Below are positions 1 to 44,451 of a stretch of DNA of 44,451 bases, piece after piece. How positions within the stretch are numbered: position 1 is the stretch's first letter; every line of letters begins with the position of its first letter. The translations under genes were made by a program, and so were the position numbers. The notes under the pieces are model-generated. The model saw only the letters and a list, made by a program, of their open reading frames with translations. It searched no databases and was not told where the DNA came from. Source of the DNA: Bacilli bacterium (GTDB lineage Bacteria; Bacillota_I; Bacilli_A; JAJDGJ01); contig JAISTP010000027.1 in assembly GCA_031272545.1 (NCBI GenBank), positions 1-44,451 of the forward strand, read 5' to 3'.

Positions 1-695
1 TTGTAAAAAAATTTAAAGAATTAGATATTATCACGATATTATGTACTTATCCTATTGATATTGATAATGAAATATTTTTAGATGAAATAAGAAAACTAAA
101 TAATGATGATACAATTCATGGAATAATTGTTTTAAGACCATTACCACTACATTTAGATGATGATGCAATAGCTAGTAATTTAGTTAGTTATAAAGATATT
201 GATGGTTTATCATATACTAATATTGCTAGAGTCTTTTCACAAGAAAATAAAGGTATCGTTCCTTGTACTCCCCAAGCTGTTATGAGAATATTAGATTATT
301 TAAAAGTAAATTTAAAAGGTAAAAATGTAACTATTGTCGGTGCAGGAATGGCTGTAGGTCGACCTTTAGCAATTATGATGCTTAATGAAAGAGCTACTCT
401 TACAATTTGTCGTTCACTAACTAAGGATTTAGTAAAAGAATGTCAAAATGCAGATATATTAATTGCTGCTGCAGGAGTAAAACACTTAATAAAAAAAGAA
501 CATGTTAAAAAAGATGCTATTGTCATTGATGTTGGTATTAATGTCGAAGATAATAAAATATATGGTGATGTTGCTTTTGATGAAGTAAAAGAAATTGCTT
601 CTGCTATATCTAAAGTTCCAGGTGGCGTTGGCTCAATTACAACTTACATTCTAGCATTACAATTATTTAAAAATCTTGTATATCAAAAAAAATAG
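1..695 (+). CDS. folD: FolD bifunctional methylenetetrahydrofolate dehydrogenase/cyclohydrolase (5' truncated)
   Basis: The 5' end lies outside the window; the reading frame is open from base 3, giving about 230 visible residues of a family usually near 280-290. FolD interconverts 5,10-methylene-, methenyl- and 10-formyl-tetrahydrofolate in the cytosol. Visible family landmarks are DIDGL (substrate-loop Asp), PCTPQAV, the Rossmann segment IVGAGMAVGRPLA, VIDVGIN, GDVAFDEV and PGGVGSITT. The catalytic YxxxK lysine would lie upstream of the window. Odd point: the motif that is VQLPLP in the E. coli enzyme reads VLRPLP here, so the catalytic-site Gln is Leu; the cofactor loop and the PGGVGSITT end also look like a divergent clostridial type. 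An internal ATG at 282 is only a methionine within the protein. The family call is secure; activity of both half-reactions is less so. Confidence 0.95.
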   Translation, partial: VKKFKELDIITILCTYPIDIDNEIFLDEIRKLNNDDTIHGIIVLRPLPLHLDDDAIASNLVSYKDIDGLSYTNIARVFSQENKGIVPCTPQAVMRILDYLKVNLKGKNVTIVGAGMAVGRPLAIMMLNERATLTICRSLTKDLVKECQNADILIAAAGVKHLIKKEHVKKDAIVIDVGINVEDNKIYGDVAFDEVKEIASAISKVPGGVGSITTYILALQLFKNLVYQKK

Positions 696-714
696 CTTAA
701 AAGCTATTTTTTTT
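690..714. terminator. Bidirectional intrinsic terminator between folD and trmL
   Basis: A perfect 9-bp stem (AAATAGCTT at 690-698, AAGCTATTT at 701-709) is followed by a run of eight T on the plus strand; the mirror image gives a T run on the minus strand too. It includes the folD stop codon and serves the convergent trmL operon as well. Confidence 0.8.
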
Positions 715-729
715 ATATTTTTATTATTA

Positions 730-1239
730 TTACTTAAGTAAAAAGTCTTTTCCTTTTTGTACTTCATAAATACTTAAATTAGGATAATCCCATTGTTTTA
801 AAACATCATATACCATTAAAGCAACACAATTTGAAAGATTTAAGCTTCGAGCAGTCGCAACCATTGGAATTCTAATACAAGAAGATAAATTATCTTTTAA
901 TATATCATAAGGAATTCCACTACTCTCTTTACCAAAAATCAAATACACTTCTTCATTAACATCTTCAAATTTAAAGTCTTTTGGAGTTTTTTGACCATAT
1001 CTTGTAATATAATAAAAATTACCATGATTATTTTTTTTAAAAGTCTCAAAATTAGGATATAAAGTATAATCTAATCCTTCTAAATGATTAGCTGTACTTC
1101 TTTTGACATCACTTTTATATAAGTCAAATCCTAAAGGTTCTATTAAATGTAATTTAGTATTAGTCGCAACACAAGTTCTTATAATATTTCCAGTATTTGG
1201 TGGTATTTCAGGTTCATATAAAACAACATGTAAACTCAT
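730..1239 (-). CDS. trmL: TrmL, tRNA (cytidine/uridine-34-2'-O)-methyltransferase
   Basis: A SPOUT-fold (SpoU family) methyltransferase that 2'-O-methylates the wobble nucleotide of tRNA-Leu isoacceptors using SAM. It shows the family pattern in order: HVVLYEPEIPPNTGNI at the N terminus with the conserved Asn and Arg (NTGNIIRTC), IFGKESSGIP in the middle and the knot-forming IRIPM...SLNLSNCVAL near the C terminus. At 169 residues it has the normal compact TrmL length. An upstream in-frame ATG exists at 1248, but the AGGAG at about 1249-1253 abuts it; the ATG at 1239 has proper 9-nt spacing and begins 1 nt after the rdgB stop, so I chose it. It is the last gene of the hisS operon. Confidence 0.9.
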   Translation of the reverse strand: MSLHVVLYEPEIPPNTGNIIRTCVATNTKLHLIEPLGFDLYKSDVKRSTANHLEGLDYTLYPNFETFKKNNHGNFYYITRYGQKTPKDFKFEDVNEEVYLIFGKESSGIPYDILKDNLSSCIRIPMVATARSLNLSNCVALMVYDVLKQWDYPNLSIYEVQKGKDFLLK

Positions 1240-1240
1240 T

Positions 1241-1840
1241 TTATTCATCTCCTAATTCACTAATTATTGCTTCGATTTGTTTTAAAGCATGATAACGATG
1301 AGAAATTTTATTTTTTTCTTCATCACTAATTTGCGCAACCGTTTTTTTATAATCATCTAAATAAAATACTGGATCATATCCAAATCCATTTTGACCACAT
1401 GGATTTAAAACTATTCTACCTTCTAAATAACCTTCTACTTGATAATAATGATTAATATCAATAATTAATACCATAGCACAAACATAACGAGCACTAGTAT
1501 CTTTAACATCTTTTAAATTAAATAATAACTTATCTAAATTATCTTGATCATTATGTTGTGCACCAGCATAACGAGCAGAATAAATACCAGGTTCATTATT
1601 TAATGCTTTAACTTCTAAACCACTATCATCACTTAAAACAGGAAGTTTAATAATATCATATATTGCTCTTGCTTTTATAAAAGCATTTTCCTTAAAAGTT
1701 GAACCTGTTTCTTCAACATCTATTACTAGATTAATATCTTTTAAAGAAAATACTTCAATATTATACTTATTTAGCATTGCTCTGATCTCTTTAATTTTAT
1801 GTTGATTATTACTAGCTACAATTAATTTATTTATTATCAT
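1241..1840 (-). CDS. rdgB: XTP/dITP diphosphatase (non-canonical purine NTP pyrophosphatase)
   Basis: RdgB/HAM1-family enzyme that hydrolyses dITP, ITP and XTP to monophosphates, keeping deaminated purines out of nucleic acids. Motifs are ASNNQHKIKEI at the N terminus, STFKENAFIKA, the metal-binding SDDSGLEV, GIYSARYAG, NGFGYDPVF and the closing ISHRYHAL. The length of 199 residues is typical. An ATG lies four codons upstream, but the GGTGA ribosome site sits between the two and is well spaced only for the ATG at 1840. The start overlaps the end of citC by 14 bases, which suggests translational coupling. Confidence 0.93.
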   Translation of the reverse strand: MIINKLIVASNNQHKIKEIRAMLNKYNIEVFSLKDINLVIDVEETGSTFKENAFIKARAIYDIIKLPVLSDDSGLEVKALNNEPGIYSARYAGAQHNDQDNLDKLLFNLKDVKDTSARYVCAMVLIIDINHYYQVEGYLEGRIVLNPCGQNGFGYDPVFYLDDYKKTVAQISDEEKNKISHRYHALKQIEAIISELGDE

Positions 1841-2804
1841 ATTTCTCACCATATTCTATAATATCTTGATAATTACAAGATAATACATAATTTTTAATTT
1901 TATTAAATTCTTTATTTGTTAGTAACATTCTAACTTTACTAGCACTAATAATATCTTCTTCATTACTTAATCTCTCAATTATAATTAATTGATCATGAAG
2001 AATATTTTTTAAACAGCTATTATAATAATTAGTTAAATTATCTAAAGGTTCATTACCTACAAAACGATAGTTAATATTTAATAAATTCATAATCTTTTTA
2101 AAAGTTAAGCCATCAATATTGGCATAATATTCACTAGCATCATTTAAATTCTTTAAAAAATAAGTAGGAAAAGTAGCTTGTGAAATAATATAAGGGCCAC
2201 TAGGTATTACTAAAATATTATTTAAATGTTTTGTTGCTTCTTTTATTAATTTAAAACGAGTTTTGAAATTAAAGAAAGATTTGTCTTCTTCTACAACAAA
2301 AACATATAAAAAATCAACTTTTTTTAATGCTTCTTTAATCAAAAAGTAATGTCCTTTAGTAAATGGATTAGCATTCATAACAATGCATCCTTTATTAGTA
2401 TTATCATTATAATAATCAAGATAATAACTATTAATATCAATACTACCTTTTTCAAAAAATCCTATTTCTTGATAATATACTATTAATTTAAAACCAAAAC
2501 TAACAAAGATATTTTGATACATCATTTTTGTATAAATAAAGAAATGAGAATATCCTTGTGAATAACTAATATTTATTAATTCACTTAATAATGTTGCAAC
2601 ATAGTTGTTAGATTGATAACTTTCATCAACAGCAATCATTTTAAAGATATTATCTTTTTTACAAGCACATGCTACGATATTATCGTTTTCTTTAATAATT
2701 AAACAAGTATCAATATCTTTATCAAAAAAGAGATTTTGTTTTATAATAAATGTTTTTAATTTAGTAAGATTATGTTCTAATGCAATATTTAATAATTCAA
2801 CCAT
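1827..2804 (-). CDS. citC: CitC-like [citrate lyase] ligase (GNAT + nucleotidyltransferase)
   Basis: Residues 1 to about 120 look like a GNAT acetyltransferase domain; residues from about 135 form a nucleotidyltransferase domain opening with CIVMNANPFTKGHYFLI, where TKGH is the HxGH-type nucleotide-binding signature. This order and the 325-residue length match CitC, which acetylates the prosthetic group of citrate lyase in an ATP-dependent way. No citrate lyase subunit or prosthetic-group enzyme (citD, citE, citF, citX, citG) is in the window, and the gene sits inside a housekeeping operon between yneF and rdgB, so the substrate here is uncertain. The ribosome site is weak (AGGG, about 11 nt before the start) and a small hairpin lies just upstream. 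Confidence 0.75.
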   Translation of the reverse strand: MVELLNIALEHNLTKLKTFIIKQNLFFDKDIDTCLIIKENDNIVACACKKDNIFKMIAVDESYQSNNYVATLLSELINISYSQGYSHFFIYTKMMYQNIFVSFGFKLIVYYQEIGFFEKGSIDINSYYLDYYNDNTNKGCIVMNANPFTKGHYFLIKEALKKVDFLYVFVVEEDKSFFNFKTRFKLIKEATKHLNNILVIPSGPYIISQATFPTYFLKNLNDASEYYANIDGLTFKKIMNLLNINYRFVGNEPLDNLTNYYNSCLKNILHDQLIIIERLSNEEDIISASKVRMLLTNKEFNKIKNYVLSCNYQDIIEYGEKYDNK

Positions 2805-2831
2805 AATAGAAAAGCCCTATTTACAGGACTT
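2804..2831 (-). terminator. Weak terminator-like hairpin between yneF and citC
   Basis: In minus-strand RNA, AAGUCCU (2831-2825) pairs with AGGGCUU (2818-2812), including one U-G pair, and is followed by UUCUAUUAU. It contains the yneF stop codon and ends at the citC start. The U run is poor, so it may only attenuate transcription or stabilise the upstream mRNA. Confidence 0.4.
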
Positions 2832-3042
2832 ATTTATATTTATTCATTTCACGCATTGTAGCTTTAATTTGTGATTCACTAGGTTTACGTCCCATTGACA
2901 TATACATAGCTCTAATCATTTTTTCATTAACCGGTGGATTCTTAGCTAATTGTTTCTTAAATAATTTTTGAGTTACAAAATAACCAATAATTAATCCAGC
3001 AATTAATCCTACTAAAATTTGTAATATATCTTGCATTTGCAT
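2830..3042 (-). CDS. yneF: YneF family protein (UPF0154), single-pass membrane protein
   Basis: A 70-residue protein with one N-terminal membrane segment (about residues 7-25, LVGLIAGLIIGYFVTQ) followed by a basic cytoplasmic tail containing PPVNEKMIRAMYMSMGRKPS, the signature of the UPF0154 family. The family is widespread in Bacilli and its function is not established. The start has AGGG six bases upstream. It lies 38 bases after tkt, the same order (tkt then yneF) seen in Bacillus. Confidence 0.9.
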   Translation of the reverse strand: MQMQDILQILVGLIAGLIIGYFVTQKLFKKQLAKNPPVNEKMIRAMYMSMGRKPSESQIKATMREMNKYK

Positions 3043-3080
3043 TATAATCCCTACTTTCCTATAACATTATATCAAAATTA

Positions 3081-5033
3081 CTATTTATTAACAATATCCT
3101 TAACTTTATTAACGACATTCTCAACATCAAAACCAAATTCTTTTTGAACAATACTTCCAGGTGCACTTAATCCAAAAGTATCAATACATAATAATTGATC
3201 ATTACTTAATGAATATTTATGCCATCCAAAAGAACTAGCCATTTCCATTACTAGTCTTTTACTTATTGAACTAGGAATAATATCTTCTTGATATTCTTTA
3301 CTTTGTTTTTCAAATAATTCTCTACTAATCATTGAAACTACTTTAACTTTAATATTTTCTTTAGCAAGAACTAAAGCACTATCATAAGCTAAAGATACTT
3401 CAGAACCTGTCGCAATCATTAATAGAGCACAATCATTATCTCCATAAATTGTATAAGCACCTTTTTTAGCTTCATTGATATTACTTTCTTCTAATATTTT
3501 TAAATTTTGTCTCGAACAAACAATTATAGTTGGACTTTCTTTACTAGTAATTGCTATTTGCCATGCAGCATAGGTTTCTTTAGCATCACAAGGTCTTAAT
3601 ACACAGACATTAGGAATACTTCTAAGCATTGCTAAATGTTCAATAGGTTGATGAGTTGGTCCATCTTCACCAACAGCAATAGAATCATGAGTAAAAACAA
3701 AGACACTTGGAATTTTCATTAAAGCAGCCATTTTTATAGCTGGTTTTAAATAATCAGAAAAAACTAAAAAAGTTGAACCAAATATTTTAATACCTTTGTG
3801 AAGAATAACTCCATTATTAATAGCCGCCATCGCAAATTCTCTAATACCATAATTAATATTACGACCATCAATATTATCAGCTGAGAATAACGTAGAATCA
3901 TCAATTTTAGTCATATTAGAACTAGCTAAATCAGCACTACCACCCATAAAAGTTGGATATTTTTTACTTAAAAAATTAATAATATCATGAGAACTATTTC
4001 TAGTAGCTTGAACATCTTGATCAAAAGTTAGATTATCAAATGTAATTTCATAATCATTATTAATAACTTTTGTAAATTCATTATATAAATCATAATTGTT
4101 ATCTTTTAATTTACTTAATAATTTTTGATAATTATCAAATAATTCTTTTCCATTATTAATTTTCTTATTAGTATATTCTGTATAAATTTCATTTGGAACA
4201 TAAAATTCATCTAATGAAATTCCATAACTTTCTTTAGCTTTATCACCATCTTCTTTTCCTAAAGGTGAACCATGAACTTTATTAGTTCCTTGTTTACTAG
4301 AACCAATACCAATAATAGTTTTAACTTCAATAATTGTTGGTTTATTAGTCTCTTTTTTCGCAATATCTAATGCTTTTTGAATAGCTATATAATCATTACC
4401 ATCTTCAACACATAAATATTGCCAATTAAAAGATTCATATCTTTCTTTAATATTATCTTTATTAGAATCAACTAAATTGCCATCTAAAGTAATATTATTT
4501 GAATCGTAGAAAACAATTAATTTATTTAATTGCCATAATCCAGCTAAAGAACTAGCTTCAAAAGTAACTCCTTCTTGCATATCACCATCGCCACAAAGAC
4601 AATAAGTATAATGATTTACTAATTTACTACCATATTTGTTCGCAAGAACTTTTTCAGCTAAAGCCATACCTACAGCCATAGGAATACCTTGTCCTAAAGG
4701 TCCACTTGTAGCATCAACACCTTTAGTATGATGATATTCAGGATGACCAGGGGTTAAAGAATTAAGTTGTCTAAAATTTTTTAAATCATCAATATTTAAT
4801 TGATAACCATTTAAATGTAATAATCCATATAATAATGCGGAAGCATGACCACTCGCTAAAACAAAACGATCACGATTAAACCACTCTGAATTTTGTGGAT
4901 CAATGTTCATATTCTTATAAATAGTATAACCAATAGGAGCACTTCCTAAAGCCATACCTGGATGTCCAGAATTAGCTTTATTAGTCATATCTATAGCTAA
5001 ACCACGTAAAGTATTTATTATTAAATTATCCAT
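3081..5033 (-). CDS. tkt: Transketolase
   Basis: Thiamine-diphosphate enzyme of the non-oxidative pentose phosphate pathway, moving two-carbon units between sugar phosphates. The N-terminal TPP-binding domain (about 1-320) holds SGHPGMALG, SGHASALLYG, the TPP/metal motif GDGDMQEGVTFEA and GSSKQGTNKVHGSPLG; the pyrimidine-binding domain carries SIAVGEDGPTHQPIEHL and LRPCDAKET; the C-terminal domain follows. The length of 650 residues is normal. The ATG is preceded by GGAGG at seven bases, located within the last codons of ppiB. It needs TPP, which links it to the thiamine salvage operon at the other end of the window. Confidence 0.97.
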   Translation of the reverse strand: MDNLIINTLRGLAIDMTNKANSGHPGMALGSAPIGYTIYKNMNIDPQNSEWFNRDRFVLASGHASALLYGLLHLNGYQLNIDDLKNFRQLNSLTPGHPEYHHTKGVDATSGPLGQGIPMAVGMALAEKVLANKYGSKLVNHYTYCLCGDGDMQEGVTFEASSLAGLWQLNKLIVFYDSNNITLDGNLVDSNKDNIKERYESFNWQYLCVEDGNDYIAIQKALDIAKKETNKPTIIEVKTIIGIGSSKQGTNKVHGSPLGKEDGDKAKESYGISLDEFYVPNEIYTEYTNKKINNGKELFDNYQKLLSKLKDNNYDLYNEFTKVINNDYEITFDNLTFDQDVQATRNSSHDIINFLSKKYPTFMGGSADLASSNMTKIDDSTLFSADNIDGRNINYGIREFAMAAINNGVILHKGIKIFGSTFLVFSDYLKPAIKMAALMKIPSVFVFTHDSIAVGEDGPTHQPIEHLAMLRSIPNVCVLRPCDAKETYAAWQIAITSKESPTIIVCSRQNLKILEESNINEAKKGAYTIYGDNDCALLMIATGSEVSLAYDSALVLAKENIKVKVVSMISRELFEKQSKEYQEDIIPSSISKRLVMEMASSFGWHKYSLSNDQLLCIDTFGLSAPGSIVQKEFGFDVENVVNKVKDIVNK

Positions 5034-5035
5034 TA

Positions 5036-5470
5036 TTAATCCTCCATTATTTCAATAGTTTTAATAACATCACCATTGTTCATATTTAAAACTACATTCA
5101 TACCATCAGTAACTTGTCCAAAAACAGTATGAATTCCATCTAAATGAGGTTGCTCTTTATGGACAATAAAAAATTGAGACCCACCTGTATCTTTACCACG
5201 ATGAGCCATTGATAAAGCTCCAGTACAATGTTTATGAGGATTATTTTTAATTTCACATTTTATAGTATAGCCAGGGCCTCCTGTTCCATTACCATTAGGA
5301 TCGCCACCTTGCGAAACAAATCCCTTGATGACGCGATGAAAAGTTAATCCATCATAAAAACCACTTTTACTTAATTTAATAAAATTAGCTACTGTATTGG
5401 GAGCATCATTATCAAATAAATCAAGAAAAATCTTATCATTATTTTCCATATAAATAATAGCTTTACTCAT
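5036..5470 (-). CDS. ppiB: Cyclophilin-type peptidyl-prolyl cis-trans isomerase
   Basis: Cytosolic cyclophilin, 144 residues with no signal peptide, that speeds proline isomerisation in folding proteins. The active-site elements are present: [17 protein letters not shown] (catalytic Arg and Gln), [19 protein letters not shown] and [12 protein letters not shown]; the tryptophan position of human cyclophilin A is His in HLDG, common in bacteria. AAGGAG lies eight bases before the ATG, which overlaps the ynzC stop by one base (TAATG). Only four bases separate its stop from the tkt start, so the two are co-translated. Confidence 0.95.
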
Positions 5471-5691
5471 TAATTATTCTCCTTTTGTTTTATTTTCTTA
5501 GGGGTAACATCATTACCATCTACATCAATAACTTTAATATGTTCTAGTTTTTGTCTAAAACCTTCTCTAAATAATTTTAAATATTCCTGTCTTAATTGCT
5601 GTTGTTCTTTTTTTTCTGCTTCACTTAATGAATTATTCTTAGCTTTTAAAGCTAATTCATTAATTCTTGATATTAATTTTTCATTAATCAT
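5470..5691 (-). CDS. ynzC: YnzC family protein (DUF896, UPF0291)
   Basis: A 73-residue, highly charged helical protein. The pattern [29 protein letters not shown] and [16 protein letters not shown] is diagnostic of the DUF896/UPF0291 family, known from structures as a helical hairpin but without an assigned biochemical role. A TTG exists at 5703, but I chose the ATG at 5691, where most family members begin; it overlaps the aspS end by eight bases. The ribosome site is weak (GGTAAG), which points to coupling with aspS. Confidence 0.88.
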
Positions 5692-7435
5692 TATTCTTAC
5701 CAAATTTAATATTTAATTCATCTAATTGACTTTGAGCCAAAGGTTTAGGTGCTTTAGTTAATGGGCAAGTAGCACTAGCATTTTTAGGAAAAGCAATAAC
5801 ATCTCTAATAGAATTAGAATTTGTTAGAATCATCGCAATACGATCTAATCCAAGAGCGATACCACCATGAGGAGGTGTACCATATTTAAAAGCATTTACA
5901 AAGAAACCAAATTGCTTTTGAATCTCTTCATCATTAAAACCTAAAACTTCAAACATATGTTTTTGCATTTCTTGATCGTAAATTCTTAAAGAACCACCAC
6001 CAATTTCATAACCATTTAAAACAATATCATATGCTTGAGCCATAGCTTCTTGTGGATTTTGATAAAATGAAGTTTCTTGTCCTACTGCTGGTCTAGTAAA
6101 AGGATGATGAGCAGCATAATATCTTTTTTCTTCTTCATCATATTCAAATAATGGCCAATCAACTACCCAACAAAATTCAAATTTATTATTATCAAATAAA
6201 GATAATTGTTTAGCTAATTCTATTCTTAATGCACCTAAAGAATTACAAGTATTTTCCCATTTATCAGCTACAATTAACATTAAATCATTATTATTTAAAT
6301 TTAACTCATTAATTAAAGTATCTGTTTGATCATCATTAAAGAATTTAGCTATAGGACCATTTAATTTATTATTTTCAATTTTTATCCAAGCTAAACCATG
6401 AGCATGATTTTTCTTAGCTAATTCTTGTAATTGATCTATCTTTTTACGAGAATAATCATTAGCTTTATCTTTAATAATTAAAGCTTTAATAACGCCATTA
6501 TTATTTAAAACATCATTAAATACACTAAATTCTGTATTATTTACTAATTGAGAAATATCTTCTAATAATAAATCATATCTTAAATCTGGTTTATCACTAC
6601 CATAATTATTCATAGCATCATAATAAGAAATCTTTCTAAAAGGAGTTTTAATATCGATATCTAAAACATCCTTCATAACTTTAGTAAATAATCCTTCAAT
6701 AATTTCTTGGATTTCTTCTTGTGATAAAAAAGAGGTTTCAATATCTACTTGGGTAAATTCAGGTTGACGATCAGCTCTTAAATCTTCATCACGAAAACAC
6801 TTAACAATTTGATAATATCTTTCAAAACCAGCAACCATTAATAATTGTTTAAATAATTGAGGTGATTGTGGTAATGCATAGAAAGATTTTTCATGAATTC
6901 TACTAGGAACAACATAATCACGAGCTCCTTCAGGTGTAGAACTTGTTAAAATAGGAGTTTCAATATCAATAAATTCTAAATTATCTAAATAATTTCTAAT
7001 AGTTTTAGTTATTTTATATCTAGTCATTAGATTTTTTTGCATAATAGGACGACGTAAATCTAAATAACGATATTCCATTCTGGTATCTTCCAATGCATCC
7101 GTTTTATCGTTAATAATTAATGGTGTTTGAGCAGCATTATTAATAATTTCAACATCTTTAACAATTACTTCTATTTGACCAGTACTTAGATCATTATTAT
7201 AATCTTTTCTTTCATTAACAACACCTTTAACTTTAATAATATATTCATTTTTTATTTCACTAGTAATATTATTAAATGATTCATCAAAAATTAATTGTGT
7301 TAAGCCATAACGATCTCTTAAATCAATAAATACTAAAGAACCTAAATTTCTTTTTTTAGCAACCCAACCAACTAATTCTACATCTTGATTAACATTTTCT
7401 AATCTTAATTCGCCATTATTATGCGTTCTCAACAT
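5684..7435 (-). CDS. aspS: Aspartyl-tRNA synthetase
   Basis: Class II synthetase charging tRNA-Asp. In order: N-terminal OB-fold anticodon-binding domain (about 1-105, [20 protein letters not shown]), class II motif 1, motif 2 ([18 protein letters not shown]), the GAD insertion typical of bacterial AspRS (about 290-400) and motif 3 (GLDRIAMIL). The length of 583 residues is normal for the bacterial type. The ATG overlaps the hisS stop by one base (TAATG). No GatCAB genes are visible, so whether it is discriminating cannot be judged. Confidence 0.97.
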
Positions 7436-8709
7436 TATTTTGATATCCTTTCTTTAACAGTTTTTAACAATTCAAAACTTAATTCTTCTTGTGTGTTATT
7501 TTCTAAATCTTTTAAGATAAAAGTATTATCTTTTAGTTCATTTTCTCCAACAATAATTGCATATTTAATATTATTTCTTTCACAATATTTAAACATCGCT
7601 TTCATTGATTTATTTAAATAATCCATATCACAATCAATATCTAATTTACGAAGATTTTCTAAAATCTTAAAAGCATAACTTTGGGTTTCAACAGATAAAG
7701 GCATAACATATAAATCTAATGGAATATTAGTAAATAAGCTAGGATTTTCTACCTCAGCACTAATTAACATTCTTTCAATACCCATACCAAAACCAATTCC
7801 ACTAACATCAGGTCCACCTAAACTAGCAACTAAGCCATCATAACGACCGCCACCAAATAAAGTTGCTTGTGCCCCACTTTCTTTATTAGTAGATACAACT
7901 TCAAAAATAGTATCTGTATAATAATCTAAACCTCTAACTAAACGATCATCAATTTCATATTCTATATTTAAACTTTCTAATATTCTAACAACATCATTAA
8001 AATAAGTTGCTGCTTCTTTGGTAAGATAATCTTCTAAATGAGGAGCATTTTTCATAAATTCTTTATCATGATCAACTTTACAATCTAAAATACGTAATGG
8101 ATTTTTATATAATCTAGTTTGACAATCACTACATAATTGATCTTCATATTGCTTAAAATAATTAACTAAAGCATCACGATAATCTTTACGAGATTTTTCA
8201 TCTCCTAAAGTATTAATTAAAACTTTTAAATTTTTTAATCCTAATTTATTACAAACATCAAGACCAGTTAAAATAACTTCAACATCTACTTGAGGACTTT
8301 TAATTCCTAAGGTTTCAATACCAAATTGATTAAATTGTCTTTGACGACCTTTTTGTGGTCTTTCATATCTAAACATAGGTCCAAAATAATATAATTTTAT
8401 TGGTTGATTATCATAACCATTCATTTTATGTTCAATATAAGCTCTAATTGCTCCAGTAGTACCTTCAGGTCTTAAAGTAAGACTTCTACCTTTTTTATCA
8501 TCAAAAGTATACATTTCTTTAGTAACTACATCTGTTGTTTCCCCAACACCTTTAACAAAAAGTTGCGTATGTTCAAATATTGGTGTTCTCAACTCTTGAA
8601 AATTATATTTGGTAGCTACTTCTAAAATAATCTTCTCTATAATATGCCATTTTCTAGTATCATCAAATAATAAATCTTCTGTCCCTCTAACTTTTGTAAT
8701 TTTTTCCAT
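7435..8709 (-). CDS. hisS: Histidyl-tRNA synthetase
   Basis: Class II synthetase charging tRNA-His. It has the N-terminal KVRGTEDLL, motif 2 (FRYERPQKGRQRQFNQFG), the histidine-specific signature RGLDYYTDTIFEV, motif 3 (GFGMGIERML) and a C-terminal anticodon-binding domain (about 325-424). I placed the start at 8709 (424 residues), where homologues begin, with AAGG 11 bases upstream; an ATG at 8745 would add 12 residues but falls inside the leader hairpin at 8739-8759, so it is unlikely. It is the first gene of a nine-gene operon. Confidence 0.95.
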   Translation of the reverse strand: MEKITKVRGTEDLLFDDTRKWHIIEKIILEVATKYNFQELRTPIFEHTQLFVKGVGETTDVVTKEMYTFDDKKGRSLTLRPEGTTGAIRAYIEHKMNGYDNQPIKLYYFGPMFRYERPQKGRQRQFNQFGIETLGIKSPQVDVEVILTGLDVCNKLGLKNLKVLINTLGDEKSRKDYRDALVNYFKQYEDQLCSDCQTRLYKNPLRILDCKVDHDKEFMKNAPHLEDYLTKEAATYFNDVVRILESLNIEYEIDDRLVRGLDYYTDTIFEVVSTNKESGAQATLFGGGRYDGLVASLGGPDVSGIGFGMGIERMLISAEVENPSLFTNIPLDLYVMPLSVETQSYAFKILENLRKLDIDCDMDYLNKSMKAMFKYCERNNIKYAIIVGENELKDNTFILKDLENNTQEELSFELLKTVKERISK

Positions 8710-8730
8710 TTTTAGCACAACCTTCTTTAT

Positions 8731-8783
8731 AAAAAATATAGTCAAGATATCCTTGACTAGAGCAATAAAATATAAAAAGCTCT
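8731..8783 (-). promoter_or_regulatory. hisS leader with two hairpins, the second terminator-like
   Basis: From the predicted transcript start near 8787 the leader is about 78 nt. It holds a 5-bp stem (GCTCT/AGAGC, 8779-8783 with 8759-8763) and then a perfect 8-bp stem TAGTCAAG/CTTGACTA (8759-8752 with 8746-8739, 5-nt loop) followed by TATTTTTT. That is the form of an intrinsic terminator lying before the hisS ribosome site. Aminoacyl-tRNA synthetase operons of Bacillota often have a T-box here, but no T-box sequence fits in so short a leader and the T-box antiterminator motif is absent. Confidence 0.6.
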
Positions 8784-8793
8784 TAACTACTAA

Positions 8794-8822
8794 ATTATAT
8801 GAAAAATACCATTTTATGTCAA
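8794..8822 (-). promoter_or_regulatory. Sigma-A promoter of the hisS operon
   Basis: On the minus strand TTGACA (8822-8817) and TATAAT (8799-8794) are separated by exactly 17 bases. Both boxes match the consensus perfectly, the strongest promoter in the window. Confidence 0.9.
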
Positions 8823-8844
8823 TCTAGATAAACTTAATAATCAT

Positions 8845-8880
8845 ATAAAAACTAAGTAGATATAACATATTTACTTAGTT
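8845..8880 (-). terminator. Terminator of apt-rel
   Basis: Perfect 9-bp stem AACTAAGTA (8880-8872) with TACTTAGTT (8858-8850), 13-nt loop and TTTT after it on the minus strand. The 5' arm includes the rel stop codon. Confidence 0.75.
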
Positions 8881-11063
8881 TTACGAATAACTTCTTGAAC
8901 ACCTTCAACTTTTTTAATATTAGTTATTGCTCTTTTTAATTGTTCACCATTACTAACTCTAATTTCTAAAGAAATATTAGCGATAACTTCATCATTATCT
9001 GCATTAAAATTATTAGTTTGAACATTAATTTGCGATAAAGTAGTAATAATATCACTTAATAAATACATTCGATCATAAGAAACAATTTCTAAATTAACTA
9101 AGTAATATTTACCTTTTAAAGCCATAGGGTCCCAATGAACAGGAATTAATGCTTTTTGATTTAATCCTTTAACATTAGGACAATCAACACGATGAACTTT
9201 TATCGCTTTACCACTTGAAACATAACCAACAATTTCATCACCAGGAATTGGTGAACAACAATTAGCTAATTCAACAGCAATAGAATCAATTCCATCTACA
9301 ATGATACCATGATCTAAAGCATGATAATTAGTAGTCTTTTTATTAAGTAATTTGGGAATAGAAAATACTGGTTTAATATTATAAATAGCATCAATTACTT
9401 CATCAATATCAGCTTTATTATCGCTTATTTTAAATAATACTTCTTCAAAATTAGAAGTTTTATAAAATTTAATACATCTTTCAATAGCTTCTTTATTATT
9501 TAAAGTCTTTTCATCTAAATCACGTTCTTTAATTCTTTTATGTAAAAGAGATTTACCTTTTTCAACATATTCATTAAATTCAGATTCTTGTTTATTTTTT
9601 AAGTAATGTTTAATTTTTTGACGAGCATTACTTGTTTTAACAATATCTAGCCAACCTTCACTAGGGCCTGGAGCATTCTTTTGGGTTTGAATTTCAACTA
9701 CATCCCCTGTTTTTAGTTTAGTATTAAATGGTACAAAATTTCCATTTACTAAAGCTCCACTCATTTGTTCAGCTACTTTACTATGAATACGATAAGCAAA
9801 ATCAATTACCGAAGAATTATTAGGTAAATTAATAACTTGACCTTTAGGAGTTAAAGCATAAACATTAGCTTCAAAAATATCTCGTTGTAGATTATGCATA
9901 TATTCTTGTGCTTGAACATCATTTGCATCATCAGATAAAGAAACAAAATCTCTAAACCAATGTAATTGTTCTTCTATTTCTTTTTGTGATATTTTTTCGC
10001 TTCCTTCTTTATAACGCCAATGAGCCGCAAAACCTCTTTCCGCAATATCATCCATCTCTTGAGTTCTGATTTGAATTTCAAAAATAACTCCACCAACACC
10101 AATAATAGTAGTATGTAATGATTGATACATATTAGGTTTTTTCATCGCAATATAGTCTTTAAAACGACCAGGAATAGGACGATACTTATTATGAATTAAA
10201 CCTAAAATACCATAACAAGTCATAACATCTTTGCAAATGATTCTAATAGCTTGCAAATCATATATTTCATCAAATTTTTTATGTTTATAAACCATCTTTT
10301 TATAAATACTATAAAGATGCTTTGAACGACCACTAATTGATACAATAATATTATTTTTAATTAGTATAGCATCAATTTCCTTAATCATTTCTTCAATTAA
10401 AGAATCTCTTTCTTTTTTCTTTAAATCAACTAATTCAACTAATTCAAAAAACTTCTTATTATCTAAATAATAAAGGCATTTATCTTCTAAAGTAGCTTTC
10501 ATTTCACCAAGACCTAAACGATGAGCAATTGGTGCATATACATCTAAAGTCTCTTGAGCAATCTTTTTTTGTTTATCAGCTGACATGTATTGTAATGTCA
10601 ACATATTATGTAATCGATCAGCTAATTTAACTAAAATAACTCTAATGTCTTTTGACATCGCAATAAAAATTTTACGATGATTTTCAGCTTGATATTCTTC
10701 TAAAGAAAATTTTGGTAAATTACCTAATTTAGTAACAGCTTCAACAATAGTAGCTACTTCTTCATTAAACATTTTAGCTAATTCATCAACACTAACATCA
10801 CAATCTTCAACTACATCATGAAGTAATCCTGCAATAATAACATCAGGACTAACTTGTAATTTAGCAAGCGTAATAGCAACATTTATAACATGATTAACAT
10901 AAGGTTCCCCAGATTTTCTTTTTTGATATTTATGTTTTTCTTTAGCAAATTCATATGCTTTTTTAATTAATTCAATATTCTCATTTTTTCTTATATAAGT
11001 ATTAATATATTTAACAAGAGTTTCAAAAGGAATAACAGTATCAGACTTAATTGTCTCTTTCAT
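8871..11063 (-). CDS. relA: Bifunctional (p)ppGpp synthetase/hydrolase Rel
   Basis: Long RSH enzyme (730 residues) that makes and degrades the stringent-response alarmone. Domains in order: HD hydrolase (about 30-190) with an intact metal site HDVVED at about 85; synthetase (about 225-355) with RSKHLYSIYKKM and RFKDYIAMKKPN; TGS (about 390-460); zinc-finger region with CCSPIPGDEIVGY and HRVDCPN; C-terminal ACT (about 655-730). Conserved residues of both catalytic domains are present, so it should act in both directions, as in Bacilli that have one long Rel. GGAG is eight bases before the ATG, three bases after the apt stop, the apt-rel order found in many Bacillota. Confidence 0.96.
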   Translation of the reverse strand: MKETIKSDTVIPFETLVKYINTYIRKNENIELIKKAYEFAKEKHKYQKRKSGEPYVNHVINVAITLAKLQVSPDVIIAGLLHDVVEDCDVSVDELAKMFNEEVATIVEAVTKLGNLPKFSLEEYQAENHRKIFIAMSKDIRVILVKLADRLHNMLTLQYMSADKQKKIAQETLDVYAPIAHRLGLGEMKATLEDKCLYYLDNKKFFELVELVDLKKKERDSLIEEMIKEIDAILIKNNIIVSISGRSKHLYSIYKKMVYKHKKFDEIYDLQAIRIICKDVMTCYGILGLIHNKYRPIPGRFKDYIAMKKPNMYQSLHTTIIGVGGVIFEIQIRTQEMDDIAERGFAAHWRYKEGSEKISQKEIEEQLHWFRDFVSLSDDANDVQAQEYMHNLQRDIFEANVYALTPKGQVINLPNNSSVIDFAYRIHSKVAEQMSGALVNGNFVPFNTKLKTGDVVEIQTQKNAPGPSEGWLDIVKTSNARQKIKHYLKNKQESEFNEYVEKGKSLLHKRIKERDLDEKTLNNKEAIERCIKFYKTSNFEEVLFKISDNKADIDEVIDAIYNIKPVFSIPKLLNKKTTNYHALDHGIIVDGIDSIAVELANCCSPIPGDEIVGYVSSGKAIKVHRVDCPNVKGLNQKALIPVHWDPMALKGKYYLVNLEIVSYDRMYLLSDIITTLSQINVQTNNFNADNDEVIANISLEIRVSNGEQLKRAITNIKKVEGVQEVIRKTK

Positions 11064-11065
11064 AA

Positions 11066-11578
11066 TTAAAACTCCATTAAAGAAATAACATTATAATCTT
11101 TTAATAATTGTCTTCCTTTTAAATCTATTAATTCAATTAAGAAAGCAATACCAACAACAATACCACCCATTTGTTCGACTAAATCAACTGTGGCTTTAAC
11201 AGTACCACCAGTAGCTAATAAATCATCTACTATTAAAACTTTTTGACCTTTTTTAATCGAATCAGCATGCATACATAAAGTATTAGAACCATATTCTAAA
11301 TCATATGTTTTACTAATTACATCACGAGGTAACTTTTTAGGTTTTCTAACTGGAATAAAACCAAGTTGTAAATTTGTAGCCACAGGACAACCAAAAATAA
11401 AACCTCTAGCTTCAGGTCCTACAATTAATTGAGCATCAACTTCTAAAGCAAATTCAGTAAACTTAGTAGTTGCATATGAAAAAGCTTTACCATTAGCCAT
11501 TAAAGGTGTTATATCACGAAAAATAATTCCAGGAGTTGGAAAATCTTCAACAGTAGCAATATATTTTCTTAAATCCAT
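11066..11578 (-). CDS. apt: Adenine phosphoribosyltransferase
   Basis: Salvages adenine to AMP using PRPP. The 170-residue protein has [15 protein letters not shown] at the N terminus, [10 protein letters not shown], and the PRPP-binding loop [16 protein letters not shown], all standard for Apt. The start has a GAGGG ribosome site. It is the promoter-proximal gene of apt-rel and has its own extended -10 promoter 26 bases upstream. Confidence 0.96.
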
Positions 11579-11603
11579 ATTATTCCCTCTTTCTCTAACT
11601 TAT

Positions 11604-11612
11604 ATTATAACA
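11604..11612 (-). promoter_or_regulatory. Extended -10 promoter of apt
   Basis: Minus-strand TGTTATAAT (11612-11604): a perfect -10 with the TGn extension, 26 bases before the apt start. No convincing -35 box is seen. Confidence 0.6.
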
Positions 11613-11677
11613 TTTAAATAACAACAAATATACCGTTACTAATTAAATAATAACTTAATATTTATAATTATCAATAA

Positions 11678-13465
11678 TTAAATATTATTATTATCAGAAT
11701 GCAATTTATTATATAATTCTCTAGCAACTACTTTAGGTAAAATATCACTTAATTCTTCAATAGTAGCTAATTTCATATTTTCAATATTCTTAAATTTATT
11801 AACTAACTTTTGAGCTCTTCTACTACCAATACCATCAATATCATCAAAAATATTTAAATAAGCATTTTTAGAACGTAATTGACGATGAAAACTAATAGCA
11901 TAATAATGAACTTCATCTTGAATATTCATTAAGAAATAAAATAAATTACTCTTTTTATCTAAGACAATACTTTCTAAATCATCATTAACAATATAAGAAG
12001 TATTATGTTTATCATCTTTAGCTAATCCAATAATCTTAATATTAAGTTTTAAAGAATCAATAACTTTTTTAGCAATACTTACTTGTAATTTCCCTCCATC
12101 AACAATAATTAAATCACATTTTTTAAGTTTATCTACTAAGACACGATAATAACGACGATAAATAACTTCTTCCATATAATGATAATCATCTTTAATAGTT
12201 ATATCTTTTATTTTAAACTTACGATATTCACTTTTAATAGGTACCCCCTTTTCATAAACAACCATGGCACCAATAGCATTAGTACCAGCAATATTAGAAT
12301 TATCAAATGCTTCAATACGTTCAATATCATTATTTAAATTTAATAAATCTTTTAATTCTTTTAAAGCTTGTTTAATTTTACTTTCATTATTTATTACCAT
12401 TTCATATTGTTTTTCTAAAGTATTTTTAGCATTCTCAATTACCATATCTAACATTTTCTTATGTTTTCCTTTTTGAACAATTCTAAGACTATCTTTTAAA
12501 ATATCCTTAATACTTATAGAAATATATTTACTTTCCATTATTATTTCATAAGGAATACTATTATTTTGATAATATTGAATTAAATAAGAATCAATCATAT
12601 TTTGTAATTCATCTACTAATTCAATACTCTTATATTTTCTTTCAATTAAAACACCATTTCTAACCATAAATATTTGAATAATTAAAAAATCATCATTATG
12701 ATAAATTCCAATATAATCTCGATTACGATTATCTTTACTAAATATTTTTTGTTTATTTGTGGTAATTTTTATTGAATCTATTATATTTTTATAATCTAAA
12801 GCTTTTTCAAAGTTTAAATTATCACTAGCTTCATTCATTTTAATGGTTAAATTCTTAATTACTGGTCCAATATCACCATTTAAAAAAGTTTTAATCTCTT
12901 TAATAATATCTTCATATTCTTTTTCTGAAACACTCAAAATACAAGGGGCTAAACATTGATCTAGATGATAATATAAACATTCTTTTTTAGGTAAAGAATT
13001 ACATTTTCTTAATTTAAATAATTTATTAAGTATATTTAGAGTATCCCAAGCAGCTCCTGCATTAGGATATGGCCCAAAATAAATAGCTTTCTTATTTTTA
13101 GTATTTCTTGTTATTTTTAATCTTGGATGTCTTTCTTTAGTAATAGCAATATAAGGATAAAATTTATCATCAATGAAAATAACATTATATTTAGGACGAT
13201 GCTTTTTAATTAAACTAATTTCTAATAATAATGATTCTTTTTCATTAGAAGTAATAACATAATCAATATCATTTATTTCTTGAACTAATAATTGAGTTTT
13301 ATTATTATGAACACGATTAAAATAAGAAGATACTCTTTTCTTTAAATCTTTAGCTTTACCAACATAAATAATATTATTATTTTTATCTTTCATTAAATAA
13401 CAACCACTTTTATTAGGTAAAGTATTTAAGATACTATTAATATGATTAGATATCTCAATATTCAT
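11678..13465 (-). CDS. uvrC: Excinuclease ABC subunit C
   Basis: Nuclease subunit of the UvrABC nucleotide-excision repair system, which makes both cuts beside bulky lesions. It has the GIY-YIG domain (about 10-95; SGCYLMKDKNNNIIYVGKAK), a Cys-rich patch (CNSLPKKECLYYHLDQCLAPC), a UVR motif, the RNase H-like endonuclease domain (EAFDNSNIAGTNAIGAM, then LIIVDGGKLQV) and a C-terminal helix-hairpin-helix (IDGIGSRRAQKL). The length of 595 residues is normal. I chose the ATG at 13465: GGTGA is five bases before it, while the ATG at 13477 lies only seven bases after the -10 box and would leave no leader. uvrA and uvrB are not in the window. Confidence 0.95.
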   Translation of the reverse strand: MNIEISNHINSILNTLPNKSGCYLMKDKNNNIIYVGKAKDLKKRVSSYFNRVHNNKTQLLVQEINDIDYVITSNEKESLLLEISLIKKHRPKYNVIFIDDKFYPYIAITKERHPRLKITRNTKNKKAIYFGPYPNAGAAWDTLNILNKLFKLRKCNSLPKKECLYYHLDQCLAPCILSVSEKEYEDIIKEIKTFLNGDIGPVIKNLTIKMNEASDNLNFEKALDYKNIIDSIKITTNKQKIFSKDNRNRDYIGIYHNDDFLIIQIFMVRNGVLIERKYKSIELVDELQNMIDSYLIQYYQNNSIPYEIIMESKYISISIKDILKDSLRIVQKGKHKKMLDMVIENAKNTLEKQYEMVINNESKIKQALKELKDLLNLNNDIERIEAFDNSNIAGTNAIGAMVVYEKGVPIKSEYRKFKIKDITIKDDYHYMEEVIYRRYYRVLVDKLKKCDLIIVDGGKLQVSIAKKVIDSLKLNIKIIGLAKDDKHNTSYIVNDDLESIVLDKKSNLFYFLMNIQDEVHYYAISFHRQLRSKNAYLNIFDDIDGIGSRRAQKLVNKFKNIENMKLATIEELSDILPKVVARELYNKLHSDNNNI

Positions 13466-13481
13466 AATAATCACCATGAAA

Positions 13482-13490
13482 ATTATAACA
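13482..13490 (-). promoter_or_regulatory. Extended -10 promoter of uvrC
   Basis: Minus-strand TGTTATAAT (13490-13482), 16 bases before the chosen start. The very short leader supports the ATG at 13465. The 13466-13738 gap otherwise holds the divergent brnQ1 promoter and leader. Confidence 0.6.
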
Positions 13491-13646
13491 TATTTAAATA
13501 ATATCTCATTAATAATAAATTTTTTATACTATTGATTTAATAATTGTATTTTTTAATTATTAATACTAACTATCTAATAATTGTTAATAAAACTAATAAA
13601 TTATTAAAAAAAAGTTATAATTATGCTACTAAAAAATATTTATTTG

Positions 13647-13655
13647 TGATATACT
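13647..13655 (+). promoter_or_regulatory. Extended -10 promoter of brnQ1
   Basis: TGATATACT, a TGn-extended -10 with five of six consensus bases, 15 bases before the GAAAGGAAT box of the leader. There is no clear -35. The second paralog has the equivalent TGATATAAA at the same place. Confidence 0.5.
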
Positions 13656-13669
13656 AAAAAAAAATTATA

Positions 13670-13728
13670 GAAAGGAATATATTTAATATATCTGTTAAGA
13701 CTTTATTTAATATATATTAAATATAAGG
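13670..13728 (+). promoter_or_regulatory. brnQ1 leader: hairpin between two purine boxes
   Basis: GAAAGGAAT (13670-13678) is followed by perfect 13-bp AT-only arms at 13679-13691 and 13712-13724 (20-nt loop), then the AAGG ribosome site (13725-13728) ten bases before the ATG. The brnQ2 leader has the same order of parts with different arm sequences. Confidence 0.6.
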
Positions 13729-13738
13729 TAATTATTTT

Positions 13739-15088
13739 ATGAGTAATAAAGTAAAAAAAGCCTTTAACTTAAAATCTTTCATTATCGCAAATGCTTTAAT
13801 GCTTTTTGGATTCTTCTTTGGAGCAGGTAATCTAATGTTCCCTCCATTTTTTGGAGGATTAGGTGGTTCACATTGGTGGATTGGTGCTTTAGGATTTGTT
13901 ATTGGTGATATTGTATTAATTGTTTTAGGATTATATGCTTCTACTAAATTTCCTAAAGCAGAAGTTATTGGTGTTTTCTACCGTAATGGAAGAGCTTTAG
14001 AGAAAATTCTAGCATGGTTATTTATTGTCGGTGGAGCTTGGTTAGTTGTACTTCCAAGATGTGGTTATTTATTTCATACATTTATAACTAACGAATTCTT
14101 TCCAGGAGTATCACCATGGTTTACTGCAATATTTTATTTTGGTTTATCATTAATCTTTGCTTTAAATCCAAATAAAGTAATCGATATCGTTGGTAAATAT
14201 TTAACACCTATATTAGTGGTTTGTTTAATAGGATTATTTGTTGTAGGTTTAAGTAAAGGAATTGCTAGTACTCCTCAAATGATACCTGATGGTGATTTGT
14301 TTAAAAATGGTTTAATTTCTGGATATATGACAATTGATTTAATGGGTGCAACTGTTACATCAGTTTTAGTAATATCTGTATTATCATATAATGGTGTTAA
14401 TGATAGAAAAACTCAAACAAGTGTTATTTTAAAATCAGCTCTAATCGCAGCTGTATTACTATTTATTGTATATGTAGGATTAACTTGGTTAGGAAGTGGA
14501 TTTGCGGCTAATATGGCAACTACAAAAGAAGATCAAGCAGCTTATTTAGTAGCAATGATTAAACAACTATTTGGATCTGCTGGTTATGTGGTAATGGCTG
14601 TTGTACTAGGTTTTGCAGTATTAACTACTTCTACAGCCACAATAGCTGGTTGTGGTCAATTAGGACATATCGCATCAGGAAAAAAACTTTCTCATAAATT
14701 ATTATGTGCCTTAGCGGCAATCATAGCTGGTTGTATTTCAGTTCTTGGAGCAGGTGCTTTAATTTCATTTGCGACAATGGTTGTTTTAGCAATTTATCCA
14801 GCAATTGTAACTAATGTTATCCTAACTATCTTTACTAAATTTATTAGAAATGATAATGTTTATCGTGGTGCAACAATCGCAGCATTATTCTTTGGTTTAT
14901 GTATTGCTTTAGCTCAATCATATCCTACACAATTTGCATTCTTAAGTATTTTCTTAAAACTACCATTAGTTTCAGTATATTTAGGTTGGTTAATACCAAC
15001 TATTATTGGTGGAATCATTGGCGCTTTTGTTAAATATAAAGGTTATGAAAATAGACCATTCTTAAGAGAAAATGCTAATCAAGAATAA
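13739..15088 (+). CDS. brnQ: Branched-chain amino acid:cation symporter BrnQ, copy 1
   Basis: LIVCS-family carrier importing Leu, Ile and Val with Na+ or H+. The 449-residue protein is almost wholly hydrophobic with about 12 membrane segments; FFGAGNLMFPPFFGGLGG near residue 25 is the family N-terminal signature, and YLGWLIPTIIGGIIG lies near the C terminus. It is very similar to the next gene along its whole length. A stand-alone unit: own promoter, hairpin leader and terminator. The ATG has AAGG ten bases upstream. The exact substrate range of each copy cannot be read from sequence. Confidence 0.93.
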   Translation: MSNKVKKAFNLKSFIIANALMLFGFFFGAGNLMFPPFFGGLGGSHWWIGALGFVIGDIVLIVLGLYASTKFPKAEVIGVFYRNGRALEKILAWLFIVGGAWLVVLPRCGYLFHTFITNEFFPGVSPWFTAIFYFGLSLIFALNPNKVIDIVGKYLTPILVVCLIGLFVVGLSKGIASTPQMIPDGDLFKNGLISGYMTIDLMGATVTSVLVISVLSYNGVNDRKTQTSVILKSALIAAVLLFIVYVGLTWLGSGFAANMATTKEDQAAYLVAMIKQLFGSAGYVVMAVVLGFAVLTTSTATIAGCGQLGHIASGKKLSHKLLCALAAIIAGCISVLGAGALISFATMVVLAIYPAIVTNVILTIFTKFIRNDNVYRGATIAALFFGLCIALAQSYPTQFAFLSIFLKLPLVSVYLGWLIPTIIGGIIGAFVKYKGYENRPFLRENANQE

Positions 15089-15105
15089 TAGAATATAACT
15101 AATAT

Positions 15106-15131
15106 AAAAAGAGTAATTATTTACTCTTTTT
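15106..15131 (+). terminator. Terminator of brnQ1
   Basis: Perfect 11-bp stem AAAAAGAGTAA (15106-15116) with TTACTCTTTTT (15121-15131), 4-nt loop and a T run. Confidence 0.85.
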
Positions 15132-15276
15132 TATTTTATTATCTAGAAATATATAACTTATTCAGATTAATATTATGCAAAATAAATATATTTTCTTGAA
15201 ATAATAAAGTTAATATTAATAATATATTTATATTTGTTAAAATTATATTAAATCAGATCATTAATATATAAATTTA

Positions 15277-15285
15277 TGATATAAA
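15277..15285 (+). promoter_or_regulatory. Extended -10 promoter of brnQ2
   Basis: TGATATAAA, a TGn-extended -10 about 25 bases before the leader's GAAAGGAAT box. No -35 box is evident. Confidence 0.5.
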
Positions 15286-15310
15286 TTAAACAGTTTAAAA
15301 AATATTTTAA

Positions 15311-15351
15311 GAAAGGAATTTTATAAATATAACTATATTTATAAATAAAGG
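15311..15351 (+). promoter_or_regulatory. brnQ2 leader: hairpin between two purine boxes
   Basis: GAAAGGAAT (15311-15319) is followed by perfect 12-base AT-only arms TTTATAAATATA (15320-15331) and TATATTTATAAA (15334-15345), then the AAAGG ribosome site (15347-15351) nine bases before the ATG. It is the same architecture as brnQ1, with a compact loop. Confidence 0.65.
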
Positions 15352-15360
15352 TATCATTAA

Positions 15361-16713
15361 ATGAGTGAAAATGTAAAAAAAGCTTTTAATTTAAAATCAT
15401 TCACCATTGCAAATGGCTTAATGTTATTTGCCTTTTTCTTTGGTGCAGGTAATTTAATGTTTCCTCCATATTTTGGTGGAATTGGTGGTAAACTCTGGTT
15501 TATTGGAGCTTTAGGTTTCATCATAGGTGATGTTTTATTAATTGTATTAGGTTTATATGCATCAACTAAATATCCTAAAGCTGAAATAATTGGAGTATTT
15601 TATCGAAATGGACGTGCCTTAGAAAGAGTTTTAGCATGGTTATTTATTATTGGTGGAGCTTGGTTAGTTGTGCTACCTCGTTGTGGATATCTATTTCATA
15701 CTTTTGTAACAGCACAACTATTTCCATCTGTTTCACCTTGGATTAGTTCTATTGTATTCTTTGGTATCTGTTTAATTTTAGCTATTAATCCTAATAAAGT
15801 TATTGATATTGTTGGAAAATATTTAGCTCCAATTAAAGTTGTAGCTATTTTATTGTTAATTGGAATTGGTATTGCTAAAGGAATTACTAATGGTGATTCA
15901 ATGATTCCAACAGGTGAATTATTTAAAAATGGACTTTTAAGTGGTTATATGACAATTGATTTAATGGGTGCAACTGTTACTTCTGTATTAATAATTTCAG
16001 TATTAAAAAATAATGGTGTTACTAGTACTAAAATTCAATCTGGAGTTATTATGAAATCAGCGGCTATATGTGCAGTATTATTAATAATTATCTATGGTGG
16101 TCTAACATTCTTAGGTTCTGGATTCACATCAAGTCTTTCAACTACCGGAGAAGATCAAGCAGCTTATTTAGTATTAGTAATTAAAGGTGTCTTCGGTACT
16201 GCTGGTTCAGTAATGATGGCAATTATTATTGCTATTGCTGTTTGTACTACTACTACAGCAACAATTGCTGGTTGTGGTCAATTAGGAAATTTAGCTGCTT
16301 CAAATAAAATTTCATTTAAAGTATTAGCTATAATTTCAGCTATCGTAGCTGGTGTAATTGCAGCTATGGGTGCTGCACAATTAATTACTTTTGCGACTAT
16401 GGTAGTATTAGCTATCTATCCTGCTATTGTTACAAATGTAATTTTAACTATCTTTACTAGATTTATTAGAAATGATAATGTATTTAGAGGAGCAAGTATT
16501 GCCGCATTAGTATTTGGTGTCTTAATCGCCTTGCCTCAAACATATCCTGATATATTTTCATTCTTAAATATTTTCTTAAAATTACCTTTAGTTTCAGTAT
16601 ATTTAGGTTGGTTAATTCCTGCAATTATTTGTGGAATCATTGGTGCATTTATTAAATATAAAGGTTATGAAAATAGACCATTCTTAAGAGAAAATGCTGA
16701 ACAACAAGATTAA
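15361..16713 (+). CDS. brnQ: Branched-chain amino acid:cation symporter BrnQ, copy 2
   Basis: LIVCS-family carrier, 450 residues, paralogous to the gene before it: both begin with VKKAFNLKSF, share FFGAGNLMFPP, AWLVVLPRCGYLFHTF, YMTIDLMGATVTSVL and end in YKGYENRPFLRENA. Differences cluster in the middle (residues about 115-180) and in loops, so the two may differ in affinity or preference. Most synonymous positions differ, but a 47-base tract near the 3' end (16652-16698) is identical to 15030-15076. It has its own promoter, leader and terminator, so the copies can be regulated separately. Confidence 0.93.
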   Translation: MSENVKKAFNLKSFTIANGLMLFAFFFGAGNLMFPPYFGGIGGKLWFIGALGFIIGDVLLIVLGLYASTKYPKAEIIGVFYRNGRALERVLAWLFIIGGAWLVVLPRCGYLFHTFVTAQLFPSVSPWISSIVFFGICLILAINPNKVIDIVGKYLAPIKVVAILLLIGIGIAKGITNGDSMIPTGELFKNGLLSGYMTIDLMGATVTSVLIISVLKNNGVTSTKIQSGVIMKSAAICAVLLIIIYGGLTFLGSGFTSSLSTTGEDQAAYLVLVIKGVFGTAGSVMMAIIIAIAVCTTTTATIAGCGQLGNLAASNKISFKVLAIISAIVAGVIAAMGAAQLITFATMVVLAIYPAIVTNVILTIFTRFIRNDNVFRGASIAALVFGVLIALPQTYPDIFSFLNIFLKLPLVSVYLGWLIPAIICGIIGAFIKYKGYENRPFLRENAEQQD

Positions 16714-16728
16714 TTAATAATCAAAAAT

Positions 16729-16761
16729 AAAAGTTGGAGAAAATAAACTCCAACTTTTTTT
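16729..16761. terminator. Bidirectional terminator between brnQ2 and glpX
   Basis: Perfect 11-bp stem AAAAGTTGGAG (16729-16739) with CTCCAACTTTT (16748-16758), 8-nt loop and T runs on both strands. It serves the convergent brnQ2 and glpX genes. Confidence 0.88.
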
Positions 16762-16775
16762 ATATTCAATTATTG

Positions 16776-17744
16776 TTAATCGATATATTTTTCTTTTTTA
16801 TCTAAAATATGAACTGTTCTAATAGTTCTAATGGTTCCTGTTTCAGTTCTCATAGCAATACTTTCTGTTACTGCTTTACCATGTCCATCAAACTTAATAC
16901 CTTTTAGGAAATCATTATCAGTAACTGCAGTACATGCAAAATGAACTTCATCACCTGCAACTAAATCTTCCATTGTTAATAATTGACCAATTTCTAATCC
17001 CATTGATTCACAACGTTCAATTTCTTCTTGTGTTTCAGGTAATAAACGACCTTGAAAATCTCCACCAAGACATTTAACAGCCGCTGCTGCAAGCACACCT
17101 TCAGGAGCTCCACCACTACCAATCATTAAGTCAATATTTGAATCTTCAAAACAAGTAGCCATAGCAGTTGTTACATCTCCATCACTAACTAATTTAACAC
17201 GGCATCCTAATTTACGACAAACATCAATATGTTTTTGATGACGTTCACGATCAAGCATTACAACCATAACATCTTCAACTTTTTTATCTAAGACTTTAGC
17301 TAGTGCCGTAATATTATGTTCTAGAGGCATATCTAAATGAACTACACCCTTACCTTTAGGTCCAACAGCAATCTTATCCATATACATATCTGGAGCATGA
17401 AGCATTTTTCCTTGAGGTGTAGCCGCAATTACTGCTATTGCATGATCTTGTGCTTTTGAAATAATTGTTGTTCCATCTAATGGATCAACAGCAATATCAA
17501 TTTTTTCAACGCCTTCTACAACATGCCCTACTTTTTCTCCAATATATAACATTGGAGCTTCATCCATTTCACCTTCACCAATTACGATACGTCCATCCAC
17601 ATCAATGTGATTAAACATTTTTCGCATTCCTTCTACAGCAGCACCATCAGCAGCATTTTTATCGCCTTTACCAAGCCATAATCCTGCTTTAATAGTTGCT
17701 ACTTCCGTAACTCTAACTAAGTCTAATGCTAGATTCTTATCCAT
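16776..17744 (-). CDS. glpX: Fructose-1,6-bisphosphatase class II (GlpX)
   Basis: Gluconeogenic phosphatase converting fructose 1,6-bisphosphate to fructose 6-phosphate, metal-dependent. The 322-residue protein carries GDKNAADGAAVEGMR, the metal-binding IGEGEMDEAPML, and the Li+-sensitive phosphatase signature DPLDGTTI; GSGGAPEGVLAAAAVK is the typical C-terminal GlpX element. AGGAGG stands seven bases before the ATG and includes the TAG stop of ogt, so the two are tightly coupled. Some class II enzymes also act on sedoheptulose 1,7-bisphosphate, which would connect to transketolase; that is an inference. Confidence 0.96.
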   Translation of the reverse strand: MDKNLALDLVRVTEVATIKAGLWLGKGDKNAADGAAVEGMRKMFNHIDVDGRIVIGEGEMDEAPMLYIGEKVGHVVEGVEKIDIAVDPLDGTTIISKAQDHAIAVIAATPQGKMLHAPDMYMDKIAVGPKGKGVVHLDMPLEHNITALAKVLDKKVEDVMVVMLDRERHQKHIDVCRKLGCRVKLVSDGDVTTAMATCFEDSNIDLMIGSGGAPEGVLAAAAVKCLGGDFQGRLLPETQEEIERCESMGLEIGQLLTMEDLVAGDEVHFACTAVTDNDFLKGIKFDGHGKAVTESIAMRTETGTIRTIRTVHILDKKEKYID

Positions 17745-17755
17745 TTTATTTCCTC

Positions 17756-18223
17756 CTAAAGATTATTCTTTTCTAACTCTAATAATGCTTTTTTATATTT
17801 AATTCCAGGGGCAAAACCAACTAAGGAATTATTTTTTCCAATAACACGATGACATGGTACCACAATCACAAAAGGATTTTTATTATTAGCATTTCCTACA
17901 GCTCGACAAGCATTTTCATGTTTAATTTCACATGCAATTTGTGAATAGCTTTTGGTATGAGCATATGCAATATTCATTAAAGCTAAATAAACTTTAAAAT
18001 TAAAATCTGTAGTATTAAAAAATAAATTTAAATTAAATTTCTTTCTTTTACCTAACAAATATTCATTAATTTGCTGTTTAGCTTTTGCTACTTCACTATT
18101 CATATCATATCTTTCAATAATATTATCTTTATTAAAATAAATTCTTTTTATTTCATTATTATTACCTTCAATAATGATAAACAAATCTAAATATGGTAAT
18201 GAAGCAAACATATTACTATCCAT
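17756..18223 (-). CDS. ogt: Methylated-DNA-protein-cysteine methyltransferase
   Basis: Suicide repair protein that removes alkyl groups from O6 of guanine. The C-terminal domain (about 75-155) has KSYSQIA, the recognition-helix region CRAVGNANNKNP and the active site VVPCHRVIG with acceptor Cys124. The N-terminal domain is short and acidic, as in the Ogt type, total 155 residues. GGTGA stands six bases before the ATG. It is followed at 11 bases by glpX; the pairing has no obvious functional logic. Confidence 0.95.
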   Translation of the reverse strand: MDSNMFASLPYLDLFIIIEGNNNEIKRIYFNKDNIIERYDMNSEVAKAKQQINEYLLGKRKKFNLNLFFNTTDFNFKVYLALMNIAYAHTKSYSQIACEIKHENACRAVGNANNKNPFVIVVPCHRVIGKNNSLVGFAPGIKYKKALLELEKNNL

Positions 18224-18240
18224 AATATATCACCAAAAAT

Positions 18241-18269
18241 ATTATAAAACATATAATTTTAATAAGCAA
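18241..18269 (-). promoter_or_regulatory. Promoter of ogt-glpX
   Basis: Minus-strand TTGCTT (18269-18264), a 17-base spacer and a perfect TATAAT (18246-18241), 18 bases before the ogt start. Confidence 0.55.
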
Positions 18270-18376
18270 TGATATACATAAATAGCTATATCATAAATAA
18301 ATATATTTAAAAGTAAATATTTAGGTTATTAATTATAAAAAAATATATAATAAAAAATAAATATAAGGATGTTTTA

Positions 18377-18405
18377 TTTACAATATTTCTTTTTATTTGT
18401 ATAAT
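18377..18405 (+). promoter_or_regulatory. Promoter of gntR-alr
   Basis: TTTACA (18377-18382), a 17-base spacer and TATAAT (18400-18405). It predicts a start near 18412 and a leader of about 43 nt. Confidence 0.7.
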
Positions 18406-18431
18406 AAATTATATTATTTTTTATTGTACAA
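18397..18431 (+). promoter_or_regulatory. Possible GntR operator pair
   Basis: TTGTATAA (18397-18404, over the -10 box) and the perfect palindrome TTGTACAA (18424-18431, just after the predicted start) lie 27 bases apart. The GT...AC core resembles GntR-family sites, so autoregulation by the next gene is plausible but unproven. Confidence 0.35.
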
Positions 18432-18454
18432 AATGTTAAAAAAGGAGAGATTAT

Positions 18455-19123
18455 ATGTTATTACATAAAAAAACGGCAAAAGAAATTGCTTACGATTACA
18501 TTAAAGATCGTATTATTAAAGGTGAATATAAACCAAACTATAAGATTAATGATGTAGAAATTGCTCAAGAATTAGGAATATCAAAAATGCCTATTAGAGA
18601 AGCTATTCAAGTATTAGTTAGTCAAAACTTTTTAACTAGTACTCCTAAAATAGGAACAACAGTTACTGAATTAAATATTAAAGATGTTTATCAAATATAT
18701 GAGCCATTAGCTGTTATTCAAGGATTAGCAGCTCGTAATGCTTGTTTATTAGTTAATCAAAGAGATGTTAAAGTATTAAAACAAATTAATAATGATTTAG
18801 AAGAAGCTATCAAAGATGATGATTATCTTAAAGCTATGAATCTAGATAAAGAATTTCATGAATATTTTTTAGTAATTGCTAATAATCCATATATTACTAA
18901 TTTCTGTAATGAATTATTAATGCAAATACAAAGATTAGAATCAATTTTCTTATCTACATTTACTTCTTATCAAAACTCTGTAGAAGAACATAATTTAATA
19001 ATTGAAGCTCTTGAAAATAAAGATGAAGATAAAGCTTCAAAATACATGGAAAATAATTGGTTAACAAGTATTCCAAATATTAATATAAGATCATTATCAC
19101 GTTTAGTAAATGCTATAAAATAA
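18455..19123 (+). CDS. GntR-family regulator, FCD (FadR-like) subgroup
   Basis: A 222-residue repressor-type protein. Residues about 8-70 form the winged helix (IAQELGISKMPIREAIQVLV is the recognition region); residues about 75-212 form an all-helical FCD ligand domain, including LDKEFHEYFLVIANNPY and EEHNLIIEALENKD. FCD regulators usually bind small organic acids or sugar acids, often with a metal; the expected metal ligands seem only partly kept here (Asp and His in DKEFH and one later His). GGAGAG lies six bases before the ATG. It is co-transcribed with alr 15 bases downstream, which suggests control of alanine racemase; the ligand cannot be told from sequence. Confidence 0.9.
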   Translation: MLLHKKTAKEIAYDYIKDRIIKGEYKPNYKINDVEIAQELGISKMPIREAIQVLVSQNFLTSTPKIGTTVTELNIKDVYQIYEPLAVIQGLAARNACLLVNQRDVKVLKQINNDLEEAIKDDDYLKAMNLDKEFHEYFLVIANNPYITNFCNELLMQIQRLESIFLSTFTSYQNSVEEHNLIIEALENKDEDKASKYMENNWLTSIPNINIRSLSRLVNAIK

Positions 19124-19138
19124 AGAAGGTAATTTATT

Positions 19139-20290
19139 ATGGAAAATTATTATCGTAATACTTGGATAGAAATAGATTTAGATAATATTAAACATAATAT
19201 TAATGAAATTAAAGAAAAATGTAGTAAGGATAAATATCTTTTTGCAGTTATAAAAGGAGATGCTTATGGTCATGGTCTTAAACAAGTAAGTGATATTGTA
19301 GTAGAAAGTAGTGCAGATGGTTGTGCTGTTGCGACTTTAGATGAAGCATTACTAGTTAAAAAATATCATAAAGATCTTAAAACATTGGTTCTAGGAATTA
19401 TTCCAGATGAACAATACCAAACTGCATGTGATAATGATATTACTTTAACTATTGCGACTAAAGAAAGTGCTCAATTACTAGCTTCATTAAATTTAAACAA
19501 GGAATTATTAATACATATTAAAGTAAATACTGGAATGAATCGTATTGGATTTATTGATATCGATGAAATTAAAGAAGCTATTACTATTTTAGAACAAAAT
19601 AAAAAAATAAATATTGAAGGAATATTTACTCATTTTGCGACAGCTGAAGATTATGATAAAGAAGATTATTTAATGATGCAATTAAATCGTTTTAAAGAAG
19701 TAGTTACTAATCTTAATTATGATTTTAAATACATTCATTGTACTAATTCAGCTTCTTTATTAAAACTACATGAACATATTGATTTTACAACCGCAAATCG
19801 ATGTGGTATCGTTTTATATTGTGCTTTAGAAGACAAAGTATTATATCAATATGATATTAAACCAACTTTTAAATTAAAATCAAAAATAGCTCAAGTACAA
19901 GTATATGAAAAAGGTAAAAAAATTGGATATTCAATTCGATATACTACTGAAAAAGATAATGAAATTATTGCAACTATTCCAATAGGATATGCTGATGGTT
20001 TTGCAAGAGCACATACTTTAAGTAAAGTTAAAGTTAAAGAGCAATATGGAACAATAGTTGGAAGTATTTGTATGGATCAATTAATGATAAGATTTGATGA
20101 TATGGTACATATAAATGATGAAGTTATTTTGATTGATGGTTATGATAAAGAATTAAATGTCTTTACTAGATGTAAGCAAGCTCAAACTATTACTCATGAA
20201 ATATTTACAAGATTTGGTAATCGCGTTCCTAAACTATATTATAAAAATAAAGAACTTGTTGAAATAGATAATGCTTTACTAAAAAAATAA
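19139..20290 (+). CDS. alr: Alanine racemase
   Basis: PLP enzyme (fold III) that makes D-alanine for peptidoglycan, implying a walled cell. The 383-residue protein has the PLP-lysine motif VIKGDAYGHG near residue 39, VNTGMNRIGF, EGIFTHFATA, FKYIHCTNSAS, the catalytic-tyrosine region IPIGYADGFARA and GSICMDQLMIRF near the C terminus. AAGG stands before the ATG. It follows a GntR-type regulator in the same transcript and is closed by a strong terminator. Confidence 0.96.
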   Translation: MENYYRNTWIEIDLDNIKHNINEIKEKCSKDKYLFAVIKGDAYGHGLKQVSDIVVESSADGCAVATLDEALLVKKYHKDLKTLVLGIIPDEQYQTACDNDITLTIATKESAQLLASLNLNKELLIHIKVNTGMNRIGFIDIDEIKEAITILEQNKKINIEGIFTHFATAEDYDKEDYLMMQLNRFKEVVTNLNYDFKYIHCTNSASLLKLHEHIDFTTANRCGIVLYCALEDKVLYQYDIKPTFKLKSKIAQVQVYEKGKKIGYSIRYTTEKDNEIIATIPIGYADGFARAHTLSKVKVKEQYGTIVGSICMDQLMIRFDDMVHINDEVILIDGYDKELNVFTRCKQAQTITHEIFTRFGNRVPKLYYKNKELVEIDNALLKK

Positions 20291-20296
20291 AAACTT

Positions 20297-20328
20297 AAAA
20301 AAGGTATGATAAAGTCATACCTTTTTTT
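20297..20328. terminator. Bidirectional terminator after alr
   Basis: Perfect 13-bp arms at 20297-20309 and 20315-20327 (core GGTATGA/TCATACC), 5-nt loop and T runs both ways, so it may also stop transcripts from the convergent zip gene. A second, weaker stem (20361-20368 with 20383-20390) lies nearer the zip end. Confidence 0.85.
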
Positions 20329-20426
20329 ACAGTAAAAAAATTAAATTTATTTTTATTTAAAGAAGAATTTAATTCTTAGTATATTCTTCTGTTTAGTTTA
20401 GACTTAAATTTTTTAATTTAATATTA

Positions 20427-21236
20427 CTACCCTAAAACATTATCTAATATCATCATTAATACTAAACCGAAAATAGTAAAGATAGTAGATATATTAGTAT
20501 TATGACCTTTTTGTGATTCAGGAATTAATTCCTCTATTACTACAAAAATCATTGCACCGGCCGCAAAAGCTAAAGCAAATGGTAAAATTGGTTTAACAAT
20601 ATTAATTAATAAAATACCAGCAATTATTCCAATTGGTTCTACTATGGCACTAGCTTGTCCAAACATAAAACTCTTAAATTTAGAAAAACCTTCACGATGC
20701 AAAGGAAATGAAATAGCTGCTCCTTCTGGAAAATTTTGTATAGCAATACCAATTATTAATGCTAAAGCTGAACTAAATAAAGCTGGATCACTAGCTCCTA
20801 ATAAGTTAAATGCTCCTAAAACAACACCAACAGCTAATCCTTCAGGAATATTATGAATAGTAATAGCTAAAAATAATAACATTGATCTTTTTAAATGTGA
20901 TTTAGGACCTTCAGGAGTATCTTCAAATAAATGGATATGTGGTGTAACATTATTTAAAATTAATAAAAAGAAAGAACCACATATAAATCCAACTGCTACA
21001 ATAATCATTTCATGGATATTAGGATTATACAATCTCGCAAATTCAAGTCCTGGAATAATAAGTGAAAAAAATGAAGCTGCTATCATTACTCCAGCCGCAA
21101 ATCCTAACATAGCATCCATTACTTTATTATTTATATTTTTAAATAAAAATACTGTTGCGGAACCTAAAGCTGTAAATCCCCATGTTAATAAACATGCGAC
21201 TATAACAAATAATATAAAATTATGACTTAAATCCAT
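20427..21236 (-). CDS. ZIP-family metal transporter, GufA-like
   Basis: A 269-residue membrane protein with about eight segments that would import divalent metal (zinc, perhaps also manganese or iron). The two metal-transport helices are intact: HNIPEGLAVGVVLGAF and QNFPEGAAISFPL, whose His and Glu residues form the binuclear site of ZIP proteins. The QNFPEGAA form and the N-terminal GSATVFLFKN are those of the GufA subfamily rather than classical E. coli ZupT. A short His/acidic loop (HIHLFEDTPEG) precedes the first metal helix. It starts 1 base after the stop of the Fur-family gene, so sensor and transporter are translated together. Confidence 0.9.
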   Translation of the reverse strand: MDLSHNFILFVIVACLLTWGFTALGSATVFLFKNINNKVMDAMLGFAAGVMIAASFFSLIIPGLEFARLYNPNIHEMIIVAVGFICGSFFLLILNNVTPHIHLFEDTPEGPKSHLKRSMLLFLAITIHNIPEGLAVGVVLGAFNLLGASDPALFSSALALIIGIAIQNFPEGAAISFPLHREGFSKFKSFMFGQASAIVEPIGIIAGILLINIVKPILPFALAFAAGAMIFVVIEELIPESQKGHNTNISTIFTIFGLVLMMILDNVLG

Positions 21237-21237
21237 T

Positions 21238-21690
21238 TTACTTATTACCTATATGATTGTCTTTACAATTGTTACAATAACCATACATATCTAATTTAGC
21301 ATTTAAAATTTTAAATCCTGAATTCTTTTCAACATTATCTTTGATAATCATAAAAGAAGGAACATCTATATCATAAATATCATTGCAATCAATACAAATT
21401 AAATGAGCATGTAAACCAATATTTAATTGATAAACAGAATTTTTATTATTAAAATTATATTCATTAATAATACCTTCTTTTACTAAGAAATTAACATTGT
21501 TATATACAGTAGCAACATTAACATCATCTTTAATTTTTTTTAATTCAGTTACTAATTGTTCAACAGTATAGTGTTTCATATTACATAAAATTTTAATAAT
21601 ATCTTCTCTAGCTCTAGTAATACGATAACCTTGAGCTCTTAAAGTATCGATAATTAATTCAGGATTATTTACTGTTTCTTTATCAATCAT
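21238..21690 (-). CDS. Fur-family metalloregulator, PerR-like
   Basis: A 150-residue repressor: winged helix (about 10-85) with VNVATVYNNVNFLVKEGII, then the dimerisation domain. Both structural zinc pairs are present (C99/C102 in CIDC, C139/C142 in CNNC), and the C terminus MYGYCNNCKDNH resembles PerR. Of the PerR regulatory ligands, H40, H94, H96 and D107 are in place, but the position of B. subtilis Asp85 is Gln88, so the metal preference is uncertain. It overlaps hemW by eight bases and is followed directly by the ZIP transporter, which suggests it controls metal uptake. Zur or Mur function is possible. Confidence 0.88.
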   Translation of the reverse strand: MIDKETVNNPELIIDTLRAQGYRITRAREDIIKILCNMKHYTVEQLVTELKKIKDDVNVATVYNNVNFLVKEGIINEYNFNNKNSVYQLNIGLHAHLICIDCNDIYDIDVPSFMIIKDNVEKNSGFKILNAKLDMYGYCNNCKDNHIGNK

Positions 21691-22813
21691 TATCTATCTC
21701 TCCAATACATTCTATAAAATCTAAAATAATATCATTTAAAAATAGCTTTGCTTTATTATTAAAATAAAGCTTGTTATTTATAATCATTATATTTTTCATA
21801 TTTTTTATGATAGCATTTTTAAAGTAATTTGTAAATTCAAATGAATATTTCTTTGAAATCTCATTTAAATCAATCCCATTAAAAAGACGAAATTGTAACA
21901 AAATCTCATTTTCAAGTAATTCTTTATATGAATAATTTTCAATTAATTTATTAAATTTTAATTTATTATAATTAGTAATACTCTTAGTATTATAAATTCT
22001 TTGATTATTAATATAAGAACATGCTCCTAATCCAAAACCATAATAATGCTCATTATGCCAATATAATAAGTTATGTTTAGAATATTCTTTATTTTTACAA
22101 TAATTACTAACTTCATAATTTTCAAAACCTAAATTGTTTATTAAATAATCATTTATCATAAATAAATATTCATTATCTAAATCACTTTCTTGATAATTAT
22201 TATTATAAAAAACAGTTCCAGGTTCAACAATTAAATTATAATATGATACATGATTAATAGCTAATTGTTCAATCATAGTTAAATCATGTTTAATATTATC
22301 AATACTTTGAGTATTAAAACCATACATTAAATCAATATTAATATTAGAGATACCATTTTTTCTAAGAAGACTAATAGCATTAATAACATCATTTTTATTA
22401 TGTAAACGATGACATTCTTTTAAGACATTATCATTAAAACTTTGTACACCTATACTAACTCTAGTAATTTTATTTTTAATAAGTAAAGATACCAATTCTT
22501 CATTAACATCTTCAGGATTTAATTCAATATTAAATTCCTTTATATTAGGATAAGTACTAATATTAATTAAAGAAAATAAAAAAACTAATTGACGATATGA
22601 AAGACAACTTGGTGTACCACCACCAATATAAATTGTTTCAATATCATCATTTAAAATATTAGAGGATTTTATTTCATAAGCTAAAGCTATTAGATAATTA
22701 TTTGCTAGTTCATCATTATAAATTACTTTATTAAAATCACAATAATAACAAATATTACGACAAAAAGGAATATGAATATATATTCCTTTTATTTTATTAT
22801 TTTTATTCATCAT
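21683..22813 (-). CDS. hemW: HemW, radical SAM heme chaperone-like protein
   Basis: A 376-residue radical SAM protein with the cluster motif [10 protein letters not shown] near residue 19, [20 protein letters not shown] and [10 protein letters not shown]. Size and the short N terminus fit HemW (YggW), which binds heme, rather than HemN coproporphyrinogen dehydrogenase. It follows lepA, overlapping it by 11 bases, as in many Bacillota. No heme biosynthesis gene is visible, so its role here is unclear. It ends in TGA, one of two genes in the window showing that TGA is a stop. Confidence 0.9.
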
Positions 22814-24611
22814 CCATACTCAAAACTGCCATAAAAGCTTCTTGTGGTATTTGAACAGAGCCAACAGCTTTCATACGTTTTTTTCCTTCTTTTTGTTTTT
22901 CTAATAATTTTCTTTTTCTAGTAATATCTCCACCATAACATTTAGCGAGAACATTTTTACGCATTGCTTTTATTGTTTCACGAGCTATTATTTTACCACC
23001 AATAGCTGCTTGAACAGGTACTTCAAATTGTTGACGAGGTATAATTTGTTTTAATTTTTCGACAATAGCTTTACCACGATGATAAGCAAATTCTTTATGG
23101 ACAATCGTTGATAAAGAATCTATTATCTCTCCATTAAGTAAAATATCCATTTTAACTAATTTATTAGGTTGATAACCAATAAGTTCATAATCAAAAGATG
23201 CATAACCTTTAGAATACGATTTTAAACGATCAAAGAAATCAAAAACTATTTCTGAAAGAGGAATCTCATAAATTATATTCATTCTTGTTTGATCAATGTA
23301 TTGCATATCAATATAGTTACCCCTCTTTTTCTGACAAAGTTCCATTATTGGTCCAACATATTCACTTGGTGCCATAATACTAGCTTTAACATATGGTTCT
23401 TGAATTTCTTTAATTTTTTGAACATCTGGTAACATACTAGGATTATCAACAATAATCATAGTCTCATCATTTAAATAAACATGATAAATTACACTAGGAG
23501 CTGTTGCAATCAATTCTAAATTAAATTCTCTTTCCAAACGTTCTTGAATTACATCCATATGTAATAGTCCTAAAAAACCACATCGAAAACCAAAACCTAA
23601 AGCTTGTGAAGTTTCCGGTTCAAATTGAAGAGCTGAATCATTTAATTGCATTTTATCTAAAGCTTCTCTTAAATCATTATAACGAGCACTGTCTATTGGA
23701 TATAATCCACAATATACCATAGGGTTCATTTTACGATACCCTGGTAAAGCCGATGAACAAGGATTATTTTTTAAAGTAATAGTATCACCTACATTAACAT
23801 CATGAATAGATTTAATAGCAGCTGCAATCCATCCTACTTCACCGCATACTAACTCATTTTTTTTGACTTCAAAAGGAGTATTAATACCAACTTCAATTAC
23901 TTCATATTCAGCATTAGTTGCCATCATCTTAATGGTATCACCAACTTTTACTTTTCCATCTTTAATTCTAACAGAAACAATAATACCACGATATTGATCA
24001 TAATAAGAATCAAATATTAAAGCTTGTAAAGGATTATTAGAATTTCCTTGAGGAGCTGGTACTTTATAAACAATTTCTTCTAAGACATCACCAATATTTA
24101 AACCATTTTTTGCAGAAATCATCGGAATTCCATTAGTATCTAAACCAATTACATCTTCAATTTCTTTTTTTACTCTTTCTGGATCAGCAGCAGGTAAATC
24201 AATTTTATTAATAACTGGTAATATTTCTAAATCATTATCTAAAGCTAAATAAACATTAGCTAATGTTTGTGCTTCAATTCCTTGAGCAGCATCTACTACT
24301 AAAATAGCTCCTTCACAAGCAGCTAAAGAACGAGAAACTTCATAAGTAAAATCAACATGACCAGGTGTATCTATTAAATGAAACAAATATTCTTCATTAT
24401 TTTTAGCTTTATAAATTAATTGAACAGCATTTAATTTAATAGTTATGCCTCTTTCTCTTTCAATATCCATTGAATCTAATAATTGCGATTTCATATCACG
24501 AGATTCAACAGTATGAGTAAGTTCAAGAATACGATCAGCTAAAGTAGATTTACCATGATCAATATGAGCAATAATAGAAAAATTCCTAATATTTTCTTGT
24601 TTAATATCCAT
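22803..24611 (-). CDS. lepA: Elongation factor 4 (LepA)
   Basis: Ribosome-bound translational GTPase that acts on stalled or initiating ribosomes. The 602-residue protein has the GTPase motifs [14 protein letters not shown] (G1), DTPGHVDF (G3) and [10 protein letters not shown] (G4), EF-G-like domains II, III and V, and the LepA-specific C-terminal domain ([20 protein letters not shown]). A purine-rich GAGGGGG lies seven bases before the ATG, inside fmt. It overlaps its neighbours at both ends by 11 bases, a fully coupled chain. Confidence 0.97.
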
Positions 24612-25557
24612 AACTTACCCCCTCATTAATTATTACACCGTTTACTATATCTTTCTTATTTTGATTAACATAATTTTTATATTCAATAATCTTTCTACCT
24701 TCTACTTGAAAATCAAATACTTTTATATAACCATTTTTACAATATATTTTAAAATAATCATTATTATCACAAAGAACATAACTACTTTCATAATTATGTG
24801 ATTCTTTAATCATTTCAACTTTAAATAATTTAATTTTTTTATTATTTAAAATAAAATAACATCCAGGAATATATAATAATCCTCTAATATGATTATATAC
24901 TACATTAATATCACGATTAAAATTAATTAATTCTAATTCACGTTTAATATTAGGTGCATAACTAACTTTATTATCATCTTGTTTTGTAGGTCTCAAATCA
25001 CGATTAAATAATAATGGTAAAGTACTAAATAACAATTGAGCTGCATCAATACTTAGTTTTTTACTTAATGAAGAAGTAGTATCATCATCTTCAATTTTTA
25101 TAGCAGATTGTGATAAAACATCACCACTATCAAGAGTTTCAGCCATATACATAATAGTATTACCTGTATATTGTTCCCCATTCATAATCGCATAATGAAT
25201 TGGTGCTCCACCTCGATATTTAGGCAATATTGAAGCATGAATATTAATACAACCAAAATTAGGTAAATTTAAAATAGATATCCCAATTTTTTGACCAAAA
25301 GCACAAGTAATAATTAAATCTGGATTTAATTCTTTAAATAAGTCAAAATGTTCATTAACATTATCAAATCCATAAACATTAATATCATTTTCTAGAGCAA
25401 CTCTTTTTGTTGGAGTAGATATTAATTTTTTATTTCTTCCCTTATGACGATCAGGTTGACTAAAAACTGCAACAATTGAAAATTTCTTTTTAATCATCTC
25501 TTCTAATATATAAGCAGCAAATTCTGTTGTTCCCATAAATATAATACGTCTTACCAT
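24601..25557 (-). CDS. fmt: Methionyl-tRNA formyltransferase
   Basis: Formylates initiator Met-tRNA using 10-formyl-tetrahydrofolate, a product of FolD. The 318-residue enzyme has the Rossmann start [24 protein letters not shown], the catalytic core [16 protein letters not shown] (Asn and His) and ETLDSGDVL (Asp), then a C-terminal OB-like domain. GAGGTGA stands seven bases before the ATG. It heads fmt-lepA-hemW-fur-zip and is divergent from rpsT. Peptide deformylase is not in view. Confidence 0.96.
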
Positions 25558-25586
25558 TTCATAATCACCTCATAATTTCCTTAAAG

Positions 25587-25595
25587 ATTATACCA
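25587..25595 (-). promoter_or_regulatory. Extended -10 promoter of the fmt operon
   Basis: Minus-strand TGGTATAAT (25595-25587), 30 bases before the fmt start. No good -35 was found. It is back to back with the rpsT promoter. Confidence 0.55.
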
Positions 25596-25621
25596 CATTA
25601 TCAACTTATTTATTTAAAGTA

Positions 25622-25650
25622 TTGAAAATAAATTATAGAATTGTTATAAT
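25622..25650 (+). promoter_or_regulatory. Promoter of rpsT
   Basis: TTGAAA (25622-25627), a 17-base spacer and TATAAT (25645-25650) with a TGT extension. The TTG that could be mistaken for an early start of rpsT is in fact the first half of this -35 box. Confidence 0.8.
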
Positions 25651-25681
25651 ATTGGAGCAAGATTATTTTGGAGGTGACATC

Positions 25682-25945
25682 ATGCCAAATATTAAATCAC
25701 AAAAGAAACGTGTAAAAACAAATGAAAAACAAAGATTACTTAATAGTTCTTTTAAATCATCTATGAAAACAGCTATTAAAAAAGTATCTTTAGCTGTTGA
25801 AGCAAATAATATTGAAGAAGCTACTGTTGCTTTAAATTATGCAACTAAGAAATTAGATAAAGCACAAGCTAAAGGAATTTTACATAAAAATAATGTTGCT
25901 CACAAAAAATCTCAACTAGCAACATTAGTAAATACTATTAAATAA
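25682..25945 (+). CDS. rpsT: 30S ribosomal protein S20
   Basis: Small basic protein that binds 16S rRNA early in assembly of the 30S subunit. The 87 residues show MPNIKSQKKRVKTNEKQRL at the N terminus and DKAQAKGILHKNNVAHKKS near the C terminus, the standard S20 pattern. The start at 25682 is fixed by GGAGGTGA seven bases upstream. It stands alone and divergent from fmt-lepA, the usual rpsT/lepA arrangement in Bacillota, and is followed by three hairpins. Confidence 0.96.
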   Translation: MPNIKSQKKRVKTNEKQRLLNSSFKSSMKTAIKKVSLAVEANNIEEATVALNYATKKLDKAQAKGILHKNNVAHKKSQLATLVNTIK

Positions 25946-25948
25946 TTT

Positions 25949-25974
25949 AACTGCTATATTATAGTAGTTTTTTT
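25949..25974 (+). terminator. rpsT terminator, first hairpin
   Basis: Nine-bp stem AACTGCTAT (25949-25957) with ATAGTAGTT (25961-25969), one G-U pair, 3-nt loop and a T7 run, directly after the rpsT stop. Confidence 0.75.
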
Positions 25975-25985
25975 ATTATTAAAAT

Positions 25986-26027
25986 AAAAAGTTATTAGTA
26001 ATACTTTTATTATTAATAACTTTTTTT
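25986..26027 (+). terminator. Second hairpin after rpsT
   Basis: Twelve-bp stem AAAAAGTTATTA (25986-25997) with TAATAACTTTTT (26014-26025), 16-nt loop and a T7 run. A back-up terminator for rpsT; its mirror form could also act on the minus strand. Confidence 0.65.
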
Positions 26028-26030
26028 ATA

Positions 26031-26062
26031 AAAAAAAACTACTCATTAATTGAGTAGTTTTT
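26031..26062. terminator. Terminator of nifJ (bidirectional)
   Basis: Perfect 11-bp stem AAAACTACTCA (26035-26045) with TGAGTAGTTTT (26051-26061), 5-nt loop. The minus strand ends in a run of at least eight T, so it mainly serves nifJ. Confidence 0.8.
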
Positions 26063-26072
26063 CATTTATTAA

Positions 26073-29000
26073 TTAGTTAGCTAACTTTAATAATCTATTG
26101 TAACGTTTTTCAGCATCTGATTTACATTTGTTAAATAAACGTTCCATATTATCAGGGTTAACACGACTTAACTGATTAAATCTAGTTTCTCCAGCTAAGA
26201 AATCAGTAAATAAATCAAAGTTTGGTTTACTGTCTAATTGAAGTGGATTCTTACCAGCATCTTCAAGACGAGGATCAAATCTTAATAAATTGAAATATCC
26301 ACATTCAACAGCTTTCTTTTGACTAATTTGATGATTACTTAATCCACCTTTAATACCATGTTCAATACATGGAGCATAAGCAATAATTATTGATGGACCT
26401 GGATAAGATTCAGCTTCTTGCATAGCTTTAATAACTTGTGCTTGATTAGCTCCCATAGAAACTTGAGCTACATAAACATGACCATAAGTCATAGCAATTT
26501 GAGCTAAGTCTTTCTTAGCAACTTCTTTACCACCAGCCGCAAATTTAGCAATTGATCCAGCTTGTGATGATTTAGAAGATTGACCACCAGTATTAGAATA
26601 TACTTCAGTATCTAATACAAGAATATTTACATCTAAGTTATTAGCAATAACATGGTCTAATCCACCGTAACCGATATCATAAGCCCATCCATCACCACCA
26701 ACCATCCATTGTGATTTATTAACTAAGTATCCTTCAAAATCTAATAATTCTTTAATACCTTCATTTTTAGAAGCTTTAACAGCACTTACTAATTCATCTT
26801 TAATAGCTTTTTCTTCTTCTCTATTAGCACAAGATTCATATTTATTTAATAAGTCTTTTAAATCAGCTTCAACATCATTAATGTTAGCACCAATAATTTC
26901 TTTAATTCTATTTCTCTTATAGTTTTGAGCTAAACGCATACCATAACCAAATTCAGCATCATCTTCAAATAAAGAATTAGCCCAAGCAGGTCCATGACCA
27001 TTTTCATCAACTACAAATGGGTTAGAAGGCATACTACCACAATAAATAGAAGAACATCCAGTAGCATTAGCAATAATTGCATCTTTACCAAATAGTTGAG
27101 ACATTAATTTATAATATGGAGTTTCACCACAACCAGGACAAGCTCCAGAGTTTTCAAAATAAGGTCTTAAGAATTGAGAACCTTTAACTTGATTAGTTGG
27201 GAAGAATTCAGTTTTATAAGTAATATTGCTGTAAACATAATTACTTTCATCAACTTTAGCTAATTCTTCTTTAACATCATTCATTACTAAAGCTTTTTCT
27301 TTAGCAGGACATTCAACAGCACATAATCCACATCCAACACAGTTTTCTTGACTTACTTGGATTGTAAATTCATAATCTTCTAATCCTTTACCTAAAGCTT
27401 TAATAGTTTCTACATTAATATCTGCAGGAATTTTAGCTTTTTCTTCTTTACTAATTAAGAAAGGTCTAATAGTAGCATGTGGACATACAAATGAACATCT
27501 ATTACATTGGATACAATTTTCTTTAATCCAGCTAGGAACTAAAGTAGCAATAGTTCTTCTTTCTTCCATTGCTACATTAGGTTGGAAACTACCATTCATT
27601 AAAGGTTCTTCAGTAAAAGTACTTACTGGAATTTCATAACCATCTAAATGAGAAATAGGTAAAATATATTTATCAAAATATTCATTACCAGTTTTTGGAT
27701 AAGAGAAAGTTCCATCTAATTTTTCCCATGCAGGATCTACACTAATTTCAATTAATCCACCTTTACCTTCATCGATAGCTTTATAGTTTAATTCAACGAT
27801 ATCTTGTCCTTTTTTACTATAAGATTTTTTAGCCATTTCTTTCATATATTGAACAGCTTTATCATAAGGCATAATTTGTTCATTTAAAGCAAAGAATGAA
27901 GATTGAAGAATAGTATTTGTACGACGACCCATACCAATTGCTTCTGCAATTTCAGTAGCATCAATGATATAGAATTTAGCTTTTTTAGTAGCTAATTGAT
28001 ATTTTACAAAATCAGGTAAATTATCAACTATTTCATCTTTTTTAAATGTTGTATTTAATAAGAAAGTACCACCTTCTCTTAAATCTTCTAACATATTATA
28101 TTTATCTAAATAAGAATCTAAAGAACAAGAAATAAAATCAATATTCTTAACATAATATGTAGAATGAATTGGTTTATCACCAAATCTTAAGTGAGAACGA
28201 GTAACTCCCCCTGCTTTTTTACTATCATATGCAAAGTAAGCTTGAGCATATAAATCAGTATGATCTCCAATTATTTTAATAGCACTTTTATTAGCAGATA
28301 CAGTACCATCTGAACCTAAACCATAGAATAAACAAGAAGTATAAGTAGCAGGAACATTAAATTTAAAATCACGTGGAATTGATAAATTAGTTACATCATC
28401 ATTAATTCCAACAGTAAATCCATGGAATCCACCATTAATTAAATGATCAATTACTGCTTTAGCACTAATTGGACCAAAATCTTTTGATGATAAACCATAA
28501 CGTCCACCAATAATACGAATATCTTCATCTTTTAATGCTGCTAAAACATCAAGATATAAAGGTTCACCTTCTGAACCAGGTTCTTTTGTACGATCTAGTA
28601 CAGCAATTTCTTTAACAGTCTTAGGTAAAACTGCTTTTAAGTATTTTGTAGAGAATGGGCGATATAAATGAACTTTAATTAACCCAACATTATAACCATC
28701 TGCATTTAATGCATCAATTGTTTCTTTAAAAGTTTCAGTAGCAGAACCCATAGCGATAACAACACTTTTAGCATCACTAGGACCATAGTATGTAAATGGT
28801 GCATATTCTCTACCAGTAATTTTAGTAATTTCCTTCATGTATTCAGCAACAATATCAGGAACAGCTTCATAATGTTTGTTTTGAGCTTCTCTTCCTTGGA
28901 AGTAAACATCATCATTTTCAGCTCCACCACGTACAATTGGATTAGTATGTGGATTTAAAGCAGTTGCTTTAAATTTAGCTAATTTTTCTTTATCTAATAA

Positions 29001-29579
29001 TCTATCAAAATCAGCGTAATCAATTAATTCAACTTTTTGAATTTCATGTGAAGTTCTAAATCCATCAAAGAAATGTAAAAAAGGAACTTCTGCTTTAATA
29101 GCACTTAAATGAGCAACACCAGCTAAATCCATTACTTCTTGAACTGAATGAGAAGAAAGCATTGGAATACCAGTTTGACGACATGCATAAATATCTTGAT
29201 GATCACCAAAGATAGAAAGTGCACGAGCAGCTAAAGAACGAGCCGCAACATGAATTACAGCAGGTCTTAATTCACCAACTAAACGATAGATAGTTGGAAT
29301 CATTAATAATAAACCTTGTGAAGCAGTAAAAGTAGTAGCTAAAGCACCTGCTTGACAAGCACCATGACATGCTGAAGCAGCACCTGCTTCTGATTGCATT
29401 TCACTTACCTTTACAACTGAATTGAATAAATTTTTTCTACCTTGACTAGCCCAAGCATCAACTTGTTCCGCCATATTAGAAGAAGGTGTTATAGGATAAA
29501 TACCAGCAACTTCAGTAAATGCATAAGATACATATGCTGCAGCTGTGTTACCATCCATTGACATAAATTGTTTTGCCAT
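26073..29579 (-). CDS. nifJ: Pyruvate:ferredoxin (flavodoxin) oxidoreductase
   Basis: Single-chain 1168-residue enzyme that oxidises pyruvate to acetyl-CoA and CO2, passing electrons to ferredoxin: the anaerobic alternative to pyruvate dehydrogenase. Domains run as in known PFORs: domain I with YPITPSSNMAEQVDAW (about 27), domains II-III (to about 630), a ferredoxin-like domain with two 4Fe-4S motifs (CIQCNRCSFVCPH at about 690, CVGCGLCAVECP at about 745), and the C-terminal TPP domain with ACPGCGETPYY, NATGCSSIYCG (a third cluster) and GDGWAYDIGYGGLDH. AAAGGAG is ten bases before the ATG. It is monocistronic with its own promoter and terminator. It is TPP-dependent, as is transketolase. Confidence 0.97.
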   Translation of the reverse strand: MAKQFMSMDGNTAAAYVSYAFTEVAGIYPITPSSNMAEQVDAWASQGRKNLFNSVVKVSEMQSEAGAASACHGACQAGALATTFTASQGLLLMIPTIYRLVGELRPAVIHVAARSLAARALSIFGDHQDIYACRQTGIPMLSSHSVQEVMDLAGVAHLSAIKAEVPFLHFFDGFRTSHEIQKVELIDYADFDRLLDKEKLAKFKATALNPHTNPIVRGGAENDDVYFQGREAQNKHYEAVPDIVAEYMKEITKITGREYAPFTYYGPSDAKSVVIAMGSATETFKETIDALNADGYNVGLIKVHLYRPFSTKYLKAVLPKTVKEIAVLDRTKEPGSEGEPLYLDVLAALKDEDIRIIGGRYGLSSKDFGPISAKAVIDHLINGGFHGFTVGINDDVTNLSIPRDFKFNVPATYTSCLFYGLGSDGTVSANKSAIKIIGDHTDLYAQAYFAYDSKKAGGVTRSHLRFGDKPIHSTYYVKNIDFISCSLDSYLDKYNMLEDLREGGTFLLNTTFKKDEIVDNLPDFVKYQLATKKAKFYIIDATEIAEAIGMGRRTNTILQSSFFALNEQIMPYDKAVQYMKEMAKKSYSKKGQDIVELNYKAIDEGKGGLIEISVDPAWEKLDGTFSYPKTGNEYFDKYILPISHLDGYEIPVSTFTEEPLMNGSFQPNVAMEERRTIATLVPSWIKENCIQCNRCSFVCPHATIRPFLISKEEKAKIPADINVETIKALGKGLEDYEFTIQVSQENCVGCGLCAVECPAKEKALVMNDVKEELAKVDESNYVYSNITYKTEFFPTNQVKGSQFLRPYFENSGACPGCGETPYYKLMSQLFGKDAIIANATGCSSIYCGSMPSNPFVVDENGHGPAWANSLFEDDAEFGYGMRLAQNYKRNRIKEIIGANINDVEADLKDLLNKYESCANREEEKAIKDELVSAVKASKNEGIKELLDFEGYLVNKSQWMVGGDGWAYDIGYGGLDHVIANNLDVNILVLDTEVYSNTGGQSSKSSQAGSIAKFAAGGKEVAKKDLAQIAMTYGHVYVAQVSMGANQAQVIKAMQEAESYPGPSIIIAYAPCIEHGIKGGLSNHQISQKKAVECGYFNLLRFDPRLEDAGKNPLQLDSKPNFDLFTDFLAGETRFNQLSRVNPDNMERLFNKCKSDAEKRYNRLLKLAN

Positions 29580-29612
29580 ATGTTATTTTCTCCTTTCATA
29601 ATAACCTCTATT

Positions 29613-29641
29613 ATTATACCAAAATATAACTATATTTTGAA
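29613..29641 (-). promoter_or_regulatory. Promoter of nifJ
   Basis: Minus-strand TTCAAA (29641-29636), a 17-base spacer and TATAAT (29618-29613) with a TGG extension. It predicts a leader of about 27 nt. Confidence 0.7.
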
Positions 29642-29683
29642 CTTTTTTAAACGAAAATGTTAGATAATAAACACTTTTTAAAC
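29641..29683 (-). repeat. Direct repeat pair upstream of nifJ
   Basis: Minus-strand GTTTAAAAAGT (29683-29673) and GTTTAAAAAAGT (29652-29641) are spaced about 31 bases, close to three helix turns, with the second touching the -35 box. This is the layout of tandem activator or repressor sites. No known operator (for example Rex) is recognised. Confidence 0.4.
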
Positions 29684-29730
29684 TTATAATAGTTTTTATG
29701 TATAAACAAATAATTTTTACTTATATATTA

Positions 29731-29766
29731 AAAAAAAACTTCATTTACTTTTATGTAAATAAAGTT
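29731..29766 (-). terminator. Terminator of the amidoligase-dtd operon
   Basis: Twelve-bp stem AACTTTATTTAC (29766-29755) with GTAAATGAAGTT (29748-29737), one U-G pair, 6-nt loop and a long T run on the minus strand. Confidence 0.82.
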
Positions 29767-29799
29767 GATATCAATTATAGCTATATCTATAATATTTAA

Positions 29800-30264
29800 T
29801 TATTTTTTAGTTGCATTAATATAATCACTATCAAGAATAATTGTTGTTGGCCCAACATTAATTATTTCAACAATCATATCAGATTGAAACTCACCTACAG
29901 CTACTTCTATATCATGAGATTTTAAACATTCATTAAAATAATCATACATCTTAGTTGCTAAAGAAGGATCCATTGCATCAGAAAAGCCTGGACGATTACC
30001 TTTTTTAGTATCCGCATATAAAGTGAATTGTGAGATTGATAATATTTGTCCATTAATATCTTTAACACTTAAATTCATTTTTCCAGCATCATCAGTAAAA
30101 ATTCTTAAATTAACAATTTTTTGAGCTATTTTAGCTACAATATCTTTATTATCATCATGATTAAAGCCAACCAAAACATTTAATCCCTTACCTATTTCAT
30201 TTTTAATATTTTTCTCACTTATTAAAACACTACTTCTCTCAACTACTTGTACTATTGCTCTCAT
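29800..30264 (-). CDS. dtd: D-aminoacyl-tRNA deacylase
   Basis: Frees tRNA mischarged with D-amino acids or glycine. The 154 residues show MRAIVQVVERSSV at the start, the catalytic SQFTLYADTKKGNRP and the cross-subunit NVGPTTIILDSD with the Gly-cisPro pair. In Bacilli dtd usually sits next to rel and hisS; here it has moved away and is coupled instead to the amidoligase-like gene, whose last codons provide its GGGGAG ribosome site; the gap is 2 bases. Confidence 0.95.
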   Translation of the reverse strand: MRAIVQVVERSSVLISEKNIKNEIGKGLNVLVGFNHDDNKDIVAKIAQKIVNLRIFTDDAGKMNLSVKDINGQILSISQFTLYADTKKGNRPGFSDAMDPSLATKMYDYFNECLKSHDIEVAVGEFQSDMIVEIINVGPTTIILDSDYINATKK

Positions 30265-30266
30265 TT

Positions 30267-30965
30267 TTAAATCTCCCCATAAAATATATTCTTAATCTTT
30301 GTTAATAATAAAATAAAATTTTCTTTACTAATTTCTGAATTAACACATCTTAATTCTATTAAATCTTTTTTTAATAAATTAATTGCTAAATACTTATTCG
30401 CAACATTTTGTTGAAATTTAATATAATTATCATAGTCACCTTTATCAATAAAACGTTTATATTCATTAAAATGATAAGTATCAGTATCATTAACATCAAT
30501 AATTTCAAATAAAGCTCTAAATTTCTCAGCTTTTATCTTTTCGTCAGCTTTAATATTAACATGTAAGCCACAAGCAAAATCTTTGCTTACACTTAAGACA
30601 CCATTACTAAAATCAATAATTTCTCTAATTTTATAATATACTTCAGTACATTCTTCTAAATCTAAAGGATCTAAACATATTTCAAAACCATAATCTCCTT
30701 TAATTGTTCGATCAAAAACAAAATTACCACGATAATTAACTAAAGAAATAATATTATTTAACATCGCAATTAAAAACATAAAATGAGTTCTTTGTACTTT
30801 AGCACTTACTTCTATTTCTAAACCAAAACCAAAAACACTATCTTCTATATAATAATCAGTACGAGAATTAATTTGTAATAAACGATTTATTTCTCTTTTA
30901 AAACCTTTTATTTCTTCATCATGATCAACGACTTCATCATAATCTATTGGTTCAATAAATCCCAT
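30267..30965 (-). CDS. Putative amidoligase (glutamine synthetase-like carboxylate-amine ligase fold)
   Basis: A 232-residue soluble protein with no signal peptide or membrane segment. It shows the pattern of the putative amidoligase family (Pfam Amidoligase_2): GFGLEIEV (E50, E52), GFEICLDPL (E95), CGLHVNI (H135) and NKYLAINL...LIELRCV (K191, E204, R206). These match the acidic metal ligands, the His and the final E-x-R of that fold, so the site looks intact; the usual HVH reads HVN. Such enzymes are predicted to join a carboxylate to an amine using ATP. A strong AAGGAGG lies before the start. It is the first gene of a two-gene unit with dtd. The family call comes from motif recognition alone; the substrate is unknown. 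Confidence 0.65.
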   Translation of the reverse strand: MGFIEPIDYDEVVDHDEEIKGFKREINRLLQINSRTDYYIEDSVFGFGLEIEVSAKVQRTHFMFLIAMLNNIISLVNYRGNFVFDRTIKGDYGFEICLDPLDLEECTEVYYKIREIIDFSNGVLSVSKDFACGLHVNIKADEKIKAEKFRALFEIIDVNDTDTYHFNEYKRFIDKGDYDNYIKFQQNVANKYLAINLLKKDLIELRCVNSEISKENFILLLTKIKNIFYGEI

Positions 30966-31123
30966 AACTTATACCTCCTTATATTAAAAATGTATTTATA
31001 CTACAACTTATGAAATATGTATTCATATCTTAACATATTTTAAATATTTTTACTCACTATTTTAATATCATCAACATATTAAAGAAAATATTATTAACAT
31101 AATTTTATCTATTTATTAAGATA

Positions 31124-31152
31124 TTGCTATGTTTTGTTAATTAATATATAAT
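31124..31152 (+). promoter_or_regulatory. Promoter of hppA
   Basis: TTGCTA (31124-31129), a 17-base spacer and TATAAT (31147-31152). The predicted leader is about 30 nt and ends in AGGAGG. Confidence 0.65.
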
Positions 31153-31188
31153 AAAACAGTATGAATTATTAAAACAGGAGGAAAAAAA

Positions 31189-33189
31189 ATGAGTATACAA
31201 TTATTAGGAATTATAATTGGTATTATTGCATTAGTTTATGCCTTTTTATTAATTAAAAAAATTAATAAAATTAAAGTAACTAATGAAAAAATGAAAGAAT
31301 TACAAGGATATATTGCTGAAGGTGCTATGGCATTTTTACAAAGAGAATATCGTGTTCTTGTAATATTTATTATAGTAGTATTTATTGTAATATCAATATT
31401 TATTGGTTTAACAACTGGTATTTGCTTTATCTTTGGTGCAATATTATCAGTTGCAGCTGGATATATTGGTATGAAAGCTGCTACTTCCGCAAATGCAAGA
31501 ACAGCTCAAGCTGCTGCAGATAATGGACTAGTTAAAGCATTAAATATAGCTTTCTCTGGTGGTGCTGTTATGGGTATGGCTGTAGTTGGACTTGGTTTAT
31601 TTGGTGTATCAACTGCCTTTTTAATTTTTAAAGATCCTAATATCTTAACTGGTTTTGGTTTAGGTGCAAGTTCTATTGCTTTATTCTCAAGAGTTGGTGG
31701 TGGAATTTATACTAAAGCAGCTGATGTTGGTGCTGATTTAGTAGGTAAAGTTGAAGCTGGTATTCCAGAAGATGATCCACGTAATCCAGCTGTTATTGCA
31801 GATAATGTTGGTGATAATGTTGGAGATGTTGCTGGTATGGGAGCTGACTTATTTGAATCTTATGTTGGAGCTATCATTTCAGCATTAATTCTTGGAGTTG
31901 TTTTAACAACAAGTAATTATAGTGGATTAATTGAAAATGGTGGTGTTATCTTCCCATTATTATTAGCTGCTATTGGAATTGTTGCTAGTATTATTGGTAC
32001 TTTATTTGTTAAAGGTAAAGAAGGGACTGATCCACATAAAACTTTAAATATGGGAACTTATTCTTCTGCTGTATTATTTATTATTGGAGCTGCTATTGCA
32101 AGTAAATATATCTTTGATTCATTTAATCCATTATGGGCTATCATCAGTGGTTTAATTGTTGGAGTTTTAATTGGAAAAATTACAGAAGTATTTACATCTG
32201 ATCACTTCCCTTTTGTTAAAAAAATTGCTCATCAATCTGAAACTGGGCCAGCTACAACAATAATTGCTGGTTTAAGTGTTGGTATGATTTCTACTGCTGC
32301 TCCTATTATCTTAATTGCTATTGCTATTGCATGTTCATATTTCTTTGCTGGAATTTATGGAATAGCTTTATCTGCAATTGGAATGTTATCTATTGTTGGT
32401 ATGACAATTGCTGTTGATGCATATGGCCCTGTAGCAGATAATGCTGGAGGAATTGCAGAAATGGCTGAATGTGATCATAGTGTTAGAGAAATAACAGATA
32501 AATTAGATTCAGTTGGTAACACAACTGCTGCTATTGGAAAAGGATTTGCTATTGGTTCTGCAGCTTTAACTGCTTTAGCTTTATTCTCTTCTTATGCTCA
32601 AGCTGCTCAAATAACTGCTGGTGATATCTCAATATTGCAACCATCTGTTACTGTTGGATTATTAATTGGAGCTATGTTACCATTTGTATTTTCAGCATTA
32701 ACTATGGATAGTGTTGGAAAAGCTGCTTTTTCAATGATTGAAGAAGTTAGAAGACAATTTAGAGAACACAAAGGAATTATGGAAGGAACAGAAAAACCTG
32801 ATTATAAAAGATGTGTTGATATTTCTACTGCTGCTGCTATTAGAGAAATGATGATACCTGGTATCTTAGCGGTGCTATCACCTATTATTATTGGATTTAT
32901 CTTAGGTAAAAATGGTTTAGGTGGTATGCTTGCTGGTGCATTAGTTTCAGGTGTCGCAATGGCAATTTTCATGGCTAATGCTGGTGGCGCATGGGATAAT
33001 GCTAAAAAGTATATTGAAGGTGGAGCTCATGGTGGTAAAGGTAGTGAACCACATAAAGCTGCTGTTGTTGGTGATACAGTAGGAGATCCATTTAAAGATA
33101 CTTCAGGACCTTCAATTAATATTCTAATAAAATTAATGACAATTGTTTCATTAGTATTTGCTTCTTTATTTGGAGCTGGATTATTCTAA
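31189..33189 (+). CDS. hppA: Membrane pyrophosphatase, K+-dependent (Na+ and/or H+ pump)
   Basis: An integral-membrane enzyme of 666 residues (about 16 helices) that uses pyrophosphate hydrolysis to export Na+ and/or H+. The catalytic loops are intact: [39 protein letters not shown] and [15 protein letters not shown]. The [10 protein letters not shown] segment has Ala where K+-independent enzymes have Lys, which marks the K+-dependent class; most Na+-pumping members belong to it, but which ion is moved cannot be fixed here. It recovers energy from pyrophosphate made in biosynthesis, as in many anaerobes. AGGAGG is seven bases before the ATG. Confidence 0.96.
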
Positions 33190-33206
33190 AATTTAATATT
33201 ATATAA

Positions 33207-33247
33207 AAAAAGATTGTTTGTTGTTAAAATACAATAACAATCTTTTT
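33207..33247. terminator. Terminator of hppA
   Basis: Twelve-bp stem AAAAAGATTGTT (33207-33218) with AACAATCTTTTT (33236-33247), T runs on both strands. The loop can pair further (TTG with CAA). Confidence 0.8.
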
Positions 33248-33283
33248 ATTTATCTAAATACTATTTTAAATAATAGACTTTTT

Positions 33284-33554
33284 TTAATATTTAATAAAAA
33301 ATAATATCAAAATAATAGTTAATATACTAAAAAATAAATATATATAATAACTATTTTTTACTATAATTTTATTAATTAATGCACCAGCACTAAGATATAA
33401 TTCAAAAAAATACATTAGCTATAGCTGTATAAAAAGACATCACACTTAAAAGTAATTTATCATTGATAAGTAATTTAATTAAAATTAGCCATAATAAAAA
33501 GTAGTACTTTTATACCTTTTTAAATGGTATTAAATTTTTTATTATGGATATCAT
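33284..33554 (-). pseudogene. Decayed C-terminal fragment of a membrane protein
   Basis: The 373-base gap between hppA and polC holds a readable but broken minus-strand stretch. From ATG at 33554 it gives MISIIKNLIPFKKV, a TAA, then KYYFLLWLILIKLLIN...LLLSVMSFYTAIANVFF; a one-base shift at the T7 run (33404-33410) continues as ELYLSAGALINKI and a hydrophobic SYYIYLFFSILTIILILFF ending in TAA at 33284. The alternating hydrophobic spans look like the last helices of a transporter (possibly MFS), but no specific family is certain. The rest of the gene is missing. The remaining bases of the gap are terminators and AT-rich filler. Confidence 0.4.
33497..33511 (-). terminator. Weak hairpin after polC
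   Basis: Minus-strand AAAAGT-ACT-ACTTTT followed by TATTAT. A 6-bp AT-rich stem; a weak candidate for the polC terminator. The bidirectional stem at 33207-33247 may be the real stop. Confidence 0.3.
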
Positions 33555-33562
33555 CTTAGTAA

Positions 33563-36500
33563 TTAAAATAAACTTAATTGATTAAAATTAGATAATCCAT
33601 CTAATGAACCAATATTTTTTAATGTATCAATATGATTTTTATTTAATGTAGTACGATTTTCTAAATCTTCTATTGAAAGAAATTCACCATTTTCTCTAGC
33701 TTTAATTACCGTATTAGCTACATTAAAGCCTAATCCTTCAATACTATTAAATGGTAGAATTAAACTATTATTATCATTATTAACTACAAAACGATTACTT
33801 GAAGATTTATAAAGATCTACTGCTTCAAATTGATATCCTCTTAAAAACATTTCAATTGCTACTTCAAAAGTAGTAATTAATTCTAATTCTTTAGCACTAG
33901 CGTTTTTATTATCTAATATTTCTTTTAATCTTTTTTTAGTTGCATTTAATCCTTGTAATAAAGTTAAAATATCATAGTATTTACATCTTGTTGTAAAGAA
34001 TGTCGCATAATATTCTAAAGGATAATATAATTTAAACCATGCTACTCTAACAGCCATTAAAACATATGCTACTGCATGAGCTTTAGGAAACATATACTTA
34101 ATCTTTTTACATGAATCAATATACCAATCAGGAACATTATTTTCTTTCATTGTTTTGATAAAATCATCTGTTAATCCTTTACCTTTACGAACAGATTCCA
34201 TGATAGAAAAAGCAACTTTAGCTTCAATACCTTTATTGATTAAATAAGTCATAATATCATCACGACAACCAATAACATCATTTAATTGACAAATTTTTTC
34301 TTTGATTAAAGTTTGAGCATTATTTAACCAAACATCAGTACCATGAGATAAACCAGAAATTTGTACTAAATCCGCAAATGATTGAGGATGAGTATCATCC
34401 AACATTCCTCTTACAAATTGAGTACCAAATTCAGGTAAGCCAATAGCACCATTTTGATAAGAAACTTCTTCACTTAAATTTAAAGCTTCATTACTATTAA
34501 AAATAGAAATCACTTTAGCATCATTAGTTGGAACATCTTTTGGTTCAATATTAGTAAGATCTTCTAACATTCTCATAGCTGTAGGATCGACATGACCTAA
34601 AATATCCATCTTTAAAACATTATCATGAATTGCATGGAAATCAAAATGAGTTGTTTTCCATTCAGAAGTAGTATCATCAGCAGGATAATTAACTGGAGTA
34701 AAATCATAAACATCCATATCATCAGGTATAATAATTACCCCACCAGGATGTTGTCCTGTCGTACTTTTAGTTCCTTCACAACCCTTTGCTAACCTTGCAT
34801 ATTCAGCTTTTCTTACTTGATGAGCTAAAGGTTTATTTTCATAATAACCTAAAGCATAACCATAAGCTGTTTTATTTTGAATTGTTTGAATTGTTCCTGC
34901 ACGATAAACATAATCTTCACCAAACATTTCTTTAATATAGTTATGAGCTTTACTTTGATATTCACCAGAAAAATTTAAATCAATATCTGGCACTTTATCT
35001 CCTTCAAAACCTAAAAATGTTTCAAATGGAATGTTATGGCCATCACCTTTTAAATTACTTTGACATTTAGGACATTTCTTATATGGTAAATCATAACCAC
35101 TTTTATAATTATCATCTTCAATAAATTCAACATAATGACATTTAGGGCAATAATAATGTGGTGGTAATGGATTAACTTCAGTGATATTAGATAAAGTAGC
35201 AACTAAAGAAGAACCAACACTTCCTCTTGAACCTACTACATAACCATCACTAATAGATTTTCTTACAAGTAAACTAGAAATATAATAAATAACTGAATAA
35301 CCATGCTTAATAATACTATTTAATTCTTTTTCTAATCTATTTTTAACAATATCTGGTAAAGGATTACCATATTGAGCATAAGCATTTTCATAACATAAAT
35401 CAATTAATTTTTGTTCTGAACCTTCTATTTTAGGAGTATATAATTTACTTTTAATTGGAATAACATTTTCTATTTTTGAAGCTAATAATTGCGTATTTTC
35501 AACAACTATTTTACGAGCTAATGAATAATCTAAAAAATCAAATTCGTCCAACATTTCTTGAGTATTTTTATAGTAGCAATCAGGATAATTTTTAATTCTA
35601 TTTTGACGATCATTTAAGTAATGTCTTTTCTTTCCTTTTCCTAAGGCATTAATATAAACTTCCCAATATTGTTTATCCATTTTATTACAATAATGAACAT
35701 CTCCTATTGCAATAACTATTTTATTTAATTTAATAGCACAATCAATAATATATTTAGTTATTGAAATAATCTCATCATAATTACTAAAATCATTAATATC
35801 AAGTAAATATTTTAAATTACTAGGAGCTAATACTTCAATATAATCATAGAAATCAAGTAATTTTAAAAAATCTTCTTCTACTAAAGTTCTAGCATATTGA
35901 TATAATTCTCCTTGAATATTACCACTACCTACTAGTATATTAGTACGATACTTATTAATTTCACTCTTTAATAAATTAGCTTCTTTATAAAAATATGTTG
36001 TATTAGCTATACTAACTAATTTAAATAAATCTTTTAATCCATCTTGGTTTTTAACAATTAAAGAACAATTATTAGGTCTTAACTTAATATAATATTCTAA
36101 ATCACATAATTTATTAATATCATTAATATTAAAACATTGATGTTCTTCTTTTAATTGATCAAGCATCAATAAAAAAACATTTCCTAAAACATCTGCATCA
36201 TAATCAGCACGATGAGCAACTTTATCATCATAGCCAATACTATAAAAACTAGAAACATTTTTTAAAGAAAAATATGTTTTATCTTTGTTTAAAAGACGAG
36301 CTAATAAAATAGTATCAATAACAGTATTGTCTAATGGTTTTAAATTTAATTTTTTAATATTTTGTTTTATAAAACCAATATCAAAATTAGCATTATGTGC
36401 TACTAAGATAGCATCATTACAAAAATCTAGAAAATCAGGTAATATTTGACTAATATGTGGTGCATTAATTAAATCAGAACTATTAATTCCAGTTAAACCT

Positions 36501-37873
36501 TTAATATAAGCACTTACTTCTTTATCTGGTTTTACAAAACTTTGAAAACGAGCTATTTCTTGATTATTTTTATATTTAACAGCTCCAATTTCTATAATTT
36601 CATTATCAAAACTATTTAAACCACTAGTTTCTAAATCAAAACAAACAAAACTAACATCATCTAATTTTCTTTGATCATCAACATTAACAACAGGAGTAGT
36701 ATCATTAATTAAATTAGAACTTAAACCATAAATAATTTTTAATTTTTCATTTTTTAATTCATTATAAGCTTCAGGATAAGCTTGAACATTATTAGTATCA
36801 GTTATAGCTAATGCTTGATGATTATATGTTAAAGCTTGCTTAATATAATCTTTTGCACTACTAACACCATCCATAGTTGACATTTTAGTATGAACATTAA
36901 ATTCAATTCTTTTATTAACACTTTCATCAGTCATTTTAAAATGATTATTATCGATAATTTCAATAGCATTTAACATAATAGTATGTTCTAAACTAAAATC
37001 ATCAAATACAACATTTCCAAGGGCTTTAATCCACATTCCTACTTCTAATTCATTAAGCATATCTTTAGTAAGAAACTTGTTTTCAAATCTTTTTAAAGTA
37101 ATTGAATCATCAAAATCAGTAATTGATATTACTTGAATTAATCGATCTTTATGATCTTTTTTACTAGTATAAGAAATGTAATCAATATCAAAAATATATC
37201 CTTCAATACAAACATTTTCTTTATCTTCATATAATTCAATTATTGGTGTAATATGATATTTATCTAAATTAGTTTTTTTAGTAGAAAAGCGAACTGTTTT
37301 ATTTTTAGAATTATTATTATTGATATTTTGTTTATCTTTTAATTGTTGTTCTTTACTTATAAAAGTAGTAAAAGTATTTTCATTCATTCTTGCCTCTACT
37401 TTATTTTCTAAGACAATATCTTTATCAATGTCATAATGATAATTAAGATTAAATCCACATAAACTCATTCTATTCTCAATCTTACTTTGATAAATAGAAC
37501 TAGACATCATAATCGAATGATTTTTATAAATAACTTTTAATTCTTCATCATGATAATCTAATTTAATTAAATCTTTATTTGTATCTAAAGCATTCTTATA
37601 AAAATAAGTATAGTAATCATAAATAATATTACTAGCATAATTACTATTTTTAAAAGAATAAACACATTTAATATTATAGATAAATTTATTTAAGCATTTT
37701 TCAAATTCTAAATATACATTTAATGGAAGAGCTGTATCAAGTAATAATTCAATAATTAACAATTGTTTATAGTTAATATAACTTGTTTGTGTAATCACAC
37801 TATTCTCAAAATGTTCATGCATATCTACATTAAAATAAATTTCATTTAAGAATTTAGATAGTTGTTGATCCAT
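33563..37873 (-). CDS. polC: DNA polymerase III alpha subunit, PolC type
   Basis: Replicative polymerase of low-GC Gram-positives with built-in proofreading, 1436 residues (B. subtilis PolC is about the same). Order: N-terminal domains, OB fold (about 215-310), first PHP half (about 325-400), DEDDh exonuclease (about 405-575; FVCFDLETSGLNSFDNEIIEI), second PHP half, a four-Cys zinc site (CPKC at about 911 and 934), the polymerase (VGSRGSVGSSLVA, catalytic PDIDLNFSGEYQ at about 963), helix-hairpin-helix motifs and a C-terminal clamp-binding QLSLF. Odd: PHP metal residues are lost (ELHLH-type motif reads EFNVH, TDH reads TDT), so this domain is probably structural only. GGAGGTG stands before the ATG. 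Confidence 0.97.
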   Translation of the reverse strand: MDQQLSKFLNEIYFNVDMHEHFENSVITQTSYINYKQLLIIELLLDTALPLNVYLEFEKCLNKFIYNIKCVYSFKNSNYASNIIYDYYTYFYKNALDTNKDLIKLDYHDEELKVIYKNHSIMMSSSIYQSKIENRMSLCGFNLNYHYDIDKDIVLENKVEARMNENTFTTFISKEQQLKDKQNINNNNSKNKTVRFSTKKTNLDKYHITPIIELYEDKENVCIEGYIFDIDYISYTSKKDHKDRLIQVISITDFDDSITLKRFENKFLTKDMLNELEVGMWIKALGNVVFDDFSLEHTIMLNAIEIIDNNHFKMTDESVNKRIEFNVHTKMSTMDGVSSAKDYIKQALTYNHQALAITDTNNVQAYPEAYNELKNEKLKIIYGLSSNLINDTTPVVNVDDQRKLDDVSFVCFDLETSGLNSFDNEIIEIGAVKYKNNQEIARFQSFVKPDKEVSAYIKGLTGINSSDLINAPHISQILPDFLDFCNDAILVAHNANFDIGFIKQNIKKLNLKPLDNTVIDTILLARLLNKDKTYFSLKNVSSFYSIGYDDKVAHRADYDADVLGNVFLLMLDQLKEEHQCFNINDINKLCDLEYYIKLRPNNCSLIVKNQDGLKDLFKLVSIANTTYFYKEANLLKSEINKYRTNILVGSGNIQGELYQYARTLVEEDFLKLLDFYDYIEVLAPSNLKYLLDINDFSNYDEIISITKYIIDCAIKLNKIVIAIGDVHYCNKMDKQYWEVYINALGKGKKRHYLNDRQNRIKNYPDCYYKNTQEMLDEFDFLDYSLARKIVVENTQLLASKIENVIPIKSKLYTPKIEGSEQKLIDLCYENAYAQYGNPLPDIVKNRLEKELNSIIKHGYSVIYYISSLLVRKSISDGYVVGSRGSVGSSLVATLSNITEVNPLPPHYYCPKCHYVEFIEDDNYKSGYDLPYKKCPKCQSNLKGDGHNIPFETFLGFEGDKVPDIDLNFSGEYQSKAHNYIKEMFGEDYVYRAGTIQTIQNKTAYGYALGYYENKPLAHQVRKAEYARLAKGCEGTKSTTGQHPGGVIIIPDDMDVYDFTPVNYPADDTTSEWKTTHFDFHAIHDNVLKMDILGHVDPTAMRMLEDLTNIEPKDVPTNDAKVISIFNSNEALNLSEEVSYQNGAIGLPEFGTQFVRGMLDDTHPQSFADLVQISGLSHGTDVWLNNAQTLIKEKICQLNDVIGCRDDIMTYLINKGIEAKVAFSIMESVRKGKGLTDDFIKTMKENNVPDWYIDSCKKIKYMFPKAHAVAYVLMAVRVAWFKLYYPLEYYATFFTTRCKYYDILTLLQGLNATKKRLKEILDNKNASAKELELITTFEVAIEMFLRGYQFEAVDLYKSSSNRFVVNNDNNSLILPFNSIEGLGFNVANTVIKARENGEFLSIEDLENRTTLNKNHIDTLKNIGSLDGLSNFNQLSLF

Positions 37874-37897
37874 TAATACACCTCCACAACTTAAAAT

Positions 37898-37906
37898 ATT
37901 ATATCA
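37898..37906 (-). promoter_or_regulatory. Extended -10 promoter of polC
   Basis: Minus-strand TGATATAAT (37906-37898), 25 bases before the polC ATG. No -35 box is evident. Confidence 0.55.
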
Positions 37907-37944
37907 AAAATAGCTTAAAAATTATAGGTATTAAATAAGAAATA

Positions 37945-37968
37945 AAAAGTAGACCAAAGTCTACTTTT
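37945..37968 (-). terminator. Terminator of glnA
   Basis: Perfect 10-bp stem AAAAGTAGAC/GTCTACTTTT with a 4-nt loop and TTTTTATTTCTTATTT on the minus strand, starting four bases after the glnA stop. Confidence 0.85.
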
Positions 37969-37971
37969 ATA

Positions 37972-39288
37972 TTAAATTGTATAAATATAATGTTTTAACT
38001 CCCAATCAGTTATTTGATGACGATAATCAGCCCATTCTTTTAATTTAGCTTCCATGAATTTTTCATAAGTATGTTTACCAATCGCATTGATTACTAATTG
38101 ATCTTCTTCTAATGAATTTAAAGCATCTTTTAAAGAATTAGGTAAATTTTTTATATTTAATTCTTGTCTTTCTTTTCTTGTTAGCTCAAAGATATTAATA
38201 TATGAAGGTTGCATTGGTTCAATTTTATTTTTAATGCCATCTAATCCACATGCTAGTACTGCTGCCATAGCTAAATATGGATTGCAACTACAATCAACTG
38301 ATCTTATCTCAGTTCTAGTAGCTTGTTTACGAGATGCTGGAATTCTAATAAAAGTTGATCTATTTTCTGTTGACCATGCAATATAACAAGGTGCTTCATA
38401 TCCTGGAGTTAAACGTTTGTATGAATTAACTATTGGATTAGTTATAGCACATAAAGCACGAGCATGCTTAGTTATGCCACCAATCCAATAAAGACAAGTT
38501 TGACTTAATTGTAATGGAGCATTTTCATCATAGAAAACATTATTACCTTCTTTATCAGCTAAAGAACAATTAGTATGCATCCCACTACCAGCTTTTTCTG
38601 AGAAAGGTTTTGGCATAAAAGAAGCATATAATCCATATTTTGATGCAACATCTTTAACTACATGTTTATATGTTTGGATATTATCGCAAGCTTCTAAGAC
38701 ATTAGCATATTTAAAGTTAATTTCATATTGTCCTGGTCCTACTTCATGATGACTAGCTTCAATTGTAAAACCAATTTCTTCTAAACGATAAACAATTTCA
38801 CGTAAACAATCACCTGCTTGTTCAATAGCACTTAAATCAAAATAAGAATCAAAGTCATTAGTATCAGCAGTTGGATTACCAAATTCATCTAATTTTAATA
38901 AATAAAATTCAGGTTCTAATCCTAAATTAAATGAACCATATCCTAATTCATCCATTTCTTTCATAACTCTTTTTAAATTACCACGAGGATCACCTTCAAA
39001 TGGTGTACGATCTGTTTTATAAATATCACAAATTAAACGAGCAATATCATCTTTAATAATTTTAAAAGTTGCTAGATCAGGATACAAATACATATCAGCT
39101 TCCATAATGCGAACAAAACCTTCAATACTAGAACCATCAAAAATAACATCATTATTAAGAATCATATCAATTTGTGATACTGGAACTTCAACACTTTTTA
39201 GTTTTCCCATCATATCAGTAAATTGCAATCTAATCATTTTAATACCATTTTCTTCAATTTGTCTTTTAATACTTTCTTTTGTTATCAT
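37972..39288 (-). CDS. glnA: Glutamine synthetase, type I (Bacillus-like alpha form)
   Basis: Makes glutamine from glutamate, ammonia and ATP as a cytosolic dodecamer. The 438 residues include DGSSIEGF, GLEPEFYLL, HHEVGPGQYEINF, GSGMHTNCSL, NRSTFIRIPASR and EIRSVDCSCNPYLA. The C terminus lacks the adenylylated-Tyr motif of the beta form, and R60 in EGFVRIMEADM matches the feedback-control Arg of B. subtilis GlnA. I chose the ATG at 39288: GGAGG lies five bases before it, whereas the ATG at 39300 sits upstream of that site. No glnR regulator is adjacent, unlike the Bacillus glnRA operon. Confidence 0.96.
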   Translation of the reverse strand: MITKESIKRQIEENGIKMIRLQFTDMMGKLKSVEVPVSQIDMILNNDVIFDGSSIEGFVRIMEADMYLYPDLATFKIIKDDIARLICDIYKTDRTPFEGDPRGNLKRVMKEMDELGYGSFNLGLEPEFYLLKLDEFGNPTADTNDFDSYFDLSAIEQAGDCLREIVYRLEEIGFTIEASHHEVGPGQYEINFKYANVLEACDNIQTYKHVVKDVASKYGLYASFMPKPFSEKAGSGMHTNCSLADKEGNNVFYDENAPLQLSQTCLYWIGGITKHARALCAITNPIVNSYKRLTPGYEAPCYIAWSTENRSTFIRIPASRKQATRTEIRSVDCSCNPYLAMAAVLACGLDGIKNKIEPMQPSYINIFELTRKERQELNIKNLPNSLKDALNSLEEDQLVINAIGKHTYEKFMEAKLKEWADYRHQITDWELKHYIYTI

Positions 39289-39317
39289 ATTTACCTCCAT
39301 ATTTAAAAATTAGATTT

Positions 39318-39346
39318 ATTCTATACTCTAAAAAAGATATTGTCAA
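39318..39346 (-). promoter_or_regulatory. Promoter of glnA
   Basis: Minus-strand TTGACA (39346-39341), a 17-base spacer and TAGAAT (39323-39318). A strong sigma-A promoter, embedded in an inverted repeat. Confidence 0.8.
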
Positions 39347-39360
39347 TAAAATATCTTTTT
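39331..39360. repeat. Perfect inverted repeat over the glnA -35 box
   Basis: AAAAAGATAT (39331-39340) and ATATCTTTTT (39351-39360) flank a 10-base centre that contains the whole -35 hexamer. It lies upstream of the transcript start, so it cannot act as an RNA hairpin of glnA; an operator is the natural reading. It does not fit the TGTnA-N7-TnACA GlnR box. Confidence 0.55.
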
Positions 39361-39380
39361 TTACAAAATAAATAACTAAC

Positions 39381-39402
39381 TTAATTATATTAATATAATT
39401 AA
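39381..39402. repeat. 22-base perfect AT palindrome between the glnA and cytX promoters
   Basis: TTAATTATATT followed by its exact mirror AATATAATTAA. It uses only A and T, so chance is a real possibility; it could also be a protein-binding or cruciform site. Confidence 0.4.
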
Positions 39403-39439
39403 TTAAGTAATAAATTATTATTAAGAAATAATTTACACA

Positions 39440-39468
39440 TTGAACTTTAATTTAATACATGATAGAAT
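39440..39468 (+). promoter_or_regulatory. Promoter of the thiamine operon
   Basis: TTGAAC (39440-39445), a 17-base spacer and TAGAAT (39463-39468) with a TGA extension. The predicted start near 39475 coincides with the first base of the riboswitch. Confidence 0.7.
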
Positions 39469-39475
39469 TAATCTA

Positions 39476-39558
39476 TGCTCAGGGGAGCCAAATGGTTGAG
39501 AGGAAGCTAAGCTTCGACCCTAATACCTGATGCGGATAATGCCGCCGTAGGAAAAGCA
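39476..39558 (+). promoter_or_regulatory. TPP riboswitch aptamer (THI element)
   Basis: The conserved TPP-aptamer blocks are all present in order: CAGGGGAGCC, GGTTGAGAGGAAGC with its hairpin partner GCTTC, GACCC, ACCTGAT, GGATAATGCC and CGTAGGAAAAGC. The P1 stem is TGCT (39476-39479) with AGCA (39555-39558). The RNA folds around thiamine pyrophosphate and lowers expression of the thiamine salvage operon when TPP is plentiful. Confidence 0.95.
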
Positions 39559-39613
39559 AACATAAGTATATTAAATTGTTAGCTCTTTTCTATATTGCGG
39601 AAAGGAGTTTTTT
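39551..39613 (+). promoter_or_regulatory. TPP riboswitch expression platform: terminator that also hides the cytX ribosome site
   Basis: CTCTTTTC (39583-39590) pairs with GAAAGGAG (39600-39607), extendable to about 10 bp, and is followed by T6 (39608-39613). The 3' arm is the cytX Shine-Dalgarno itself, two bases of T run and A before ATG. GAAAAG (39551-39556), partly inside the aptamer P1, is the exact complement of CTTTTC (39585-39590), so the ligand-free RNA can open the hairpin. Fold energies were not computed. Confidence 0.7.
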
Positions 39614-39614
39614 A

Positions 39615-40796
39615 ATGGACAAAGAAATAAAATTATCTAATTTTAATCAAACATTATTATGGTTTGGAGCAGCTATTTCATTAGCTGAAATTTTAGCAGG
39701 TACTTTAATTGCACCAATAGGGTTTCAAAAAGGACTTATAGCTATTATTATTGGTCATTTATTTGGCGCTATTATCTTTTTTTTAGTTGGTTATATTGGA
39801 GCTAAAGAAAAGATTACTGCTTTACAATCAATTAGTTTTACTTTTGGAAAGTTTGGAGTAAATCTCTTTTCTTTATTAAATGTTATTCAATTAATTGGTT
39901 GGAGTGCCATAATGATTAAAACTGGAGCTTTAGCTTTAACAATGAGTAATCAAGCAATACCAATATCGATATTTTCAATTATTATTGGTTTATTTATTTT
40001 TATATTTATTATTGTAGGATTTAAAAATTTAAATTATATTAATTATTTTGCGATTATCGCTTTATTAATATTATCTATTATTTTAGCTTTTATAATTTTT
40101 AATAATAATTTAAATACATCTACTTTAAATCAAACTACAATTGAAAAATTATCTTTTGGTAGTGCAATTGAATTATCAATAACGATGCCTTTATCATGGA
40201 CACCATTAATATCTGATTATACTAAAAATAATAAAAATGTTTTTAGTGGTACTTTTTCTGCAACTATTAGTTATTTTATTGGTAGTTCTTTTATGTTTAT
40301 TATTGGTATTGGTAGTGCTATTTATTGTGGTAATCAAGATATAATAACTATTCTTTTAAGTGCTGGATTAGGTATATTTGCCATAATTATTGCATTATTA
40401 TCAACCATAACAACTGCTTTTTTAGATGTATATTCAGGTGGAATTAGTATTATTAATATTTTTAATAAAATAAATGATAAAATAGCTGCTAGTATTATCT
40501 TAGTAATAGGAATATTATTAGCTGTCTTTGTCTCTATGGAACAATATGAAAGTTTCCTATATTTTATTGGCTCTGTATTTGCGCCATTATTTGCGATATT
40601 GTTAGTTGATTATTATATTTATCATAAATTTAATAATAATAAAACTGATATTGGTGCTTTAATTATTTGGTTGATTGGTTTTATAACATATCGTATATTA
40701 CTAAATTATCAAACCCCTATCGGCATAACCTTACCAATAATGATTGGTAGTGCAATATTATTTGTTATTTATAAGGAGATTAAGAAGTATGTTTAA
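39615..40796 (+). CDS. cytX: CytX-type hydroxymethylpyrimidine transporter
   Basis: NCS1-family (nucleobase:cation symport) permease, 393 residues and about 12 membrane helices; the N-terminal TLLWFGAAISLAEILAGTLI and PLSWTPLISDYTKN are typical of the CytX branch. CytX genes lie in TPP-riboswitch operons with thiM and thiD and are thought to import HMP, the thiamine pyrimidine. The start at 39615 is fixed by AAAGGAG seven bases upstream. It overlaps thiM by eight bases. Substrate is inferred from context and family. Confidence 0.88.
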   Translation: MDKEIKLSNFNQTLLWFGAAISLAEILAGTLIAPIGFQKGLIAIIIGHLFGAIIFFLVGYIGAKEKITALQSISFTFGKFGVNLFSLLNVIQLIGWSAIMIKTGALALTMSNQAIPISIFSIIIGLFIFIFIIVGFKNLNYINYFAIIALLILSIILAFIIFNNNLNTSTLNQTTIEKLSFGSAIELSITMPLSWTPLISDYTKNNKNVFSGTFSATISYFIGSSFMFIIGIGSAIYCGNQDIITILLSAGLGIFAIIIALLSTITTAFLDVYSGGISIINIFNKINDKIAASIILVIGILLAVFVSMEQYESFLYFIGSVFAPLFAILLVDYYIYHKFNNNKTDIGALIIWLIGFITYRILLNYQTPIGITLPIMIGSAILFVIYKEIKKYV

Positions 40797-41610
40797 AAAT
40801 TTATTAGATAATGTTAGAATTAATAGCCCGTTAATTCATAACATTACCAACTATGTAACAGTGAATGATTGTGCTAATGTTTTATTAGCTTTAAATGCAT
40901 CACCTATTATGGCTGATGATGTTGAAGATGCTAGAGAAATTACAAAAATATGCAATGGTTTAAATATAAATATTGGTACTTTAAATCAAAATACTATTCC
41001 TACTATGTTTGAAGCTGGAACAATAGCTAGTAAATTAAATCATCCCATTGTTTTAGATCCAGTTGGAGCTGGTGCTTCACTAATCAGAACCACTACAGCT
41101 ACTAAATTAATCGATAAATTAAATATTAGTGTTATTAGAGGTAATATTTCTGAAATAAAAGCTATTATTAATGGTGATAATACTACTAAAGGCGTAGATG
41201 CATCTGATTTAGATGTTGTAACTAAAGAAAACTTAGATGAAACAATTGCTTTATTAAAGAAATATGCTACAGAAAAAAATGTAATTCTAGCAATAACTGG
41301 AGCTATTGATATTGTTATGGATAAAAATAAGACATATGTTATTTATAATGGTCATCCAATGATGAGTAGAATAACTGGAACAGGATGTATGTTAAGCTCC
41401 ATAATTTGTGCTTATTTAGCTGCCAATATGGATAATTATATAGATGCTACTTTTGCGGCAATATGTACAATGTCAATAGCTGGTGAAATAGCATATGAAA
41501 GATTAGAAGAAAAAGATGGTAATATAACATATCGTAATTATATTATTGATGCTATTTATCATATGGATAGTTTGACTTTGGAAAAGATGGCTAAATATGA
41601 AATTAGATAA
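40789..41610 (+). CDS. thiM: Hydroxyethylthiazole kinase
   Basis: Phosphorylates the thiazole moiety of thiamine for salvage. The 273 residues show SPLIHNITNYVTVNDCANVL, SPIMADD, VLDPVGAGAS, RGNISEI and the active-site TGTGCMLSS with its Cys. I chose the ATG at 40789 (AAGGAG ten bases upstream, inside cytX); homologues begin here. It overlaps thiE by 14 bases. Confidence 0.95.
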   Translation: MFKNLLDNVRINSPLIHNITNYVTVNDCANVLLALNASPIMADDVEDAREITKICNGLNINIGTLNQNTIPTMFEAGTIASKLNHPIVLDPVGAGASLIRTTTATKLIDKLNISVIRGNISEIKAIINGDNTTKGVDASDLDVVTKENLDETIALLKKYATEKNVILAITGAIDIVMDKNKTYVIYNGHPMMSRITGTGCMLSSIICAYLAANMDNYIDATFAAICTMSIAGEIAYERLEEKDGNITYRNYIIDAIYHMDSLTLEKMAKYEIR

Positions 41611-42247
41611 AAATATTCTTAAATTATATGCCATAACAGATCGTTCATACTTAAATAATGAAAACTTAGCTTTCCAAGTAGAAAAAGCTATTTTAGGCGG
41701 TACTACTATTATTCAAGTTAGAGAAAAAAAGATGAATGAACAAGATTTCATAAAAGAAGCTTTAACTATTAAAAAAGTATGTGATAAATATCAAATACCT
41801 TTAATTATTAATGATAATGTTAATGTAGCGATTAAAACTCAAGCGAATGGTGTTCATGTGGGTCAAAATGATCAAACAACATCAGAAGTTAGAAATATAA
41901 TAGATGATAATATGATATTAGGAGTATCAGTTAATAGTGTAAGACAAGCTCTTCAAGCTGAAAAAGATGGTGCTGATTATTTAGGAGTTGGGGCGATATT
42001 CCCTACTTCTAGTAAAGATGATGCGACTTTAGTATCTATTGAAATATTAACTAAAATATGTCAAAGTGTTAAGATTCCTGTTGTGGCTATTGGTGGTATT
42101 ACTAAAAATAATATCAAAGATTTAAACAATAGTGGTATTGTTGGGGTTGCTTTAATTAGTGCTATTTTTGGGCAAAATGATATTAAAAAATCATGTCATG
42201 AATTAATAGAAATAATAGATAATAAACTTTTAGATAAGGAGATATGA
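41597..42247 (+). CDS. thiE: Thiamine-phosphate synthase
   Basis: Joins HMP pyrophosphate and thiazole phosphate to give thiamine phosphate. The 216-residue TIM barrel has LYAITDRSYL, TTIIQVREKKM, LIINDNVNVA, GVHVGQNDQ, LGVGAIFPTSSK and VVAIGGI. It stops at TGA (42245-42247); thiD starts in the same frame one codon later. Its own ribosome site is weak (GGAAAAGATGG), so it is probably coupled to thiM. Confidence 0.95.
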   Translation: MKLDKNILKLYAITDRSYLNNENLAFQVEKAILGGTTIIQVREKKMNEQDFIKEALTIKKVCDKYQIPLIINDNVNVAIKTQANGVHVGQNDQTTSEVRNIIDDNMILGVSVNSVRQALQAEKDGADYLGVGAIFPTSSKDDATLVSIEILTKICQSVKIPVVAIGGITKNNIKDLNNSGIVGVALISAIFGQNDIKKSCHELIEIIDNKLLDKEI

Positions 42248-42250
42248 TTA

Positions 42251-43030
42251 ATGAAAAAAATATTAACAATTGCTGGTTCAGATTGTTCAGGTGGAGCAGG
42301 AATCCAAGCTGATATAAAAACAATTACCGTTCATAAAATGTATGCAATGAGTGTTATTACTGCTTTAACAGCTCAAAATACCACAGGTGTTTTTGATATT
42401 GAAGAAGCTAGTCCAACTTTAGTTGGCCAACAATTGGATGCTATATTTAATGATATTGTTCCTGATGCGATAAAAATAGGTATGGTGTCTAATAGTAAGA
42501 TAATAGAAGTGATTGTTGAAAAATTAATTCAATATAATGCAAAAAATATTGTAGTTGACCCAGTTATGGTCGCGACTAGTGGCAGTAAATTAATATTTGA
42601 TGATGCTTTAGATATTTTAAGTAATAAACTATTTAAATTAGCAACATTAATTACTCCTAACATTCTTGAAGCACAAATATTAGCTAATATTAATATTGTA
42701 AATAGTGATGATATGTTAAAAGCAGCTAAAATTATTTATCATAAATATCATTGTAATGTTCTTATTAAAGGTGGACATTCAATTTTAGATGCTACGGATT
42801 TATTATATGAAAATAATAAAGCTATATGGATACAAGGAAAAAGAATAGCTAATAGTAATACTCATGGTACTGGTTGTACCCTTTCTTCAGCAATCACATG
42901 TCAAATAGCTGCAGGTAATAATCTTGAAGAAAGTGTCATAAAAGCTAAAGATTATATTTCAAAATGTTTAAAAGCTAATTTAGATTTAGGTAAAGGTTCA
43001 GGACCATTAAATCATATGTGTGATATTTAA
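42251..43030 (+). CDS. thiD: Hydroxymethylpyrimidine (phosphate) kinase
   Basis: Phosphorylates HMP twice to HMP pyrophosphate. The 259-residue ribokinase-fold enzyme has TIAGSDCSGGAGIQADIKT, ALTAQNTTGV, IKIGMVSN, VVDPVMVATSG and NTHGTGCTLSSAI near the C terminus. AAGGAG is nine bases before the ATG, within thiE. With CytX, ThiM and ThiE it completes a salvage route from HMP and thiazole to thiamine phosphate; thiL or a pyrophosphokinase must lie elsewhere. Confidence 0.95.
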   Translation: MKKILTIAGSDCSGGAGIQADIKTITVHKMYAMSVITALTAQNTTGVFDIEEASPTLVGQQLDAIFNDIVPDAIKIGMVSNSKIIEVIVEKLIQYNAKNIVVDPVMVATSGSKLIFDDALDILSNKLFKLATLITPNILEAQILANINIVNSDDMLKAAKIIYHKYHCNVLIKGGHSILDATDLLYENNKAIWIQGKRIANSNTHGTGCTLSSAITCQIAAGNNLEESVIKAKDYISKCLKANLDLGKGSGPLNHMCDI

Positions 43031-43032
43031 AA

Positions 43033-43073
43033 AAAACTGGATTAAGAATAATAATTTCTTAATTCAGTTTTTT
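43033..43073. terminator. Bidirectional terminator between thiD and polA
   Basis: Sixteen-base arms (43033-43048 and 43056-43071) pair with one G-U position, 7-nt loop, with T runs on both strands. Shared by the convergent thiamine operon and polA. Confidence 0.85.
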
Positions 43074-43074
43074 A

Positions 43075-44451
43075 TTATAAATCATACCAATTTTTACCAT
43101 AACTACAATGAACTTCTAACTTAACAGCTAATTGATAAGCTTCATCCATAATTTTAATAATATTATTATTAAAAGAATCAATTATTTTATCATTAACTTC
43201 AAATATTAATTCATCATGCACTTGCAATAACATTTTAGCATCTAAATTATTACTAGTAATATATTTATCAATATTAATCATAGCTATTTTCAAGATATCT
43301 GCTGCACTACCTTGTATTGGTGTATTTAAAGCCATTCTTTTACCACTTTCTCTAATATTATGATTATTAGAATTAATTTCATTAATATAACGAATACGAT
43401 TTAATATAGTTTTACTATAACCAGTATCCATGACATCTTGTACTTGTTTATCTAAAAATGATTTAATATTTGGATAAGTTTCATAATATTTTTTAATAAA
43501 ATCATGAGCATAATTACGATCAATTCCTAAAGACTTAGCAAGACCAAAATCACTCATACCATAAATGATTCCAAAATTAATTGCTTTAGCTGCTTTTCTT
43601 TGACTAGCAGTAACTGCATCATAAGGAATACCATTAACTTTACTAGCTGTATCAGTATGAATATCATATCCTTCTTCAAAAGCTTTGATAAAGACAGGAT
43701 CTAAAGAAAAACTAGCTAAAATTCTTAATTCTATTTGTGAATAATCAAAGGAAACTAATGAATAATTAGGCTTAGAAATAAACATTTTCTTTACTACTCT
43801 TTGATCTTCTGATTTAGTCGCAATATTTTGTAAATTAGGGTCTTTACTAGATAAACGGCCTGTTTGAGTTAAACATTGATTATAAATAGTATGAATACGA
43901 TTATCACTTAGAATATAATTAAACATTGGCTCAATATAAGTAGATAATATTTTTTTAACTGAACGATATTCAATTAGTAATGGAATAATTGGATGATCAT
44001 CAACTAATTCATTCAAAACATCAATATCAGTAGAATAACCAGTCTTTGTTTTCTTAATAACTCTTAAATTTAATTTATTAAATAATAATTCACCTAATTG
44101 TTTAATTGAATTAATATTTATATCTTCATTAGCATATTGTTTAATTTTAGTTTCTAAATCATGACATCTTTTATTAAAATCATTTTGTAAATTACTTAAT
44201 TCATTTTTATCTACTAATATTCCAGATATTTCCATTTTACTTAAAATTAAAGCGATATTAATTTCTAAATGATATAAATCTATTAATTTAAGTTCTTTTA
44301 ATTTATTTGAATTAATGTCATATAATTTATTTAAATAATAAGCTTGTTTAACTTTTGTTTCAATAATAATATCTTTATCTTCCTTTAATAAATCTTTATT
44401 AGTTTTAGTACTAATATTAAAATTACTATCGATTAAAGCATTAGCTAGTAA
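43075..44451 (-). CDS. polA: DNA polymerase I (C-terminal polymerase part, 5' end beyond the window)
   Basis: The frame is open to the right edge, so 458 residues are visible of a protein usually near 870. It begins in the inactive or active 3'-5' exonuclease-like region, then DLYHLEINIALILSKMEISG leads into the polymerase fold. Motif A (SFDYSQIELRILAS), motif B (RKAAKAINFGIIYGMSDFG) and motif C (LQVHDELIFEV) are intact, so gap-filling activity is expected in repair, including after UvrABC, and Okazaki-fragment processing. Proofreading and 5' nuclease domains cannot be judged. An ATG at 44235 is internal. Confidence 0.95.
   Translation of the reverse strand, partial: LLANALIDSNFNISTKTNKDLLKEDKDIIIETKVKQAYYLNKLYDINSNKLKELKLIDLYHLEINIALILSKMEISGILVDKNELSNLQNDFNKRCHDLETKIKQYANEDININSIKQLGELLFNKLNLRVIKKTKTGYSTDIDVLNELVDDHPIIPLLIEYRSVKKILSTYIEPMFNYILSDNRIHTIYNQCLTQTGRLSSKDPNLQNIATKSEDQRVVKKMFISKPNYSLVSFDYSQIELRILASFSLDPVFIKAFEEGYDIHTDTASKVNGIPYDAVTASQRKAAKAINFGIIYGMSDFGLAKSLGIDRNYAHDFIKKYYETYPNIKSFLDKQVQDVMDTGYSKTILNRIRYINEINSNNHNIRESGKRMALNTPIQGSAADILKIAMINIDKYITSNNLDAKMLLQVHDELIFEVNDKIIDSFNNNIIKIMDEAYQLAVKLEVHCSYGKNWYDL

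Follow-up and report, generated by a model that had tools for sequence, protein, structure and literature searches.

A divergent single-domain protein encoded beside dtd in a Bacilli lineage is a likely carboxylate-amine ligase with relatives in a queA-tgt module

The window, that is the whole stretch of DNA analysed here, spans 44,451 nucleotides of a Bacilli bacterium contig. On its minus strand lies an open reading frame encoding an amidoligase-like protein, which is followed after two bases by dtd. The gene upstream, hppA, has a divergent orientation. The initial annotation had described a protein of 232 residues with dtd two bases downstream, and both descriptions were confirmed on the minus strand. 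The genes and the translation signals are as follows:

30267..30965, minus strand: amidoligase-like reading frame, 232 amino acids, ATG start; supported by orthologues, dN/dS and predicted fold
30973..30979, minus strand: Shine-Dalgarno sequence AGGAGGT for the ligase, directly before the ATG, read in the sequence
29800..30264, minus strand: dtd, D-aminoacyl-tRNA deacylase, 154 amino acids, second gene of the operon (PF02580, E-value 4.6e-51; TIGR00256, E-value 2.3e-49)
30273..30278, minus strand: Shine-Dalgarno-like sequence GGGGAG for dtd, within the 3' end of the ligase reading frame

Elsewhere, the window encodes a glutamine synthetase (37972-39300) and a tandem pair of similar transporter genes (13739-16713; 449 and 450 amino acids) that resemble branched-chain amino-acid carriers by eye.

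Two other genomes of the same order carry orthologues of the ligase gene, with 85% (G001) and 71% (G002) identity to that of the window (G000), while a fourth genome (G003, 62% complete) is without it. The dN/dS ratio of the ligase reading frame ranges between 0.17 and 0.22, as compared to 0.26-0.30 for dtd in the same genomes. The reading frame is a real gene under purifying selection. A profile of the three sequences detected two further relatives in the class, both in the sister family f10 (E-values 7e-38 and 5e-34), and a search of 385 genomes in the order of f10 brought the strong members of this family to eight. Sweeps across the phylum and the class with a profile of 11 sequences returned strong members nowhere beyond the window's order and f10. 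The f10 ligases share 33-36% identity with the ligase of the window lineage. Two weaker relatives (in G493 and G354; L046:4704-5573 and L047:2630-3661) have no equivalents of E95 and H135 and look like inactive cousins; the L046 one sits between ftsZ and an ftsK-like gene.

The putative active-site motifs of the protein were compared across 11 homologues with 33-85% identity:

30810..30818, minus strand: codons E50-I51-E52, GLEIE motif in the first strand, with residues predicted to bind Mg/ATP; unchanged in all 11 homologues and corresponding to GIEIEF of Amidoligase_2 relatives
30681..30683, minus strand: codon E95, GDYxFE motif; invariant in the 11 homologues and lost in the two degenerate relatives
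30561..30572, minus strand: codons C132-G133-L134-H135, CGLH motif; L134 almost invariant and the other three residues fully so; corresponding to CGIH of Amidoligase_2 relatives
30393..30395, minus strand: codon K191, KYxxxN motif; invariant in the 11 homologues
30348..30356, minus strand: codons E204-L205-R206, ExR motif; neither the glutamate nor the arginine varies among the 11 homologues; corresponding to VELRGFNSEL of Amidoligase_2 relatives

The initial annotation had proposed a full set of amidoligase landmarks, and all the residue numbers it gave were correct. Eight of these residues (E50, E52, E95, G133, H135, K191, E204 and R206) are invariant across the 11 homologues and L134 is nearly so, which is in line with the proposal. 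Overall, 46 of the 232 positions are invariant, and the probability that all eight fall among them is 1.4e-6 if positions are assumed to be equivalent, although residues of catalytic type are often conserved in any case. At the level of motifs, GxExE, DxT, YxFE, CGxH, KYxxxN and ExR are invariant in the 11 sequences. Their order and spacing are those of the Amidoligase_2 relatives (GIEIEF, DGS, YSxE, CGIHIH, ExRxxN): to the series GxEIEF, DGS/T, YSxE, CGIHxHx and ExRxxN of that family correspond GLEIEV, DRT, YGFE, CGLHVN and ELRCVN of the window protein, with an asparagine replacing the second histidine of GIHIH. The features expected in the superfamily of glutamine synthetases and gamma-glutamylcysteine ligases (GS/GCS), namely acidic residues of the metal/ATP-binding type, the histidine and the ExR motif, are also all kept in the 11 homologues.

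The initial annotation had looked to PF12224 (Amidoligase_2) for confirmation, and here the window protein had no match, as with the rest of Pfam; nothing beyond chance was found in NCBIfam, PHROGs or the PDB sequences either. Two family members do match PF12224 (best E-value 0.0033; the L044 member scores 16.7 bits), below its curated cut-off of 22 bits, and no member of the family reached the cut-off of any curated profile. A search of the window's genome with PF12224 gave no match. When profiles were aligned to each other with hhalign, the best hit to an Amidoligase_2 phage family had an E-value of 4.6e-5 and a probability of 69, within an overall range of 30-69% obtained with shallow profiles. 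A PADLOC search for defence systems returned nothing on the window protein and a chance-level match to Cmr5 on one relative. By the curated test the protein is thus not a member of PF12224, but it seems to behave like an amidoligase.

The predicted structure points in the same direction. An AlphaFold model built from 13 homologues (pLDDT 80.7, pTM 0.79) had as its top Foldseek matches in BFVD two phage models named 'Amidoligase enzyme' (E-values 3.0e-8 and 1.5e-7, TM-scores 0.57 and 0.59). Its matches in the PDB were led by glutamine synthetases (E-value 8.8e-5, probability 1.00), with loose superpositions (TM-scores 0.35-0.51, rmsd 11-17 Å). An earlier model from three sequences (pLDDT 59), which matched the regulatory domain of aspartate kinase, was discarded as poor. 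The structural comparison that the initial annotation had suggested therefore recovers phage amidoligases and then glutamine synthetases. As a prediction, we regard the GS/GCS-type fold as established, and we consider it very likely that the enzyme belongs to the ligases joining carboxylates and amines. The assignment to ATP-dependent amide ligases put forward in the initial annotation is accordingly supported, as a prediction, by fold comparison and motif conservation and, weakly, by profile comparison.

The protein resembles Amidoligase_2 in predicted fold, in motif order and in size, which is close to the 245 positions of the Pfam model and to the shortest phage matches (254 and 266 amino acids). 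It differs in the catalytic block, CGIHIHL in Amidoligase_2 and CGLHVNI in the window protein, and in gene context, because neighbours of true members are missing at the window ligase; one example of such a neighbour is the YGSN (GGCT-like) gene next to L021. An Amidoligase_2 gene at L022:1495-2292, which adjoins a recombinase gene, carries sequence similar to the terminal part of a serine recombinase in place of its own 3' portion and may mark an insertion site. Glutamine synthetases are the best matches of the model among solved structures; compared to glutamine synthetases and gamma-glutamylcysteine ligases, however, the window protein is about half the size and has no N-terminal domain.

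We therefore consider the window protein, with a probability of about 0.7, to be a divergent single-domain carboxylate-amine ligase related to Amidoligase_2 and acting on an amino acid, a glutamyl compound or a peptide. From the fold, Mg-ATP would be bound by E50, E52, E95, H135 and E204, and a carboxylate would be activated to an acyl phosphate. An amine would then attack the acyl phosphate to give an amide, ADP and Pi, while R206 and K191 may hold the phosphate or the carboxylate of the substrate. This class of substrate, with short peptides in the last case, is suggested by the f10 genomes, where a hydrolase is either joined to the ligase domain or encoded next to it and a RimK-family ligase follows. 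This part is carried over from f10 by analogy, across 33-36% identity and a different gene context.

In the window's order, ligase and dtd are adjacent in all three genomes that bear the gene, with gaps of 2, 2 and -1 bases (G000, G001 and G002, respectively). They lie within a block composed of PFOR, dtd, ligase and hppA, which is whole in G000 and G002 and visible from dtd onward in G001. The f10 ligases have no dtd beside them. The proposed translational coupling to dtd is thus supported for the window's order, and the pairing does not extend to wherever the family occurs. Co-translation with dtd in the window's lineage probably reflects a common promoter. The initial annotation had also stated that the ligase has no partner gene except dtd; this is true of the window and of its order as searched, but not of f10, where RimK-like ligase and hydrolase partners are found. 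RimK-profile matches in the window's genome proved to be Ddl and PurD, with biotin carboxylase in addition in G002, and were rejected as partners. A hydrolase partner was not found in the window's order either, in a search that had no positive control. The ligase appears, from these gene inventories, to act alone in this order.

Alternatively, ligase and DTD may work together on D-amino acids or misacylated glycine, with the ligase using up the free D-amino acids or glycine in amide bonds and DTD clearing them from tRNA. We regard this as unlikely. In its favour, the two genes are adjacent and probably translationally coupled in three out of three genomes, and they remain within the PFOR-dtd-ligase-hppA block despite different genes past hppA in each genome. 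In addition, the window contains a run of apt, rel, hisS and aspS (11578-5684) with no dtd at the junction between rel and hisS (8745-8871), and dtd lies roughly 19 kb from there, next to the ligase. Since dtd is absent from this slot, where Bacillus keeps it, the gene appears to have been relocated. This relocation speaks mildly for a genuine partnership, and three genomes from one small order, in which the flanking PFOR and hppA are equally conserved, are insufficient to establish it. The pair is also not seen in f10, and neither alr (19139-20290 in the window) nor Ddl, which is encoded in the genome, lies near the ligase. The initial annotation had also suggested a connection with D-amino acids or with modification of the wall, and we found no support for it beyond membership in the operon.

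In f10 the ligase has a richer context. Across eight genomes, some of them with partial views (the contig of G412 starts at the ligase), the genes follow the order queA, hydrolase domain, ligase, RimK-family ATP-grasp and tgt. The ATP-grasp partner passes TIGR00768, the RimK family of alpha-L-glutamate ligases (173 bits as compared to a cut-off of 143); this assignment concerns the partner only and not the window ligase. The hydrolase domain resembles N-formylglutamate amidohydrolases and poly-gamma-glutamate hydrolases, with E-values for FGase (1.8e-4) and Gamma_PGA_hydro (2.9e-4) that are both below the cut-offs. It is usually fused to the C-terminus of QueA, and this occurs in three genera:

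L039:1813-3471: QueA with C-terminal hydrolase-like domain
L040:3347-5026: QueA with C-terminal hydrolase-like domain
L041:5655-7313: QueA with C-terminal hydrolase-like domain
L043:2987-4672: QueA with C-terminal hydrolase-like domain
L044:5992-7686: QueA with C-terminal hydrolase-like domain

In G261 (L038), the hydrolase domain is fused instead to the N-terminus of the ligase. In G713 (L045:3385-5056), the QueA-hydrolase fusion is broken into two reading frames of 475 and 72 amino acids, through a frameshift, a sequencing error or decay. Upstream of the module, G524 encodes a true Amidoligase_2 protein (L043:1165-2124, E-value 7e-10). A second hydrolase-like protein, which lacks the histidines of APH and DIH, is also encoded there (L043:2218-2979). 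A literature search on the QueA-hydrolase fusion found no paper.

Clusters composed of ATP-grasp enzymes, COOH-NH2 ligases and peptidases were predicted by Iyer et al. (2009), as cited in PMC4431377 and PMC8939145, and the former describes operonic linkage of ATP-grasp enzymes and COOH-NH2 ligases in several instances. The f10 module has exactly such a mix, except that its hydrolase forms a fusion with QueA or with the ligase. In the window's order neither an ATP-grasp nor a hydrolase partner was found, and the lineage has the ligase only.

The position of the module between queA and tgt raises the question of whether tRNA or a 7-deazaguanine (queuosine) intermediate is the target to which the ligase adds an amino acid or an amide, and whether the neighbouring tRNA-related genes (queA and tgt in f10, dtd in the window's order) reflect this activity. 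The hydrolase fused to QueA in three genera favours such a role, and its fusion to the ligase in G261 links all three proteins through a Rosetta-stone argument. The window's genome also has queA, but located elsewhere, with neither the ligase nor the hydrolase nearby, and dtd encodes a deacylase rather than a modification enzyme. Moreover, queA and tgt commonly form an operon, and the f10 module may therefore be a passenger in it. A role in tRNA or queuosine metabolism is thus improbable on present data.

Less probable still is that the protein is an amidoligase domesticated from a phage and now unconnected with the genes around it. Phage proteins are the nearest matches to its fold, relatives of Amidoligase_2 are abundant in phages, and the family is very patchy. 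However, no relatives of the subfamily were found in the viral contigs, phages and plasmids searched, and the neighbours of the ligase gene in the window are housekeeping genes. An old phage origin, if true, would leave the enzyme class unchanged. Finally, it is very doubtful that the family consists of amino-acid ligases directed at tRNA or queuosine, which together with the QueA-fused hydrolase and RimK would install and remove a glutamyl or amide group on 7-deazaguanine or aminoacyl-tRNA, with the stand-alone version beside dtd as the minimal form.

If the protein is a carboxylate-amine ligase as the model predicts, it would add to the glutamine-synthetase-like ligases a minimal family that Pfam and NCBIfam do not recognise. 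One setting of this family is the pairing with dtd alone; the other is a ligase-hydrolase cluster with a QueA-fused hydrolase. The QueA-hydrolase fusion is a by-product of the analysis and more surprising than the ligase itself. If amide ligases do not take part in tRNA modification, the family would be one more orphan amide ligase; the fusion makes it testable whether they act in this pathway.
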